Source: Acidipropionibacterium acidipropionici
Lineage (GTDB): Bacteria; Actinomycetota; Actinomycetes; Propionibacteriales; Propionibacteriaceae
DNA: 64,000 nt
Direction: 5' to 3'
NCBI RefSeq assembly: GCF_001441165.1
Contig: NZ_CP013126.1
Location: 1,207,551-1,271,550 of the forward strand
Position 1 is the first letter of the stretch. The number at the start of each line of letters is the position of its first letter. This document shows positions 1 to 64,000 of this stretch, piece after piece. A program made the position numbers and the translations under genes. The notes below the pieces were generated by a model, which did not search any database, was not told the origin of the DNA, and was given only the letters and a program-made list of their open reading frames with translations.

Positions 1-93
1 GCCCGCTGAGAGGCATCGCTGGGGCGGAACAAAAGCCACGGAGAAGCCATGAGAAGAGATTCATCAGTTCATTATCAAGGGGGATGTAATTCG

Positions 94-2338
94 ATGAGAT
101 TACGACACGCACTCGCGGCGGCCGCGCTGACGGCGGCGATGGCCGCGACGGCCGCCATACCGGCACAGGCCGCCGGACCGCAGCCCGGCCACCGACCCGG
201 TGGCCGGACGACCACCTACACCAATGCCGCCTCCAGCAGCTTCGCCGACACCTACGCCGACCCGTCGGTGATCCGGGGCAAAGACGGCTGGTGGTACGCC
301 TACGCCACCGCCGACCCCCTCAAGTCGGGGGAGACCCCGGGGATCGGGCACATCGCACGCACCCGCGACTGGGTGCACTGGGACTACGTCGGCACCATCT
401 TCAACCAGAACAACCGGCCCTCCTGGGCCACCGCCACCGCCGGCCTGTGGGCCCCCGACGTGCGCTACATCGGCGGGCGCTACGTCATGTACTTCGCGGT
501 GACCGACACGACGCTGAACCCGGCCGGCGACGACATGGCGGTCGGCGTCGCCACCGCCGACTCCCCGGCCGGGCCGTGGACGCCGACGGACAAGCCGGTC
601 GTCGCTCCCCGGAGCAACGGGTCGGGTGGGCTGGTACAACACCATCGACCCGGCCGGTCTGACCGGCGCGGACGGCCAGCAGTATCTCTACTGGGGCTCC
701 TACGGCGGCGGGGTGCACGTCACCCGGGTCAGCTCCGACGGGCTGACGCCGGTGGGCACCGAGCAGAAGGTCGGACGGTCCGACCGCTACGAGGGCGCCT
801 ACGTCGTGAGGCACGGGAAGTACTACTACCTGATGGCCTCCTCGGCGAACTGCTGCTCGGGCCCGGCGACCGGGTACGCGGTCTTCGCCGGCCGCTCGAC
901 CTCCCCGATGGGGCCCTTCCTCGATGAGGACGGCGTCTCCATGAACGCCTCGGCCACCGGCGGCAAGCTCGTCGTCGCGCAGAACGGCAACAAGTGGATC
1001 GGGCCGGGCCACAACGCCATGTTCACCGACGCCGCCGGGCAGAGCTACCTCGTCTACCACGCCCTGGACCGCAACAACGCCTGGCTCACCACCCCCGGCG
1101 GCATCAACCGCCGCCCGATGCTGGTCGACCGGCTCGACTGGATCGACGGCTGGCCGGTGGTCAACGCCGGTGCCGGGCCGAGCGCCACCCCGCAGAAGGC
1201 GCCCACGACGTCCACCCTGCTGGGCAGGCAGCCCTGGGACCCGGCCTCGCGATTCCTCGGGATGACGTCGGTCACCGACGCCCAGGGCGGGGCCGCCGGG
1301 AAGGTGACCTCGCGAGCGGTGACCCGAACCCGACTGCCCGGCGGCGACCTCAGGGTCTCGGTCGACCTCAAGGGCAGCGCCCCGGTCACCGTCTCGCTCG
1401 GTTCGGTGCGGGCCACCGTCGACCCGGTGCGCGGGAGGCTGACGGTTCAGGGCACCGGCGGGGAGCGGACGACGTCGCTTCCGGCCCTCACCGGCTGGCG
1501 CACGCTCACCCTGGAGTCTTCGCGCCTGTCCGCCACGGCGTCCGTCTCGGCCGAGGACCTCGCCGATCCGGCCGCCACGGTCACGGCGCCCAGCCTGCGT
1601 CGCATCGGCGCCGGGCCGCTGGAGATCCAGGGAGCCACCCTGGTCGACAACCTCACCGTCGCCAGACCCGCCGCACCCGTCACCCGTGCGGTCGCGACGC
1701 CGGTTCCCGGACGCACCCTGGTGAGCGACGGATTCGACTCGGGCATCGGGTCGGACTGGAGCTGGGTGCGCGGCCAGGACGACGTCACGGTCGCCGACGG
1801 GACACTCAACTGGCCGCTGCGGACCGTCGACCTGTCCGGCAAGGGAGGCACCGGCGGGTTGCTGCTGCGCGAGGCCCCGAAGGGCCAGTGGATCGCCCAG
1901 GTGAAGGTGAATCTGGATCTGGGCGCCGACACGGTGCGCAGCTTCCAGCAGGCCGGGATGGTCGTCTACAACTCCGACGACGACTTCGCCCGGCTCGGCA
2001 CCGTGGCGATCGGCGACACCCGCACCGTCGAATACGGCCGTGAACTGTCCAGCGGCGCCCCCGGCAAGGTGATCTACGGAGGCTCGATCGTCGGACGGTC
2101 GGCCTCCACCATGTGGATGCGGATCGCCCACACCACCAACCGGGCCGGCGAGCAGCTCAACCGCGCCGGGATCAGCACCGACGGTCACACCTGGAAGTGG
2201 GGGGCCACCTGGACCCTGGCCGCCGGGACGCAGCCGAGGATCGGTCTCTACGCCGGAGGGGGAGCATCCCCGGCGGTGACCGCGAGCTTCGACGACTTCC
2301 GGATCATGGCCACGAACTGGAGGGCGCCGTCCATCTGA
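94..2338 (+). pseudogene. Secreted GH43 glycosidase (arabinanase/xylosidase type), frameshifted
   Basis: This gene would encode an exported family 43 glycoside hydrolase acting on arabinan or xylan side chains outside the cell. The start at 94 follows an AAGGGGG ribosome site and opens a signal peptide ending near AQA (residue ~26). The five-bladed propeller begins with the YADPSV motif (probable catalytic base D56), followed by LWAPDVRYIGG. Near 618-628 the frame changes: the second frame resumes with GWYNTIDPAGLTG and carries the EGAYVVRHGKYYYLMAS segment expected to hold the acid glutamate. A C-terminal beta-sandwich follows (about 1720-2335). Read in frame, the first part stops at 927. 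The two halves fit one protein of about 750 residues, so this is either a recent frameshift or a sequencing error. Family 43 is secure; the substrate is inferred. Confidence 0.8.
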
Positions 2339-2345
2339 GCCGGAC

Positions 2346-2425
2346 TCCGACGATCACTCGCCCGAGCCCCCGATCGGGCGCTGCCGACGCGGGCGGTTTC
2401 GGCGCTCGGGAGAGTGATCGTCGGA
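2346..2425. terminator. Long interrupted palindrome after the GH43 gene
   Basis: Arms at 2346-2367 and 2404-2425 pair over 22 positions with one mismatch around a 36-nt loop. The outer 14 bp (TCCGACGATCACTC) are perfect. It lies 8 bp after the GH43 stop and has no U-tract. A factor-assisted or structural transcription terminator is inferred. Confidence 0.5.
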
Positions 2426-2497
2426 CCCCGCGGGGCTCCCCGGGCGTCTCCGCCCGGATCGCGGCGCGACGGACCGTCGACTCGGTAGCCTCCTGTC

Positions 2498-3691
2498 ATG
2501 GACTCCAAGGCCGACAGTCTGTGCGCACCGCCCACCTCCGCCGGGCGCGGGCCCGCCCGGCGCCGACGGCTCGCGGCGGCCCTCCTGGCCCCGCTGCTGC
2601 TCGTGCTGTCGGCCTGCGGCAATGTCGAGATGTCGATCAGGATCAACTCCGCCGACGACGTCCGGATCGTCAGCGACTTCTCGATGAAGAGCTCGGAGAC
2701 GGCTGGCCTGGTCACCAAGGACGACCTGTGCGACTCCTTCAGCGATGTCAGCTACTACACCAAGGTGACCACCTCCAGCTATGAGCGCGACGGCATGATC
2801 GGCTGCCGTGCCACGGGCACCTCCACGCTGCAGAAGCTGGATGACGAGGGGGTGGTGGTGCGCGACGGGGACAAGGTGACGGTGAAGTTCACCACCTCAT
2901 CGGTGAACTCGCCGACCGGCTCGACCGAGAGCCTGGACTCCATGAAGCTGTCGGTGACCTTCCCCGGCAAGGTGCTCAGCCATACCGGTACCGGTGTCGT
3001 GAAGGGCAGCACCGTCACCTGGACCGATCCGGGAGACCTGTCGGGCAGCAGGGGGATCTCGGCCACCGGCACCCTGGCCGAGGGCATCGCCGGGCTGGCC
3101 TGGTGGATCTGGCTCATCATCGGGGTGAGCGGCGCCGCCGTCATCGGGGCCGTCATCGGGGTGGTGGTCGGGCGGCGCCGCCGCGCACGGGCCGCCGCGG
3201 CCGACCAGCAGCAGTGGGGCCAGCAGCAGTGGCAGGGGGCAGCCCAGTACGACCAGTACGGCCAGTACAGCTACGGGCAGCAGCCCCCGGCGGATCCCGG
3301 CCCCTACCCGCCGCAGCCCTACGGCGACCAGCCCCCGTATCCGACCGGCCAGTACCCGCCCTATCCCCAGCAGGGCCCGCAGGGGACGCAGTACATCGAC
3401 CCTCCTCAGCAACCCTCGGCGCAGGCCCAGGAGCAGTTCTTCGGGCCACCGTCGCAGCCTCCCGCCTCCGGCCCCTCCGCGGCTCCCGACGGCGGGGCGC
3501 CGTCCGGGTACCGTTCGAGCGGAACCCGGCAGCCCTGGGGGCCGCAGCCTCAGGACTCCGCGTCCGGCCCGGCGACCCGTCCGATCGACTGGCAGGACGC
3601 CCAGAGCACCGAGGCCTTTTCGGACCGGAGGGCACCATGGGAGACGGCGGGGTGGGAAGAACCCGGCGGGCAAGGACGTTCAGACCAGTAG
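2498..3691 (+). CDS. LppM-like lipoprotein with membrane anchor and Pro/Gln-rich tail
   Basis: Exported lipoprotein of unknown function. A basic n-region (RRRR, residues 21-24) and hydrophobic stretch end in the lipobox LSAC with the lipidated cysteine at residue 40. The following ~150 residues have the Ser/Thr-rich beta pattern of the mycobacterial LppM domain, beginning NVEMSIRINSADDVR. A transmembrane helix (WWIWLIIGVSGAAVIGAVIG, about residues 200-225) is followed by RRRRAR and a disordered tail rich in Q, P, Y and G. In M. tuberculosis LppM has been linked to phagosome interaction; that role cannot be assumed here. The next gene also has a Q/P/G-rich disordered region. The start at 2498 leaves a long n-region; no better start is visible. 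Confidence 0.75.
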   Translation: MDSKADSLCAPPTSAGRGPARRRRLAAALLAPLLLVLSACGNVEMSIRINSADDVRIVSDFSMKSSETAGLVTKDDLCDSFSDVSYYTKVTTSSYERDGMIGCRATGTSTLQKLDDEGVVVRDGDKVTVKFTTSSVNSPTGSTESLDSMKLSVTFPGKVLSHTGTGVVKGSTVTWTDPGDLSGSRGISATGTLAEGIAGLAWWIWLIIGVSGAAVIGAVIGVVVGRRRRARAAAADQQQWGQQQWQGAAQYDQYGQYSYGQQPPADPGPYPPQPYGDQPPYPTGQYPPYPQQGPQGTQYIDPPQQPSAQAQEQFFGPPSQPPASGPSAAPDGGAPSGYRSSGTRQPWGPQPQDSASGPATRPIDWQDAQSTEAFSDRRAPWETAGWEEPGGQGRSDQ

Positions 3692-3717
3692 GCGACTGGA
3701 AGAGTATTCACAGTCGC
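3692..3717 (+). terminator. Short hairpin after the LppM-like gene
   Basis: A perfect 7-bp inverted repeat (GCGACTG at 3692-3698, CAGTCGC at 3711-3717) starts directly after the stop codon at 3689-3691. There is no U-tract, so terminator function is tentative. Confidence 0.35.
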
Positions 3718-3769
3718 GCTCCCAGTGATCCACAGGGTGCACTTATACCGAGGAGACACGATCACGCCC

Positions 3770-5503
3770 ATGGATGAGAACAGGAACCTCCCCGACCCGC
3801 GGTCCGGGGAGACGGACGGGTCGGCGTCGTCGTCGAACTGGTGGGACAGCCTGGGCTCCGAGCAGTCCCACCCCTCGGCCCCTACCGGTGACCAGCGGGA
3901 GGGCGGTCAGCAGTCGGGCGGCTCGACCCCACAGCAGCTGAACTCGCAGAGCGGGAGTTCCCAGGACTCCGGCCGGCAGGCGGATCCCTCGCCCCAGTCG
4001 AGTCCGTGGGCCCCGGGGCCCCAGAGCGATGAAGGCCAGGGATACGGGAATCAGGGCGGCCCGCAGCAGCCCGCTGCCGGCGCCTCACAGGGCTCCCGGC
4101 CCCAGCAGGGCCAGTACCCTCAGCCCCAGCAGGGGCAGTATCTCCAGTCCTCCCAGGGCCAGCACCAGCAGGCTCAACGGCCCCCGTCCCAACAGCCCCA
4201 GCAGGGAGGTCAGAGCTGGGGGGCGTCCTACCCCGGCTCCGGCGGCTATCCCGGGCAGGGCGGCCAGTATCCCGGACAGGGTGGCCAGTATCCCGGACAG
4301 GGCGGCCAGTACCCCGGACGCGGGCCCACGGATCAGAGCGGGATGGGCCAGCCGTCCGGCCAGGGCCCTCTCCAGCAGGTCGCCGAGCCGCGCAGCAGGA
4401 AGGGCCTGAAGGCCGGGGCCGTGGCCCTGATCGCGGTGCTCGCCGCCGGCGCAGGTGGGCTGTCGGGATGGGCGGTGAACGCGGGCGGCGACAGCGACTC
4501 GGCGTCCTCCTCCCCCTCATCGACCGTCACCAAGGTGGTCCAGGGCAATTCCTCGGCCCCGGACTGGACGGCCACCGCCTCGGCGGTGTCTGACTCGGTG
4601 GTCTCCATCAGCATCCGGTCCAGCAACGGCACCGCCGCGGGATCCGGCGTCGTGCTGGATTCCAAGGGCAACATCGTCACCAACAATCACGTCGTCGCAT
4701 CGGCGTCGGGATCCGACATCCAGGTCGCCCTGGGAGACCGGACCTACACCGCCACCGTGGTCGGCACCGACCCCTCCAGCGACCTGGCCGTCATCCGGCT
4801 CAGCTCCCCGCCCAAGAGCCTCAAGCCCATCAGCTTCGGCAACAGCGACAAGCTGTCGGTGGGCGCTCCCGTGATGGCGATCGGCAATCCGCTGGGTCTG
4901 TCCGGCTCAGTCACCACCGGCATCATCAGCGCCCTCAACCGGCCGGTCTCCACCTCATCCAGTGACCAGCAGAGCAGCTCGGGCGACGACGTCGTGGTCA
5001 CCAACGCCATCCAGACCAGCGCCCCGATCAACCCGGGCAACTCCGGCGGCGCCCTGATCAACGCGGGCGGACAGCTCATCGGCATCAACTCGTCGATCGC
5101 CAGCCTGTCCTCGGGATCGTCCTCCTCCCAGTCGGGCAGCATCGGCATCGGATTCGCGATCCCGGCGAATCTGGTCAAGAACATCACCGATCAGCTCATC
5201 TCCACGGGCAAGGCCAAGCACGCCTTCCTGGGGCTCACCACCCAGGACGCGACAGCCACGGTCGACGGGGTCCAGGTGAACGGGGCTGGAGTCCGCTCGG
5301 TGGAGTCCGGCGCGCCGGCCGACAAGGCCGGAGTGAGGGAGGGCGACGTCGTCATCAAGGTGAACTCGACGACGGTGACCTCCGGCGAGGGGCTCGTGGG
5401 ACTGGTGCGGTCCCGCAAGGTGGGGGAGAAGGTGACCCTCACCCTGGTGCGCGACGGAGCCGAGCAGAAGGTCAGCGCCACCCTGGCCGCGACCCAGGAG
5501 TGA
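3770..5503 (+). CDS. HtrA/DegP-like membrane serine protease with PDZ domain
   Basis: Envelope quality-control protease of the trypsin-like S1C family. The N-terminal ~200 residues are cytoplasmic, disordered and Q/G/P-rich, with three tandem GQGGQYP heptads encoded by a 21-bp DNA repeat at about 4252-4320. A transmembrane helix follows (about residues 222-243, AGAVALIAVLAAGAGGLSGW). The protease domain shows all three catalytic residues: H307 in TNNHVV, D338 in SSDLAVI and S425 in NPGNSGGA. One PDZ domain occupies the last ~100 residues (GVRSVESGAPADKAGVREGD). I chose ATG 3770 (MDENRNLPDPRS), preceded by GAGGAG, over GTG 3725. The product is 577 residues. No partner regulator is adjacent. 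Confidence 0.9.
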   Translation: MDENRNLPDPRSGETDGSASSSNWWDSLGSEQSHPSAPTGDQREGGQQSGGSTPQQLNSQSGSSQDSGRQADPSPQSSPWAPGPQSDEGQGYGNQGGPQQPAAGASQGSRPQQGQYPQPQQGQYLQSSQGQHQQAQRPPSQQPQQGGQSWGASYPGSGGYPGQGGQYPGQGGQYPGQGGQYPGRGPTDQSGMGQPSGQGPLQQVAEPRSRKGLKAGAVALIAVLAAGAGGLSGWAVNAGGDSDSASSSPSSTVTKVVQGNSSAPDWTATASAVSDSVVSISIRSSNGTAAGSGVVLDSKGNIVTNNHVVASASGSDIQVALGDRTYTATVVGTDPSSDLAVIRLSSPPKSLKPISFGNSDKLSVGAPVMAIGNPLGLSGSVTTGIISALNRPVSTSSSDQQSSSGDDVVVTNAIQTSAPINPGNSGGALINAGGQLIGINSSIASLSSGSSSSQSGSIGIGFAIPANLVKNITDQLISTGKAKHAFLGLTTQDATATVDGVQVNGAGVRSVESGAPADKAGVREGDVVIKVNSTTVTSGEGLVGLVRSRKVGEKVTLTLVRDGAEQKVSATLAATQE

Positions 5504-5546
5504 CCGCTGGTCTGTTGCCGTCACATCTCGTCCGGCTCTCCCTTGT

Positions 5547-5612
5547 CGTGTGCAGGCAAATGACACGGATGCAGTTGTATTCCACTGCTTCCTTGTCATT
5601 TGCCTGCACACG
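5547..5612. repeat. 66-bp palindromic repeat, family A copy 1
   Basis: The arms begin CGTGTGCAGGCAAATGACA and run about 33 bp each to a short central loop; the central part has mismatches. A second copy of the same length lies at 6758-6823, on the other side of the AbiEi/DUF559 gene. This copy sits between convergent htrA and AbiEi genes, where it could end transcription from both sides. Confidence 0.8.
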
Positions 5613-5668
5613 AGGACAGTGATGCCGCGCGAGCGACCCTCAGGACGTCGACCTCGATCACCCGGCTG

Positions 5669-6661
5669 TTACCAGGGTTCTGCCTCCCAGGGGGAGCGCG
5701 GTGGCGGACTGACCCACGGGTCATCGAGAAGCCCGCGCTGGCCGAGAAGTCGCTGGAGCCTTTTCGCCGCCTCGACGGGTTCTCGGAGGTCTGCTCGGCA
5801 GAACCGGATGACCTCGAGTCCCTGGTCACGGATGTCGGCCTCGCGGGCCTTCTCCCGGATGATCACATCTGAGAGGCTCTCGCCGGGTTTCCGGTCGCGC
5901 AAGTATTTCTGAGGTCCGTCGTACTCCCCGACCACGCCGTGCTCCAGCCAGCCGTAGTCGCACCGGGCAACGAAGTCTCCGTGGCTGTTGTTGATGGTGA
6001 CCTGAAGGTCCGTGGGAGCGCATTCCAGCCGATGGAGCTTCGCACGCATGAGGGATTCGCCCGGGCTCTCCGACCGTCCGTCCGCGAAATCGGTCACCGT
6101 CCAGGCCATGGCATTGCCTCGTCTGCCCGCCCCGCGCCGGGCGAGGTCCGCCATCTGCGCGGGTGTGACGCCGCCGGCCAGGGCAGCATCGGCGATCATG
6201 GTTCCAGTGACGAAGCCGAACTGCCGCGCCATGTCGAGTGCGGTGCGTCCGGGGCTGGTGACCCGATATCCGCCCACCCGGACGATCTCGTCCTTCGCCA
6301 TGTCGCTGGATCTGCTGACCAGAAGGGGACTGCGGTATCCGCTGGTCCCCGGGCCACGATTGATCCAGACGGTGTCGGCTCCGTGGAAGGTCATGGGAAG
6401 ACCCAGCAGGGCGACTGCCGAGGTGTGGGTGAGCACCCATGTGTCTCCCGACAGGACGGGCACCGTGCCCGCGATGAGGTCGAGGTGCCGAGCTCGCGCG
6501 TCCTGCCGGAGGGGTCCCTCGATCACCGCTCCGTGGCGTACCCGGGAGACCGTGCCGTCCCGGATCTGCTTCCTGAGCCCGCCGTAGGAGATGCCCCGGC
6601 CGCATGCATCGGCGACCCGGCGGACCCGTCTCTCGTCGTCCATGAGGAGAGTGAGCCACAC
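5669..6661 (-). CDS. AbiEi-antitoxin-like / DUF559 endonuclease-fold protein
   Basis: Two-part protein common in actinobacteria. The N-terminal ~80 residues resemble the winged-helix AbiEi antitoxin domain (GISYGGLRKQIRDGTVSRVRHG). The C-terminal ~110 residues resemble the DUF559/Vsr-like nuclease fold: RCDYGW and GEYDG supply the acidic residues, followed by IIREKAREADIRDQGLEVIRF. GTG 6661 is chosen because CAGGAG lies 6-7 nt upstream; ATG 6643 is the alternative and lacks a ribosome site. No AbiEii toxin gene is adjacent, so a classical toxin-antitoxin pair is not shown. The gene is bracketed by two copies of a 66-bp palindrome. Domain assignment is from motif recognition; the function is unknown. 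Confidence 0.7.
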   Translation of the reverse strand: MWLTLLMDDERRVRRVADACGRGISYGGLRKQIRDGTVSRVRHGAVIEGPLRQDARARHLDLIAGTVPVLSGDTWVLTHTSAVALLGLPMTFHGADTVWINRGPGTSGYRSPLLVSRSSDMAKDEIVRVGGYRVTSPGRTALDMARQFGFVTGTMIADAALAGGVTPAQMADLARRGAGRRGNAMAWTVTDFADGRSESPGESLMRAKLHRLECAPTDLQVTINNSHGDFVARCDYGWLEHGVVGEYDGPQKYLRDRKPGESLSDVIIREKAREADIRDQGLEVIRFCRADLREPVEAAKRLQRLLGQRGLLDDPWVSPPPRSPWEAEPW

Positions 6662-6757
6662 GGACGGCTCCTGGCGCCAGCCTTCAGTGCCGGATCTGTG
6701 GATAACTGTCTGCGCACCCGATACCTGTGGACAACTCCGTAGGCCGCGTCCGGGGCT

Positions 6758-6823
6758 CGTGTGCAGGCAAATGACACGGAGGCAGTGGAATACACCTGCC
6801 TCCGTGTCATTTGCCTGCACACG
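6758..6823. repeat. 66-bp palindromic repeat, family A copy 2
   Basis: Same element as 5547-5612, with better pairing: the arms (CGTGTGCAGGCAAATGACAC, extending to GGAGGCAG) match perfectly for 28 bp each. It lies about 100 bp upstream of the AbiEi/DUF559 start. The remaining DNA between 6662 and 6944 holds nothing else I recognise. Confidence 0.8.
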
Positions 6824-6944
6824 GGAGGCAGGTGGGGGGAAGGCCGTGGACGGGGTCGGCGGGGTGCGCGGGAGCGGATGGGAGAGGGGGCTGGGGGTGT
6901 CGGGGCGAAGAAGGGGTCCGGGCTACATCAGGTCGAGCCGGCAC

Positions 6945-7895
6945 TCACATGAGGTCGAGCACTGCTCTTGCGGTCTCGTCGTCGACCACCAGGTCGGTGG
7001 CCACCCGGGCCCGCAGTGCCGCCAGCAGGATCCTGGCCTTCGCCTTCCCGGCCACCACGCAGACCCGGCGCGGCACCTTCCGCAGCTGGTGGGGGCTCAT
7101 TCCGGTGGCCCGCTCATTGAAGGGGATGTCGGCATAGGATCCGTCGGCCTTGAGGAAGACGGTGTTCACATCCCCGACCACCCCGCTGCCCGACAGCTCG
7201 CCCATCTCGGCGTCATCGAGGTAGCCCGACGAGTAGACATGGGAGGGCACCGGCCCCTGGAGCGCCCCGACCCCGAAGATCGCCACGTCCAGCGTCCGCT
7301 GCTCCTTGAGCACCGACTGGACGGCCCTCTCGCGCCACATCGCGGCCTTCGTCTCCGGGTTGTCGAAGAAGGCCGGCACCGGGAAGTGGACCACCTCCGC
7401 CTGGAAGGCCTGCCCCAGCCGCGCCATCAGATTGCCGACATAGGGGATCCCCGAGGTCACCGGGTTCGCCGCTCCGTTCATCTGGACCACCTGCACCCCG
7501 CGCACATCCTTCGGGATGACGTGCTGGGCCACCGCGTCCAGAGTGGTGCCCCAGGCGATCCCTATCGAGGTGTGGTCCTCGACCAGATCGGTGGCCAGCT
7601 GCCCGGCGATCCGCGCCACCTGGTCGAGCCGGTGCACCGCCGTCGTGCCCGAACGCACCGGCACCACCGTGGTCCGCACCCCGAACATCCTCGACAGCGA
7701 CGTCCCGGCGCCGTTGGGGGGCCCCGTCGGCTGAGCCAGGCTGATCCGCACCAGACCGGTCTGGCGGGCCTGCTTGAGCAGACGCGAGACCGTCGACCTC
7801 GACGTACCCAGGTGCTTGGCGATGACGTCCATCGTCTCGCCCTGCAGGTAGTACATGGATGCGGCTGTCCACACATCGTCCGCCCACTCGTTCAT
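6945..7895 (-). CDS. SorC-family sugar-binding transcriptional regulator
   Basis: DNA-binding regulator of 316 residues. An N-terminal helix-turn-helix (MDVIAKHLGTSRSTVSRLLKQARQ, about residues 18-41) precedes a SorC-type effector-binding domain with phosphosugar-isomerase-like fold (GIAWGTTLDAVAQHV, VQMNGAANPV, FGVGALQGP). The start at 7895 follows an AGGAGG with 8-nt spacing. The gene is divergent from glpF, with glpK beyond, so it most likely controls glycerol uptake and phosphorylation in response to a phosphorylated glycerol metabolite. That role is inferred from position. Three inverted repeats in the shared upstream region are candidate operators. Confidence 0.85.
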   Translation of the reverse strand: MNEWADDVWTAASMYYLQGETMDVIAKHLGTSRSTVSRLLKQARQTGLVRISLAQPTGPPNGAGTSLSRMFGVRTTVVPVRSGTTAVHRLDQVARIAGQLATDLVEDHTSIGIAWGTTLDAVAQHVIPKDVRGVQVVQMNGAANPVTSGIPYVGNLMARLGQAFQAEVVHFPVPAFFDNPETKAAMWRERAVQSVLKEQRTLDVAIFGVGALQGPVPSHVYSSGYLDDAEMGELSGSGVVGDVNTVFLKADGSYADIPFNERATGMSPHQLRKVPRRVCVVAGKAKARILLAALRARVATDLVVDDETARAVLDLM

Positions 7896-7912
7896 TCTCT
7901 CAACCTCCTGCC

Positions 7913-7926
7913 TGCACATTAGTGCA
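7913..7926. promoter_or_regulatory. Candidate operator TGCAC-ATTA-GTGCA
   Basis: A perfect 5-bp inverted repeat with 4-bp spacer lies 18 bp upstream of the SorC-type gene start. Its position fits autoregulation. No consensus was available to test it. Confidence 0.4.
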
Positions 7927-7969
7927 GAGCAAGCTTCGACGTGTTCACTGGATGTTTGACTAGGGGCGC

Positions 7970-7988
7970 TCGGTCTGGTTTCGACCGA
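7970..7988. promoter_or_regulatory. Candidate operator TCGGTC-N7-GACCGA
   Basis: A perfect 6-bp inverted repeat near the centre of the 207-bp region between the divergent regulator and glpF. Operator function is inferred from position and symmetry only. Confidence 0.35.
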
Positions 7989-8065
7989 ACGGACTGCCTC
8001 CCGCGTCCTGGCGCGTGTACCCACGATGGGGCACGCGAGGTGGGAGCCTCGCAGTTCACCGTGGA

Positions 8066-8084
8066 GGTGTCAACGTCTGACACC
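8066..8084 (+). promoter_or_regulatory. Candidate operator or leader hairpin of glpF
   Basis: GGTGTCA-acgtc-TGACACC is a perfect 7-bp inverted repeat ending 18 bp before the glpF start and 7 bp before its AGGAG ribosome site. It could bind the neighbouring regulator or fold in the transcript. Confidence 0.4.
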
Positions 8085-8102
8085 ACGAGCACAGGAGTGA
8101 CA

Positions 8103-8855
8103 ATGCTTAGTCCATTGGCGGTACCCATCGCCACAATCTTCGGGTCGGAGTTCCTCGGCACGATGATCCTCATCATTCTCGGTGTTGGCGTCGTGGCGAA
8201 CAACCTTCTTCCCAAGACAAAAGGTCATGACAACGCTCCCGGGTCCCTTCAGATCAACTGGGGCTGGGGTCTCGGCGTCATGTTCGGTGTGTATGGAGCC
8301 TACAAGACCGGCGGGCACCTGAACCCCGCCGTCACCATCGGCCTGTGGGTCGCCGGCAAGGATCTGGCCCCCGGCATCCCCGCCACGGCCGGCAATATCG
8401 CCACCTACATCGTCGCCCAGATGTGCGGTGCCTTCGTCGGTGCCGTCATCGCCTGGCTGGCCTACAAGCAGCACTACGACGAGGACTGCGACCCCGCTCT
8501 CAAGCTGGGCACCTTCGCCACCGGCCCGGAGATCCGCAGCCCCTTCTGGAACACCCTCACTGAGGTCATCGGCACCTGGGTCCTGGTCATCTGGGTCATC
8601 ATCTCCGGCTACACCAGCGGCACCGCCATCGGCCCGCTCGGCGTCGCTCTGCTGATCGTGGCCATCGGTGCCTCCCTCGGTGGGCCCACCGGATACGCCA
8701 TCAACCCCGCCCGAGACCTGGGCCCCCGTATCGCTCACGCCGTCCTGCCCATCAAGGGCAAGGGGGGCTCCGACTGGGGCTACGCCTGGGTGCCGATCGT
8801 CGGCCCTCTGATCGGCGGCGTCCTCGCCGGTCTGACGTACATCATCTTCTGGTGA
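8103..8855 (+). CDS. glpF: Glycerol uptake facilitator (MIP/aquaglyceroporin)
   Basis: Inner-membrane channel for glycerol of 250 residues, the usual MIP length, with six hydrophobic segments and two half-helices. Both pore motifs are present: NPA at residues 74-76 (GGHLNPAVT) and NPA at 201-203. The second is followed by RDLGPR; the aspartate after NPAR is typical of glycerol facilitators rather than water channels. The start at 8103 follows AGGAG with good spacing; in-frame upstream codons lack support. It is divergent from a SorC-type regulator and 322 bp upstream of glpK, so it feeds glycerol to that kinase. Confidence 0.95.
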   Translation: MLSPLAVPIATIFGSEFLGTMILIILGVGVVANNLLPKTKGHDNAPGSLQINWGWGLGVMFGVYGAYKTGGHLNPAVTIGLWVAGKDLAPGIPATAGNIATYIVAQMCGAFVGAVIAWLAYKQHYDEDCDPALKLGTFATGPEIRSPFWNTLTEVIGTWVLVIWVIISGYTSGTAIGPLGVALLIVAIGASLGGPTGYAINPARDLGPRIAHAVLPIKGKGGSDWGYAWVPIVGPLIGGVLAGLTYIIFW

Positions 8856-9177
8856 TGACAACCGGTGACGCCGTCCGTCGCGAATCGACGGCGATTCCGG
8901 CCGGTAGGGCATGATGGGGCAGGGGCTGCGGCGACGGCGGCTCCTGCCGACAACTGAATATGTCGACAACTGAAGAACCGGGGACACGGGCCGGGCGCGC
9001 TGAGGCAGGCCGTCCCATGAGCCCCGGACAACCGGCAGGAGAGCCGCAGACGGCTCGTACGGCCGGCATATAACCCGGGTGTCAGAAGCACCCGGACCGA
9101 CCCCGGGAGCCACGTCGGCCCCCGATCGACCCCCGGGCGTCGCGGCGCCCGAGAATCGACATAGAAAGGCTTCACCC
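8856..9177 (+). other. glpF-glpK intergenic region
   Basis: 322 bp without a convincing gene. A 7-bp inverted repeat (CGCCGTC 8869-8875, GACGGCG 8887-8893) follows the glpF stop and may attenuate transcription. Two direct copies of CGACAACTGAA occur at 8948-8958 and 8964-8974 with 16-bp period, a possible paired protein-binding site. The glpK ribosome site (AGAAAGG) is at the right end. Confidence 0.35.
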
Positions 9178-10707
9178 ATGAGTGAGCAGCAGTACATCCT
9201 GGCCATTGACGAGGGCACCACCTCCGCCAGGGCCATCGTCTTCGACCACTCCGGCCACGTCGTCGCCATCGGCCAGCAGGAGTTCGAACAGATCCTGCCC
9301 CGTGCCGGATGGGTCGAGCACAATCCGGTCGAGATCATGACCGCGGTCAACGAGGTCGTCGGCCAGGCCCTGGTCAAGGCCGGGATCAACCGCCACCAGC
9401 TCGCCGCCGTCGGCGTCACCAACCAGCGCGAGACCACCTTCGTGTGGGACAAGAACACCGGCGAGCCGGTCTACAACGCCATCGTCTGGCAGGACGGCCG
9501 CACCGGTGCCATCGTCGACGAGATCGCCGGCGGCGATCCGCTGGGCACCGAGCGCTACCGCCAGATCACCGGCGAGAACATCTCGAACTACCCCTCGGCC
9601 CCGAAGGTCAAGTGGATCCTGGACAACGTCGACGGGGCCCGCGAGCGCGCCGAGGCCGGCGATCTGCTCTTCGGCACCGCAGACACCTGGGTCGTGTGGA
9701 ACCTCACCGGCGGTGTCAACGGCGGCGTCCACGTCACCGACGTCACCAACGCCTCCCGTACCCTGCTGATGGACGTGCGCACGCTGGAGTGGCGCGAGGA
9801 CATCTGCAAGGACTTCGGCATCCCGATGTCGATGCTCCCCGAGATCAAGTCCTCCTCCGAGATCTACGGCTACGGCGCCAAGAACAGCCTCCTGATCGAC
9901 ACCCCGATCGCCGGCATCCTCGGCGACCAGCAGGCCGCCACCTTCGGCCAGGCCTGCTTCGAGCCCGGCAACGTCAAGAACACCTACGGCACCGGCTGCT
10001 TCGTGCTCATGAACACCGGTGAGGAGCCCGTCTTCTCCAAGAACGGCCTGCTCACCACCGTCTGCTACAAGCTCGGCGACCAGAAGACCGTCTACGCCCT
10101 CGAGGGCTCGGTGGCCGTCGCCGGATCGCTGGTCCAGTGGCTGCGCGACAACCTGCGGATGATCGACTCCGCCCCGGAGATCGAGGAACTCGCCAACACC
10201 GTCGAGGACAACGGCGGCGCCTACATCGTCCCGGCCTTCTCCGGTCTCTTCGCGCCCTACTGGCGCAACGAGGCCCGCGGCGCTCTGGTCGGCCTGACCC
10301 GATACGTCAACCGCGGCCACCTGGCCCGCGCCGTCATCGAGGCCACCGCCTTCCAGACCCGCGACGTCGTCGGCGCCGTGAACGCCGACTCCGGCGTGCC
10401 GATCACCGAGCTCAAGGTGGACGGCGGCATGACCGCCAACAACACCCTGATGCAGTTCCAGGCCGACCAGGTCGGCGTGCCCGTCATCCGCCCGGTGGTC
10501 GCCGAGACCACCGCCCTGGGTGCCGCCTACGCCGCCGGCATCGCCGTCGGCTTCTGGGCGGGCGAGCAGGACGTCATCGACAACTGGGCCGAGGACAAGC
10601 GCTGGGAGCCGAAGGGCGATCGCGAGGAGAACGACCGTCTCTACCGCAACTGGGAGAAGGCCGTCACCAAGACCTTCGACTGGGTCGACGCCGACGTGAA
10701 GGACTGA
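9178..10707 (+). CDS. glpK: Glycerol kinase
   Basis: Cytoplasmic FGGY-family kinase making sn-glycerol 3-phosphate from glycerol and ATP. The 509-residue length matches the family. The N-terminal phosphate loop DEGTTSARAIVF, the substrate segments AVGVTNQRETT and NAIVWQDGR, GILGDQQAATFGQ and the second ATP segment KVDGGMTANNTLMQFQAD are all present. ATG 9178 follows AGAAAGG at normal spacing. It completes the glp locus with the regulator at 6945-7895 and glpF. A repeat module with a strong palindrome follows the stop. Confidence 0.97.
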   Translation: MSEQQYILAIDEGTTSARAIVFDHSGHVVAIGQQEFEQILPRAGWVEHNPVEIMTAVNEVVGQALVKAGINRHQLAAVGVTNQRETTFVWDKNTGEPVYNAIVWQDGRTGAIVDEIAGGDPLGTERYRQITGENISNYPSAPKVKWILDNVDGARERAEAGDLLFGTADTWVVWNLTGGVNGGVHVTDVTNASRTLLMDVRTLEWREDICKDFGIPMSMLPEIKSSSEIYGYGAKNSLLIDTPIAGILGDQQAATFGQACFEPGNVKNTYGTGCFVLMNTGEEPVFSKNGLLTTVCYKLGDQKTVYALEGSVAVAGSLVQWLRDNLRMIDSAPEIEELANTVEDNGGAYIVPAFSGLFAPYWRNEARGALVGLTRYVNRGHLARAVIEATAFQTRDVVGAVNADSGVPITELKVDGGMTANNTLMQFQADQVGVPVIRPVVAETTALGAAYAAGIAVGFWAGEQDVIDNWAEDKRWEPKGDREENDRLYRNWEKAVTKTFDWVDADVKD

Positions 10708-10726
10708 ATTTCATGACGGAGGGGGC

Positions 10727-10822
10727 GACCCCTCCACGCTCGCCAGGGCTCGCTGCTTTCCCGAACGGGTGGGGTCGGCGGGCCCTGGCTCGTTTCCCCT
10801 GCACTCCCGAACGGGTGGGGCT
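10727..10822. repeat. CCCCTCCACG / GGGTGGGG repeat module after glpK
   Basis: GACCCCTCCACG (10727-10738) is followed by CCGAACGGGTGGGG twice (about 10761 and 10808), giving alternative hairpins. The same combination (GACCCCTCCACG with CGGGTGGGGTC) forms the 62-bp tandem repeat at 52142-52375. In both places it lies just before a family B palindrome. Confidence 0.6.
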
Positions 10823-10843
10823 CTCCACGTTCATCCAGTAACT

Positions 10844-10877
10844 CTGCGTTGGCCCTCTTGCAAGAGGGCCAACGCAG
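10844..10877. terminator. Perfect 34-bp palindrome, family B copy 1
   Basis: CTGCGTTGGCCCTCTTG (10844-10860) meets its exact complement (10861-10877) with no spacer. It lies between convergent glpK and the 89-residue gene downstream of sigM, a position suited to a bidirectional terminator. A near-identical copy is at 52427-52460. Confidence 0.65.
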
Positions 10878-10976
10878 CACCAAGAGACGCAGAGCCAGCG
10901 CACAGGGAGCGGATGGACGGTGTCGACCGATGGGACACAGCGCGGGCGCCGGGGGTCGTCAGGGTTTCTCCCGGCC

Positions 10977-11246
10977 TCAACGGCTCGCGGATGATCGGGT
11001 GATCCCGAGGCCCTTCTTGGTGTAGTGGCTGGGGACATTGGCCCCGAAGGTCCCGGTGTTCGTGCGGCTGAGCAGCTCTCCCAGGGCATCGCCCTTCGCA
11101 CGGTCCGCATCCTCGCGGAGCTGCTGCTCCGCACCGATGGCCGCCAGCACCGCGTCGACGACGTCGTCGGGCGCGGAGGGGGAATCCTGGGAGGCGAGCA
11201 GATCGCTCACCCAACCGGTGTCGGAGGGGGTCTGGTCGAATCTCAT
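10977..11246 (-). CDS. Small protein encoded downstream of sigM
   Basis: An 89-residue soluble protein I do not recognise. It has a negatively charged, helix-prone middle (DDVVDAVLAAIGAEQQLREDADRAKGDALGELL) and a basic end (GTFGANVPSHYTKKGLGITRS). No transmembrane segment or HxxxCxxC zinc anti-sigma motif is visible. The start at 11246 follows AGGAGG with 5-nt spacing. It lies 103 bp after sigM in the same direction, so a regulatory role towards SigM is possible but not shown. Confidence 0.65.
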   Translation of the reverse strand: MRFDQTPSDTGWVSDLLASQDSPSAPDDVVDAVLAAIGAEQQLREDADRAKGDALGELLSRTNTGTFGANVPSHYTKKGLGITRSSASR

Positions 11247-11349
11247 CGTGTCCTCCTGCCGGGGCGGAGCGCGGGCTTGTACTTCAGATGTGACGCGGAC
11301 GACGCCGTTGCGGTTCCCGAATCCGGTGCCTCCGGACCCGCGACACGGC

Positions 11350-11934
11350 TCATGCCGCTCCTCGTAGCGGCTCCAACAGTACGGCGAGGCGGGCTCGTCC
11401 CCGGGCGCACCGACTCTTGATCGTGCCCTTGGGCACCCCCAGCTGGGCGGCCGCCTCCTCCACGCTGAGCCCCTCCATGTCCACCAGCACCAGGGCGGCC
11501 CGCTGGTCGGCGTTGATCCGTCCCAGCGCCTCCTCCACCGCCCCCGCAAGATCGGCGGCCACCAGGTCGGCCGCCGGGTCCTCGTCGGTCACCATCTTCG
11601 GGTCGTGGTCGAGGTTGTCGGGCAGCGCCTCGGCCCTGCGCACCTTGCTGCGCCGGATCTGGTCCAGGCAGGCGTTGACGACGATCCGGTGCAGCCAGCT
11701 CGTCACCGCCGACTCCCCGCGGAATGAGGAGGCCCGCCGGAAGGCCGAGACCATGGCGTCCTGGAGGGCGTCGGCGGCGTCCTCCCGATTGCGCATGGTG
11801 CGCAGCGCCACCGCCCACAGCCGGTCGCGGTGACGCAGGAAGAGCTCGCCGAAGGCCGTCGGGTCTCCCTCGACGTGGGCCCTCAACAACTCGGCGTCCG
11901 ACAGTTCCGGACGCGCATCGTTCCGCGGATTCAT
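11350..11934 (-). CDS. sigM: ECF-type RNA polymerase sigma factor SigM
   Basis: Sigma-70 family factor of 194 residues that directs RNA polymerase to envelope-stress promoters in related actinobacteria. Region 2 is at about residues 25-95 (FGELFLRHRDRLW, DALQDAMVSAFRR, SAVTSWLHRIVVNACLDQIRR). Region 4 is at about 135-185 (LVLVDMEGLSVEEAAAQLGVPKGTIKSRCARGRARL). GGGGAG precedes the start. The start codon overlaps (ATGA) the stop of a 34-codon ORF that itself overlaps the pseudokinase stop, so its translation is probably coupled to the upstream cluster. DUF6049 protein, pseudokinase and sigM adjacency matches the M. tuberculosis Rv3909-Rv3911 order. Confidence 0.9.
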   Translation of the reverse strand: MNPRNDARPELSDAELLRAHVEGDPTAFGELFLRHRDRLWAVALRTMRNREDAADALQDAMVSAFRRASSFRGESAVTSWLHRIVVNACLDQIRRSKVRRAEALPDNLDHDPKMVTDEDPAADLVAADLAGAVEEALGRINADQRAALVLVDMEGLSVEEAAAQLGVPKGTIKSRCARGRARLAVLLEPLRGAA

Positions 11935-12035
11935 GACTCCCCAGTGTCTACCAGAATCCGGCTGTGCTTCACAGGCGGGCCCGTGACTTCGACTCGGAGG
12001 TTCATGACTTCACTGTGTTGGACTCGGAGGCTCAT
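11931..12035 (-). CDS. 34-residue ORF linking pseudokinase stop to sigM start
   Basis: The ORF starts with an ATG that overlaps the pseudokinase TGA (ATGA) and ends with a TGA that overlaps the sigM ATG (ATGA). The three genes are in three different frames. The peptide begins MSLRVQHSEVMNLRVEV, an internal duplication from a 23-bp DNA repeat. AGGTG lies about 11 nt before its start. It may act mainly as a translational bridge and not as a functional peptide. I know of no homologue. Confidence 0.45.
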   Translation of the reverse strand: MSLRVQHSEVMNLRVEVTGPPVKHSRILVDTGES

Positions 12036-12043
12036 GACTTCAC
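11991..12043. repeat. 23-bp direct repeat at pseudokinase/sigM junction
   Basis: Two copies beginning GACTCGGAGG and ending TCATGACTTCAC lie at 11991-12013 and 12021-12043, differing at one base, with 30-bp period. The right copy contains the pseudokinase stop and the start of the 34-codon ORF, so the duplication created or extended that ORF. Confidence 0.7.
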
Positions 12044-14170
12044 CTGGATCTCGGCGATGCCGCCCTGGTACCGGCCCTCGGAGACCTTCGGCAGCTTCGT
12101 GAGATAGATGAGCACGTACCGGCTCGTGGTCGCCGAGTCCGGCTTGAGGGTGATGGCCCCGGTGCCCCCGGTGCGCCCGGCCACCCGCGTCCAGCTCTTG
12201 ATGGCATCCATCGGAGCCTCCCGCGCCGAAGCCGACGTCGGGACCCACAGCCCGACATCGGTGGCTCCACCCACCAGCGTCACCTCCACCGAGGAGAACT
12301 TCCGACGCTCCCCGAGGTCGACGACCAGGCCCACCCCCGGTTTGAGCCGGCCGAGCTCCGGCGACCCCAGATAGACCAGCGTCTTCCATGCGGTTCCGGG
12401 CTTGCCGTCCCAGGCCAGTGCCACCTGATTCGGGTTCTCCTCGTCGTTGCCGCCGTTGCCCTCGGGGTCGAAGTCGTCGACCTTCGAGATGGCCACCACC
12501 GAGGACCCGGGCTTCTCGGAGCCGGCCGGACCGTCCGCGGAGTTCTTCCGGGTGCCCACCACGATGAGGCTCACCAGCAGGGTGAGCAGCACCAGCGCGG
12601 CCAGCCCGAACAGCCAGCGCCGAGGCGCGGGCCGGGGCTGGGCGAGGTTCCTGGGGACAGGCGGCGGGACCTGCGCCCCGCGCCCGTCCTGACCCGCGGC
12701 CGCTCCCTGGCTGTCCCGATTGTCGCCCGCTCCGCGTCCGCGTGGCCTCTCCCGGACGGCCGACGGCACGGCGCCGCTCCCGTTCGACCGGTTCGAGGAC
12801 CCGCCGCCGCGGGAGGATCGGCGACGCCTCGACCGCTGAGGGTCCGGGGCGGCCACATGGGCCCACTCTCCGGCCGCGGCCTCCGGGCTCCAGTAGCCGT
12901 CCTCGTCCACCCCCGCCGGAGGCCCCGGGGTGCCGGTGCCGTCGTCGAGGAGCTCCTCGTCGGAGGTCCCGTCCGCGGAGGCGAACTGGACGGTCGAGTA
13001 GTCATCGGCGAGGAACTGCTGCGTGGGGGCGTCACCTGGGAATGAGCCCTGGCCGGCGTCGCCGACCGCGGCCTGGCAGATCGTCACATCGGAGGCCCCG
13101 GCGTCCCCGGAGCGCACCGGGTAGCGCAGCCGCCGCTCCAGGTCTGCGGCGGCGTCGGCGCTGCCCAGCACCCTGCTGAGAGCCTGGGCCACCTCATTGG
13201 CCGTGCGGATCGGCACCTCGTCGTGGCGGGGCACCTCCGAGAGGATCTGATCGCACAGGGTGTCCAGAGCGGGGGAGACGCCGGAGCGCACCTGCCGCGG
13301 CGTCAACCAGCCGTGGCCGTCCAGCGGCGCCGGATCCAGCCCCCAGCGGGTCCTGGTGGCGGTCGGAGCCGGGTGATGCAGGGTGCCCGCCGGCCATCGC
13401 GACACCAGGCAGGAGTAGAGCAGCCGGCCCATGTCGGTGACGTCGCGGGCCTCCCTCTCCGACCAGGTGAGGGCCCGGTCGGAGGTCCAGGGGTGCAGTG
13501 CGGCCTCGATGAGCAGGCCGACGATCTTGACATTGCCGGTCGAGGTGACGATGACGTTGTCGGGATTGAGCCGCTCGTGGAAGATCCCCTGGGCGTGCAG
13601 CGGCGCCAGGGCGTCGGCCAGCTCCCGGACGATCCAGGCCGCCTCCAGGGCCGACAGCGGGCCGGAGGCCAGCAGCTCCTCGATCGAGCGTCCCGGGGCG
13701 TACTCGCACACCACGAAGCTGCCCGGATCGTCGGGGCCGGCCTCCACGGCGTCCAGAACTCGCAGGAAGCGCGAATCGGTGGCGATCGCCGCACGCCTGG
13801 CCGCAGCCAGCACCTCGTCGGTGTGACGTCCGTCGGCGGCCATGATGTGCACCAGCACGGGACGGTGCAGGACGAGGTCGAAGGCCCGCCAGGTGAGGGT
13901 GCCGAGGGGCTGGCCGAGCTTCTGCTCCAGCCTGAATCGCCCGCCCAGCGCGGTGCCGGCCGCGATGGCGGGCAGGACGTCCTCATCGGAGGGGGAGGGG
14001 CGCTCCGACCAGAGATTCGACCGCGTCTCCTCGTTCTCGTCGTCGAAGGAGCCCCCGTCGGCCCCACCGGTGACATAGGAGTCGGACTCGTAGGACCCCA
14101 GAGCGTCGGAGCCCGAGTCGATGCTCGAGGCCCGCCGGTGGTCCCAGTCGTCGAACGCGCTGTCCACCAT
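12032..14170 (-). CDS. MviN-type pseudokinase with discoidin-like C-terminal domain
   Basis: Membrane-anchored kinase-fold protein of about 712 residues. The kinase-like region (from GGRFRLEQKLGQPLGTLTWRAFDL) lacks key residues: the VAIK lysine is replaced (RPVLVHIM), HRD is HERLNPDN, and DFG is missing (VKIVGLLIE). It should therefore bind partners, not phosphorylate. A disordered S/R-rich stretch and one transmembrane helix (LFGLAALVLLTLLVSLIVVG) follow. An extracellular beta domain ends the protein (WDGKPGTAWKTL, VVDLGERRKFSSVEVTLVG). This architecture matches the part of mycobacterial Rv3910 after the MurJ-like domain; here no MurJ domain precedes it. I prefer ATG 14170 (GGAGG just upstream) over 14269. 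Confidence 0.85.
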   Translation of the reverse strand: MVDSAFDDWDHRRASSIDSGSDALGSYESDSYVTGGADGGSFDDENEETRSNLWSERPSPSDEDVLPAIAAGTALGGRFRLEQKLGQPLGTLTWRAFDLVLHRPVLVHIMAADGRHTDEVLAAARRAAIATDSRFLRVLDAVEAGPDDPGSFVVCEYAPGRSIEELLASGPLSALEAAWIVRELADALAPLHAQGIFHERLNPDNVIVTSTGNVKIVGLLIEAALHPWTSDRALTWSEREARDVTDMGRLLYSCLVSRWPAGTLHHPAPTATRTRWGLDPAPLDGHGWLTPRQVRSGVSPALDTLCDQILSEVPRHDEVPIRTANEVAQALSRVLGSADAAADLERRLRYPVRSGDAGASDVTICQAAVGDAGQGSFPGDAPTQQFLADDYSTVQFASADGTSDEELLDDGTGTPGPPAGVDEDGYWSPEAAAGEWAHVAAPDPQRSRRRRSSRGGGSSNRSNGSGAVPSAVRERPRGRGAGDNRDSQGAAAGQDGRGAQVPPPVPRNLAQPRPAPRRWLFGLAALVLLTLLVSLIVVGTRKNSADGPAGSEKPGSSVVAISKVDDFDPEGNGGNDEENPNQVALAWDGKPGTAWKTLVYLGSPELGRLKPGVGLVVDLGERRKFSSVEVTLVGGATDVGLWVPTSASAREAPMDAIKSWTRVAGRTGGTGAITLKPDSATTSRYVLIYLTKLPKVSEGRYQGGIAEIQVKS

Positions 14171-14325
14171 CACCTCCAGATCCGAACTCCACCCGCGAGA
14201 TCCGACCATGAGCGGGCCATGCCTCGCCCAAGTCTGCCGTGTTCGCGGTGGCAAGGGAATCAGGCTCACCGTCGACCGCCGAGGAGCGGGTCGGATCCCG
14301 TCGCTCCCCGTCGTCCAGGACGCCC

Positions 14326-16482
14326 TCAGTCGCCGGGGCTCCTCGTCCCTGCCTCCTCGGGCCTCTCCTCGTCCCCGGGGCCCTCATCGTCGGCAGCGGG
14401 CCCCTCCGGCTCGGCGCGGACGGCGTCACGACCGGCCGGTCCGGAGCCGATCTCCGAGGCGTCGACCGTCCCGTAGGGGGCTCTGCCCCCGTTGCGGCGG
14501 CGCACCTGGCGGACCCTCAGCAGGGTCGCGCCCAGCACCACTGCTCCAGAGACGACGATGAGGATCCAGCCGATGTCGTCCATCCGCGTGGCGCGGATCA
14601 CGAAGGTGGCCTCCGGGCCGAGCTCACGGCCCGAGGGGGAGGCCAGCCGGGCCGTCATCTCCACGACGCTGTTGGAGGAGGCCCTCGGGGAGAACTTCAC
14701 CGTCCGCGACTCCTGAGGGTTGATCTCCACCACCTGGGTGTCGGGGATCCCGATGCGCTGGGGGCTGGACGAGGTGAAGGTCACCTTCACCTTGACCGTC
14801 TCGGTGAGGTTGTTGGTGACCGTCAGCGGGAAGTCGTTGCTGGCCGAGGACATCACGAAGCTGCCGGCCGAGTGGAGCTGCACTCCCGAACCACTGAGCA
14901 GGTCGGTGGCCGGCTCCATGGCGGCGCGCAGCCAGGCCCTCCGCCGGTCGGAGCTCAGCGAGAGGCTCAGCGAGCGCGACAGGACGCGGGCGGTCTGGAG
15001 GTCGGCGGTGGGGGAGTCGCCCAGCACATTTCCCCAGTCGACGGCGTCGGCGGCCGCCGAGACCTGATCGGCCCACCAGTCCCCGGCCAGGGCCGTCGCG
15101 GCCTTGCTGCGGGCCGGCAGGGGGGACGCGGTGTTCTCGGCGGAATTGATCGACTCGCTGAGATCGGTGAGGGACAGCCATGACGTCGACCCGCTGAGCG
15201 GTGCGGTGGCGTCGAGCTCTGCGATGTCCTCGACGAGAGTCGCCGCGGGCAGTTTCTGCCTGGTCATCAGCAGGGACTGCGCCAGCAGCCGCCCGCGCAG
15301 CTGCCCGGGGCTCACCTTCCCGTCGGGTCCCCCGGCCAGCAGGGAGGGGGACAGCGGGAGGATCGCGGCGCCGTTCTGCACGTGGGCCGGGCCCGCGGGG
15401 ATGGCGGCGGTGAGCACCAGGGAGGGTTTGAGCATGGAGGTGATGCGGGCCAGGCTCGGACGGTCCAGGGCGCCCGCCTCGTCGGTGACGGCCAGTGGCA
15501 GGGTGCGGGCCGGATTCTTGACGTCCAGGGCTTTGGCAGAGCGGGTGATGACGGTGGAGTGCCCGGCTCTGGCGGCGCCGACGACGTCGGCATTGCCGTA
15601 GGGCAGTCGGTAGGCGCGCCCCGACTTCAGCAGCGGGGTGAGTTTCGCCAGCCAGTCCTTGGCCGCCTGCGTGCCGGCCCCCTTGGCGCCGTTGACGGTA
15701 TAGCCGGCGGCCATCGCGGTCACCTCGTCGACCAGCCCGGGATCTACCAGGACCGTGGAGCTGCGCGTGGCCGCCTCGGTGATGAGGCGGTCCAGCCGGC
15801 CGGTGAGCTCGGGGGCCAGGTGGTCGTCGGAGAAGCTTCCGTCGATGCGCACCGAGGGGTCGCTCGACAGGGTGATGACCGGCGCGACACGGGCCTGCGT
15901 CGAGGGCCCGGAGACGACGGTGAAGGCCCGTGCCCGGCCGACGGTCATGCGTTCATGGCCGGCAGGCGTGGCCTGGATGTGGACGCCGATGAGGTAGGCG
16001 GCGTCGGTGGTGGTCAGGCCCATTGATGACGCCGTCCCGGTCACCGTGAAGGAGGCCGACTCGCCGGGCTTGAAGACCTTGGTGCCGTCGGGATCGGTGA
16101 TGTTGGCCAGGCTCTTGTCGCCCGGTTCGTGGAACCAGCGCTCGCCGACCGGGACGGTCGGGGAGGAGGCCGCCAGGGAGTCCAGCGAGTCGGTGTCGGC
16201 GATGGGGTCCCGGGATCGCCAGAAGGAGGCCTGCACCCAGCTCATCGCCACCGAGGAGGTGTTGCGGACCGTGCCCCGGATGGTGATGGTGCCCTTGGCG
16301 TCGACAGTCGCGGGGCTGATGTCGGTGATGTCCACTCCCACCGCGGGTTCGGCCGCGTGGGCCGGTGCGACCCCGCAGAACGCCCCCACCACCCCCAGCA
16401 GAACCGTCAGCAGAACCGCCAGGACGCGCACCGGAGCGCGCCTGGGGGAGGGGACGGTCAGGGCGGAGGGCACGGCGACCAT
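14326..16482 (-). CDS. DUF6049 secreted membrane protein (Rv3909-like)
   Basis: Large exported protein of 718 residues with unknown function. A signal peptide starts at ATG 16482 and ends near APAHA. The body is a long extracytoplasmic region with beta-rich domains (VGVDITDISPATVDAKGTITIRG; AFTVVSG; ITLSSDPSVRIDG). A C-terminal transmembrane helix (IGWILIVVSGAVVLGATLLRV) and a short charged cytoplasmic tail follow. The gene starts one base after the stop of the C39 peptidase gene (TAG-G-ATG), implying coupling. Position next to the pseudokinase and sigM matches the M. tuberculosis Rv3909 neighbourhood. An envelope role is inferred from context. Confidence 0.8.
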   Translation of the reverse strand: MVAVPSALTVPSPRRAPVRVLAVLLTVLLGVVGAFCGVAPAHAAEPAVGVDITDISPATVDAKGTITIRGTVRNTSSVAMSWVQASFWRSRDPIADTDSLDSLAASSPTVPVGERWFHEPGDKSLANITDPDGTKVFKPGESASFTVTGTASSMGLTTTDAAYLIGVHIQATPAGHERMTVGRARAFTVVSGPSTQARVAPVITLSSDPSVRIDGSFSDDHLAPELTGRLDRLITEAATRSSTVLVDPGLVDEVTAMAAGYTVNGAKGAGTQAAKDWLAKLTPLLKSGRAYRLPYGNADVVGAARAGHSTVITRSAKALDVKNPARTLPLAVTDEAGALDRPSLARITSMLKPSLVLTAAIPAGPAHVQNGAAILPLSPSLLAGGPDGKVSPGQLRGRLLAQSLLMTRQKLPAATLVEDIAELDATAPLSGSTSWLSLTDLSESINSAENTASPLPARSKAATALAGDWWADQVSAAADAVDWGNVLGDSPTADLQTARVLSRSLSLSLSSDRRRAWLRAAMEPATDLLSGSGVQLHSAGSFVMSSASNDFPLTVTNNLTETVKVKVTFTSSSPQRIGIPDTQVVEINPQESRTVKFSPRASSNSVVEMTARLASPSGRELGPEATFVIRATRMDDIGWILIVVSGAVVLGATLLRVRQVRRRNGGRAPYGTVDASEIGSGPAGRDAVRAEPEGPAADDEGPGDEERPEEAGTRSPGD

Positions 16483-16483
16483 C

Positions 16484-17767
16484 CTAGGGACTGCGCCTGT
16501 GATCACGGCTCCGGGTCGGTGGGAGCGGCGAGCCGGGCGGGGCGATGACGTAGACCACCCCGCCGGAGCCGGCGAGCCACACCTCCTCGAGCTGATCGCG
16601 GCGGTAGACGGTGCGCACCCGGTCGTCGGAGGGCTCCTCGTGGCTGGCGGGGTCGTCGACGACGACGTCGCCGTCGTCGGTGAAGCCGATGACGAGCATG
16701 AGGTGGCCGTCGGTGGAGTATCCGGCGCCGTCAAGATCGGTGGCCCGGAAGCTCACCGAGACCACTACAGGGAGGCCGAGGACGATGAACTCCTCCAGCG
16801 CCCGCAGATCCGGCAGCCGGGTGACGAAGGCCTCCAGCCCGTGGGCGGCGGCGTGGGCCGCCGAGAAGGCCCAGTTCCCCGCTCCCCGGTACTGGTGGTC
16901 CCAGGTGCCGAGGGCGGTCTCGGGGACGACGGCGTCTACGGGTTCGATGACGCCGTGGAAGCCCATCGCCATCGCCACCGAGGTGGGCGAGCACCACGAC
17001 TCTCCGCCGCCTCCGTACTGAGGCGCTGTTCCCCGGTGGACCATCTGCGACAGCGGGCGGACGGCCAGTTCGAGGCCGGCGGCCGGCCCGGCGGGGCTGA
17101 CGCCGTCCGATCCGGCGGGGCTGTCGGCGCCGGCGGTGTCATCGGGGCCCGCGGTGTGGTCTGGGCCGGCGGCCGCGCCCAGCAGTGTGATCCGGGGGCG
17201 TTCGGGGGCACCGTCGGGATGCATGAGGACGGCCCGCAGACGGTACCCGGTGAGGGCCTGTCCATCGGCGGGGCTGAGGGTGTCGGTGTCGACCCGGGCG
17301 CAGGGGTCGGACTGGCCGTCGATGCTGGCGCGGTGGATCGCACCGCCCCAGCCCGGGTGATACGGATCCGGCAGCTTCTGGCACCAGCGGGCCATCGTGA
17401 ACCAGCGGCTGCGGGTGCCCTGGTCGGTGGACACCTGGATCTGGACCTCGATCCAGGTGTGGCCGGGTGTGGTGGCGTTGAAGGAGACGATGATCTCCTG
17501 GGCGGGGCTGTCGAGCGGGTGCCAAGGAGAGGTCCAGGTCGACGTCTGGTAGCGGATCGTCGATCCCTGCCCGGCGATCACCGAGCTGTCTCCCGCCGAG
17601 CTGTCGGCGGCGTCGACGAAGGGATCGGAGAATTCGCGCGGGCCGGCGGCCGCCCAGTCTCCCGCGTCGAAGGAGTCCCAGCCCGGCCGGGGCCGAGCCG
17701 CCCACGCGTGGAACTCGGTCTGCTGCGTGGACGTCACGCGGCCGATTCTTGCAGCTTCCCGTTCCAT
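16484..17767 (-). CDS. Peptidase C39-family protein
   Basis: Papain-fold cysteine peptidase-like protein of up to 427 residues. An N-terminal beta-rich half (about residues 40-220: IVSFNATTPGHTWIEVQIQVSTDQGTRS in shortened form, then RLRAVLMHPDG) precedes the C39-like domain. That domain holds the cysteine in GESWCSPTSVAMAM, the histidine in GHLMLVIGF and aspartates in VVVDDPAS. No signal peptide is seen, and no ABC transporter is adjacent, so it is not a bacteriocin-export peptidase. ATG 17767 or GTG 17737 (VTSTQQTEFHAW) could be the start; neither has a strong ribosome site. It is tightly coupled to the DUF6049 gene. Confidence 0.75.
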   Translation of the reverse strand: MEREAARIGRVTSTQQTEFHAWAARPRPGWDSFDAGDWAAAGPREFSDPFVDAADSSAGDSSVIAGQGSTIRYQTSTWTSPWHPLDSPAQEIIVSFNATTPGHTWIEVQIQVSTDQGTRSRWFTMARWCQKLPDPYHPGWGGAIHRASIDGQSDPCARVDTDTLSPADGQALTGYRLRAVLMHPDGAPERPRITLLGAAAGPDHTAGPDDTAGADSPAGSDGVSPAGPAAGLELAVRPLSQMVHRGTAPQYGGGGESWCSPTSVAMAMGFHGVIEPVDAVVPETALGTWDHQYRGAGNWAFSAAHAAAHGLEAFVTRLPDLRALEEFIVLGLPVVVSVSFRATDLDGAGYSTDGHLMLVIGFTDDGDVVVDDPASHEEPSDDRVRTVYRRDQLEEVWLAGSGGVVYVIAPPGSPLPPTRSRDHRRSP

Positions 17768-17870
17768 GCGCCCGGGAGCGGTGTGTGGGCCGGTTTCATG
17801 GGCCGGGTTCGCAGGCCGGGTTCATGGACGGCGGTGCCCTTGGACGGGGGCGATCCAGGACGCTCAGGCA

Positions 17871-18049
17871 TTCCTTGCAATTGAGGGGAATGAGGCATCA
17901 CCTGTGCGATCCGTATGCCCGGATCGATCCCGTTCGGGCCTCTGAGGTTGCGATTCACACCGTTTCGGGCATCCGGACGGGCTCCGAGGGTGCGAGTCTC
18001 GCCGAGGATGCACCGGCGTGGGAACTGGGTTCCCCTCAATTGCAGGGAA
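17871..18049. repeat. Inverted repeat with 20-bp arms around a 139-bp core
   Basis: TTCCTTGCAATTGAGGGGAA (17871-17890) and its complement with one mismatch (18030-18049) flank 139 bp with no convincing ORF. The 179-bp unit looks like a small non-autonomous mobile element or a structured RNA locus. It fills most of the gap between the divergent C39 peptidase and oxidoreductase genes. Confidence 0.5.
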
Positions 18050-18098
18050 CTTGTGAGTCGCTCGGGAGGGCCCTTCAGGAGGAAGGACGGCCGCGCCG

Positions 18099-18146
18099 CC
18101 GGACAAGTCGCTGACAATGCCGCTGGACAGGTCGCTGACAACGGTG
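18099..18146. repeat. 24-bp tandem repeat upstream of oxidoreductase gene
   Basis: Two units with the core GGACARGTCGCTGACAAYG repeat at 24-bp period, followed by a decayed third unit to about 18170. It lies about 100 bp before the oxidoreductase start. Confidence 0.45.
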
Positions 18147-18251
18147 CTCGACAGGCTGATGGACAGGAGTGTGGCCAGGGTTGCAGGTCAGGATGGGTGT
18201 GGCCCTCGTGCGCCCCTTCCGAGGCGTTCGAACAGCGGTTACCGTGGCGGC

Positions 18252-19178
18252 ATGCGCGCCCAGCAGTACAGCCGCTTCGGCGGTAGTGAGGTCCTGGAAC
18301 TCGTCGACGACCGTCCCGTCCCGAAGACACCCCCGGGTTACGCCCTGGTGAGGGTGAGAGCGGCAGGGGTGAACCCGGTGGACTGGAAGGTGATGGCCGG
18401 CGGCCTGGACCCGATCTACGACTCCGTCTTCCCGATCGTTCCGGGCTGGGACGTCGCCGGAGTGATCGAGCAGCTCGGCGCCGACGTCCCCGGCTTCCAG
18501 GTGGGCGACGAGGTGCTGGCCTATACGCGCACCGCGTGGATCCACCACGGCACCTTCGCAGAACTCGTGCCGGTGCCCCTGGAATTCCTCGCCCACAAAC
18601 CCGCCGAGCTCGACTGGGACCAGGCCGGGGCGCTGCCGCTGGCAGGTCTCACCGCCTACCAGACCCTCACCCGGCTCGGGGTCGACTCCGGACAGACGGT
18701 GCTCATCCACAACGCCTCCGGCGGGGTGGGGTCATTCGCCGTGCAGATCGCCCAGCACCTGGGCGCCCAGGTGATCGGGACGGCGTCCGACCGCAATCAC
18801 GACCGTCTCAAGGCCCTTGGAGCCACCCCGGTGAATTACGGGGAGGGGCTGGCCGAGCGGGTCCGCGAGATCGCCCCGGGCGGGGTGGACGTCGTCCTCG
18901 ACCTCATCGGAGGGGTGCTCGACGTCACCCGGGCCGTGCTCGCTCCCGGCGGCGTCCACGGATCCATCGCCGACGCACGGGTCGCGGCCGAGGGCGGCCT
19001 CTACGCCTGGGTGCGGCCCTCGGGCCCCCAGACCAATGAGCTGGCCGGGCTGGCGGCCACCGGCGTCCTGCACGCCGATATCGCCGCGACCCACCCGCTG
19101 GCCGGGCTGCCCGAGGCCTTCGAGGAGTCTCGGACGGGCCACATCCAGGGCAAGATCGTCATCCATCCGAACGAATGA
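18252..19178 (+). CDS. NADP-dependent quinone-oxidoreductase-like protein (MDR family)
   Basis: Zinc-independent medium-chain reductase of 308 residues. The GroES-like N-terminal domain (YALVRVRAAGVNPVDWKVMAG; FPIVPGWDVAGVIEQLG) lacks the zinc cysteine cluster. The Rossmann domain has VLIHNASGGVGSFAVQIAQHLGAQVIGTAS and DVVLDLIGG. Family members reduce quinones or enones using NADPH. ATG 18252 has a weak ribosome site (GTGGCGG). The gene stands alone, convergent with the symporter gene. The substrate is unknown. Confidence 0.85.
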   Translation: MRAQQYSRFGGSEVLELVDDRPVPKTPPGYALVRVRAAGVNPVDWKVMAGGLDPIYDSVFPIVPGWDVAGVIEQLGADVPGFQVGDEVLAYTRTAWIHHGTFAELVPVPLEFLAHKPAELDWDQAGALPLAGLTAYQTLTRLGVDSGQTVLIHNASGGVGSFAVQIAQHLGAQVIGTASDRNHDRLKALGATPVNYGEGLAERVREIAPGGVDVVLDLIGGVLDVTRAVLAPGGVHGSIADARVAAEGGLYAWVRPSGPQTNELAGLAATGVLHADIAATHPLAGLPEAFEESRTGHIQGKIVIHPNE

Positions 19179-19212
19179 CGCCTGGCACGAATGACGCCTG
19201 GCGCGGCCGGTC

Positions 19213-20229
19213 TCAGCCGACGGCCACCGGCTGCTTCTCGACGGGAGCCTCCCGATCGGCGTCGGCGAGCGCCCTGCGGTCGTCGTGACGGCGCCACCAG
19301 GAGGCCAGGACCGAGCCCGAGATGTTGTGCCAGACACTGAAGAAGGTCGAGGGGATCGCGACGATCGGATTGGCGGCGAAGGCCTGCAGGGCCAGCGTCG
19401 CTCCCAGACCCGAGTCCTGCATGCCGACCTCGAAGGTGATGGCCTTCTGCTGGGCGTAGCCGAAGCCCTTGGGGTAGATGCGGTACATCAGTTGGCTGAA
19501 CAGGTAGCCCAGCCCGTAGCCCGACAGGTTGTGCAGGATGACGACGGGCAGCGCCAGCGCGGTGGCGGCGCTGAACAGGGTGGCGTGATTGGCCGAGACC
19601 ACGGCACCGATGATGACGAGGATCGCCACCTGGGAGACGGTCGGCATGACGGTCTTCACGGCGTCCACCCGGTGACCGAAGAGGGTGTGCACGGTCACGC
19701 CGAGGACCAGGGGGATCAGCACGACCTGCAGGGCGGTCATGAACAGCTTGCCGGTGGGGATGGAGACGTACTGGCTGGCCAGCAGGCTCATGAGCAGCGG
19801 CACCATGAGCGGTGCCAGGAGGGTCGAGACCAGGCCGATGGAGACGTCGAGGGCGACGTCACCGCGCGACAGGAAGGACATCACATTCGACGAGGTGCCC
19901 GAGGGGCAGCAGCCGACCAGGATGACGCCGACCGCCAGCACTCCGTCGAGGTGGAAGATCCAGCAGAGCAGCACCGCCAGCAGCGGCATGATGAGGTAGT
20001 GGGCGACGGTGCCGACGATGACCATGAGCGGCATCTTCACCAGGCGCTTGAAGTCGCCCAGGCTGAGCGTCATTCCCATTCCGAAGAGGATGACGGACAG
20101 GAAGATGTTGGTGTACGACTTCGCCCAGATCCCGGCCTGGGGGACGAAGTACGTCACCACCGCCCAGACGACGACCACGGCTGTGAACCATTTCGTCAGC
20201 CATGATCCGAACTGCTGGATCCTCGACAT
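19213..20229 (-). CDS. Bile acid:sodium symporter family transporter
   Basis: Inner-membrane transporter of 338 residues with about nine to ten hydrophobic helices, of the BASS/ASBT family, which moves organic acids with Na+. Family signatures are GMGMTLSLGDFKRLVK near residues 57-72, VGCCPSGTSSNVMSFLSRGDVALDVS and the crossover segment QKAITFEVGMQDSGLGATLA. ATG 20229 follows AGGAGG at 8-nt spacing. No bile acid metabolism is visible nearby; pantoate or another carboxylate is as likely a substrate. Confidence 0.9.
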   Translation of the reverse strand: MSRIQQFGSWLTKWFTAVVVVWAVVTYFVPQAGIWAKSYTNIFLSVILFGMGMTLSLGDFKRLVKMPLMVIVGTVAHYLIMPLLAVLLCWIFHLDGVLAVGVILVGCCPSGTSSNVMSFLSRGDVALDVSIGLVSTLLAPLMVPLLMSLLASQYVSIPTGKLFMTALQVVLIPLVLGVTVHTLFGHRVDAVKTVMPTVSQVAILVIIGAVVSANHATLFSAATALALPVVILHNLSGYGLGYLFSQLMYRIYPKGFGYAQQKAITFEVGMQDSGLGATLALQAFAANPIVAIPSTFFSVWHNISGSVLASWWRRHDDRRALADADREAPVEKQPVAVG

Positions 20230-20616
20230 CGGATGAACCTCCTGCAATATAGTCACCCGGCGATGCTGGGCAACTGCGATTTCCCTGCTCAGGGGGATGG
20301 GGAGGTGTGTGTCGGCGCCGTCCTCACCACCCGTCGGCGGGGGTGAACGGCGCTGGGTGCCGAATCAGTCCGCCGCGCGGAGCGGGACGGTAATTCGTAG
20401 CAGGGCAGCAGGGACGAGAGCGACGGGGAGGACGAGGGGGTCCGCGACCGGGAACCGGTGCAGTCCGCTCATCATGACCTCTGATCGTCGCCGACGGGCC
20501 GTCTGCCCGTCCGTCTCACCCGGAACTGTAGGACGCCGTCCCGCCCCTCGGTATCCATGGTCGGAATGTGAACAGTCGGACGGTGACCGGTCGGGATTGC
20601 GAACTGTCCGGATCGT
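20230..20616. other. Intergenic region without a supported gene
   Basis: 387 bp between the symporter start and the aldehyde dehydrogenase stop. The short ORFs here lack coding character and ribosome sites. It should contain the symporter promoter and the end of the pcnA-aldehyde dehydrogenase transcript. I see no strong hairpin. Confidence 0.4.
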
Positions 20617-22125
20617 TCAGCGGAGGCGTCGCAGGATCCTGACGCCGGTGGTCAGCATCCCGGCCCAGGCGCGGTGAGACAGGCGGGAGGGCCCCGCGAT
20701 CGGGACCAGGCTCTGGGCGGCAATCGTCTGCGCCTCGGTGTACTTGAGGATCCCCTCGTCGCCGTGCCGGCGTCCCAGACCGGATGCCTTGAACCCGCCC
20801 ATCGGGGCGGCGTGCGACCCCCATGTCGCCCCGTATCCCTCATTGATGTTCACGGTCCCGGTGTGGAGCCGGCGGGCGGCCCACTCGCCGCGGTGCTGCG
20901 ACCACACGCTGGCGTTCAACCCGTAGTCCGAGTCATCTGCGGCGTCGACCGCCTCCTCGTCGGAGCCGACCCGGTACAGGCTGACGACCGGTCCGAAGGT
21001 CTCCTCGTGGTGCACCCTCATGCCCGGGCGCACATCGGTCAGCACGGTCGGTTCGTAGAAGTACGGTCCCAGATCCGGGCGCGGGCGCCCACCGGTCAGG
21101 ACCGTCGCGCCCTTGGCCCGGGCGTCGTCGACGGCCTCGACGACCTTCCGGAGCTGCCCGGCCCCGGCGAGCGACCCCATGTCGGCCTCCCAGCCGGTGC
21201 CGGCGGCGAGCCGCAGCGCCCGAGTCCGCGTCACGAGGCCCTCGACGAAGGGCTCCCAGACCGACTCGTGGACGTAGATTCTTTCGATGCTGATGCACAG
21301 CTGCCCCGAGTTCGAGAAGCAGGCGTGGACGGCACCGGGGACGGCCCGCGACAGGTCGGCGTCGGCCAGCACCAGGAGTGGATTCTTGCCGCCGAGTTCG
21401 GCCGAGAAGCCGATCAGCCGCTCGGCGCAGCGGGTGGCGAGTTCCCTGCCGGTGGCGGTGGAGCCGGTGAACATGAGGAAGTCGGAGCGCTCGACGATCG
21501 GGCCGCCGAGGCGGCGCCCCGGCCCCACGACGATCTGCATGAGGTCGTGGGGAAGCCCGGCCTCGCGCAGCAGGCCCAGGGCTAGGGCGGCGGTGAGCGG
21601 GGTCTGGGAGTCAGGTTTGAGGATCACCGCGTTCCCGGCCATCAGGGCCGGAACGGAATCGGAGACCGGCAGCGTCAGCGGATAGTTCCACGGGGTGATG
21701 ACGGCGACGACCCCTTTGGGCACATGCCTGGCGACGGTGCGGGTGAGCACCGGGAAGGCGCCGGGCAGGCGTCTCTCCCGCAGCAGGGCCGGTCCGCGGC
21801 GGGCCACGTGATGGGTCCACAGGACGGCGTCGGCGAACTCCTCCAGAGCACTGGCCCGGTTCTTGCCGGTCTCCTGCCCGATGAGATCCAGCAGGTCGTC
21901 GCGATGGTCGATCAGGAGCCCGGCGAAGCGCTCCAGGATCTGGGCGCGATCGCGCAGCGGGCTGGTCTCCCAGTCCTTCTGGGCGGCGGACGCCGTGGTG
22001 AAGGCCCGCGCCAGGGCATCGTCGCCGGTCAGCGGCACCTCGCCCACCGGTGTCTGGTCGAAGGGACTGAGGATGCGGCTGACCGGCCCTCCGGGATCGG
22101 CGGTGACGGCGTCCGCGAATTCCAT
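20617..22125 (-). CDS. NAD(P)-dependent succinate-semialdehyde dehydrogenase-like enzyme
   Basis: Cytoplasmic aldehyde dehydrogenase of 502 residues. Visible family motifs are VVAVITPWNYPLTLPV, GNAVILKPDSQTPLTA, MFTGSTATGRELA, the general-base segment FSAELGGKNPLLV and the catalytic cysteine in FSNSGQLCISIERIYV. Overall resemblance is to actinobacterial succinate-semialdehyde dehydrogenases that make succinate from succinate semialdehyde. The start at 22125 lies 11 bp after the pcnA stop, behind GAGGGGG, so the two are probably co-transcribed although functionally unrelated. Substrate assignment is less sure than the family. Confidence 0.85.
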   Translation of the reverse strand: MEFADAVTADPGGPVSRILSPFDQTPVGEVPLTGDDALARAFTTASAAQKDWETSPLRDRAQILERFAGLLIDHRDDLLDLIGQETGKNRASALEEFADAVLWTHHVARRGPALLRERRLPGAFPVLTRTVARHVPKGVVAVITPWNYPLTLPVSDSVPALMAGNAVILKPDSQTPLTAALALGLLREAGLPHDLMQIVVGPGRRLGGPIVERSDFLMFTGSTATGRELATRCAERLIGFSAELGGKNPLLVLADADLSRAVPGAVHACFSNSGQLCISIERIYVHESVWEPFVEGLVTRTRALRLAAGTGWEADMGSLAGAGQLRKVVEAVDDARAKGATVLTGGRPRPDLGPYFYEPTVLTDVRPGMRVHHEETFGPVVSLYRVGSDEEAVDAADDSDYGLNASVWSQHRGEWAARRLHTGTVNINEGYGATWGSHAAPMGGFKASGLGRRHGDEGILKYTEAQTIAAQSLVPIAGPSRLSHRAWAGMLTTGVRILRRLR

Positions 22126-22136
22126 CACCGGCCCCC

Positions 22137-23684
22137 TCAGGACTGCGATTCGGGCTGGTCGGCCCACCAGCCCAGCAGGGCCTCGCGGGCCTGGTCGGGG
22201 GTCTTGGGGCCCTCGTCCAGCCGCAGGTTCAGCAGGAACTTGTAAGCCCTCCCGACCACCGGGCCGGGCCTGATCCCGAGGGTCTCCATGATCTGGGAGC
22301 CGTCCAGATCGGGGCGGATCGACTCCAGCTCCTCCTGGGCCTCGAGCTCGCCGATGCGGTGCTCCAGGTCGTCGTAGGCGAACTCCAGCCTCTCGGCCTT
22401 GCGGCGATTCCTCGTGGTGCAGTCGGACCGGGTGAGGATGTGCAGCCTCTCCAACTGGTCCCCGGCGTCGCGGACGTAGCGGCGCACCGCCGAATCGGTC
22501 CATCCCTGATCGCCGTAGCCGTGGAAGCGCAGGTGCAGCTCGACGAGCCGGGCGACGTCCTTGACCTGCTGGCCGGGGAAGGCCAGCGCGCGCAGCCGCT
22601 TCTTGGCGAGCTTGGCGCCGACGATGTCGTGGTGGTGGAAGGAGACCTTCCCGCCGGCCTCGAATCGGCGGGTGGCGGGCTTGCCGATGTCGTGCAGCAG
22701 TGCCGCCAGGCGCCCGGTGAGATCGGGCTGATGGCCGCGCCTCTTCTCCAGGGCGATGGACTTGTCCAGCACGGTGAGGCTGTGCTGGTAGACGTCCTTG
22801 TGACGGTGGTGCTCGTCACGCTCCAGCCGCAGGGCCGGCAGCTCCGGCAGCACGTATCCGGCGATGCCGGTGCTCACCAGCAGGTCCAGACCCTCGCGGG
22901 GGCTGTCGGTGAGCAGCAGCTTGGACAGTTCGTCGCGCACCCGTTCGGCCGAGATGATCTCGATCCGTCCGGCCATGTCGGTCATCGCGGCGCGCACCTC
23001 GTCGGTGACGCCGAAGCCGAGCTGGGAGGTGAACCGGGCGGCCCGCATCATCCGCAGCGGATCGTCGGAGAAGGAGCGCTGCGGCGGGAAGGGGGTGCGC
23101 AGCAGCCCGGCGGCGATGTCCGCCAGGCCGGCGTGGGGGTCGACGAAGGCCCGCGTGTCGGCGTGGACGGCCATCGCGTTGATGGTGAAGTCGCGGCGGA
23201 TGAGGTCCTCGTCGAGGGTCCGGCCGAAGGCGATCTCGGGTTTGCGGGAGTCGGGACGGTAGACGTCGGTGCGGTAGGTGGTGATCTCCACCACCCACGA
23301 GTCCGGCCCCTCGGCGTCATCAGAAGCGCCCTGGCCGCCGGACGGGGCCTTGCCGCCCCCCGAAGGGATCTTGCAACCAATTGTCCCGAACTGCCGGCCG
23401 ATGTCCCACACCGCATGGGTGCGGGTGCGCACCAGCTTCTCGATCTCGTCGGGGTGGGCGTCGCTGGTGAAGTCGAGATCGTGGCCCAGGGTGCCCATCA
23501 GGGCGTCGCGCACCGAACCGCCGACCAGATACAGGTCATGGCCGGCCTCGGCGAAGAGCCGACCCAGATCCGCCACCAGGGGGATCGAGGCGAAAAGCCC
23601 GTCGATCCGGTGCTCCAGCAGCTGCGGAAGGGTGAACCCCCGTTCCTCGTCGGTGGGGTTCAAGGCGTCAAGTGGTCCGGGCAC
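22137..23684 (-). CDS. pcnA: CCA tRNA nucleotidyltransferase
   Basis: Adds or repairs the CCA end of tRNA. The N-terminal polymerase-beta head has LYLVGGSVRDALMG followed by the catalytic acids in HDLDFTSDA. RRDFTINAMAV and DPHAGLADIAAGLLRT mark the neck, and an HD domain follows (DVYQHSLTVLDK, LLHDIGKPATR, HHHDIVGA). At 515 residues it is of the actinobacterial type. The start is GTG 23684. In M. tuberculosis pcnA sits beside the Rv3909-sigM group; here about 5.4 kb of unrelated genes separate them, in the same transcriptional direction. Confidence 0.93.
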   Translation of the reverse strand: MPGPLDALNPTDEERGFTLPQLLEHRIDGLFASIPLVADLGRLFAEAGHDLYLVGGSVRDALMGTLGHDLDFTSDAHPDEIEKLVRTRTHAVWDIGRQFGTIGCKIPSGGGKAPSGGQGASDDAEGPDSWVVEITTYRTDVYRPDSRKPEIAFGRTLDEDLIRRDFTINAMAVHADTRAFVDPHAGLADIAAGLLRTPFPPQRSFSDDPLRMMRAARFTSQLGFGVTDEVRAAMTDMAGRIEIISAERVRDELSKLLLTDSPREGLDLLVSTGIAGYVLPELPALRLERDEHHRHKDVYQHSLTVLDKSIALEKRRGHQPDLTGRLAALLHDIGKPATRRFEAGGKVSFHHHDIVGAKLAKKRLRALAFPGQQVKDVARLVELHLRFHGYGDQGWTDSAVRRYVRDAGDQLERLHILTRSDCTTRNRRKAERLEFAYDDLEHRIGELEAQEELESIRPDLDGSQIMETLGIRPGPVVGRAYKFLLNLRLDEGPKTPDQAREALLGWWADQPESQS

Positions 23685-23712
23685 GGTGTTCCAGTTTACG
23701 TGTTGGCGGGCG

Positions 23713-23958
23713 CTACTTCAGTTCCCGGCGCCCCGACCCCCTGCCGGTGGCGGGGCGGTTCGAGGAGCGGCTCACCGGGCGACGCCGGGACTGGCCGATC
23801 CTGGCCAGCGTGGTCACCCGGGAGTACTCGCACCACAGCGTGAACCCGACGATCCCGGCGAGGGCGAGTCCCGCGACCAGCCCCGGCATGTGGGAGTACG
23901 CGACGAACCACAGTGCGAGGGCCAGAACGCTCAGGAAGAGGTAAGCGCGGTTGACCAT
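23713..23958 (-). CDS. Small two-helix membrane protein
   Basis: An 81-residue protein with two transmembrane helices (AYLFLSVLALALWFVAYS and LVAGLALAGIVGFTLWCEY) and a basic, Ser/Arg-rich cytoplasmic tail (RRRPVSRSSNRPATGRGSGRREL). It lies just upstream of pcnA in the same direction. I do not recognise a family. Hydrophobic pattern and high GC at third codon positions support a real gene. Confidence 0.6.
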   Translation of the reverse strand: MVNRAYLFLSVLALALWFVAYSHMPGLVAGLALAGIVGFTLWCEYSRVTTLARIGQSRRRPVSRSSNRPATGRGSGRRELK

Positions 23959-24076
23959 GCCGCGAGTCTACTGGTGCGCGCCCCACCCGGAGCCCTCCGG
24001 TCGATCGTGGCGACGCCGCCGCTGTTCGGTCCTCCTCCGACGGCCCCCGGGGCAGACTTGGCGGCGAACTGATGAC

Positions 24077-25237
24077 ATGCTGAATCCCATGAGTGCGCAA
24101 GCCGTCGCGACCGACATCGGAACGGTCGTCGTCGCCGTCGACTCCTTCAAGGGGTCGCTGACCAGCAGCCAGGCCTGTCAGGCCGTGGCCGAGGGGATCC
24201 GCCAGGGGGAGCCCGGGCAGCCGGTGATCGCCATCCCGGTGGCCGACGGCGGCGAGGGGACCCTGGACGCCGCCCTGGCGGCCGGCTACGAGGCGGTCAG
24301 CACCCGCTGCCATGGCGCCACCGGGGATCTCGCCGAGGTGGAGTGGGCCCGCAGGGGGGATGACGCCGTCATCGAGATGGCGGCCTGCTGCGGCCTGGAA
24401 CGCGCCGACCGGGTGTCCGGGCCGCCCGCCCCGCAACGGGCCCTGGCGGCGTCCAGCAGGGGGCTGGGGGAGGTGATCGCCGCGGCCCTGAGGGCCGGCG
24501 TCACCTCCATCACCATCGGCATCGGCGGATCGGCCAGCACCGACGGCGGAGCCGGCATGCTGGAGGCCCTGGGTGCCCGCTTCCTGGACCGCGAGCGCAA
24601 CGACATCGAAGCCGGCGCCGCAGGCCTGGAGACCCTCGACCTGGTCGACCTCACCCACCTCAATCCGCGGCTGGCCGAGGTGAAGCTCACGGTGGCCTGC
24701 GACGTCACGAGCCCGCTGCTCGGCGAGCACGGGGCGGCCGCGGTCTTCGGCCCGCAGAAGGGGCTGGACGCCGACGGGATCACCCGCGCCGACCGCGCCC
24801 TGGAGATGTTCGCGGGGGCCGTGGAGCCCGCCCTGGGGGTCATCCACCGCGACGATCCGGGGGCCGGCGCGGCCGGCGGGGCGGGTTTCGCGCTGCTGTG
24901 CCTGGGGGCCACCTACCGGCCCGGGGCGCAGGTGGTGCTCGGCTGGTCGCACGCCGCCGAGCACATCGGAGTTGCCTCCCTGGTGATCACCGGGGAGGGG
25001 CGTCTGGATCACCAGACACTGCTCGGCAAGACCCCCGACGCCGTGCGGCGGATGGCCCGCCAGGCGGGTGTTCCGGTGTGGGCGGTGTGCGGGCGCTGCG
25101 ACCTGGAGGGGGAGGATCGCGACGCCTTCGACGGAGTCCTGGCGCTCTCGGACATCGAGCCGGACCCGGCTCGCTCAATCGCCGGGGCCCGGGGGCTGCT
25201 GGTCCGGATGGTGGCCGAGGCGATGGGCCCCGAGTAG
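24077..25237 (+). CDS. Glycerate kinase
   Basis: Phosphorylates D-glycerate to 2- or 3-phosphoglycerate, feeding lower glycolysis. Family motifs are present: VDSFKGSLTSSQA near the start, PVADGGEGTLDA, TIGIGGSASTDGGAGMLEALG and VITGEGRLDHQTLLGKTP. Length is about 386 residues, as usual for the GarK/GlxK family. ATG 24077 and ATG 24089 are both possible; neither has a clear ribosome site. The 3' end overlaps the end of a small gene on the other strand by 63 bp. Confidence 0.9.
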   Translation: MLNPMSAQAVATDIGTVVVAVDSFKGSLTSSQACQAVAEGIRQGEPGQPVIAIPVADGGEGTLDAALAAGYEAVSTRCHGATGDLAEVEWARRGDDAVIEMAACCGLERADRVSGPPAPQRALAASSRGLGEVIAAALRAGVTSITIGIGGSASTDGGAGMLEALGARFLDRERNDIEAGAAGLETLDLVDLTHLNPRLAEVKLTVACDVTSPLLGEHGAAAVFGPQKGLDADGITRADRALEMFAGAVEPALGVIHRDDPGAGAAGGAGFALLCLGATYRPGAQVVLGWSHAAEHIGVASLVITGEGRLDHQTLLGKTPDAVRRMARQAGVPVWAVCGRCDLEGEDRDAFDGVLALSDIEPDPARSIAGARGLLVRMVAEAMGPE

Positions 25238-25366
25238 AGGCGGGTCGCCGTCCCCCCTGCGAGACCTCAGGCCCGGCTTCGCGATCATCATCACGAGGAA
25301 CCCGGCCCCCAGGACGACGATCGGCAGGGTGAACAGGATCCCCAGCCCGATGAGCACCCAGGTCAC
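25175..25366 (-). CDS. Tiny membrane protein translationally coupled to mscS
   Basis: A 63-residue ORF starting at GTG 25366, overlapping the MscS-gene stop by four bases (GTGA). It encodes one transmembrane helix (WVLIGLGILFTLPIVVLGAGFLVMMIA) and a polar tail rich in G, P, R and H. The tight overlap and the helix support translation. Its end overlaps the 3' end of the glycerate kinase gene. A role as an accessory to the channel is speculation. Confidence 0.5.
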   Translation of the reverse strand: MTWVLIGLGILFTLPIVVLGAGFLVMMIAKPGLRSRRGDGDPPLLGAHRLGHHPDQQPPGPGD

Positions 25367-26301
25367 TTGGTGGTGTCCTTGGCCCGCGTGTCGTCGAAGC
25401 CGCCCCTGATGCGGGCCTCGTCGAAGGCGTCCTTGATTTTGCGTCGGATGGTGCGGATGACGTCGAACTGGGTCTGGGCGACGCATTTGACGGCCACCTG
25501 GAAGGTCATGACGCCGTTGGAGATGTCGGTGACGCCGAGCACCTTGGGCTCCTCGAGCAGAGACTCGGCGAACTCAGGATCGGAGTCCACCTCGGCGAGC
25601 ACCTTGCGGATCACCCGCATCACGATCTGCGGGTCCTCCGACTGATGGACGCCGATGTCGACGATCGACTGCGCCCAGCCCTGGGTGACATTGCCCACCT
25701 TGAGGATCTCGCCGTTGCGCAGATACCAGGACATGCCGTTGAAGTCTCGGATTCTGGTGGTGCGCAGGCCCACCTCCTCCACCGTGCCCTTGAGCTTGTC
25801 GATCTCCACGACGTCACCCACCCCGTACTGATCCTCGAAGATCAGGAACATGCCGGTGAGCAGGTCCTTCACCAGGGACTGGGCGCCGAAGGCGATCGCG
25901 ATGCCGGCGACCCCGGCCGAGGCGATGATCGGCGTCAGCTGGATGCCCACCGCCGAGAAACCGGAGAAGATCGCGATGATGAGGATGATGGCGACGCCGA
26001 TATTCGACAGCAGCCGGCCCATCGTCGTGGTGCGTTTGGCCTGCCTCTCGGCGCCGCGCCCGATGATGTCGCTCCAGGCCCGGCCGGTGCGGTTCACCTC
26101 CGGGGCCGGCCGCCTGGCGCTGCGGTTGTTCATCCACTTGATGAGCTGATCGATGCCCTTGCGCATCAGCCAGCGGGCCACCAGGGCCACCACGATGATG
26201 ATCGCCAGGTGGATCGGGGTGGAGGGCCACAGCCACGTGAAGCTCTGGAAGATGGCGGTGTCCGACTTCATCGGGACGGCCACCTTGAGCAGGCTCAGCA
26301 C
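25363..26301 (-). CDS. MscS-family mechanosensitive channel
   Basis: Inner-membrane channel of 312 residues that releases solutes on osmotic downshock. Three hydrophobic segments lead into the pore helix, visible as LTPIIASAGVAGIAIAFGAQSLVKDLLTG in two parts, then the beta domain FLIFEDQYGVGDVVEI and the vestibule GTVEEVGLRTTRIRD. GTG 26301 is preferred because GGGGGG lies about 7 nt upstream; ATG 26271 is the alternative. The start lies 13 bp after the PBP gene stop. A small membrane protein follows with a GTGA overlap. Confidence 0.9.
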   Translation of the reverse strand: MLSLLKVAVPMKSDTAIFQSFTWLWPSTPIHLAIIIVVALVARWLMRKGIDQLIKWMNNRSARRPAPEVNRTGRAWSDIIGRGAERQAKRTTTMGRLLSNIGVAIILIIAIFSGFSAVGIQLTPIIASAGVAGIAIAFGAQSLVKDLLTGMFLIFEDQYGVGDVVEIDKLKGTVEEVGLRTTRIRDFNGMSWYLRNGEILKVGNVTQGWAQSIVDIGVHQSEDPQIVMRVIRKVLAEVDSDPEFAESLLEEPKVLGVTDISNGVMTFQVAVKCVAQTQFDVIRTIRRKIKDAFDEARIRGGFDDTRAKDTTK

Positions 26302-26314
26302 GGCGTCACCCCCC

Positions 26315-28264
26315 TCATGACAGGAAGGCCTTGATGAGCGGGCCGGCGGTGCCCGACCCGGACTCGCCGACCTCCACCATGCAGGCGACCGCAATGGCTG
26401 ACGTCCAGCAGATCATCCACGCGTGGGTCCTCAACTTTCCGGACTCTCCGAACTCCGCGGTGCCGGTCTTGGCACCGGTCGCGAGTCCCGAGAGTACCCG
26501 GCCCGAACCCTTCTGGACCGTGGCGATCATCACCTGCCTCAGCTCGGCCACCTCCTTGGTGGTCAGCGCAGTGGCCTTCGGCTTCGGCTGATGACCCTCG
26601 ACGAGCCACGGGACGACGGTCTTCCCGGCCGCCACCGAGGCCGCCACCCCGGCCATCGCCATCGGCGAGGCCAGCACCCCGCCCTGGCCGATCATGTCGG
26701 AGGCCAGCACGTCGGCGGCCGTGGTGTCGTCAATCTTGCCGTAGAAGGAGGGGAAGCCGGTGTCGTAGTCGGTGCCCATGCCGAGGCTTCCGGCGGCCTT
26801 GCGCAGGGCCGCCGAAGTGACCTTCGCGTGCTGCGAGATGAAGGCCGTGTTGCAGGACTGCGCGACGGCGTCGACCAGCGGGATGGAGCCCGAGTAGGAG
26901 GAGTCGTAGTCGGAGTAGTTGTGGAAGCTGCGGCCGTTGACGGTGACGCTCGCCGAGCAGTTCACCTGGGAGGACGTCGTCAGCCCGGCGCGCAGCAGGG
27001 CCAGGGTGGTGGCGATCTTGAAGGTGGAGCCGGGGGCGTACTGGCCGGAGGTCGCGAAGGCGTTCGCGCCGGCCGACGGGGAGTTCGCGGCGGCCAGGAT
27101 GCGGCCGGTGCCGGGTTGGACGGCCACCATGGCGGCGACCCCCTTGACCGAGGTGAGTGCCGCCTCGGCCTTGGACTGGGAGTCGGGATCCAGGGTGATG
27201 CTCAGCGGCTTGCCGTCGGTGGCGGGCACCGAGAACAGGGTCTGCGGGGTGTCGGGGGAGGCCGTCGAGGAGGCGGAGGAGGTGGCGGTGGGCTGGGGTG
27301 CCGGGGAGGCGGAGGCGGTGGCGTCCTTGCGGGCGACGACCGCGATGACGTGGCCGACCTTCCCGCGAAGCTGGTCGTCGTAGCGCAGCTGGAGGCCGGA
27401 CTTGCCGACCATGTCGCCCTCCTGGATCTCGCCCTTGCCGCGCTTGACGTCGGCCTCGTCGGCCAGCCCGGAGGTGCCCAGCAGGCCGATCGTGAAGGTC
27501 TTCGTGGAGGCGAGCATGAGGTCGCGGTCGACCACCTGGGCGCCCGCGATGGCGCCGATGTTGCGGGGGATGTCCTGCTCGCGCAGGGTGATCGCGACGA
27601 CGAAGGCCTGGTCTCCGGCGGCCTTCACCGTGGCGGTGTAGGTCTTGGCGTCGATCTTGACGAGCTTGGCCAGGGCGGTCGCCGAGGCCTCCCATTTCGT
27701 CTTGTCGAGGTTGGCCTTGTCGATTCCGACGTCGTGGACGGTGCGCTTGACGACGACGTCCTTGCCCTCGGCGCCGGTGATGGGGGCGCGTTCGCCGAGC
27801 TTGCGGGTGTGGCGCAGGCGGGTCGCCTGTCCGAGCTTCGGGTGGACGATCGCCGGCTCCCAGGCGGCCTTCCAGGTTTCGCCGTCCTGGTTGAGGGTGG
27901 CGGTGGAGGTGAAGGTCCACTTCCTGGATCCCAGCGGCAGGGTGTGGGAGAGGGTGGCCGTGCAGGAGTCGCCGTCCTTGGCGATCGAGGCGAGGGTGGT
28001 GGTGGGGCGGAGCCCGTCCATGCCGGAGAAGATGACCTTCAGGTCGGAGGCCGCGGTGGTGGGGTCGTCGAGGGGGACGTTCTTGAGGTCTCCGCCGGTC
28101 AGGCCGGCCGCGAGTTTGGTCGCCGCCTGGCGGGCGGCGTCGGGAACCGAGCTGTCGGCCGAGGAGCGGCACCCGGTGAGGGCGCCCCCCAGGGCGAGGG
28201 CCGCGGTGGTTCCGGCAGCGGCCCTGGCGAAGGTGCGGCGCGAGACGACGGGGTTCTGCGGCAT
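26315..28264 (-). CDS. Class B penicillin-binding protein, lipoprotein
   Basis: Peptidoglycan transpeptidase of 649 residues. The N-terminus has a twin-arginine-like start (SRRTFARAAAG) and a lipobox LTGC near residue 32. An NTF2-like MecA N-terminal domain (about 40-150) and a PBP dimerisation region come next. The transpeptidase domain contains all three active motifs: S413-T-F-K416, SCN (VAQSCNTAF) and K599-T-G. It resembles the MecA/PBP2a-type and actinobacterial PbpA-type lipoproteins, some of which have low beta-lactam affinity; that is not predictable here. The start follows GAGAGGA. MscS and the tiny membrane gene lie downstream. Confidence 0.9.
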   Translation of the reverse strand: MPQNPVVSRRTFARAAAGTTAALALGGALTGCRSSADSSVPDAARQAATKLAAGLTGGDLKNVPLDDPTTAASDLKVIFSGMDGLRPTTTLASIAKDGDSCTATLSHTLPLGSRKWTFTSTATLNQDGETWKAAWEPAIVHPKLGQATRLRHTRKLGERAPITGAEGKDVVVKRTVHDVGIDKANLDKTKWEASATALAKLVKIDAKTYTATVKAAGDQAFVVAITLREQDIPRNIGAIAGAQVVDRDLMLASTKTFTIGLLGTSGLADEADVKRGKGEIQEGDMVGKSGLQLRYDDQLRGKVGHVIAVVARKDATASASPAPQPTATSSASSTASPDTPQTLFSVPATDGKPLSITLDPDSQSKAEAALTSVKGVAAMVAVQPGTGRILAAANSPSAGANAFATSGQYAPGSTFKIATTLALLRAGLTTSSQVNCSASVTVNGRSFHNYSDYDSSYSGSIPLVDAVAQSCNTAFISQHAKVTSAALRKAAGSLGMGTDYDTGFPSFYGKIDDTTAADVLASDMIGQGGVLASPMAMAGVAASVAAGKTVVPWLVEGHQPKPKATALTTKEVAELRQVMIATVQKGSGRVLSGLATGAKTGTAEFGESGKLRTHAWMICWTSAIAVACMVEVGESGSGTAGPLIKAFLS

Positions 28265-28383
28265 GGGTTCGTCCTCTCAGGAGCTGAGACCAACAATCTT
28301 CATACAACCATTCCGCCGCCGAAAGGTGGTCGGGGGAGAGCAGATCTCCCGGATGGGGCTCATGCCCGCGCCCCGGGTGGGGC

Positions 28384-28974
28384 TCATGCCTGTGGACCGC
28401 GCGACTCGGTCTTCCCGTCGTTCCCGGCTGCGGCCCACACCTCGCGTGCGGCGTCCAGGTTGAGCAGGCAGATGCCCAGCCCGACGATGATGTCGGGCCA
28501 CGCGGAGCGCATCGGGATCGAGATGAGCCCCGCGATGATGATCGCCACATTCGCCAGTGCGTCATTGCGGGCCGCCAGCCACGCCCCGACGGCCAGGCTG
28601 CCGGGCCGGTGACGGTGGCGGACGAGGATGAGGGCGCAGGCCACGTTGACCACCAGTGCACCGGTGGCGGTGATCGTGAGGGGTGTGGCGGCCGGGGGCA
28701 CCGGATCCATGATCTTCGCCACCGCGGAGACCAGCGCCGCGATCGCAGGAAGAAGGACGACGCCGGCGAGCACCCGACCGACCCGGCGCTGGGCACCGGC
28801 GGACCAGGTGGCGGCGAGGAAGACCAGCAGGTTGATGGCCGTATCCTCCAGGAAGTCGGCCGAGTCCGCCAGGAGGGACACCGATCCGATCGCCAGCGCG
28901 GTGATGGCCTCGACGATGAAGTAGCAGCCGTTGAGTACGGCGACGATAAGAACCGCCCTGCGCAGAGCTGTCAT
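28384..28974 (-). CDS. Cation efflux (CDF-like) membrane protein, short form
   Basis: A 196-residue protein with six predicted transmembrane helices in the cation diffusion facilitator arrangement. Metal-site candidates are LADSADFLED in helix 2 and ARNDALANV in helix 5. Typical CDF proteins have about 300 residues; here the C-terminal cytoplasmic domain is missing. The start at 28974 follows GGAGG closely, and in-frame upstream sequence lacks coding character. Its substrate (Zn, Fe, Mn or other) cannot be told. Confidence 0.8.
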   Translation of the reverse strand: MTALRRAVLIVAVLNGCYFIVEAITALAIGSVSLLADSADFLEDTAINLLVFLAATWSAGAQRRVGRVLAGVVLLPAIAALVSAVAKIMDPVPPAATPLTITATGALVVNVACALILVRHRHRPGSLAVGAWLAARNDALANVAIIIAGLISIPMRSAWPDIIVGLGICLLNLDAAREVWAAAGNDGKTESRGPQA

Positions 28975-29182
28975 GGGTCCTCCGGGTCCAGGTCGTGGGG
29001 CCGACCGGTCGCAGCTGAGTGTAGGCCGGTGACCGGGGCCATCCATGGACGTCTCCCCTCGCACCGGGATGCGGGGATAGGCTGCCACCGGCTCGTGCCG
29101 CCGCGACGGCAGGTCGTCCTCGATCCGGCCGCCGCGATGGCAGCTCATCGATACAGTCTCCAGGCGAAGGAGCAGCCTGCAC

Positions 29183-30229
29183 ATGACCCGTACCCCCGAC
29201 GAATTCCCTCCCTTCGGCCCCGGACGTCACCTGCTGAGCGTTCAGCAGCTCGACTCGGGTCTCCTGTCACAGATATTCGAACTGGCCGAACTGGTCGACC
29301 CGATCGCTGCCGGCACCGTCCGCTGCACCGTGCTGGACGGCGCCGTGCTGGGCAGCCTCTTCTTCGAGCCCTCCACCCGTACCCGGCTGAGCTTCGAGTC
29401 GGCCTTCCTGCGGCTGGGCGGCGAGGTGACCACCACGACGGGGTTCACCTTCTCCTCGATGGCCAAGGGGGAGTCGATCCACGACACCTCGCGAGTGGTC
29501 TCGGGATATTCCGATGTCATGGTGGTGCGCCACCCCGACAAGGGGTCGGTGGCCGAGTTCGCCGAGGCCTCCGTGGTGCCGGTGATCAACGCCGGTGACG
29601 GCGACGGGGAGCACCCCAGCCAGGCCCTGCTGGATCTGTACACCCTCACCCGCGAGCTCGAGGCGCGGGGCAAGACGATCGACGGGGCCACCGTGGCCAT
29701 CGTCGGCGACCTCAAATACGGCCGCACCGTCCACTCGCTCATGAAGCTGCTCACCCTGGCCTCGGGGATCACTTTCCGGCTGTTCAGCCCGGCGAGCCTC
29801 GAGCTTCCCCTGGAGATCGAGAACTATGTCGCCGAGCGCGGCCACCGGATCATCGAGTGCGACTCCGCTGGCGACGCGGTGGCCGGGGCGGATGCCGTCT
29901 ACGCCACCCGCGTCCAGCGCGAGCGGATGACCGAAGAGGTGCTGGCCACCGCCAATGTCTCCGGCAACCTGCTCAACCGGCAGATCCTCCACGACGCCGG
30001 CTCCGAGGACATCGTGATCATGCACCCGCTGCCCCGCGACTCGCGTCACGACTCCTTCGACCTGTCCGCCGACGTCGACGACCTGCCCGGGCTGTCGATC
30101 TTCCACCAGACCGACAACGGGCTGCGGATCCGGATGGCGATCTTCCTGGTCGCGATGGGCTGTTCGGCCGAGGCGGTGAAGGCCGCCACCAAGAATCAGA
30201 GCTGGAACGCGGCGCTGGACTGGGACTGA
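29183..30229 (+). CDS. pyrB: Aspartate carbamoyltransferase
   Basis: Joins carbamoyl phosphate and aspartate in the first committed step of pyrimidine synthesis. The carbamoyl-phosphate motif SLFFEPSTRTRLSFE starts at residue 58. GDGDGEHPSQALLDLYTL, AIVGDLKYGRTVHSL and IVIMHPLPR are also present. At 348 residues it is somewhat longer than E. coli PyrB. No pyrI or other pyr gene is adjacent, unlike most actinobacterial pyr operons. GAAGGAG precedes the start. Confidence 0.93.
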   Translation: MTRTPDEFPPFGPGRHLLSVQQLDSGLLSQIFELAELVDPIAAGTVRCTVLDGAVLGSLFFEPSTRTRLSFESAFLRLGGEVTTTTGFTFSSMAKGESIHDTSRVVSGYSDVMVVRHPDKGSVAEFAEASVVPVINAGDGDGEHPSQALLDLYTLTRELEARGKTIDGATVAIVGDLKYGRTVHSLMKLLTLASGITFRLFSPASLELPLEIENYVAERGHRIIECDSAGDAVAGADAVYATRVQRERMTEEVLATANVSGNLLNRQILHDAGSEDIVIMHPLPRDSRHDSFDLSADVDDLPGLSIFHQTDNGLRIRMAIFLVAMGCSAEAVKAATKNQSWNAALDWD

Positions 30230-30239
30230 GCGGGTCCGG

Positions 30240-30320
30240 GGCGACATTTTCTCGTTCCGGAGGCCGGGTTCTCGAGGCGGTGGTGCGGATCCGGGCGGTT
30301 CAGGAGGAGAAAGTGTCGCC
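30240..30320. terminator. Interrupted palindrome at pyrB/DeoR convergent junction
   Basis: GGCGACATTTTCTC (30240-30253) and GAGAAAGTGTCGCC (30307-30320) pair with two central mismatches. The right arm lies within the last codons of the DeoR gene. It could terminate transcripts from both directions. Confidence 0.4.
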
Positions 30321-31088
30321 CTGTGCCGGGCCCTCGGCCAGGTGGACCACGACCCCGGCCTCGGTGAACTGGTCGATGAGGGCCTGGGGAGCGTCGTCGG
30401 TGGTGACCAGATCGTCGAGGTCCTCGAGGCCGGCGAATCTGAAGCTCGAGGTGCGGGTCAGTTTGCGTGCCGTGGCGACCAGGATGCGGCGGGCCGCGCA
30501 GGCCATGATCGCCCTCTTGATCTGGCCGTCCTCCCAGGTGGTGGTCGTCAGGCCGTGGGTCGGCGAGGCGGCGCAGGCGCCCAGGATCGCCACGTCGGCG
30601 CGCATGTCCCGGGCGGCGGCCACCGAGGCGGTGCCCGTCGCGATGAGGCTGTCGGGGCTCACCAGCCCTCCGGGGGTGATGACCTGGGTGTTCGGGCTCT
30701 GCCCGAGGATCACCGCCGAGTACAGGGACATGCACAGCACCGTCAGCGGGCGGTCCTGAAGACTTCGGGCGACGGCGTCGTTGGTGGTGCCGTTGTCGAG
30801 CACCAGCGACTGCTGGTCCTCGATGAGGGAGGCCGTGAGCTCTCCCAGGGCCTCTTTCTGCTCCAGATCCTCGCTGGCCCGGATGGCGTAGGGCATCCGG
30901 GCGCCGCGCTTGCCGACTCCGACCGCCCCGCCGTGGACCCGCTTGAGCAGCCCCTGGCCCTCGAGATCGGCGAGGTCCCGACGGATCGTCACCGCCGAGG
31001 CACCGGTGAGATCGGCCAGCGCGTCGACGCCCAGCCGTGAGCTGCCAATCGCCCGGATGATCGTTCTGTGCCGTAATGATCGTCGCAC
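30300..31088 (-). CDS. DeoR/GlpR-family transcriptional repressor
   Basis: Regulator of 262 residues with an N-terminal winged helix (ALADLTGASAVTIRRDLADLEGQGLLKRVHGGAV in two parts, residues ~22-55). The DeoRC sensor domain (LVLDNGTTNDAVARSL, VITPGGLVSPDSLIATG) normally binds a phosphorylated sugar. It is divergent from a small protein gene and an MFS transporter, separated by 51 bp, so these are its most probable targets along with itself. Confidence 0.88.
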   Translation of the reverse strand: MRRSLRHRTIIRAIGSSRLGVDALADLTGASAVTIRRDLADLEGQGLLKRVHGGAVGVGKRGARMPYAIRASEDLEQKEALGELTASLIEDQQSLVLDNGTTNDAVARSLQDRPLTVLCMSLYSAVILGQSPNTQVITPGGLVSPDSLIATGTASVAAARDMRADVAILGACAASPTHGLTTTTWEDGQIKRAIMACAARRILVATARKLTRTSSFRFAGLEDLDDLVTTDDAPQALIDQFTEAGVVVHLAEGPAQGDTFSS

Positions 31089-31112
31089 ATGATCAGTTAA
31101 TCACGAACGATC
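31059..31112. promoter_or_regulatory. Candidate DeoR operator pair GATCGTTC / GAACGATC
   Basis: GATCGTTC (31059-31066, within the first DeoR codons) and its complement GAACGATC (31105-31112) lie in inverted orientation in and next to the divergent promoter region. DeoR-type repressors often bind such spaced repeats. This is inferred from symmetry alone. Confidence 0.35.
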
Positions 31113-31139
31113 GAGGTGTACGGACGAGGAGGGAGACCG

Positions 31140-31487
31140 ATGAACACGTCGACGATTGATTCGAGGGCTCTCGAGGGGGCCACGGCGGTGCTGATTCCCG
31201 CCGAGTGCCTGGTGCGGTTCGGGCCGCTCATCCGGGACCTCAACGGCAGGGGCGTGCCCTGGGGCCTGTACCGGCCGGGAGCATCCTCAGACGGGTCGCT
31301 GAAGAGGGCGGCGCAGCGCCTCGGGACTCAGGCCTCGCAATGCCTCATCGTGACCGGCGAGACCCGGATCGCGACCGGGACGACCGCCCGTCGGCGGCCG
31401 GGTTCGATTCTGGAGGCGGCCCTGGAGAGGTTCCGGGAGCGCGGGCTGGCCTGCCTGTCCAGGACCCTGGAGGCCTGGGCGCTGTGA
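31140..31487 (+). CDS. Small uncharacterised protein coupled to MFS gene
   Basis: A 115-residue soluble protein. The middle (AAQRLGTQASQCLIVTGETRIATGTTARRRPGSILEAALERF, split here for description) vaguely recalls the C-terminal end of HAD-type hydrolases, but the catalytic DxD motif is absent. I do not assign a function. The start at 31140 follows GGAGGGAG. Its TGA overlaps the GTG of the MFS gene, indicating coupling. It is divergent from the DeoR-type regulator. Confidence 0.6.
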   Translation: MNTSTIDSRALEGATAVLIPAECLVRFGPLIRDLNGRGVPWGLYRPGASSDGSLKRAAQRLGTQASQCLIVTGETRIATGTTARRRPGSILEAALERFRERGLACLSRTLEAWAL

Positions 31488-32740
31488 CGCGGATCCAGCA
31501 CGCCCGACCCCGGCCCTCCCGGACCACGGACGATTCCGGCCCCGGTGCGGCTGCGACGGGGCTCGGTGCGGCGGTGCCCGGCCTCGTGGTGCTCGCCCTG
31601 GCGACCTTCTCGGCGCTCACCACCGAGATGGTCCCGGTCGGGCTGCTGCCGACGCTGAGCCGCGCCTTCGGGGTGGCGACGTCGGTGGCCGGGCTGCTCG
31701 TCAGCCTCTACGCCGGGCTGGTCGCCGTGCTGTCGGTGCCGCTCACCTGGGCGACCAGGCGTCTTCCCCGCAAACCCCTGCTGATGGCCTGCCTGGGGTC
31801 CTACGCGCTGAGCAACGCCATCTGCGCGGCTGCTCCGAGCTTCGCCGCGGTGGCGGCCGGGCGGGCCCTGGCGGGGGTGACACATGCCGTCTACTTCTCG
31901 GTGGCGATCGGCTACGCGACCCGTCTGGTTCCGGCGCGCAGCTCCGGGAGGGCGCTGGCCCTGGCCTCGATCGGGACGCCGGCCGGCCTCATCCTGGGGG
32001 TGCCGGTGGCGACCGCCCTCGGCGACGCCCTGGGTTGGCGGGCCGCCTTCGTCTTCCTGGTGGCGCTGATCGCCGGCGTTCTCCTGGCCATGGGGAGGTG
32101 GCTGCCCGACGTCCGGACCTCCACCGTGCCTGAATCCCACACCGTGCCTGAATCCCACGCCGTGCCGCAGACGCGGCGTCGCACGGGGGCCGGGAGGCCG
32201 TTGGCGGCCGCGGCGACGGCCAATGCGCTGACCTATCTGGGGCACTACACCGCCTACACCTACATTTCGGTGATCCTGCTGGCCGCCGGGGCGAGATCGG
32301 CGGCGATCGCCCCGATCCTGCTCGGATTCGGCGTCCTGGCCCTGGCGGGCGTGGCGATCGGCGGGCGTCACCTGGACCGGCGCCCCCGGGCCACGGCGAT
32401 GACGATCGTCGCGGCGATGGCCGTGGCCCTCGCGGCGACGGGCGCGCTGCCCGGGATGGTGCCGGTGGTCGTGGCGGCCGGGGTGTGGGCGGGGGCCTTC
32501 GGGCCGGCGGCGTCGATGTTCCAGAACGCCGCGGTGCGCGCCGGTGCGCTGACCCCGGAGATCACCGGGGCCTGGATCAGCTCCACGGCGAATATCGGCA
32601 TCGGAGGTGGGGCGCTGGTGGGCGGCCTGGTGATGGATGCCGCCGGGACGCCCGCCCTGACATGGGCCGGCTGCGCCATCCTGGTGGCCGCTCTGGTGGT
32701 GATCGGCGCCTCCAGGAGGGCCTTCCCCCGACGGCCGTGA
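31484..32740 (+). CDS. MFS transporter (drug/arabinose efflux type)
   Basis: Inner-membrane major facilitator protein of 418 residues with 12 hydrophobic helices. FSALTTEMVPVGLLPTLSRAFGV is typical of the DHA1 / AraJ-like group, and GRALAGVTHAVYFSVAIGYATRLVP of its helix 4 region. The central loop contains two copies of TVPESH from a short DNA tandem repeat near 32128-32163. GTG 31484 overlaps the upstream stop (GTGA). Export of a drug or sugar is likely but unspecified; control by the divergent DeoR-type protein is inferred. Confidence 0.85.
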   Translation: MTRIQHARPRPSRTTDDSGPGAAATGLGAAVPGLVVLALATFSALTTEMVPVGLLPTLSRAFGVATSVAGLLVSLYAGLVAVLSVPLTWATRRLPRKPLLMACLGSYALSNAICAAAPSFAAVAAGRALAGVTHAVYFSVAIGYATRLVPARSSGRALALASIGTPAGLILGVPVATALGDALGWRAAFVFLVALIAGVLLAMGRWLPDVRTSTVPESHTVPESHAVPQTRRRTGAGRPLAAAATANALTYLGHYTAYTYISVILLAAGARSAAIAPILLGFGVLALAGVAIGGRHLDRRPRATAMTIVAAMAVALAATGALPGMVPVVVAAGVWAGAFGPAASMFQNAAVRAGALTPEITGAWISSTANIGIGGGALVGGLVMDAAGTPALTWAGCAILVAALVVIGASRRAFPRRP

Positions 32741-32773
32741 CCCGGTATCGCTCGATCGGTGCGCATAACACTC

Positions 32774-32822
32774 GCTGGAGGCCCCGTTCCGAGACGAACT
32801 GTCTCGGAACGGGGCCTCCAGC
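32774..32822. terminator. Palindrome, family C copy 1
   Basis: Perfect 22-bp arms starting GCTGGAGGCCCCGTTCCGAG (32774-32795 and 32801-32822) with a 5-nt loop. It lies between the convergent MFS and phosphoesterase genes. A second copy with the same arms and partly conserved flanks (GCGCAT before, CTAG-N-A-N-TTCGC after) is at 38875-38930. Confidence 0.7.
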
Positions 32823-32870
32823 TAGCAGTTCGCTCACCCGGCACGGCCGGGTGGATCAGTGTTCAGGCGG

Positions 32871-35800
32871 TCACTGGCCGTCGTCGGTGTCCCCGCCGGG
32901 GATGTTGGCGCCGGGCACCTGGTCCGGGGCGTAGATCTTCGGGTCGCCCGGGTAGGGGGTGGCGAAGTTGTGGGCCTGGTACCAGGTGATCCTGTTCATC
33001 TGCTCGGGCGGGGCCGAGTCGGGGATGGGGTTCTTGCCGACGAACTTCTGCTTCTTGCGCCAGGCCTCCCACAGGGCGGCGTTGTGACGCTGGGCGGCGG
33101 GCACCGGGGACAGGGTCAGCGGTGCGCTCGCGGAGCTGCTCGCCGAGGCCGAGGCCCCCGCCGAGCTGGAAGCGGACGTCGACGGACTGGCCGAAGCGGA
33201 ACTGGACGCCGACGAACTGGGCGCCGTGGAGGCGCTCGGCGACGCGGCCTTCTTCACCGCCGAGGCTCCGGGGATGGACCCGGGTGTGTCGGCACCGCAG
33301 GTCGGCGCCGGGCTGGCGTTCTCGGTGAGCGGGATCTTGTTCGAGACGGCCGTGTAGGTCGTGAAGTCCGGCTTGTCCGTGAACGCGTCGTACATCGGTG
33401 TGGCGGGCGCCAACTTCTGGTTCAGCGGCTGGGCGCCCAGGATCTGCTGGACGGTGCGCACCATGTTGATCTGCGAGTAGTAGGTGCTGTTCACCACGCC
33501 GCGGCGGGCGTAGGGGCTGATGATCTGGATCGGGGCGCGGTGGCCGTCGACGTGATCGATGCCGTCCTGGGAGTCGTCCTCGACGACGAAGATCGCCGAG
33601 TCCTTCCAGTACTTGCTGTGCGAGATCGTGTCGATGATCTTGCCCTCGGCCAGGTCGCTGTCGGCCACCTGGGCGCGGGCGTCGGGGGCCCCGCCGGTGT
33701 GGTCGCTGGACAGCCACATCGTGTTGAGGGCCGCCGGGCCGTTCTTCTGGAAGTTCTGCTTCCAGATCTGGTAGCGGTACAGGTCGGGAATGTCCGTGTC
33801 GAACTTCGGGTAGGCGTGGTCGGTCACCTTGTTCAGCGACGGGATGGGCGACTGGGTGTCCGACTTGATCGACGGGTCGGTGAGCTGGCTCACCGCGCCG
33901 CCCTTCTCAACGCTGCTGGAGGCGCAGTAGTACTTCTGCCAGGTGGCGTCCGTGGGCTTGGAGAGGAACTGGGTGAACTCGCCGAAGTTCCGCACGCTCT
34001 TGTGGGCGGCCTGGGCCGACGTCCACAGGAAGCCGGAGCGCTGGTGGCCCAGGACGTCGTCCTCCGTGTCGTAGCTGCGGGTGTACTCGCCGGCGCTGGA
34101 CTCGGTGTACTCGGGGTTGTCGCCCTGCATCAGCCAGTTGTGGCCCTCGGCGGAGTTGGTGCCGACGTCATAGGTGTTGTCGAAGAGGCCGTACTGGCGG
34201 GCCAGCGCGTGCTGGTTCGGCGTCACGTTCTGACCGAACTGGGCCAGCGACGCCTTGCCGTTGCCGCGGGAATCGTCGCCGAGGATCTGGTCGTAGCTGC
34301 GATTCTCCTTGACCAGCAGGAAGACGTGCTTGATCTTCGACGGCGCCCCGATCCTGGTGGGCACGGCGACCGGCTTGCTCTTCCTCGCGGCCGCCGCCGA
34401 GGCCGTCGCAGTGGTCTTCTTGTCCCATCCGTTCTGGTGGGCGACCTTGCGCGTGTAGGCGGGGATGTAGCGGTCCTGGGGCAGTGTGAAGGTGGTCAGC
34501 GACCCGGTCGTGCTGTGGGTTCCGTGGCCGGTCGCCGTCGTGGTGCCGTAGCCCTTGTCGACGGTGACGTCGTCCCCGCGGGCGTCGATCCCGCGGGTGT
34601 TGGTGACGGTCACCTGGCGGCCCTTGGCGGTGATGTCGGAGGGGTAGTAGTCGGTGGGCAGCAGGCCCACGTAGCTGGCCGGCTCCTGCGCGGAGGCGCC
34701 GATCTTGTAGACGGCGACGGCGTTCGCGCGGGCCAGGGTGACCAGCAGACGGTTGCCGACCACTGTCATGGCGGTCGGCTGGTAGCCGGTGGTCGACCCG
34801 GAGTAGGGCTGGGTGTTGATGGTCTGGACGACGTGGTTGGTGCGGGTGTCGATCGCCGAGACGGTGTCGCCGGTGGTGTTGGCGACGTAGAGCGTCCTGC
34901 CGTGGCGGTACAGCGCGGTGGGGTGCAGACCGACCCGGATGGAGCCGATCTTCGTCGACGTCGCCCCCGGGTTGATGACGCTCACGGTGCCGTTCGTCGA
35001 GGTGCCCTTGACCGGGTCGGCCGGGACGTCGGTGCCGTAGGAGTTGATCGTCGTGTCGCCCTGGCGGGCCTGGCGCCCGCCCTCATTGCTCACGTACAGC
35101 TTCTTGCCGACGAAGGCCAGCTCGCGAGGGGCGATGCCGACTTTCCAGCTGCGCTCCAGAGCGCCGGTGGTCGCGTTGAGGGCCGCCACCTTGTTCTGGC
35201 CGTTGAGGGCGACGTAGACGGTGGTGCGGTCGGGGGAGTAGGCGATCTTGCCGGGCAGGGCCGAGATGCTGCTCTGGCCCGACGACGCGGAGGCCTTGCC
35301 CTTCTCCTTGGCCAGTGCGATCTGCTTCGGGGTGCCGAGGGTGCCGTCCTTCTTGACCGGGAAGCGGGTCAGCTGGTCGCCTTGGGGAAGCCACAGGTGC
35401 TTCCCGTCGGGGGAGTAGGTGGGGCCCTCCTGGCCGACGGTGCCGTCCTTGAGGGTCTGGTTGACCCCGTCCGCCGTCCCGACCCGCCAGATGAGCTTGT
35501 GGCTGCGCTGGTCGAAGATCTGCAGCACGACCTTCTTGTCGTTGCTGGTGGCCGCCAGGTAGCGCCCGTTCGGGCTGGTGGTCGAGCCCATGAATTTGCC
35601 GTACCTGGTGAGGGTGCGGTGGCCGATGGGCCAGAGCTTCTGATTGCTGGAGATCTGCAGGCCGTCGGAGTATTTCTGGCCCACCTTGTCCTGGCTGGTG
35701 GACGCCGAACCGGTGCTGGTGTCGGCGTGGGCCAGTGCGGCGCCTCCCATCATCGCGAGGGTGACGCCGGTGGCCACCGCCAGCGTGAGGGGAGTGTTGC

Positions 35801-35900
35801 GCAGCAGGTTCGTGTTGAGCAACGGGCGGGTGCTGAGCCGGCTGCTGCCGGGGCCGTGATGGCGCCCGCGGCGTCGGCGTTCGACCTGAACTGGATTCAT
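32871..35900 (-). CDS. YVTN beta-propeller / phosphoesterase fusion, exported
   Basis: Very large (1009-residue) secreted protein. A signal sequence (about residues 37-60, TLAVATGVTLAMMGGAALAHA) precedes a seven-bladed propeller of YVTN-type repeats (VINPGATSTKIGSIRVGLHP; YVANTTGDTVSAIDTRTN). A phosphoesterase / alkaline-phosphatase-superfamily domain follows (VFLLVKENRSYDQILGDD, NSAEGHNWLMQGDNPEY, FVVEDDSQDGIDHVDGHRAP), resembling phospholipase C-type enzymes. The last ~110 residues include an Ala/Ser-rich linker. ATG 35900 lies 14 bp after the ABC permease stop, so the transporter and this enzyme probably share a transcript. The substrate is unknown; a phospholipid or teichoic-acid phosphodiester is plausible. 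Confidence 0.85.
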   Translation of the reverse strand: MNPVQVERRRRGRHHGPGSSRLSTRPLLNTNLLRNTPLTLAVATGVTLAMMGGAALAHADTSTGSASTSQDKVGQKYSDGLQISSNQKLWPIGHRTLTRYGKFMGSTTSPNGRYLAATSNDKKVVLQIFDQRSHKLIWRVGTADGVNQTLKDGTVGQEGPTYSPDGKHLWLPQGDQLTRFPVKKDGTLGTPKQIALAKEKGKASASSGQSSISALPGKIAYSPDRTTVYVALNGQNKVAALNATTGALERSWKVGIAPRELAFVGKKLYVSNEGGRQARQGDTTINSYGTDVPADPVKGTSTNGTVSVINPGATSTKIGSIRVGLHPTALYRHGRTLYVANTTGDTVSAIDTRTNHVVQTINTQPYSGSTTGYQPTAMTVVGNRLLVTLARANAVAVYKIGASAQEPASYVGLLPTDYYPSDITAKGRQVTVTNTRGIDARGDDVTVDKGYGTTTATGHGTHSTTGSLTTFTLPQDRYIPAYTRKVAHQNGWDKKTTATASAAAARKSKPVAVPTRIGAPSKIKHVFLLVKENRSYDQILGDDSRGNGKASLAQFGQNVTPNQHALARQYGLFDNTYDVGTNSAEGHNWLMQGDNPEYTESSAGEYTRSYDTEDDVLGHQRSGFLWTSAQAAHKSVRNFGEFTQFLSKPTDATWQKYYCASSSVEKGGAVSQLTDPSIKSDTQSPIPSLNKVTDHAYPKFDTDIPDLYRYQIWKQNFQKNGPAALNTMWLSSDHTGGAPDARAQVADSDLAEGKIIDTISHSKYWKDSAIFVVEDDSQDGIDHVDGHRAPIQIISPYARRGVVNSTYYSQINMVRTVQQILGAQPLNQKLAPATPMYDAFTDKPDFTTYTAVSNKIPLTENASPAPTCGADTPGSIPGASAVKKAASPSASTAPSSSASSSASASPSTSASSSAGASASASSSASAPLTLSPVPAAQRHNAALWEAWRKKQKFVGKNPIPDSAPPEQMNRITWYQAHNFATPYPGDPKIYAPDQVPGANIPGGDTDDGQ

Positions 35901-35914
35901 GTCCTGTCTTCCAA

Positions 35915-37320
35915 TCACTTGTGACTCGTCAGGTCGATCAGTGAATCGACCTGCCACAGCGGGTTCGGAGCGGTCCCGTAGGGCGCCTTGACGACGAAAT
36001 AGCCGTTGACGTCGGTGGGTCCGTCGCCGTCGGCAACGATGCGTCCGTCGGCCATGACGTCGACCTGGTAGATGGCCCGCCCGACCGCCTTGGCACCGGG
36101 CAGATGCCAGCTGACGACGCAGCGCCAGTCGGTGCCAGGGCCCTCATCGGTGACGAGGCTCCCGCCCTTGTCGCAGGCGGCGCTGGGGGCCATCTGCGCC
36201 TCGGTGACGTCGGGCCTGTTCAGCTGGGCGGTCTGCAGCCGGTACAGGTGGCCGAAGGTGGTTGAGACCGCGGTCTCCACCTTCGGCCGGGTGATCCCCG
36301 AACCGGTCTGCCCGGTGCCGGCCAGCACTCCGGCGGTGAGGCCGACCAGCAGCGCCAGCGGCAGGACGCCGGCCAGCAGGCAGCGGCGGATCGATCCGTC
36401 GTAGACGAGGTCGGTGAAGTCGCGGCGGCGGAACAGCAGCCATGCCATCGCGGTGGCCAGCACCGCCCAGGTGAGGCTCACCACCAGCCCGGTGAGCAGC
36501 GGCCCGATCTGCGGGGTGGCGCTGAACAGCCCCCGCCAGGCCACGAAGGGCTGGCTCGGCAGGGCCATGCGCACCGGCACGGGCAGGGGCAGCATCTGGC
36601 ACAGGTCGAGAAGGAAGGCCAGCAGGGCGGGGAGCAGCAGCCCCATCGGGTTGCGTCCCATGGCGATCGAGCCGAACAGCCCGACCCCGGCGAATCCGAG
36701 GGCGGCGACGGCCGCGTAGGCCCAGGCGATGCCCACCAGGGCTGCGGCGTGCCCGGCGCCGATGGTCTGGCCGTCCAGACCGACCATGGGCCGGTTGCCC
36801 ACCGCCAGCAGGCCCCCGCCAGGCTCGATGCGGCGATGCAGGCGACGAGCAGCACGATGACGACGACGCTGGCGATGACCTTCGTGGCGAAGATCCGGCG
36901 CGGGGACCGGACCGCCATCATGAGGTGGCGCCAGGTGCCCAGGCGGTCCTCCACCGAGAAGACGTCGCCGGCGATCACCGCCGTGAGCAGGGGAAGCACC
37001 CAGGTGCAGCTGAAGGCCAGCACGACCAGGCTGTCGGCCCAGCCGCTGGCGAGCATCCAGCGTCCGAAGACGGTGTCGGAGGGCAGCGTGGACTGGGTGC
37101 TCACCGCGGCGATGAACAGTCCGGGGACGGCCAGGCAGATCAGCAGGAGGCCGCGGGTGCGCCAGCTCGTCAGCAGTTTGAGCAGTTCGAATCGCAGCGT
37201 CGAGCCGAGTCCGGCGGTGCCCGGAGCCTCCGGCGTGACGGTGCGGGGGGCGGGGGTGTGGGTGGATGTGCCGGGTGTGGATGTGCCGGGTGTGGATGAG
37301 CTCTGTGTGGTGGTGGTCAT
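35915..37320 (-). pseudogene. ABC transporter permease, frameshifted at a C5 run
   Basis: Membrane permease of the ABC-2 type whose reading frame is broken. The first part starts at ATG 37320, overlapping the ATPase stop (ATGA), and runs through STLRFELLKLLTSWRTRGLLL and several helices to ASSLAG. The rest continues in another frame from LLAVGNRPMVGLDGQ to the stop at 35915. The switch falls at five C residues (36813-36817, GGGGG in the message); one more G would restore one protein of about 468 residues. Both halves keep sensible hydrophobic helices. A sequencing error, recent mutation or slippage switch are all possible. Confidence 0.8.
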
Positions 37321-38279
37321 CGGGTCCTCTCCAGTTCCACGTCCTCGTCCTCGACGTCGCGGCGTCCGGTCAGCTCCACGAAGGCGGCCTCCAGCGGCGG
37401 GACCACCGGGGCGAACTCGCGCAGCCCGATGTCTTCGGCGACGACGCGGCTGATCAGCCGATTCATGTCGGCCTCGGTGGCGTGGAGGACGACGCCGCGC
37501 GTCGGGTCGGCGTCGGGTCCGGGGGTCATCTCGATGCCCGGGGTGCCGGCCGCGAGCCGTCCGGTGGCGTCCGGGTCCGTGGTGATCAGGCGGTAGTCCG
37601 CTGCCCGGGTGCGCGGCGCCAGAGAGCTGATCGGCCCGTCGAAGGCGACCCGGCCGGAGGACAGCACGGTGACCGCCGAGCACAGCAGCGACAGGTCGTC
37701 CATCCGGTGGCTCGAGATGACGACGGCGGTTCCCTGGCCCGCAAGCCGGGTGAGGACCTCCTGGATGTCGCGTCGTCCGGCCGGGTCCAGGCCGTTGGAG
37801 GGTTCGTCGAGGATCAGCAGGCGGGGGCGCAGCATCATCGCGGCCGCCAGGCCGAGGCGCTGCCGCATGCCCAGGGAGAAGCCGCGGACCCGCTCGTCGG
37901 CGACCTCGGCCAGGCCGACCTCGGCCAGGCTGTCGTCGACGGGGCCGGTCTCCAGGTGCCGCAGCCGGCAGATCTGGGCGAGGTTCTGGCGGGCGGTCAG
38001 CGACGGGTAGAGGCCGGGTGCGTCGACGAAGCCGCTCACCCCTTCGGGGGCCCCGAGGACCGAGCGGACCCGTGTGCCGAGGACGGTGAGCTCGCCGTCG
38101 TCGGCGGCCGCCAAGCCCAGAAGCAGGCCCAGAAGGGTGGTCTTCCCCGCCCCGTTCGGGCCGGCTATTCCGCGGATCTCGCCTGATGCGATCTCCAGGT
38201 CGACCCCGTCCAGGGCCACCACATCGCCGAAGTATTTGTGAATGCTGTTCGCTGTGACTGCCGGTTGATTGTCGCTCAC
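37317..38279 (-). CDS. ABC transporter ATP-binding protein
   Basis: Cytoplasmic ATPase of 320 residues, of the group paired with ABC-2 permeases. Walker A is GPNGAGKTTLLG (about residues 38-49), the signature is FSLGMRQRLGLAAAM and Walker B is LLILDEPSNGLDP, followed by SSHRMDD. GTG 38279 follows AGGAGG. The stop overlaps the permease start. The exported substrate is not evident; a secreted phosphoesterase gene is third in the cluster. Confidence 0.9.
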   Translation of the reverse strand: MSDNQPAVTANSIHKYFGDVVALDGVDLEIASGEIRGIAGPNGAGKTTLLGLLLGLAAADDGELTVLGTRVRSVLGAPEGVSGFVDAPGLYPSLTARQNLAQICRLRHLETGPVDDSLAEVGLAEVADERVRGFSLGMRQRLGLAAAMMLRPRLLILDEPSNGLDPAGRRDIQEVLTRLAGQGTAVVISSHRMDDLSLLCSAVTVLSSGRVAFDGPISSLAPRTRAADYRLITTDPDATGRLAAGTPGIEMTPGPDADPTRGVVLHATEADMNRLISRVVAEDIGLREFAPVVPPLEAAFVELTGRRDVEDEDVELERTR

Positions 38280-38526
38280 GCGCCTCGCCTCCTGCTCACG
38301 GAATGTGACGCTAAGGAGGCCAGATCAATGGGTCTGTCAGTTCAGGTGTGGCGTTGGTGAACTCTGTATGGAATCCGGCTGCCAATTGCTGCTCCCGGCG
38401 TAGTCACAGCCGGGTCGCCGGCCGGGTGGGTGCCCGGTGGCGGCCTGCCGGGAGTATTCGGAGCCGGGCGGAGCGCGATTGTTGGCGTGGCGGGCAGGTA
38501 GTTGAAGTCGTCCGGGGGCGGAGATC

Positions 38527-39087
38527 ATGGACAACCAGCATCGGTACAAGTCCTGGATCATCGGACTGATCCTGGGCGTCGTGGCCGTGGCGAGCTGGGC
38601 ATGGATCTTCGCCCTTGCCGGAACGTACTGCTATTACCTGCTCAGGCAGGCCCGGACCGGTGTGAGGATCAGGCTCTGGGGCAGGAGCGACAACATACTC
38701 GACTGTGAGGCAGGAGCCTTGGCGGCGGTGATGATTGTCCTGATGACATCCGCCTTGGGTGAAGCTCAAATGCTCGGCGGCGTGATCGGCGTGGGCATCG
38801 CGATGGTGGTCATGGAAGTGGTGTCGCCGTCGAGGCCGCCGGTTCGGGCGCGCGTTTCATGTGATGCGCATTTCACTAGCTGGAGGCCCCGTTCCGAGAC
38901 AATCTGCTCGGAACGGGGCCTCCAGCTAGTAATTCGCGCGCATGACCCCGAGTGCGTCCGGCGACGCAGACCTGAGTTGAGCGGAAGCGGCCGCTACGAG
39001 GGGTGCAGGGGGGTCGTCCCCCGCCTGGTCAGTCAGCGAGAGTCCCCATCGGGTCCCAGGCCGGGAGGGCCAGGGGCTCCTCGGTGA
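38527..39087 (+). CDS. Small membrane protein with palindrome-derived C-terminus
   Basis: The first ~100 residues form three hydrophobic helices (SWIIGLILGVVAVASWAWIFALA; AALAAVMIVLMTSAL-like; MLGGVIGVGIAMVVMEVV). From about residue 117 the ORF reads through the family C palindrome (38875-38930), giving TSWRPRSETICSERGLQLVI, and then runs into the 3' end of pepC on the other strand. The original protein probably ended earlier. No family is recognised. The start follows a G-rich GGGGGCGGAG site. Confidence 0.5.
   Translation: MDNQHRYKSWIIGLILGVVAVASWAWIFALAGTYCYYLLRQARTGVRIRLWGRSDNILDCEAGALAAVMIVLMTSALGEAQMLGGVIGVGIAMVVMEVVSPSRPPVRARVSCDAHFTSWRPRSETICSERGLQLVIRAHDPECVRRRRPELSGSGRYEGCRGVVPRLVSQRESPSGPRPGGPGAPR
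38875..38930. repeat. Palindrome, family C copy 2
   Basis: Perfect 24-bp arms starting ACTAGCTGGAGGCCCCGTTC (38875-38898 and 38907-38930) with an 8-nt loop. It shares arms and flanks with 32774-32822. It lies inside the reading frame of the small membrane protein and about 100 bp from the convergent pepC stop. Confidence 0.7.
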
Positions 39088-40381
39088 CGGCGGCCTTCAG
39101 ATCGGCAGGCAGGGAGTCGATCTTGACGACCACCTCGAAGACGTAGTCGGTGAACCAGGCGTCGTCCATGGTGAAGAAGCCCTTGTCGCCGGGCTCTTCA
39201 CCCCAGGAGTTCTCGACCCTCCAGCGCCGTGGGGCGCCGTCGGCGACGTCCACCCCGGTGAACAGCATGGCGTGGTTCATGGCCGAGGCCCCGGTGTTGA
39301 CCCGCTGCTCCTTGGTGGTGGACAGGTCCACCCCGAAGAGGCCGGAGTAGTCGTAGAGGTCGCCGACCAGCAGGCCGTCGTCGCGCCCGGACTGCTGGGA
39401 CACGTCGGCGCCGAACCACACGGGCTCGCCGGCCACGATGGTCTCGGCGGCCAGTTTCTTGATGGTGTCCATCGGGGCGTTGATGTAGCGGATCTGGCGT
39501 CCGCCCACCACATTGCCCAGGTGCTCGACGGTCAGCGCCCTGCCCTTGGGGTGCTCCTGGCGGGGGTCGTCGACCAGGCAGACGTATCCGGACAGGTCGA
39601 TGCCGACGTGCCTCTCGTAGAACTGCTGTGGCGTCAGCACGCCGTCGCGGTGGAAGCCCTTGTCATCGTCGATCCACTCCCACTCGAAGCTGGACGGCGG
39701 GTTGCCGAGGCTGATCACCAGGATCCGCCACACATCGGAGAGGATGCCCTTGCGGGCGGCGTCCAGAACCTCCTGCGAGGCTCCGGCGGCGGCCTGCTCG
39801 CGCAGGTCGAGGGCGGCCTTGCGCAGCAGCGTCTGGAGCTGCTTGTTCATCTGCGCGGTGTGGGTGGAGGGCTCGGTCTCGGGCATCGCCTCCTTGGGGA
39901 CGACGCCGTGCTTGGCGTAGATGGAGACGGCCATGTCCCACTGGCCGCCGTCGCCGAGCACCTCGGCCAGCATGAACTGGATGAGGCGGGAGTCCAGCGG
40001 CTCGGAGGCGGTGGCGATGACGTCGGCCAGGAAGTAGTTGGCCCGCTCGAACTTGTCCCAGAACACGGCGTAGTTGCCCGACAGCTCGAAATTCTTGACG
40101 CCGAGGTCCTTGCGGGCGGCCGAGCGCAGCAGGTTGAGGGAGGAGAACAGCCAGCAGCGGCCCGACTTCTGCTGGGAGGTGGCGGCCCAGTCGTCCAGCC
40201 GGTTCGACATCACCTTGGGGGTGCCGGTGACCTTCTCGCGGTCCAGGGCCGAATCGTTGACGCCGGAGTGCGTGACGGCGTTGAGGGCCAGTCGCAGGGT
40301 GGGGTCGTCGGTGGTCGGGAGGGTGGCGAGCAGGTCGTCGTCGACGGCCTGCGGGGTCACGGATCGGGTCTGTGTGGTCAT
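39029..40381 (-). CDS. pepC: Aminopeptidase C (bleomycin hydrolase family)
   Basis: Cytoplasmic papain-like aminopeptidase of 450 residues, usual for the C1B family. The catalytic cysteine is C76 in QQKSGRCWLFSSLN. The histidine is in GASAMNHAMLFTGV and the asparagine in RVENSWGEEPGDKGFF, both near the C-terminus. It trims peptides for amino-acid supply. No peptide transporter is adjacent. The C-terminal end (DPMGTLAD) lacks any obvious added domain. Confidence 0.95.
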   Translation of the reverse strand: MTTQTRSVTPQAVDDDLLATLPTTDDPTLRLALNAVTHSGVNDSALDREKVTGTPKVMSNRLDDWAATSQQKSGRCWLFSSLNLLRSAARKDLGVKNFELSGNYAVFWDKFERANYFLADVIATASEPLDSRLIQFMLAEVLGDGGQWDMAVSIYAKHGVVPKEAMPETEPSTHTAQMNKQLQTLLRKAALDLREQAAAGASQEVLDAARKGILSDVWRILVISLGNPPSSFEWEWIDDDKGFHRDGVLTPQQFYERHVGIDLSGYVCLVDDPRQEHPKGRALTVEHLGNVVGGRQIRYINAPMDTIKKLAAETIVAGEPVWFGADVSQQSGRDDGLLVGDLYDYSGLFGVDLSTTKEQRVNTGASAMNHAMLFTGVDVADGAPRRWRVENSWGEEPGDKGFFTMDDAWFTDYVFEVVVKIDSLPADLKAAVTEEPLALPAWDPMGTLAD

Positions 40382-40442
40382 GGCCTCAGTTCTACCTCAG
40401 GGGTCCGGGCGATTCACCGCCGGCTGTGGTTGGATCGGGAGG

Positions 40443-41303
40443 ATGACTGACGACGCACAGACCACCAGGGCCCTGGCCGACAACAGGTCCGCCTGGGACG
40501 ACCGGGCCGATATCCATGCCGCCTCGCAGTTCTACAGCATTGACGCCCTGCTCGCCGATCCGGACGCGATCACCGACGTCGTGCGCCGCGACCTGGCGGT
40601 GCTGGCCCCGCATCTGGGGGCCGGTCCGGGGCGTTCCGAGGGGACGGTGGCCGGGCGCTCCCTGCTGCATCTGCAGTCCCATATCGGCGACGACACCCTG
40701 TCCTGGTGGCGGCTGGGCGCCCGTGACGTCCACGGCCTGGATTTCTCCCCGAAGTCCCTGGAGAATGCGCGGCGCATCGCCGAGTGTGCCGGGGCTCCGA
40801 TCACCTTCGTCGAGGGCGATGCCCGGCACGCGTCGGACGTCATCGGCCGGACCTTCGAGGTGATCGTCACCAGCGCCGGCACCATCGTCTGGCTGCCGGA
40901 TCTGGAGTCCTGGGCGCAGTCGATCGCCAAACTTCTGGAGCCCGGCGGGGTGTTCATGATCCGCGACGACCATCCGATCCTCGACGCGCTCGAGTTCGAG
41001 CCCTGGCAGATCACCTCCGATTACCTGTCGGGTGGCGGGTCGAACGCCTACCAGGCGGACCAGAGCTACACCGGCGATGCGATGCCCAGCCACACCAATC
41101 ACGAGTGGGTCCACGATCTGTCGGAGGTGGTGACGGTGCTGCTGGACGCCGGGCTGCGGATCGAGGCGCTCGGGGAGCATCCGGCGATGGACTGGAGCCC
41201 GGTGGAGGGCATGGTCCACACCGAGGCCGGGTGGCAGCTGCCCGAGGGAAGCCCCCGGATCCCGCTGACCTTCTCCGTCGTCGCCCGGAAACCTCGGGAC
41301 TGA
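40443..41303 (+). CDS. Class I SAM-dependent methyltransferase
   Basis: Soluble methyltransferase of 286 residues. The SAM motif is altered from GxGxG to LLHLQSHIGDDTLSWWRLGARDVHGLDFSPKSL, as in several actinobacterial members. ITFVEGDAR and the motif 4 region EVIVTSAGTIVWLPDLESWAQSIAKLL-type helix follow. The acceptor is unknown. A GGGAGG is directly next to ATG 40443, giving unusually short spacing, but no better start is seen. It is divergent from pepC. Confidence 0.85.
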   Translation: MTDDAQTTRALADNRSAWDDRADIHAASQFYSIDALLADPDAITDVVRRDLAVLAPHLGAGPGRSEGTVAGRSLLHLQSHIGDDTLSWWRLGARDVHGLDFSPKSLENARRIAECAGAPITFVEGDARHASDVIGRTFEVIVTSAGTIVWLPDLESWAQSIAKLLEPGGVFMIRDDHPILDALEFEPWQITSDYLSGGGSNAYQADQSYTGDAMPSHTNHEWVHDLSEVVTVLLDAGLRIEALGEHPAMDWSPVEGMVHTEAGWQLPEGSPRIPLTFSVVARKPRD

Positions 41304-41375
41304 GGGGGTGGGAGCGTTCCCCTGGCCGGCCCCGCCCGGGCGAGCCCTTTCTCTGGCCGTCCCTGACCGGGGGAA

Positions 41376-41437
41376 TTTCCTCCCAACACGCCGTCCCAGC
41401 GCTCGCTGGGGCTCGGGGACGGCGTGTTGGGAGGAAA
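41376..41437. repeat. Palindrome, family D copy 1
   Basis: Perfect 22-bp arms (TTTCCTCCCAACACGCCGTC start, 41376-41397; 41416-41437) around an 18-nt loop containing GCGCTCGCTGGGGCT. It lies 72 bp after the methyltransferase stop. Related copies are at 44542, 54843, 60207 and 60554. Confidence 0.75.
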
Positions 41438-41561
41438 ATCTCCACAGCAAACTCACAGGCGCCAGTTCCGTTGCGGCCGGCGACGGGGTACTGGGTTAGT
41501 GCTGGCCTGCCGCTACGAGGGGGGCTGGGGAGGTCGCTTCCCCGCCTATTAAGGTGAGGGC

Positions 41562-42248
41562 GTGACCAACGACGACCATATGGACGCTGCCCGACTACCC
41601 GGTGGATTCGTCCCCGGGCCCATAGACCCCGAGGAGCTGCCTGCCGACGTCGCGGTCCCCGAGACCCTGCCCCCGACCGGCCCTGCAGTCGTGGGCGCCG
41701 CCGTCGGGTCGATCGGCGGGACGCCGAATGTCGAGGGGATGGTGGACGCCGCCGGCGACAACCGCGTCGACGTCCTCACCTGTGCCGACGCACCGGCCCC
41801 CGGCTGGACGACCTGGTCGACCGTCACCCTGCACGCCCGGCCCAATGAACTGCCGATGGCCGACGGCACGAAGCTGGACGTCCGCGTCGAGCTGATGGCG
41901 GTCGGCATGCCCGGTTCCGACGTCATGGGCAAGATCCTGGGATCCTGCGCCTTCGCGGTGCTCCAGGACGGCTGGATGATGGCCCCCGGCGTCGTCTACG
42001 GCGACGTCGTCTCCCTCTACGACGACAAGGCCACCACCCCGCACATCATGTGGTCGCACCCCTTCACCGCCGGGGATCTCGGTGCCGTGGAGATCGATGA
42101 CGACCTCAAGGTGCACTGGCTGATGGCGGTGCCGATCACCGAGGCCGAGCGCACCTTCCTCGAGCAGAACGACTACGAGGCGCTGGCCCAGCTGCTGGAC
42201 TCCCATCAGGTGAACTACACCGACATGCACCGGGAGTCGGTGGTCTGA
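41562..42248 (+). CDS. Suppressor-of-fused (SUFU) domain protein
   Basis: A 228-residue cytoplasmic protein. The region from WTTWSTVTLHARPNELP through GKILGSCAFAVLQDGWMMAPGVVYGDV to WLMAVPITEAERTFLEQNDYEALAQLL follows the bacterial SUFU-domain pattern. Bacterial SUFU proteins are often immunity or interaction proteins, but no toxin or polymorphic toxin gene is beside it. The start is GTG 41562 with GAGGG upstream. Function unknown. Confidence 0.75.
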   Translation: MTNDDHMDAARLPGGFVPGPIDPEELPADVAVPETLPPTGPAVVGAAVGSIGGTPNVEGMVDAAGDNRVDVLTCADAPAPGWTTWSTVTLHARPNELPMADGTKLDVRVELMAVGMPGSDVMGKILGSCAFAVLQDGWMMAPGVVYGDVVSLYDDKATTPHIMWSHPFTAGDLGAVEIDDDLKVHWLMAVPITEAERTFLEQNDYEALAQLLDSHQVNYTDMHRESVV

Positions 42249-42256
42249 TCCGCGAC

Positions 42257-42302
42257 GCTGTGTCGAGTTGATGCGGAATGACCAGCATCAACTCGACACA
42301 GC
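42257..42302. terminator. Perfect 18-bp-arm hairpin at SUFU/thiC convergent junction
   Basis: GCTGTGTCGAGTTGATGC (42257-42274) and its exact complement (42285-42302) flank a 10-nt loop. It lies 8 bp after the SUFU stop and 47 bp from the thiC stop. No U-tract; bidirectional termination is inferred. Confidence 0.65.
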
Positions 42303-42348
42303 TCACCGCCCATAGTGGGTGACCGGTTCCCCACCGGCCCCTGACCGC

Positions 42349-44250
<1,902 letters not shown>

Positions 44251-44377
44251 CTAGACCCCGCTCCCGGCGCCGTTCGGGCGGGTCTCATCTCGACATGGAG
44301 GGGTCGATCACCGGCCCGAGCTGACGGCCAAGACCACCTCGGTGGGGAGCTTCACGGGCGCCGGGGCCCGGCGACCA

Positions 44378-44535
44378 ATGACGCGGTGACCTTCGCGGCG
44401 CTGTGCCGGGCGTTGGGAGAGGGCGGCGTGACCGGCCTTCTGACGGCCCTGGGCGGCGGATCCTGGAAGGACTGGTTCGAGCCCCTGCTGCCCCGGATCG
44501 ACGATCCGGGTCTGCCGGGCATCGTCGCCTCGTAG
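44378..44535 (+). pseudogene. Gene fragment (3' end only)
   Basis: About 52 codons ending at TAG 44533-44535 have strong G/C third positions and a plausible peptide (TNDAVTFAALCRALGEGGVT, then LLTALGGGSWKDWFEPLLPR). Upstream, the frame runs back into the riboswitch leader with no good start. I read it as the surviving end of a lost gene. The parent family is not recognised. Confidence 0.4.
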
Positions 44536-44541
44536 GATTCA

Positions 44542-44595
44542 CTCCCAACACTCCGTCCCGCAGCTCTGGAGAGCGCGATGACGGCGTGTTGGGAG
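44542..44595. repeat. Palindrome, family D copy 2 (imperfect)
   Basis: CTCCCAACACTCCGTC (44542-44557) pairs with GACGGCGTGTTGGGAG (44580-44595) with one mismatch. It is a decayed member of the family at 41376 and lies near the convergent fumC stop. Confidence 0.6.
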
Positions 44596-44641
44596 GAAAA
44601 TCCTCGGTGGGGGAGCCACCTCCCCCTTCTGATCATTCTGA

Positions 44642-46048
44642 TCACTCAGCCGCGGACGGGTGCGTCATGTCCGCGGGGACGACCCACTTGTCGAAGTCCT
44701 CGGCGGTCATCCCGCCGACGGTCAGGGCCGACTCGCGCAGCGAGATGCCCTGGTGGTGGGCGTTCTTGGCGATCTTCGAGGCCAGGTCGTAACCGATGTG
44801 GCGGTTGAGGGCGGTCACCTGCATGAGGTTCTTGTCCAGGTTCTCGTTGATCTTGTCCATGTTCGGCTCGATGCCGTAGGCGCAGTGGGTGTCGAAGGAC
44901 ACGCAGGCGTCCGAGATCAGGCGGATCGACTCCAGGCAGGCGTGGGCCATGACGGGCTTGAACACGTTGAGCTGGAAGTTGCCCTGGGATCCGGCGAAGC
45001 CGACGGTGGCGTCGTTCCCGAAGACCCGGGTGGCGACCATGGTCATGGCCTCGCACTGGGTCGGGTTCACCTTGCCGGGCATGATCGAGGAGCCGGGCTC
45101 GTTCTCGGGGATGAGCAGCTCGCCGATGCCGTTGCGGGGGCCCGATGCGTACCAGCGGACGTCGTTGGCGATCTTCATGAGCGCGTCGCCCAGCACCCGC
45201 AGGGAGCCGGACACCTGCACCAGGGCGTCGTGGGCGCTCAGCGAGGCGAAGAGGTTCTCGGCCTGCTTGAACTCCAGCCCGGTCTCCTCGGAGACGTGCT
45301 TGGCGACGGTCTCGCCGAACTTCGGGTGGGCGTTGAGACCGGTGCCGACGGCGGTGCCGCCGATGGCCAGCTCGCGGGCCCGGGAGTCGGCGTAGCGGAT
45401 GCCGTCGAGGGCGAAGTCCAGCTGGGCGACCCAGCCGGAGATGACCTGTCCCAGGCGGATCGGGGTGGCGTCCTGCAGGTGGGTGCGGCCCACCATGACG
45501 ACGTCGTCGTACTTCTTGGCCTTCTCGTCGAGGGTGTTGCGCAGCTGCGTGACAGCCGGGTACAGCTTCTCGTTGATCTCGGTGACCACCGCGATGTGCA
45601 TGGCGGTGGGGAAGGTGTCGTTGGAGGACTGGCCGCGGTTGACGTGGTCGTTGGGGTGGACGGGGGTCTTGGAGCCCTTCTCGCCGCCCGCGATCTCGAT
45701 GGCGCGGTTGGAGATCACCTCGTTGGTGTTCATATTCGATTGGGTGCCGGACCCGGTCTGGAAGACCACCAGCGGGAACTCGTCGTCGAGCTTGCCCGCG
45801 ATGACCTCGTCGGCGGCCGCGACGATGAGGTCGGCGACGTCGCCCGGCAGTTCGCCCAGTTCCTTGTTGGCCAGTGCGGCCGACTTCTTCAGGGTGCCCA
45901 GTGCACGGACCATGTCGCGACCCCACACGAAGGTGTCGCGTCCGATGTCGAAGTTGTGGAGCGAACGCTCGGTCTGGGCCCCCCAGTAGTGGTCGGCCGG
46001 CACCTCGATCGTGCCCATGCTGTCTTTCTCTTCACGCATCTCTGCCAT
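44642..46048 (-). CDS. fumC: Class II fumarate hydratase
   Basis: Interconverts fumarate and malate in the TCA cycle; in propionic fermenters it also serves the reverse route to succinate. The 468 residues carry the superfamily signature [16 protein letters not shown], with [31 protein letters not shown] and [16 protein letters not shown] 46048 or ATG 46039 could be the start; both lack a strong ribosome site. Confidence 0.95.
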
Positions 46049-46247
46049 GGCTACAGCCTACGGGTGAGGGCCTTCAGGCGGGACGCCGGGATGAGGTTGC
46101 CCGGGCGAAGCCCGGATCGTGGTCGGCGGCGCGGGGCCAGGTTGCAGGAGAACGCCGGGACGGTTGTCCACACCCGGGCGGGCAGATCTCAGGCTGAGGC
46201 CAGATCGAGCACAGGTTCAGCACAGTGATCCGCGGTGGATTGTGAGC

Positions 46248-47063
46248 ATGACCACAGCGACGACGACATCAGGACAGCTCCCGACCCGTCAGTTCACGAG
46301 CGGCCGGTCCACGGGCACCCGCTACAGAATCGGGATGATCGACGCCCCCGCCGGACGGCGCTCGGTCTCCGAGATCCCGGTTCACGGCTCGGTGTTCGCC
46401 ACCCCGCTCATGCAGCAGCGCCTCCCCGACCTCCCGCTGATCCAGCGGTGCGTCTTCGACGTCGGTGACACCGCCGTCTGCGTCACCACCTCCAGCCGCC
46501 TCGAGTCCACGATGCTCTCCCAGGTGCTGCACGCGGTGCGCGCCGAGTTCTTCCGCGCCGAGCCCGCGTCTCAGGACGCCGGGATCGAGGACGCCGGGAT
46601 CGACATGTCGTCGACCCGGGCGATGGCGGTGGACGCCGCCGGGAAGATCCTCGACGCGGCCGGCGTCGAGGACTGGTGCATCAGTGCCGGCGGGGACGTC
46701 CTGACGCGCAGCGTCTCGCCGATGCGCGAGGCGCCGTGGGCCGTCGGCATCACCGAGCCAGGGGGAGACGCACTCATCAGCCAGGCGGTGTGCGGGGGAG
46801 ATCTCCGCGCCGTCTCCACCGTCGTCGCCTCCCCTGATCCTGTATCCCTTGATGCGGAGGGGGAGGGGCAGTTCCGCCAGGTGACTGTCGTCGCCCCCGA
46901 CATCCTCACGGCCCAGCTGTGGGCCGGCGAGATCCGCGACGGAGGGCCGAGCGGCCTCATGCTCGCCATCGCCAGGGGCCTGGAGGTGCTGGCCTTCGGG
47001 CCCGAGGGCCGGGTCTGGGCCAGCAGCTCCTTCCGGTCCCAGGACCCTGAGCCGGAAGCCTGA
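46248..47063 (+). CDS. ApbE-like FAD:protein FMN transferase, divergent
   Basis: Protein of about 271 residues. The central part (MSSTRAMAVDAAGKILDAAGVEDWCISAGGDVLTRS, split: ASTRAMAVD then SAGGDVL) matches the ApbE pattern sG..KG.avd...., ....aGGDi, and is followed by PWAVGITEPG and SQAVCGGDLRAVST. The canonical GKG is replaced by RAM, so flavin-transfer activity is uncertain. ApbE proteins flavinylate membrane redox proteins; no such target gene is next to it. ATG 46248 or GTG 46242 may be used. Confidence 0.6.
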   Translation: MTTATTTSGQLPTRQFTSGRSTGTRYRIGMIDAPAGRRSVSEIPVHGSVFATPLMQQRLPDLPLIQRCVFDVGDTAVCVTTSSRLESTMLSQVLHAVRAEFFRAEPASQDAGIEDAGIDMSSTRAMAVDAAGKILDAAGVEDWCISAGGDVLTRSVSPMREAPWAVGITEPGGDALISQAVCGGDLRAVSTVVASPDPVSLDAEGEGQFRQVTVVAPDILTAQLWAGEIRDGGPSGLMLAIARGLEVLAFGPEGRVWASSSFRSQDPEPEA

Positions 47064-47188
47064 TCGCAGGCCCCGGATCCTCCCCGCAACCGGGGTTCTC
47101 GTCGCGCCAGGGCCGCAATGGCCTGTTGCGGGGTGGATCCGGGAGGGCCATGCCGGACCCGCAGACATGCCCGGTGCAGAATGGCGCC

Positions 47189-47458
47189 ATGAACGCGATC
47201 ATGACCGTCACCGGCAACGACCACCCGGGCATCATCGCCGGGATCGCCACGGCCCTGGCCGGGATGGGGGTCAACATCGTCAACGTCTCCCAGACCCTGA
47301 TGGGCGACTACTTCACCATGATCCTGCAGTGCGTCCTCACCGAGGACGCCCCGGATCTGGCGGTCGTCCAACAGCGGATGAAGGCGGCCGGCGAACAGGT
47401 GGGGGTCGTGGTCCATCTGCAGTCCGAGGCCATCTTCGACGCCATGCACAGGTTGTGA
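47189..47458 (+). CDS. ACT-domain protein (UPF0237 type)
   Basis: An 89-residue single ACT domain ([40 protein letters not shown]), a small ligand-binding fold that usually senses amino acids. The next gene, 4 bp downstream, encodes a PFL/UPF0210 protein. This pairing is conserved widely and suggests that the ACT protein regulates its partner. The ligand is not known. Confidence 0.88.
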
Positions 47459-47462
47459 TCCC

Positions 47463-48827
47463 ATGACCATCGACACCGCGAAGAACATCCTCGAGACCAT
47501 CTCCATGATCGAGGATGAGCGCCTCGACATCCGCACCGTCACGATGGGTATCTCCCTGCTGGACTGCATCGACTCCGACGGCCCGACGGCCCGCCGCAAG
47601 ATCTACGACCGGATCACCGGGAAGGCTCGCGATCTGGTCGCCACCTGCCAGGCCATCGAGACCGAGCTGGGGATCCCCATCATCAACAAGCGGATCACGG
47701 TGACCCCGATCTCCCTGGTCGCCGCCGCGGCGGACGAGGAGGACCACGTCGCCTTCGCGCGCACCCTCGATGCCGCCGCGAAGGAGGTCGGCGTCGATTT
47801 CCTCGGCGGTTTCACCGCATTGACCGAGAAGGGCCGCACCCACAGCGACAAGACCCTCATCCGCTCCATCCCGCAGGCCCTGAGCGAGACCGACTACGTC
47901 TGCTCCTCGGTGAACATCGGCTCCTCGCGCGCCGGGATCAACATGTCGGCAGTCGCCGAGATGGGCCGGGCCATCAAACGGACCGCAGACCTCACCGCCG
48001 ACACCGGAGGGCTCGGCGCGGCGAAACTGGTGGTCTTCGCCAATGCCGTCGGCGACAACCCCTTCATGGCCGGTGGTTTCCACGGCGTGGGAGAGGCTGA
48101 CTGCTGCGTCTCAGTGGGTGTCTCGGGGCCCGGAGTGGTCGCTCGCGCCCTGCAGAAGGTGCGCGGGCAGTCCCTGGGGACCGTCTCCGAGACCGTCAAG
48201 AAGGCCGCCTTCAAGGTGACCCGGATGGGTCAGCTGGTGGGCACGATGGCCGCCGAGCGCCTGGGCGTCCCCTTCGGGATCGTCGACCTGTCGCTGGCCC
48301 CCACTCCAGCGGTGGGTGACTCGGTGGCGCGCATCCTGGAGGAGATGGGCCTGGAACGGGTGGGTACTCACGGCACCACGGCCGCCCTGTTCCTGCTCAA
48401 TGACGCCGTCAAGAAGGGCGGCATGATGGCCTGCTCTCATGTCGGGGGGCTGTCGGGATCCTTCATCCCGGTCAGTGAGGACATCGGCATGATCGAGGCG
48501 GCCAGGCTGGGGGCGATCAGCCTGGACAAGCTGGAGGCGATGACGGCGATCTGTTCGGTGGGCCTGGACATGATCGCCCTGCCCGGCGACACGAGCGCCG
48601 AGACCCTGGCGGCGATCATCGCCGACGAGGCCGCCATCGGCGTCATGAACCACAAGACGACGGCGGTGCGGCTCATCCCGGTGCCCGGCAGAGGGGTCGG
48701 GGAGGAGGTCGAGTTCGGCGGCCTGCTCGGGCGGGCGCCGATCATGGCGACCAACAGCTACGGCTCGGCGGATTTCATCGCCCGGGGAGGCCATATCCCG
48801 GCACCGGTGCACGCCTTCAGGAACTGA
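47463..48827 (+). CDS. PFL family protein (UPF0210/DUF711)
   Basis: A 454-residue protein of the UPF0210 family, structurally related to pyruvate formate-lyase-type barrels but of unknown reaction. Recognisable segments are [67 protein letters not shown] (in parts) and [15 protein letters not shown] near the end. It begins 4 bp after the ACT-domain gene, so the two form an operon. Confidence 0.9.
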
Positions 48828-48860
48828 GGCCCTCAGCGGGAGACGTCGCCGGTGCTCCGG

Positions 48861-49811
48861 TCAGTCGGCGTCATGGAGGTGGGTGAGTGAGGTGAGGGTG
48901 AGTGAGGATCCCGTCCCGGAGGAGAACAGCGATGACGTCGACAGGGCCGAGCCGAGCAGGCTGGACGCCGCCGCATCGCTGATCGCGCTGGAACCGGTGA
49001 GGGAGCCGATCGCAGCGCTGGTGGGGCCGGGGCGGCGCGCCCGGGACCGGGCCGGCAGATTCAGATCGTCGCCGACCGGGGCGGCGTGGACGTCGTGGAG
49101 GTTGATGTCGGCCCCCGGGCGCAACCTGGGGGCGGCGTCGGCAAGATCGACGTCCTCCAGGTCGATCTCGCTGCCGGGGGCCCGCCGGGCGGTCTGACGG
49201 GGAGGCACCGGTGGGGCCTGAGGAGTCGACGTCGGCCGCGGCTGCGGCCTGGTGGGCTGCGCGGTACTGGACCGGGTGGACGGCCGTGGACCCTGCCGGG
49301 GAGTCTGAGCGTTGGGAGCCTTTCGCGTGATGACGCGCTGCCCCGCCCGTTCCTGGGCGGCGTCGAACTCGTTGAGAGCCTGCCGTCCGGCGTTGGTGGA
49401 GGCCAGCCGGTTGCGGATCTCGGACTTGAGGCGCTCCTGGGCGTTCTGGGACAGCGTGGTGGCGTACTCGGTCGAACCACCGGTCGACGTCGCGGGCCGT
49501 CCGGGGCTGAAGGGCTGTTCGGACGACGGGTGCGTCCCGGAGGACTGGTACTGGCCGAACCCCTGAGCCTGGCCCAGCTGGCGCTGCGGCGTCTGCCCCG
49601 CGGGGGATCCGCCCTGTTGCGGGATCGGGCGGGCGCGCTTCTTCTTCCCGCCCACCGCGGCGCGGGCGAATCCCAGGATGACGACGAGCAGCACGACAAT
49701 GACGACCGGCATGACGCCGAGGTCCGGCACCGCGGTGGCCGCGACCACCCCTGCCGCGATGAAAAAGGTGATCAGTCCGCCCCCGCTGGACTTCTTCTGC
49801 TGGGCTGCCAT
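48861..49811 (-). CDS. Uncharacterised membrane-anchored, disordered protein
   Basis: A 316-residue protein. Two hydrophobic segments near the N-terminus (GGLITFFIAAGVVAATAVPDL and VMPVVIVVLLVVILGFARAA) are followed by KKKRAR and a long Q/P/R/T-rich disordered region. A short helical motif lies at LSQNAQERLKSEIRNRLASTNAGRQALNEF (about residues 128-160), and a Ser/Leu-rich end follows. No catalytic motif is seen. ATG 49811 is chosen because the hydrophobic start follows at once. Function unknown. Confidence 0.65.
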   Translation of the reverse strand: MAAQQKKSSGGGLITFFIAAGVVAATAVPDLGVMPVVIVVLLVVILGFARAAVGGKKKRARPIPQQGGSPAGQTPQRQLGQAQGFGQYQSSGTHPSSEQPFSPGRPATSTGGSTEYATTLSQNAQERLKSEIRNRLASTNAGRQALNEFDAAQERAGQRVITRKAPNAQTPRQGPRPSTRSSTAQPTRPQPRPTSTPQAPPVPPRQTARRAPGSEIDLEDVDLADAAPRLRPGADINLHDVHAAPVGDDLNLPARSRARRPGPTSAAIGSLTGSSAISDAAASSLLGSALSTSSLFSSGTGSSLTLTSLTHLHDAD

Positions 49812-49906
49812 GGCCTGAATTCTAGGTGTCCGCCGGGGCCAGATGGCGGCCCCGGGCGGGATTCCCGGTGTTCGTCGCACCGGCGTCGCGCCGCAGAGCG
49901 CGGGTT

Positions 49907-51163
49907 CTAGGCCCGGCGCCTCCAGCGGGCCAGCGCCCGGGTGGCCACGAGATGGCCGGCCCAGGTGAGCCAGACGGCCGCGCAGGCCGCGGTGATGAGG
50001 TCGGCCGGGGCCTGGACGAGTTCCAGGGTGAAGGCGAGCGCGAAGAGCGGCGCGCCCTGGGTCACCGCCAGCAGGCATCCGGCCCCGGTCATCGCGAAGA
50101 CCGCGACGTCGCCGGCGGTGACATTGCCCGTGGCCACCGCGACCATCGCCCCCAGACAGGCGCCGACCGCCAGGGACGGCGTCAGCAGGCCGCCGGTCGC
50201 TCCGGTGCGCAGGGCGATGGCGGTGCCCAGCAGCTTCGCCATGGCCATCAGGCCCAGGGTCGTCAGCAGCAGCGGAGTCTGGAGCACCGACTGCACCATG
50301 ATCTGGCCGTTCCCGGGCACCTGCGGCACCACCAGGGCGATGACAGCCACCAACGCGGAGCCGAGCGGCACCGTCCACCAGATCGCGCGATCGGGGACCG
50401 GGCGACGCCTCGCGGCGGTGACGCACCACCCGAACAGGCCCCCGCCGGCCAGGCAGACGACGGCCACCAGGAGGAGGGTCAGCCCGTCGTGCCAGGTCGG
50501 ATGGAGGGCGGAGCGATGGGGCAGCCAGTAGGTCGCCGCGTTGTCGTTGAACAGCCACGCGGTGACGGTCGCCAGGCCCGAGACGACGGCCGCCGCGAGC
50601 ACCTCCAGCCAGCCCTTCACGGTGCGCAGGTCCGGTTTGAGGATGAGTTCGAGGGCGTACAGGGCCCCTGCGAGAGGGACGTTGTAGACGGCGGCCAGGC
50701 CCGCGGCCGAGGCCGTGGCGATGATGGTGCGGCGGCCCTCCGGGCCCAGCCGCAGCCGCTCGGAGATCGCCTGGCCGAGATAGCCGGTGATCTGCCGGGG
50801 GGCCGTCTCACGACCCAGGGAGGTGCCCGAACCGACGACGACGAGCTGGGCAACGGCGTCCACCACGGTGCCGGGGCTCAGACGCCGCGGGTTCTCGACG
50901 TCGACGCTCTGACGCACCGACACCATCTGTCCGCGGCGGCGCAGCCAGGCCCACACGAGCCCGGCGATCAGGCCGCCGACGACCGGTACGCAGAGCCGCC
51001 GCCAGGTGGGCACGGCCGCGACGCCGGCGGGGTCGCGGAAATAGGGGTGCCCCATCGCGAGCGTCTCGATGCCGTGGTTGAGCAGGCTCAGAAGGCCCCC
51101 GGCTACGCCTGCGACGATGCCGGCCAGGATGACCGCCAGGACGACGCGCAGGGAACGAGACAC
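49907..51163 (-). CDS. ClC-family chloride channel/antiporter
   Basis: Inner-membrane protein of 418 residues with the ClC helix pattern. The selectivity segments are GSGTSLGRETAPRQ (consensus GSGIP and GREGP; the gating glutamate is kept) and GATGGLLTPSLAVGA (GxFxP-like). No cytoplasmic CBS domains are present. Family members move Cl- with H+ exchange or as a pore, often for acid resistance. The next minus-strand gene upstream encodes a WYL protein. Confidence 0.9.
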   Translation of the reverse strand: MSRSLRVVLAVILAGIVAGVAGGLLSLLNHGIETLAMGHPYFRDPAGVAAVPTWRRLCVPVVGGLIAGLVWAWLRRRGQMVSVRQSVDVENPRRLSPGTVVDAVAQLVVVGSGTSLGRETAPRQITGYLGQAISERLRLGPEGRRTIIATASAAGLAAVYNVPLAGALYALELILKPDLRTVKGWLEVLAAAVVSGLATVTAWLFNDNAATYWLPHRSALHPTWHDGLTLLLVAVVCLAGGGLFGWCVTAARRRPVPDRAIWWTVPLGSALVAVIALVVPQVPGNGQIMVQSVLQTPLLLTTLGLMAMAKLLGTAIALRTGATGGLLTPSLAVGACLGAMVAVATGNVTAGDVAVFAMTGAGCLLAVTQGAPLFALAFTLELVQAPADLITAACAAVWLTWAGHLVATRALARWRRRA

Positions 51164-51295
51164 TGCTCAGACGTTACCGGCAGGCGGCCCCCTGTTGCGC
51201 ATCGGCGGGGCTCCTCGTCACAGGCGGTGCGCGGATGCCGCCCCGATCGCTGTGATGTCGAGCGCGGGGGTGGCCATGGAGTCGGGGACTGGGGA

Positions 51296-52093
51296 TCAGG
51301 GTGTGTCCTCCTCGGTGCGTCCGGAGATGGTGGCCAGTCGGGTCGCCGCCCTGGTGAGGTATTCGCGGAAGTCGTCGGGGCCCCGCACCGTGATCGCGGC
51401 GTCGACGGTGGCCAGGGCCGCGACGAGTTGTCGCCAGTCGCCCACCAGAGCGGTGAACCCGAAGGTGCGCCAGTCGATCGGATCGAGGATCCCGTCGACG
51501 TCGGGAAGCCGCGCCAGGGCGTCGTCGTCCTGACTCCGCAGGACCAGATCGGCGGCCATCCGGGATCCGGTGTTGAGGACCTGCGCGCGGAAGTCGTCGG
51601 AGGGCGTCCACCGGGGAACCGGACCCGGGTCCACCAACCTGTCGCCGACATGCGGGGGAGCCATCCGATCGATCCGGAAGATCCGCATGGCCTCCTTGTC
51701 GAAGTCCCAGGCGTCGAGATACCAGTGGCGACGCACCCTGGTCAGTCTCAGCGGATCGACGTGACGGTGGGAGATCCCCTTCTCGGCCCCGTACCAGAAG
51801 GTGAGGCGGCTGCGGGGACGGATCGCGGCGGCCACCGACCGCAGCTTCATCCAGTAGGTGGGTCCCGTCGCCGGTGCCGGAGGTGGGGAGTGGCTCAGCA
51901 GGCGGTCCACCTCGTCGCGGGTCTGATGGCCGCGCTGGTATGAGGCGAACTCCTCGGGGCTCATGCTCGCTGCGAGCAGCCGGTCGCGGGCGTCGTCGTC
52001 TGTGGCGCTCGCCCACACCTCGGGTGTGATGACGACGCCATCCTGGCTCACCGTGTACCTGGGAGCCGTGCGGGGCGGTTCCTCCTCAGCCAT
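51296..52093 (-). CDS. WYL-domain protein
   Basis: A 265-residue protein with a WYL sensor domain (RLTFWYGAEKGISHRHVDPL then RLTRVRRHWYLDAWDFDKEA and FRIDRM). The first ~100 residues are polar and might hold a degenerate helix-turn-helix, but I cannot place one. WYL proteins usually regulate transcription in response to nucleic acids. ATG 52093 or GTG 52099 may start it. Repeats fill its upstream region. Confidence 0.8.
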   Translation of the reverse strand: MAEEEPPRTAPRYTVSQDGVVITPEVWASATDDDARDRLLAASMSPEEFASYQRGHQTRDEVDRLLSHSPPPAPATGPTYWMKLRSVAAAIRPRSRLTFWYGAEKGISHRHVDPLRLTRVRRHWYLDAWDFDKEAMRIFRIDRMAPPHVGDRLVDPGPVPRWTPSDDFRAQVLNTGSRMAADLVLRSQDDDALARLPDVDGILDPIDWRTFGFTALVGDWRQLVAALATVDAAITVRGPDDFREYLTRAATRLATISGRTEEDTP

Positions 52094-52141
52094 GTACACA
52101 GTGTGACGCCCGACCCTGACACATTTTTCAGTGGAAGGGAC

Positions 52142-52375
52142 GACCCCTCCACGTCGCTTCGCTCCTGCCTCCTCGGGCGGGTGGGGTCCGTGGCCGCGAT
52201 CAGGACCCCTCCACGTCGCTTCGCTCCTGCCTCCTCGGGCGGGTGGGGTCCGTGGCCCCGATCAGGACCCCTCCACGTCGCTTCGCTCCTGCCTCCTCGG
52301 GCGGGTGGGGTCCGTGGCCGCGATCAGGACCCCTCCACGTCGCTTCGCTCCTGCCTCCTCGGGCGACGGCTGTGT
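52142..52375. repeat. 62-bp tandem repeat, about 3.8 copies
   Basis: Units beginning GACCCCTCCACGTCGCTTCG start at 52142, 52204, 52266 and 52328. They are identical except for single bases; the fourth stops at about 52375. Each unit can fold GACCCC with GGGTGGGGTC. The array lies between the WYL gene start and a family B palindrome. A related single module is at 10727-10822, again beside a family B palindrome. Confidence 0.9.
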
Positions 52376-52410
52376 TGTCGGTGGGGTCGGTGCCGTGACC
52401 TGTGTGCTTG

Positions 52411-52477
52411 CTTTGCGACAGATACTCTGCGTTGGCCCTCTAGCAAGAGGGCCAACGCGGTATCAGCTGGCGCAAAG
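52411..52477. repeat. Extended palindrome, family B copy 2
   Basis: The core 52427-52460 matches the palindrome at 10844-10877 (CTGCGTTGGCCCTCT with complement). Outside it, GATA/TATC and CTTTGCG (52411-52417) / CGCAAAG (52471-52477) extend the symmetry to 67 bp with internal bulges. The remaining DNA to 52668 has no supported gene. Confidence 0.7.
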
Positions 52478-52668
52478 TAAACGCACAACTGGGTGGGGGC
52501 GCAGCCGGGTGAGGACCGGGTGGGGGTGCAGCCGGGTGAGGAAGCCCCGGCCAGGACGCCCCACGCGTCCGCACGGCGTCACATCCGTCGTGTGGACCTC
52601 GTCGGTCCAGATTCCGGACGATCTTCAGCTGTCGGGAATAGAGCGCGTCAATAACAGGTTTGTAAGGC

Positions 52669-52872
52669 ATGACTACGATCGGACTTACCGGATCGGGCCA
52701 GCTCGGCCACCATTCCGGCCGGGTGGCGGTCGAGCTGGGCCACAACGTCGTGAATGCCGGACGGGATCTTCCCGCTGTTCTCATGCCACACCCGGAGGGC
52801 GCCACGAGCGCGATCTTCCCGTTGCGGTCCACCGACCCCGACCCGGCCACTGTCGAGGACAAGGATGCGTGA
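52669..52872 (+). pseudogene. Truncated NAD(P)-binding oxidoreductase stub (F420/NADP reductase type)
   Basis: A 67-codon ORF. The first ~35 residues (MTTIGLTGSGQLG, VAVELGHNVVNAGRD) carry the beta-alpha-beta dinucleotide motif GxGxxG typical of F420-dependent NADP reductase-like proteins, which have about 200 residues. The rest (LPAVLMPHPEGATSAIFPL) resembles only scattered parts of that fold and then ends. The stop overlaps the Panacea gene start (GTGA), so the stub may now work as a leader. I treat it as a decayed gene. Confidence 0.55.
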
Positions 52873-53387
52873 GCACCATGCGTTACTGGGGGGAGAAGCG
52901 GAAGAAGGCGTCGGCCGCCCCTGAGGTCACCGCCGACGCTGTCGCCGACTACCTCATAGATCTGGACTCTCAACGTCCCCATCCAGGGGTGACGCCGATG
53001 AAGCTCCATCTGCTGATGTACCTGGCTCAGGGGCACCACCTCGCCTCGACCGGTCGCAGGCTCTTCGCCGAGGACATGTACGCGATGGACCACGGACCCG
53101 TCGTCCCGTCCCAGCTGGGCAGGTTCTCGGGGCGCAGGCCCATCGCCGGACGACGCCGCAGGGTTCTGCCGCGGATGCCCTGGGAGGTCACCGGGTTCCT
53201 CGACAGGCTGTGGCAGGCCTATCGCGACCTCCCGGCCGAGGAGCTGCGGACCCGGGTCCTCAGCCTGGCTCCGTGGACCTGTGACGGAACCGTCCGGATC
53301 CCCGACGCCGAGTTGGGCGAGGCCTTCAGGGCACTGCCGGCCGCCAGCCGGATCGCCGTGGGCGAGTCGGTAGCCCGGGCCTCCTGA
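52869..53387 (+). CDS. Panacea-domain (SocA-like, DUF4065) protein
   Basis: A 172-residue protein with the Panacea pattern: ADAVADYLIDLDSQRPHPGVTPMKLHLLMYLAQGHHLASTGR in pieces, then LFAEDMYAMDHGPVVPSQLG. Panacea proteins act as antitoxins or proteolytic adaptors such as Caulobacter SocA and as hyperpromiscuous antitoxin domains. No partner toxin gene is next to it: upstream is a truncated oxidoreductase and downstream a GH29 gene. GTG 52869 follows AAGGA and overlaps the upstream stop; ATG 52878 is the alternative. Confidence 0.8.
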   Translation: MSTMRYWGEKRKKASAAPEVTADAVADYLIDLDSQRPHPGVTPMKLHLLMYLAQGHHLASTGRRLFAEDMYAMDHGPVVPSQLGRFSGRRPIAGRRRRVLPRMPWEVTGFLDRLWQAYRDLPAEELRTRVLSLAPWTCDGTVRIPDAELGEAFRALPAASRIAVGESVARAS

Positions 53388-53459
53388 GCCCAGCCTCTGT
53401 CCTGGTGCCGCGGCTCGGAGGGGGTCCCCGCGGGCAGGGCCCTGGAGCAGGATGGTGCC

Positions 53460-54785
53460 ATGACGAGCCCCCTGACCGCTCCCGCTCCCGTCGATCCCCG
53501 ATTCGACCGTTCCGCCTGGTGGCGGGCCGACCGCTTCGGGATGTTCATCCACTGGGGCGCCTACTCCGTACCGGCCCGCGGCGAATGGGTCCGCTCCTAC
53601 GAGCGCATCGGGCTGGACGACTACCGCTCGGCCGTCGACGCCTTCCGCCCCGACCCCGACTTCGACGCCTGGGCGCGCACCGCGGCGGACGCCGGCATGA
53701 GGTACGCGGTGCTCACCGCCAAGCATCACGACGGCTACGCCCTCTTCGACTCCGCGCTCTCGGACTACACCACCGCCACCGTCCTGGGCCGTGACCTCGT
53801 CGCCGAGTTCCTGGCCGCTTTCCGGGCCCGCGGGATCAAGGTGGGGCTGTACTTCTCACTGCTGGACTGGTCGCGCCCCGACTACCCGCACTTCGGGGAC
53901 CTCCACCACCCGATGCGCGACGCCGAGGAGTTCCGCGACCATGCCCCCGACCTGGCGTCATACCGGGAGTTCCTGCACGGCCAGGTGCGCGAGATCTGCT
54001 CGAACTACGGGAAGCTCGACGTGCTGTGGTTCGACTTCTCCTATCCCGGCATGGGTCCCGCCGAATGGGGGGCGTCCGAGCTCATGCGCATCGTCCGCGA
54101 ACTGCAGCCCGATGCCGTCCTCGACAATCGCCTGGAGGGCTCCGGCTCCGACCACGGATCCCTGCTCACCGACTCCCCGACGCCCTGGTCGGGCGACTTC
54201 ACCTCCCCCGAGCAGGTGATTCCCGCCGAGCCGATCGTCGACGTCCACGGCCGCCCGGTGCCCTGGGAGAGCTGCCTGACCCTCAACAACCACTGGGGGT
54301 ACTGCCGGGCCGACCACGACTGGAAACCTGCCCCGGTGCTCATCCACCGGCTCGTCGAATGTGTGAGCAAGGGCGGCAACATGCTGCTCAACGTCGGCCC
54401 CGACGCCCGCGGGAGGATTCCCGTCGAGTCCCGGCGGATCCTGGCCCGCATCGGGGAGTGGATGGACGCCAACTCCGAGTCCGTGCGCGGCTGCGGCCCG
54501 GCTGGCCTGGGCAGGCCCGAATGGGGGCGGTGGACCGCCGGCCACGGAAAGCTCTACGCGCACGTGATGGAGCCGCCGGTCGGCCCCCTGGTCCTCACCG
54601 GACTGGACCGCGATCAGGTCCGGTCCGTGCATCTGCTGAGCGACGGATCCGAACTGCCGCTGGTCGACTCCTGGACCGTGGTGGGCGGGAGATCCCGGGC
54701 GATGGTGTCCTTCGGCCCGCAGCCCGAGTGGACCTATCTGCTGCCGGACCCCGTCGACACCGTCCTGGAGATCGAATTGCGCTGA
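53460..54785 (+). CDS. Alpha-L-fucosidase (GH29)
   Basis: Retaining glycosidase of 441 residues, with no signal peptide, so it should act in the cytoplasm on imported fucosylated sugars. Family signs are RFGMFIHWGAYSVPARGEW at the start of the barrel, YAVLTAKHHDGYALFDS, and the nucleophile D192 in VLWFDFSYPG. GGNMLLNVGPDARGRIP follows. A beta-sandwich C-terminal domain is present. GH20 and a GNAT-like gene follow in the same direction, suggesting use of host or mucin-type glycans. No fucose catabolic gene is nearby. Confidence 0.93.
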   Translation: MTSPLTAPAPVDPRFDRSAWWRADRFGMFIHWGAYSVPARGEWVRSYERIGLDDYRSAVDAFRPDPDFDAWARTAADAGMRYAVLTAKHHDGYALFDSALSDYTTATVLGRDLVAEFLAAFRARGIKVGLYFSLLDWSRPDYPHFGDLHHPMRDAEEFRDHAPDLASYREFLHGQVREICSNYGKLDVLWFDFSYPGMGPAEWGASELMRIVRELQPDAVLDNRLEGSGSDHGSLLTDSPTPWSGDFTSPEQVIPAEPIVDVHGRPVPWESCLTLNNHWGYCRADHDWKPAPVLIHRLVECVSKGGNMLLNVGPDARGRIPVESRRILARIGEWMDANSESVRGCGPAGLGRPEWGRWTAGHGKLYAHVMEPPVGPLVLTGLDRDQVRSVHLLSDGSELPLVDSWTVVGGRSRAMVSFGPQPEWTYLLPDPVDTVLEIELR

Positions 54786-54842
54786 GACCATCGGCGCGAG
54801 TTCCCGCCGGTCGGGCCCCTGGGACCGCCGTCATGCTGGGAA

Positions 54843-54910
54843 GATTCTCCTCCCAACACGCCGTCCCGGCGCTCGCCAGGGCTGGGGGACGGCGTGTTGG
54901 GAGGAGAATC
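54843..54910. repeat. Palindrome, family D copy 3
   Basis: Perfect 25-bp arms starting GATTCTCCTCCCAACACGCC (54843-54867 and 54886-54910) with an 18-nt loop containing GCGCTCGCCAGGGCT, close to the loop of copy 1. It lies 57 bp after the GH29 stop and about 100 bp before the GH20 start. Confidence 0.75.
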
Positions 54911-55011
54911 TCCCGGGCCCGGGCCACCGACGGAGCGGCGCACAGACAGGACCCGCTCGGGGTTCCAAGGGGTCGTCCCTTTGGCTGGTCATTGCATGGT
55001 GTACTGGCGTC

Positions 55012-56631
55012 ATGCCTCTCCAGAGCCCCGTCACCGCTGACAGCAGGATCACCAGCATCGTCCCCCGCCCGATCCATCTGGAGACCGACGAGGGGCCGGG
55101 ATGCATTCTCACCCCGGCGTCGCGCATCATGGGTGACGCCGATCTGGCACAGGCCGTCCACCGGGTCCTCGCGGCCGCCACCGGATTGCCGCTCAGCGTG
55201 GCCGAGGAACCCTCGCAGGCCGCTGGCATCACCGTCGCCGCCGACCCGGACCTGCCCGAGGAGGGCTACACGATCCGGGTCGCCGTAGAGGGGGTCACCA
55301 TCGCCGCGGCCACCCGGCGCGGCGCTGTCTGGGCCGCCCAGACCCTGCGCCAGCTGCTGGGCCCCGATGCCTTCCTGCCCGGTGCTCCCGGTGCCCGTTG
55401 GGAACTGCCCGCGGTCCGCATCGCCGACGCGCCGCGCTGGGGCTGGCGGGGCTGCATGCTCGACGTGGGCCGTCACTTCATGCCGATCCGCCGCGTCATG
55501 GACCTGGTGGAGCTGCTCAGCCAGCTGCGCATCAACACTCTGGTGCTGCACCTCACCGAGGACCAGGGCTGGCGATTCGAGACCCGATCCCACCCCCGGC
55601 TCACCGAGCTGGGATCCTGGCGACGCGAATCGATCAACCCGTACCACGGCGCCGACGGAACCCCTCATGGCGGCTTCTACACCCAGACGCAGCTGCGACA
55701 CCTGGTGCACTTCGCCGAGGGCCTGGGCATCACCGTCGTCCCGGAGATCGAATTCCCGGGCCATGCCACGGCAGCCCTGCTGGCCGAGACCTCGCTGGCC
55801 GTGCCGGGATTCCTGCCCGATCAGGTGCGCACCGAGTACGGGATCAGCGACTATGTGCTCAACATGTCCGACGCCTCGCTGCGGTTCGTCGCCGACGTCT
55901 GGAGCGAGGTGCTCGACGTCTTTCCCTCGACGTATGTGGCGATCGGTGGGGACGAGGCGCCCGTCACCCAGTGGACCTCCTCCCCCGAGATCGCCCGGCG
56001 GACCAAGGCCCTCGGTACCACTCCCGAGAAGCTGCAGAGCTGGTTCACGGTGTGGCTGCGGGACTGGCTGGCCGAACGCGGGCGCACGCCGATCGGGTGG
56101 GACGAGGTGATCGACGACGGCCCGGTCGACGGCCTGGTGTGCGCCGCATGGCGCCCCGGTGACGCCGCGATCCGGGCGGTCAAGGGCGGGATGTCGACGA
56201 TCGTGGCGCCGACGTCGCGCACCTACCTGGACTACTACCAGTCCGAGGATCCCGAGGAGCGCTATTCGATCGGGTCGCTCACCACATTGGATGACGCCAT
56301 CGATTTCGATCCGCTCGATGTGGTGGCCGACTGCACCGATGAGGAGAAGCGGCTCGTCTTGGGCACCCAGTTCCAGCTGTGGAGCGAATACATGGACACC
56401 ATGGAGGAGGTCGAGTACATGGCCTTCCCGCGCGCCATCGCCCTGGCCGAGGCCGCCTGGGGACGCCCCGACGGGCTGGATCCCGAGGCTGCGCGGGCCC
56501 GGGTCGCCGCGCATATGGAGCGGCTCGAGGCGGCCGGGGTCAATGTGCGTCCGCTCAACGGCCCGCACCCCTGGCAGCTCGGCGGAAATGGGCGTCGACG
56601 TCGCCCCCCGAAGGCGAATCAGGCCTGGTGA
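55012..56631 (+). CDS. Beta-N-acetylhexosaminidase (GH20)
   Basis: Cytoplasmic exo-glycosidase of 539 residues that removes terminal GlcNAc or GalNAc by substrate-assisted catalysis. A GH20b N-terminal domain (about 1-140) precedes the barrel (GWRGCMLDVGRHFMPIRRVM; INTLVLHLTEDQGWRFE). The catalytic pair is D314-E315 in IGGDEAP. VVPEIEFPGHA and WSEYMDTMEEVEYMAFPR complete the active site. No signal peptide is seen. The stop overlaps the next gene start (GTGA). Confidence 0.94.
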   Translation: MPLQSPVTADSRITSIVPRPIHLETDEGPGCILTPASRIMGDADLAQAVHRVLAAATGLPLSVAEEPSQAAGITVAADPDLPEEGYTIRVAVEGVTIAAATRRGAVWAAQTLRQLLGPDAFLPGAPGARWELPAVRIADAPRWGWRGCMLDVGRHFMPIRRVMDLVELLSQLRINTLVLHLTEDQGWRFETRSHPRLTELGSWRRESINPYHGADGTPHGGFYTQTQLRHLVHFAEGLGITVVPEIEFPGHATAALLAETSLAVPGFLPDQVRTEYGISDYVLNMSDASLRFVADVWSEVLDVFPSTYVAIGGDEAPVTQWTSSPEIARRTKALGTTPEKLQSWFTVWLRDWLAERGRTPIGWDEVIDDGPVDGLVCAAWRPGDAAIRAVKGGMSTIVAPTSRTYLDYYQSEDPEERYSIGSLTTLDDAIDFDPLDVVADCTDEEKRLVLGTQFQLWSEYMDTMEEVEYMAFPRAIALAEAAWGRPDGLDPEAARARVAAHMERLEAAGVNVRPLNGPHPWQLGGNGRRRRPPKANQAW

Positions 56632-57659
56632 GCACCATGATCAACAATTCTGAGCTGTATGACGCGCTGGATCTCGTCGGGCTGGGCGGAGACCTGACGG
56701 TCGCCACTCTGATCACCCTGGAGGCGGTGAAGGGGAATCGAGTGGCGGCGGCCCGGGCCGAGGAGATGGCGGGGCTGATCCGCGAGCGGATCGGGCACTT
56801 CCTCGGGCAGAAGTCCTTCCTGACCGACGCCGACCGGACGGGGATCCCGGTCGCTGCGGCACGGACCGGCGACGACCCGGAGGGCGTCGTGGAGGGAGCC
56901 GTCCCGCTGGCGGCGATGATCGAGACCGCCGGCGATGTCGCCGCGTACTGGCGGGGGATCGGCTACCCGGAGGAGGTCATCGCGGGCACTCTGGTCGATC
57001 TGGGACGTCAGGTGCGCAAGACCATGGCGGTCACCGGGCGGTTCGGATTCGGCCAGGCCGACTGGATCGAGATGATCTGGCGGGGTGGGTTCGCGCAGTT
57101 GGGCCGCCTCCAGTTCGAGATCACCAGATCCGAGCTGGGGCGGACGACGCCCGGCGCGGACGGCGAGCTCTCCGGGGACCGGGTTGGCGGGGGACCGGAT
57201 GCGGATCAGGCCGATCAGGAGGACGCTCCGGAGCGGGGACCGCTGGTCCTGTCGACCCACATCGCCCCGATCGGCTCCCTCGGCACTGACGTCGTCGAGG
57301 AGTCGCTGGGGCAGGCGCGGCCCTTCTTCCGCGAGCATTTCGCCGGGCTGGCGGACGAGGATGGGGCCTTCGACAAGGCTGTATGCCACTCCTGGCTGCT
57401 CGATGCCGACCTCATGGCCAGGATGCCCGGCTCCAATATGGATCTGTTCTCGCGCCGGTGGACGGTGTGGAGCCGGCCGGTGTCTGACGGATCGGGAATA
57501 TTCTTCGGCTTCGACCGTCGGTTCAAGGACGGCGAGCGGATCGGTGAGATTCTGGACGAGCTGCCCTGTGACACACGCCTCCACCGCACCATGATCGACC
57601 TGTGGCGCGACGGCGGCCACGTCCATAACTGCTCGGGATGGTTGACGCTGCCGCAGTGA
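56628..57659 (+). CDS. GNAT-like C-terminal (GNATC/acyltransferase-domain) protein
   Basis: A 343-residue protein of the actinobacterial group with an N-terminal helical domain (DALDLVGLGGDLTVATLITL) and a C-terminal GNAT-like domain (VCHSWLLDADLMARMPGSNM then FSRRWTVWSRP). Members are annotated as acyltransferase-domain proteins and commonly lie beside glycosidases; the acceptor is unknown. GTG 56628 overlaps the GH20 stop; ATG 56637 is the alternative. A charged insertion (about residues 185-205) contains GGPDADQADQEDAPERG. Confidence 0.75.
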   Translation: MSTMINNSELYDALDLVGLGGDLTVATLITLEAVKGNRVAAARAEEMAGLIRERIGHFLGQKSFLTDADRTGIPVAAARTGDDPEGVVEGAVPLAAMIETAGDVAAYWRGIGYPEEVIAGTLVDLGRQVRKTMAVTGRFGFGQADWIEMIWRGGFAQLGRLQFEITRSELGRTTPGADGELSGDRVGGGPDADQADQEDAPERGPLVLSTHIAPIGSLGTDVVEESLGQARPFFREHFAGLADEDGAFDKAVCHSWLLDADLMARMPGSNMDLFSRRWTVWSRPVSDGSGIFFGFDRRFKDGERIGEILDELPCDTRLHRTMIDLWRDGGHVHNCSGWLTLPQ

Positions 57660-58128
57660 TGCCAGAATTCTCCGGAATTCGTCCACGCGCGAGGCTGACG
57701 CCGCCAGTCGCTGCCTTCGAAACTATGAGATGTTCCTGCTCAATGGATTCTTGGGGGGAAGCGTGTTCTTGGCGTCGTGCCAGACGACGTTTGTACACGT
57801 TCAAGGCGGAGTCCTCCCGTGCTGCGCGTTTCGGGCAGTCACTGTTCCTTTCGTGATCCCGTTTGTCCCGGCCGGTAAGAGGAATCCCGCTCCCGGCCCC
57901 GGCCGCTGTCGTCACCGCTCCCCACCTCTTCCTCGTCAGTCCCGCAGATTTCCGGTCGGGCGTGGGTCCTGCCTCCGGTCCCCCATTCCCGTCCTCGGCA
58001 CTTCTGCCCCGGCGACGTCCGGTCGGGAGGGGCGCTGCCTCCGGTCCCCACACCATCCGGCGCTGGCCCGTTCTGTCCCGCCGTCTTCCCGCCGGGTGGA
58101 GCCCTGCCTCCGGTCCTACTCCCTGGTC
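57660..58128. other. Intergenic region with imperfect TGCCTCCGGTCC repeats
   Basis: 469 bp between the convergent GNAT-like and HNH genes. The 12-mer TGCCTCCGGTCC occurs three times (near 57969, 58029 and 58107) in a C-rich decayed tandem array. Short ORFs here lack coding character. No strong hairpin is visible. Confidence 0.4.
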
Positions 58129-59715
58129 TCAGGCGATGAGCGTGTCCTGGGCGCCGGTGTCGGGTCGGTGGGCGGAGTTCTCCTGCTGGTTCTGGCTGTG
58201 GCTTTGGGGCGTCATGGCTTCGGGTGCTGCCGTCGCCTTGGTCCGGTTCTGGGCGGAGTTCTCCCTATCATTCTCGCCGGGTGGGAGGTCGCGGCGGAGT
58301 CGGCGGGGTGGGTGGACGTGGGGTCGGCCGGTGTCGTCGAAGGTGATGCGCCATTGGTCGGCTGCGGGGTCGAATCGGTGGGGTTCGATGACGCCGTGGT
58401 GGTGGCGGCACACCAGCACCAGATTGTCGATGGATGTGGGTCCTCCGGCCCACCAGGGTGTGACGTGGTGGGCCTGGCAGGCCTGGGCGGGAACCTGGCA
58501 GCCGGGGAAGATGCAGCCCGTGTCGCGCAGCGCCAGGGTCTTGCGGATCTGGGGCGTGACGAGCCGGTGCTCCCGGCCCACGTCGAGGATCTCGGAGGCC
58601 TCGCCGAGGGCCAGGGGGAGAATTCCGGCGTCGCAGCAGGCGATCCTCACCTGGGAGGCCGACACATCGGCGCCGGTCTCGCTGGTTCCGGTCAGCGCCG
58701 CCTGCAGCCGGGTCGCCGACACCTCATCCAGTGCCGTCCCGTCGGGGCGGAGGCCGGTGGCCGCGGCCTCGACGGCCAGCTGCAGCAGACCCATGTAATC
58801 CAACGTCACCACAACGCGAGGCGCCTCCCCGCCCGCGGCAGGGATCTGCCCGGCGTCCTGGAGGGCGGTGATCATGTCGGTGAGGGCATCGGCCTGTCGC
58901 TGGGCGGTGGTCCGGTGCTCCCGCTCCTGAAGTGCCGTCCGCGCCGCGAAGTACTCCCCAGAACTCAGCTCCCCCGAGACTTTCTGCGCTTTGAGTGTCT
59001 CGAGTTCTCGGCGCTCGTCTCCCCGGCCGCGTTCCACGCAGGCGCCGATGACTGTGCGCAGCAGGTCGCCCTCGGTCTGGGGGAGTCGGCCCCAGAAGCG
59101 GACCGAGCCCCGGCCGTCCTCGGCGAAGTTCAGTTCACGCTCCCTGAGCGCTCGTTGCCGTCGCCGTTCGGCCTCAGCGGCCCGACCTGCTGCGGTGGGC
59201 GCCAACTCTGGGGCCACCTGTTCCAGCACCCGATCAGCACTGCGGCTGATCTGGCGGGTGGTGGCACCACCGATGGCCTGGTCCAACAGCACCCCCGCCG
59301 CCGCCTCACGTTGGGACTCGGTCATGTCGTGGCGGGGCAGTTCGCGCAGCACGGCCCCGGCCGCGGCCGCCTTGCCCGGTGAGACGGTCCCGGCCAGGGC
59401 GGCGTCGCGGACGGCGGGATCGGCGGTGATCCGCCCGGCCTGGTGGACCAGGCCGTTGGCCTCACTGGAGCTGCGTCCCTCGGTGAGGGCCAGGTAGTCG
59501 CTCAGCGGTGTGCCTGCTGTTTTCTCGGTGGCGCCGGACCGGGCGACCAGGTCGGTGTAGACCGCCGCGAGGGCCACCATCCGATCGGCCAGCGCCCGGG
59601 CCCGGTTCATGGCGGCGATCTTGCGGGTGTCGGGCATGCGGGTATCGCCGGTGTGGTCGATGGCGTCGAGCGCCTGTTCGATCACCCCGGTCGCTTCCCA
59701 GAAGTCCCGTCCCAT
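58129..59715 (-). CDS. DUF222 / HNH-endonuclease (13E12-type) protein
   Basis: A 528-residue protein of an actinobacterial multicopy family. The DUF222 region occupies about residues 30-330 (SEANGLVHQAGRITADPAVR; GTVSPGKAAAAGAVLRELP). The HNH domain near 390-450 has CIFPGCQVPAQACQAHHVTP, WAGGPTSIDNLVLVCRHHHGVIE: zinc cysteines and the catalytic histidines are intact. A polar tail follows. Such genes are often scattered and repeat-associated; a homing or defence role has been suggested but is not established. The AT-richer DNA upstream of its start suggests transfer. Confidence 0.88.
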   Translation of the reverse strand: MGRDFWEATGVIEQALDAIDHTGDTRMPDTRKIAAMNRARALADRMVALAAVYTDLVARSGATEKTAGTPLSDYLALTEGRSSSEANGLVHQAGRITADPAVRDAALAGTVSPGKAAAAGAVLRELPRHDMTESQREAAAGVLLDQAIGGATTRQISRSADRVLEQVAPELAPTAAGRAAEAERRRQRALRERELNFAEDGRGSVRFWGRLPQTEGDLLRTVIGACVERGRGDERRELETLKAQKVSGELSSGEYFAARTALQEREHRTTAQRQADALTDMITALQDAGQIPAAGGEAPRVVVTLDYMGLLQLAVEAAATGLRPDGTALDEVSATRLQAALTGTSETGADVSASQVRIACCDAGILPLALGEASEILDVGREHRLVTPQIRKTLALRDTGCIFPGCQVPAQACQAHHVTPWWAGGPTSIDNLVLVCRHHHGVIEPHRFDPAADQWRITFDDTGRPHVHPPRRLRRDLPPGENDRENSAQNRTKATAAPEAMTPQSHSQNQQENSAHRPDTGAQDTLIA

Positions 59716-59765
59716 GGAAGAACTCTAGATCATGTGGACGCCATATACCAGACCTTGGACCTAAG

Positions 59766-59796
59766 AACACTGATCGCAGATTATCGGTGTTTTCTT
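59766..59796 (+). terminator. Hairpin with T-run upstream of the HNH gene
   Basis: AACACTGAT (59766-59774) pairs with ATCGGTGTT (59783-59791, one mismatch) and is followed by TTCTT. This is the most classical terminator shape in the window, yet no plus-strand gene precedes it. It might instead be an operator of the HNH gene. Confidence 0.35.
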
Positions 59797-60159
59797 AATG
59801 ATCGGGGCCTCACGTTCGTGAATTCGACGAGTCTGGGGCGCGGCGGATATCGGGCCGGCGATGGAGTCTCAACGGTGCGCCCGTAATATCCTTGTCGCCG
59901 CGACGGATTCTCCTGTCCGGACCGCCGTATCCGAGTGGATCCACATCTACCAGACACCACTGACACAATCGGTCGGGATGTCCCGCGCGGTCTCGATGTG
60001 GACTCCCCGGATCGTGAGCGGAGGGTGAGCCAGGCCATCGGTGCTTCCGACCGGGCGTCGCGCTCCGGGATGGCGGGATGGGGCCGAGGTCGTGTCGGGC
60101 AGCCGGGGCGGGTGGAGGCGGAGTGGGTGCGGCACTGTTGGGGAGGGGCTCGTCCGCCA
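59797..60159. other. Gene-free stretch upstream of the DUF222-HNH gene
   Basis: The left part to about 59960 is AT-richer than its surroundings. ORFs on both strands lack ribosome sites and a consistent codon pattern. I support no gene here. Confidence 0.4.
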
Positions 60160-60289
60160 GGCTGCCGTGCGATCCGGGCCGGGGTCCCTCCGCCAAGGGG
60201 AGCGGCTACTCCCAATACGCTGCCCCACAGCTTGCCGGGGCCGCCGCACGGCGTGTTGGGAGGAAATTATCCACAGTTGGCGCACAGGA
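60160..60289. repeat. 130-bp repeat module with family D palindrome, copy 4
   Basis: The module begins GGCTGCCGTGCGATCCGGGC and contains a degenerate family D palindrome (about 60207-60265) followed by TCCACAG and CACAGG. It recurs at 60510-60637. Confidence 0.7.
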
Positions 60290-60509
60290 GGGCGCGCAGG
60301 GTCGCAGGCCGCGACTCGCTCGGTGCCGGACGCCGGGGATTGGGTCGCACCCTCTGAGCCGCAGCCTGCGCCTCCCTCGGGGGCGCCCACCTGGTTCGGC
60401 ACTCGGCCACACTCCGGTGTCGGGCGTCACAGCCCCGCGGCCCCATACGGCAGGGCAGGGGACGTGGTGCAGGGGCTCGGCAGGGCAGCGGGAGAGGGCG
60501 ACTCGCCCT

Positions 60510-60637
60510 GGCTGCCGTGCGATCCGGGCCGGGACCCCGTCATCAGGGGGCGGCTACTCCCAACACGCCGTCCCACAGCTCACCAGGGACGGAGGACGGC
60601 GTATTGGGAGGAGAATCCCCACAGCTGGAACACAGGG
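60510..60637. repeat. 130-bp repeat module with family D palindrome, copy 5
   Basis: Same upstream block as 60160-60289, then CTACTCCCAACACGCCGTCC (60554-60573) with its complement (60594-60613, one mismatch) and the CCACAG...CACAGG tail. The two modules are 350 bp apart in the same orientation. Confidence 0.7.
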
Positions 60638-60731
60638 GAGGGCAGGCCAGCGCGCCGGGCGGTGTGGGGGGGCGGAAAGTCAGTGCGTCGGGCGGTGCGG
60701 GGGAGGGCAGGCCAGCGCGCCGGGCGGTGTG
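60636..60731. repeat. Direct repeat GGGAGGGCAGGCCAGCGCGC
   Basis: Two copies of a ~31-bp block (from about 60636 and 60701, 65-bp period) with GCCGGGCGGTGTG following the sequence named. Between 60732 and 60962 no gene is supported. Confidence 0.6.
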
Positions 60732-60962
60732 CGTGGTGCGGCAGGCCGGACGGCGTGGTGCGTGAGGGCGCCAGGGCGGGGAGATGATGCAGGGAGACGG
60801 TGACGCCGGACAGGAGTGGATCAGACGGCGACGCGTCGATGCCCCGAGACGCCCGGGCAGTTCAGCGAGACATGGCCGGTCATGTGGCGTTCCCGTCCGA
60901 CACGCCGGGGGTCGCGCTGAAATACCCGGATGGTCCAGGAGACCCGAGCCCCATCCAAGGGT

Positions 60963-62030
60963 TCAGAGTGCCGCGAACCCCTCATCCACGCGCTCCCGCA
61001 CGATCTCCCGGGTCTTCTCGTCGCAGAAGGCGGCATCAGCAGCGGTCACCGCGACATGGTGGAGGTCCTCGACCTCCCAACCGAGCGCATCGGCGGTGAG
61101 GGTCGACTCGCGCGTGGCAGAGGTGCGGCTCATGAGGCGGTTGTCGGGGGAGATCGTCACCGGAAGACCCGCCTGCCACAGCACCGCGACCGGATGCGTC
61201 CTGACGTCGTTGCACAGCCCGGTCTGGACGTTCGAGGAGGGGCACACCTCCAGGGCGATCGCCGCCTGGAGCACCTCCGCGGCCACCTCTCCCAGCTGGA
61301 GCACCCCCGCCCCGTACGAGGTGATGTCCTCGACCAGCCGCACCCCGTGCCCGAGCCTCTCGGCCCCGCAGGTGAGGGCGGCCCGGATCGACTCCAGCCC
61401 GTCCCCCTCTCCGGCATGGATGGTGACATGCCCGCCGGCGTCCGCGACGTCGTCGAACAGGTCGAGGAACCGCTCCGGCCCGAATCCGGCCTCCGGCCCG
61501 GCCAGGTCGACGCCGACGACCCCGCGCCTCAGCCGATGGGTGACGAGTTCGGCGAAGTCCGGATCGGGATCTAGCTGACGCATCGCGGTGAGCAGCTGCT
61601 TGATCACGACGGGACGCCCGAGCTCGGCCACCTCGGCCATGCCCTCGTCCAGCCCGGCCTGGACGGCGTCGACCGCCTCTCCCATGGACAGGCCGCCGGC
61701 GGTGTGCTGCTGAGGCGCCCAGCGGGTCTCGGCGTACACCACATGGTCAGAGGCCATGTCCTCGACGTACTCGCGGGCCACCCTGCGCAGCGCCTCAGGG
61801 GTCTGCATGAGCCCCACGGTGACGTCGAAGGTCTCCAGGTACTTCGGCAGCGAGCCCGAGTCCGCGGTCTCGAAGAACCAGTCCGCCGCCTCCTCGGCAG
61901 TGGCTCCGGGAGCCGTCACCCCCTGCTCGCGCGACAGCTCGAGGACAGTGGCGGGCCGCAGACCGCCATCCAGGTGATCGTGGAGGACGACCTTGGGGGA
62001 GAGTCGGACGAGGTCAGGGCTCACAGGCAT
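60963..62030 (-). CDS. add: Adenosine deaminase
   Basis: Zinc hydrolase of 355 residues converting adenosine to inosine. The first metal motif is H17-D-H19-LDG, followed by HAGEGD (proton-shuttle glutamate region), ERLGHGVRL and SPDNRLMS; the last normally reads TDDP in the family, and SPDN keeps the metal aspartate. It starts 23 bp after the citrate synthase stop in the same direction, so co-transcription is likely although the pathways differ. Confidence 0.93.
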   Translation of the reverse strand: MPVSPDLVRLSPKVVLHDHLDGGLRPATVLELSREQGVTAPGATAEEAADWFFETADSGSLPKYLETFDVTVGLMQTPEALRRVAREYVEDMASDHVVYAETRWAPQQHTAGGLSMGEAVDAVQAGLDEGMAEVAELGRPVVIKQLLTAMRQLDPDPDFAELVTHRLRRGVVGVDLAGPEAGFGPERFLDLFDDVADAGGHVTIHAGEGDGLESIRAALTCGAERLGHGVRLVEDITSYGAGVLQLGEVAAEVLQAAIALEVCPSSNVQTGLCNDVRTHPVAVLWQAGLPVTISPDNRLMSRTSATRESTLTADALGWEVEDLHHVAVTAADAAFCDEKTREIVRERVDEGFAAL

Positions 62031-62053
62031 GCCACGAGCCTAGTGGGGCCGTC

Positions 62054-63337
62054 TCAGGGGCGAAGGTCGATGGTGCGGTAGGCGCGCTCCTGCTCGCCCG
62101 TGTAGATCTGACGCGGTCGCCAGATCTTGTTGCTGGTGGCCAGCTGCTCGCGGTAGTGGGCGATCCAGCCGGGCAGTCGCCCGATGGCGAAGAGCACCGT
62201 GAACATGTTCACCGGGAAGCCCATCGCCTCGTAGATGAGGCCCGAGTAGAAGTCGACATTCGGGTAGAGCTTGCGCTCCCTGAAGTAGTCGTCTGACAGC
62301 GCCACCTCCTCCAGCTCCTGAGCGATCTCCAGCAGGTCCTGACGGCCGGAGTGGAGTTTGAGGATGTTGTCGGCGTGCTCCTTGATGATCGCGGCGCGCG
62401 GATCGTAGTTCTTGTAGATCCGGTGGCCGAAGCCCATCAGCTTCACATTGGACTTGTTGTCCTTCACCTTGGCGACGAACTCGCGGGTCGACAGGCCGGA
62501 GTCCCTGATGTACTGCAGCATCTCGATGACGGCCTGATTGGCGCCGCCGTGCTTCGGCCCGGACAGGGCGTTGGTCCCGGCCGAGATGGCCGAGTAGAGA
62601 TTGGCCCCCGAGGATCCGACCATCCGCACCGTCGACGTCGAGCAGTTCTGCTCGTGGTCGACGTGGAGGATGAGCAGCACCTCCAGGGCCCGGGTGATCT
62701 CGTCGTTGAACTCATAGGGCTCGGTGGGGAAACCGAAGCTCATCCGGATGAAGTTCTCGATGTAGGACAGCGAGTTGTCCGGGTAGAGGGTGGGCTGGCC
62801 CACCGAGTTCTTGTAGGAGAAGGCGGCCAGGGTCGGCATCTTCGCGATGAGCCGGTCGGTGGCGTTCTCCACCTGGTCGGGATCGGTGCCGGCGCTCTTC
62901 TCGGAGAAGGTGGACAGGGCCATGATCCCGGCCGCCAGCACCGGCATCGGGTGGGAGCGGCGGGGAAAGCAGCGGAACAGGTCTCGCATCCGCTCGTCGA
63001 TGAGGGTGGAGCGGCGGATCCGCTCCTCGAAGACCTGGAGTTCGGACGCCGTGGGAAGCTCCCCGTAGATCACCAGGTAGGCGGTCTCCAGGTAGGTGGA
63101 GTGCCTGGCGAGCTGCTCGATCGGATAGCCGCGGTATCGCAGGACGCCATTGTCGCCGTCGATGTAGGTGATCTTCGAGTCACACGAGGCCGTGCTGACG
63201 AAGGCCGGGTCGAGAAACAGGTTCCCGGTCCGGTTGAGGAATCCCGAGGCGTCGTAGCCGATCTGGCCGTCGCTGGCGACCACTCTGTCGAACTCGAACT
63301 CGGTGTCGCCGTCGATGAAACGTGCGGTCTCGCTCAT
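62054..63337 (-). CDS. gltA: Citrate synthase
   Basis: Condenses acetyl-CoA and oxaloacetate to enter the TCA cycle. The 427-residue length is that of the type II (hexameric) enzyme. Catalytic segments are LSGPKHGGANQAVIEML (His), MGFGHRIYKNYDPRA (His) and NVDFYSGLIYEAMGFP (Asp). ATG 63337 (MSETARF) is chosen with GGAAGGA five bases upstream; ATG 63340 is too close to that site. A TTGACA/TAGCCT promoter and a CRP-type palindrome lie about 180-230 bp upstream. Confidence 0.97.
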   Translation of the reverse strand: MSETARFIDGDTEFEFDRVVASDGQIGYDASGFLNRTGNLFLDPAFVSTASCDSKITYIDGDNGVLRYRGYPIEQLARHSTYLETAYLVIYGELPTASELQVFEERIRRSTLIDERMRDLFRCFPRRSHPMPVLAAGIMALSTFSEKSAGTDPDQVENATDRLIAKMPTLAAFSYKNSVGQPTLYPDNSLSYIENFIRMSFGFPTEPYEFNDEITRALEVLLILHVDHEQNCSTSTVRMVGSSGANLYSAISAGTNALSGPKHGGANQAVIEMLQYIRDSGLSTREFVAKVKDNKSNVKLMGFGHRIYKNYDPRAAIIKEHADNILKLHSGRQDLLEIAQELEEVALSDDYFRERKLYPNVDFYSGLIYEAMGFPVNMFTVLFAIGRLPGWIAHYREQLATSNKIWRPRQIYTGEQERAYRTIDLRP

Positions 63338-63517
63338 CATGTTCCTTCCCGGGGCTGGCCCCGACGGGTCCTGCTGGCGGCCGGGCGCAGGATCCCCATT
63401 GTCGGGGCTGATCCTGAGTTGCGCGGCGGCCCTTGTCGCGGCATCCCGAGAGTCGTGGGGGAAGCCATTCCGACGCCCGGCACCGCTGGATCCTCCCACC
63501 GGTGTCGGACGTCGGCT

Positions 63518-63533
63518 TGTGAAATATTGCACA
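63518..63533. promoter_or_regulatory. CRP/GlxR-type site TGTGAAATATTGCACA
   Basis: This differs at one position from the CRP/GlxR consensus TGTGA-N6-TCACA and has near-perfect dyad symmetry. It lies just downstream of the proposed gltA -10 box, where binding would block transcription. In Corynebacterium GlxR is known to regulate gltA; extension to this organism is inference. Confidence 0.6.
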
Positions 63534-63537
63534 TCCA

Positions 63538-63565
63538 AGGCTACGGGCGGTTGCACGATTGTCAA
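63538..63565 (-). promoter_or_regulatory. Putative gltA promoter
   Basis: On the minus strand TTGACA (63560-63565) and TAGCCT (63538-63543) are separated by 16 bp. The leader to ATG 63337 would be about 195 nt; its function is unknown. Confidence 0.5.
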
Positions 63566-63722
63566 CGTCGATTCGTGCTCAGCGTGACGCCGCGCGATCC
63601 GGTCGGATGGAGTGCCGGATGCGCCCCTCGGTCACGGAGCCGGTCTCGGATCGCCTGCGGAACGCGGGTTCAGGCCGTGAACGGGGCGAGACACCCGGTT
63701 GCGCGGGGGATCCGGGAGGCGA

Positions 63723-64000
63723 TCAGCCCAGCACGGTGTACCTGACCGGGATCACCCCGGAACCTGTGCTCGCGATCGAGGAGAAGGCGGCCGTGGACAG
63801 GTCCAGGCAGCGACCCGAGACGTAGGGCCCGCGATCATTGATCCGCACCACGGTCGACTTCCCGTTCGCCGGGTTGGTCACCCGCACCCTGGTGTTGAAC
63901 CTCAGAGTCTTGTGCGCGGCGGTGAAGGCGTTGGTGTTGAACCGCTCGCCGTTGGCGGTGAGCTGGTCCTCGTCGTAGTAGGAGGCCAGGCACGATCCGG
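63723..64000 (-). CDS. RlpA-family (double-psi beta-barrel) protein, partial
   Basis: The 3' end of a gene cut by the window edge. The visible 92 codons read ASYYDEDQLTANGERFNTNA, FTAAHKTLRFNTRVRVTN, VVRINDRGPYVSGRCLDLST and end in VIPVRYTVLG. This is the RlpA / rare-lipoprotein-A domain: the YxxxxxTANGE and RINDRGP motifs with the catalytic-type aspartate are intact. Such domains cut or bind bare peptidoglycan glycan strands. N-terminal domains lie outside the window. Confidence 0.88.
   Translation of the reverse strand, partial: GSCLASYYDEDQLTANGERFNTNAFTAAHKTLRFNTRVRVTNPANGKSTVVRINDRGPYVSGRCLDLSTAAFSSIASTGSGVIPVRYTVLG

Follow-up and report, generated by a model that had tools for sequence, protein, structure and literature searches.

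The window is the whole stretch of DNA analyzed here, 64,000 nucleotides of the A. acidipropionici genome (G000), and contains a gap of 1.2 kb between a DUF222-HNH gene and an adenosine deaminase gene. No gene was called at 59715-60963 by our own simple gene caller, in agreement with the earlier description of a gene-free region, although mechanical open reading frames overlap the gap. Two repeat modules lie in the gap, both upstream of the start of the DUF222-HNH gene. The features discussed are the following:

41380..41433, no strand assigned: family D copy (genome 1248930), with a counterpart in the congener G001 at 186547
44542..44595, no strand assigned: family D copy (genome 1252092), with a counterpart in G001 at 189711
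54850..54903, no strand assigned: family D copy with long near-perfect arms (genome 1262400)
57660..60962, no strand assigned, boundaries approximate: block of the DUF222-HNH gene and both modules, absent from A. thoenii
58129..59715, minus strand: gene for a DUF222 and HNH endonuclease protein, 528 aa, REP13E12-type (PF02720, E=1.8e-13; PF01844, E=8.2e-6)
60146..60295, plus strand: extended module 1, consisting of a left extension, a degraded family D palindrome and a CCACAG..CACAGG tail (repeat search)
60209..60262: family D palindrome of module 1, core arms 60209-60223/60248-60262 (genome copy 1267759; 3 mismatches to the arm consensus)
60496..60643, plus strand: extended module 2, 76-78% identical to module 1 and 348-350 bp downstream of it
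60557..60610: family D palindrome of module 2, core arms 60557-60571/60596-60610 (genome copy 1268107; 1 mismatch)
60635..60747, no strand assigned: 33-bp tandem array, 3.5 copies (repeat analysis)
60963..62030, minus strand: adenosine deaminase gene on the right flank, at whose end the gap ends

The initial annotation had described two modules of 130 bp, 350 bp apart. They are real and somewhat longer, about 150 bp each: a repeat search aligned 60198-60295 with 60546-60643 (98 nt, 78% identity, offset 348) and, immediately to the left, 60146-60200 with 60496-60550 (55 nt, 76% identity, offset 350). As had been claimed, both contain the arms of a palindrome termed family D together with the CCACAG..CACAGG tail, and a partial tail, CTCCACAGCAAACTCACAGG, is present behind the family D copy near 41437. 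The resemblance of 76-78% bears out the proposed local duplication; both modules belong to an extended variant of family D and have diverged since they were duplicated locally. A further direct repeat does follow them, but its unit is 33 bp rather than the reported 65 bp, which is the distance from the first to the third unit of the array. When up to 3 mismatches are allowed, the arm of family D is matched 10 times in the window, a number reached in none of 100 shuffles (mean 0.66, largest 3). An Rfam scan of 59700-61000 returned no match at E<=1; the only match in the window at the gathering threshold is a TPP riboswitch (RF00059, 58.7 bits) at 44136-44243 on the minus strand, outside the module region. 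By themselves, the modules are ordinary repeat variants beside a multi-copy gene.

Family D is an intergenic two-fold palindrome of about 75-80 bp. Each half-site consists of GGRG, 6 nt, CTCCCAACACGCCGT(C), about 6 nt and GCYC, and the second half is inverted at fixed spacing. Whole-genome pattern and DNA searches, followed by a script applied to the retrieved stretches, gave 38 candidate rows in G000, of which two with 7-8 mismatches were left out; the arms of the remaining 36 intact copies are spaced by 39 in 35 cases and by 47 in one, and an additional truncated copy is located at 3384734. The 35 copies of equal spacing were aligned. Their core CTCCCAACACGCCGT and its mirror image hardly vary and the outer GGRG and inner GCYC are conserved, whereas the intervening positions drift. 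An outermost block, reading CTGTGG when on the left and CCACAG when on the right, is found on one side in 12/36 copies and on both sides in none; the CCACAG of the module tail is this block. None of the 36 copies is positioned within a gene predicted by our own simple gene caller, which is based on codon usage. By the same gene calls, the neighboring genes are in tandem at 24 copies, divergent at 8 and convergent at 4. Of the 20 flanking genes tested, 18 gave Pfam hits at E<=1e-8, and these belong to unrelated pathways with no evident shared function. A variant palindrome, CACCCGACCCGCCGTCC..GGACGGCGGGTCGGGT, was observed at L050:2889, about 110 bp from a family D copy, with both arms changed alike.

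Under a definition of fixed arm spacing and no more than 3 mismatches in 28 arm bases, G001 harbors 20 family D copies. Of the 37 genomes searched, five (G000 included) match family D at E<=0.001, and all five are within the genus. A genome-contig scan for the exact double core, which may omit near relatives of G000, returned five stretches, from A. jensenii, A. thoenii, two Leifsonia and one proteobacterial MAG; the last was judged by eye to be a chance hairpin. When R/Y variants of the double core were scanned for at the level of the class, 1/394 genomes (G000) matched; in this set of genomes the double core is thus uncommon. No stretch with the exact double core was found in viral contigs. 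A third species of the genus (G003) carries a related family, in which TCCCGACACGCCGT is common to one arm. The 48 D-like sites counted there are half-site matches, about 16 of which were viewed as sequence; they remained after 9/57 listed sites had been removed beforehand as other sequence variants. Palindromes with the core TCCCRACAYGCCGT, or TCGCAACACGCCG in L106, were seen in Leifsonia (L103-L106, L083, L085) with outer CTGG/CCAG or GAGGGG-type arms and a spacing of 30-31 bp, and Leifsonia sp. CL147 has several copies. We found no description of family D or of DUF222-tied palindromes in the open-access literature searched, including the available parts of PMC10589994, PMC12306157, PMC2817692 and PMC4331003; A. 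thoenii appears in a table of PMC12306157 as one of the genomes in which generic palindromes were screened for.

The initial annotation had considered the element to be larger than the palindrome. This holds for 9/36 copies, whose left flank stands out when scored against extended copies. The left flank of the other 27 does not stand out, and for the general element this is the outcome that had been named as refuting the idea. Six of the nine are located upstream of DUF222 genes (5 loci, same orientation) and, serving as reference, have left-extension scores of 25-46 against a background of 360 pieces (mean 10.6, maximum 18). The extension is weaker at three copies unlinked to DUF222 genes: those at 1552125 (score 22) and 1911388 (score 21) exceed all 360 background pieces, and the score of 18 at 963950 is equalled by 1/360. 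As a group, the 66 non-extended sides, these three weak ones included, lie slightly above background (p 0.005). Extended copies thus form a subfamily with about nine members, and six of these are beside DUF222 genes.

DUF222 matches number 11 in G000 (two of them below the curated cut-off), 10 in G001 and 27 in G003. As in REP13E12-type elements, the DUF222 gene is multi-copy and is combined with an HNH domain, which was tested in the protein of the window only. Extended D copies precede 5/7 of the G000 DUF222 genes with full-length domain matches by about 400-1300 bp, always in the same orientation. The DUF222 gene at genome 1973823 is preceded by a single module, to which module 1 is 85% identical over 217 bp; in this best-matched pair, both gene and module are homologous to those of the window and the spacer in between is not. 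No such linkage was found in G001, where all 20 D copies are more than 12 kb away from each of the 10 DUF222 matches. In G003, 7/48 D-like sites are within 1.5 kb of one of the 27 DUF222 matches, with 1.36 expected, and some of these seven cases resemble each other, such as L193 and L202, each situated about 540-560 bp upstream.

Other palindromes were also observed near DUF222 genes. A second dispersed family (type Q, CAGGGAAAACTGGCGACGGCA..) has about a dozen sites in G000 between 183845 and 3084426, the set being 12 pattern matches grouped by eye (listed loci: L061, L073, L183, L197, L200). Type Q palindromes occur in DUF222 upstream regions and are within about 1.2 kb of 4/11 G000 DUF222 matches, and a species-specific version is found at about 10 places in G003. 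Furthermore, a GGAAGTCTGACGGATTNTCGTTTGA-type palindrome is located 131-135 bp upstream of six DUF222 genes of G003 (L187, L190, L196, L198, L199, L201).

The block of the DUF222-HNH gene and its two modules is not shared by all species of the genus. The genes flanking it in G000 are neighbors in A. thoenii, where about 88 bp separate their aligned parts and the DUF222 gene and modules are both missing. The corresponding distance is about 377 bp in A. jensenii and about 12.8 kb in G003, where the neighborhood thus differs. In G001, a DUF222 gene occupies the position of that of the window, and 4.7 kb of other sequence separate it from the adenosine deaminase gene; the 1.5 kb upstream of this DUF222 gene contain no module match, and there is no D copy closer than 12 kb. 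We infer a likely history in three steps: a DUF222 upstream region would have gained an extended D copy in this lineage, gene duplication would then have carried the module along with the DUF222 gene, and a local duplication would finally have given rise to the pair at 60146-60643.

Two properties make family D as a whole more interesting than the modules had suggested: the constraint on its core in place, and the strong concentration of its copies on the origin side of the chromosome. The first point comes from 12 site pairs shared by G000 and G001, whose orthology was taken from the alignment of at least one flank (a single aligned flank for some); for 271689 and 355753, which have two copies in G001, one of each was used. 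The core arms are identical at 349/360 positions (96.9%), compared with 210/288 inner and 168/240 outer positions (70-73%) and 2054/2407 aligned flank positions, gaps being uncounted (Fisher p 1e-19 for core against inner, 3e-21 against outer and 5e-12 against flank). The contrast persisted when three pairs with poorly matching centers were removed, with 262/270 for the core, 176/216 for the inner and 132/180 for the outer positions (p 8e-9 for core against inner and 1e-13 against outer). In two of these three pairs the center has flipped in place between the species: at 271689, 21/24 positions agree in inverted and 11 in direct orientation, and at 1358052, 18 and 10.

The occurrence of the sites is less stable. 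Seven G000 sites could be aligned with G001 sequence that lacks the element (431628, 468437, 905187, 989723, 1181045, 1305763, 1405527), the intergenic alignment being rough at several of them, and D sites are thus gained and lost like a repeat. Target-site duplications, for which a check had been proposed, are not a general feature of the 36 copies: the flank score averages 6.46, against 6.20 for mismatched flanks, and D does not resemble a MITE or insertion-sequence derivative in this respect. One copy, at 989723, is flanked by an 18-bp duplication resembling the scar of an insertion. At three places, a segment between two D copies in one species (9.7, 1.85 and 1.17 kb) corresponds to a single copy in the other (L049-L050 and L126; L128 and L052; L127 and L051), as in repeat-mediated gain or loss. 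Integron attC-like sites were considered for these segments and rejected, because TCCCAAC does not fit the attC box consensus RYYYAAC.

DNA folding of four D copies yielded strong hairpins for those at 41380 and 54850 (z about -9), which is due to the symmetry of the sequence, and the weakest hairpins of the four for the module palindromes (z -1.7 and -4.8). Across 35/36 copies, 86.0% of cells are paired, against 85.4% in shuffles, and the covariation score is 0.121, against 0.116, with 136/500 shuffles as high; some paired changes are found at positions 17/74 and 18/73 alone. The covariation that would indicate a structured RNA or selection for a hairpin was thus not detected in this alignment. 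The sequence comparison favors two half-sites read as duplex DNA over a hairpin, which may form nonetheless.

The second point is the distribution along the chromosome, measured as distance from dnaA (at 1146673 in G000 and 1162 in G001). A patchy GC skew suggests that the terminus is nearer 2.0-2.5 Mb than opposite dnaA. In G000, where the half-circumference is 1.83 Mb, 34/36 copies lie no farther than 1.03 Mb from dnaA and the two outliers are 3430850 and the DUF222-linked 3084631; all 20 G001 copies are within 1.06 of 1.72 Mb. The mean fractional distance, 0.259 for the 36 and 0.256 for the 20 copies, is in each case below all 100000 uniform draws, and the bias persists when one copy per 10 kb is retained (27 copies, p=3e-5 in G000; 15 copies, p=1.6e-4 in G001). 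The largest arc free of copies spans 1.11 Mb in G000 and 1.70 Mb in G001. Among copies without a known counterpart, the bias is clear for the 24 of G000 (p 4.5e-5) and weak for the 8 of G001 (p 0.09). The related family of the draft G003 assembly (86% complete) provides an independent hint of the same concentration: 13/48 D-like half-sites are on the 384-kb contig with dnaA (p 0.0009) and 0/48 on the 461-kb contig C1 (p 0.0017). The intergenic fraction of sampled G000 stretches is similar near to and far from the origin (0.173 and 0.201). DUF222 matches have no detectable origin bias (p 0.25 for 11 in G000 and 0.62 for 10 in G001, a test of low power), and the 12 type Q matches lean toward the origin as D does (p 0.025). 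Instead of function, the bias could reflect a gene turnover that is faster at greater distance from the origin.

Several known systems resemble family D in part. Chromosomal sites of the Noc/SlmA type are bound by a ParB-like or TetR-like division regulator. According to the available text of PMC4331003, Bacillus subtilis has about 70 palindromic Noc-binding sites (NBSs) that are absent from the terminus, and the SlmA sites of E. coli are similarly distributed. Family D likewise comprises tens of palindromic sites over much of the chromosome that are depleted far from the origin in terms of distance from dnaA; it differs in its size of about 75-80 bp, its three conserved blocks per half and its wide copy-free arc (1.1 and 1.7 Mb). 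The matS sites bound by MatP, also repeated tens of times in one chromosomal domain, are described in the available part of PMC3330122 as 13 bp long with 23 copies in the 800 kb of the E. coli Ter macrodomain; D, by comparison, is larger and marks the origin side. REP elements are intergenic multi-copy palindromes with GTAG/GTGG-type heads (table in the available text of PMC2817692), from which D departs in its GGRG foot and, at about 75-80 bp, in not being a short hairpin. Mobilization by a RAYT was rejected: in five genus genomes searched, a Y1 transposase domain (PF01797) was matched once, in G000, and not in the palindrome-rich G001 and G003. Like the imperfect palindrome ERIC, which is about 127 bp long, D is intergenic, dispersed, imperfectly palindromic and restricted to a lineage, and it differs from ERIC and REP-BIME by a core constrained in place. 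REP13E12 of Mycobacterium tuberculosis resembles the linked gene, which is multi-copy and encodes a DUF222 domain, joined by HNH in the copy of the window; most D palindromes are unlinked to such a gene.

We tentatively prefer to read family D as a putative large symmetric protein-binding site on the origin side, following a logic similar to that of Noc and SlmA, with the two modules as variants upstream of the DUF222-HNH gene. A dimeric or oligomeric DNA-binding protein would recognize the double-stranded half-sites, and the copies might mark the origin side for segregation, folding or the timing of division, as Noc sites in Bacillus avoid the terminus. This preference is due to the core kept between species, the symmetry without covariation and the origin-side concentration in two complete genomes. 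Against it speak the variable presence at the seven aligned sites, the weak bias of the 8 G001-only copies, the same lean of type Q, the 18-bp duplication at 989723 and the module palindromes being the most degraded of the D hairpins folded; the part of the extension shared by three unlinked copies is moreover what would be expected if longer units were copied about. In a close rival, also quite possible, D is an ERIC/REP-like dispersed palindrome, non-coding and spread by some enzyme or recombination without a cell function. Its intergenic, multi-copy and genus-restricted occurrence (5/37 genomes), the seven aligned sites lacking it in G001, the partial extension at unlinked copies, the segments bounded by two copies and the centers inverted in place agree with such an origin. 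Neutral relics, however, should not hold a core at 97% with the rest at 70-73%, an overall target-site duplication signal is lacking, covariation would be expected if the hairpin were the recognized form, and the restriction to the origin side would require an extra cause.

A more specific proposal, which we consider unlikely, is that D is a non-autonomous partner of the DUF222-HNH (REP13E12) protein, which would nick or copy it as a RAYT does REPs. The extended copies ahead of five full-length-domain DUF222 genes in the same orientation, the type Q palindromes near four matches and the excess in G003 are in line with this proposal. The linked modules share flanks beyond the palindrome, though, and are probably not independent; some of the G003 cases also look alike. 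The weak extension at unlinked copies, the lack of linkage in G001 and the different chromosomal distributions of D and DUF222 also count against a partnership. It is very improbable that D acts as a transcription signal, whether as an intrinsic terminator, attenuator RNA or regulon operator. The strong hairpins of good copies, calculated as DNA, would suit such a role, and D is nearer the 3' end of the upstream gene in 12/20 tandem gaps (20 of 24, DUF222-linked ones left out; median 57 against 105.5 bp, Wilcoxon p 0.11), but copies between divergent and convergent genes, the lack of covariation and of an Rfam match at 59700-61000 and the functionally unrelated flanking genes argue otherwise.

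Going beyond the preferred reading as a binding site, family D would be a candidate for an undescribed origin-domain marking system in Acidipropionibacterium, with one protein binding 20-40 large two-fold sites confined to the origin side; we regard this as rather doubtful. If true, the related TCCCRACACGCCGT cores in G003 and, at 30-31 bp spacing, in Leifsonia would trace back to a single actinobacterial pair of site and protein that diverged together. A family of such constrained sites would provide a direct handle, as bait DNA, for seeking a chromosome-marking factor. Even if D is merely a repeat, multi-copy DUF222 units travel with palindromes.

A separate observation concerns the A. thoenii-like genome (G002). 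Its segment C16:2700-6937 (L132) matches G000 815407-819643 (L056) over 4.2 kb at 99.6% identity, and the two genomes are 74-80% identical at one other locus compared. The segment holds the sole full D copy of A. thoenii as well as a partial copy near its end, and by its sequence looks like a recent horizontal transfer or a mixing of strains.
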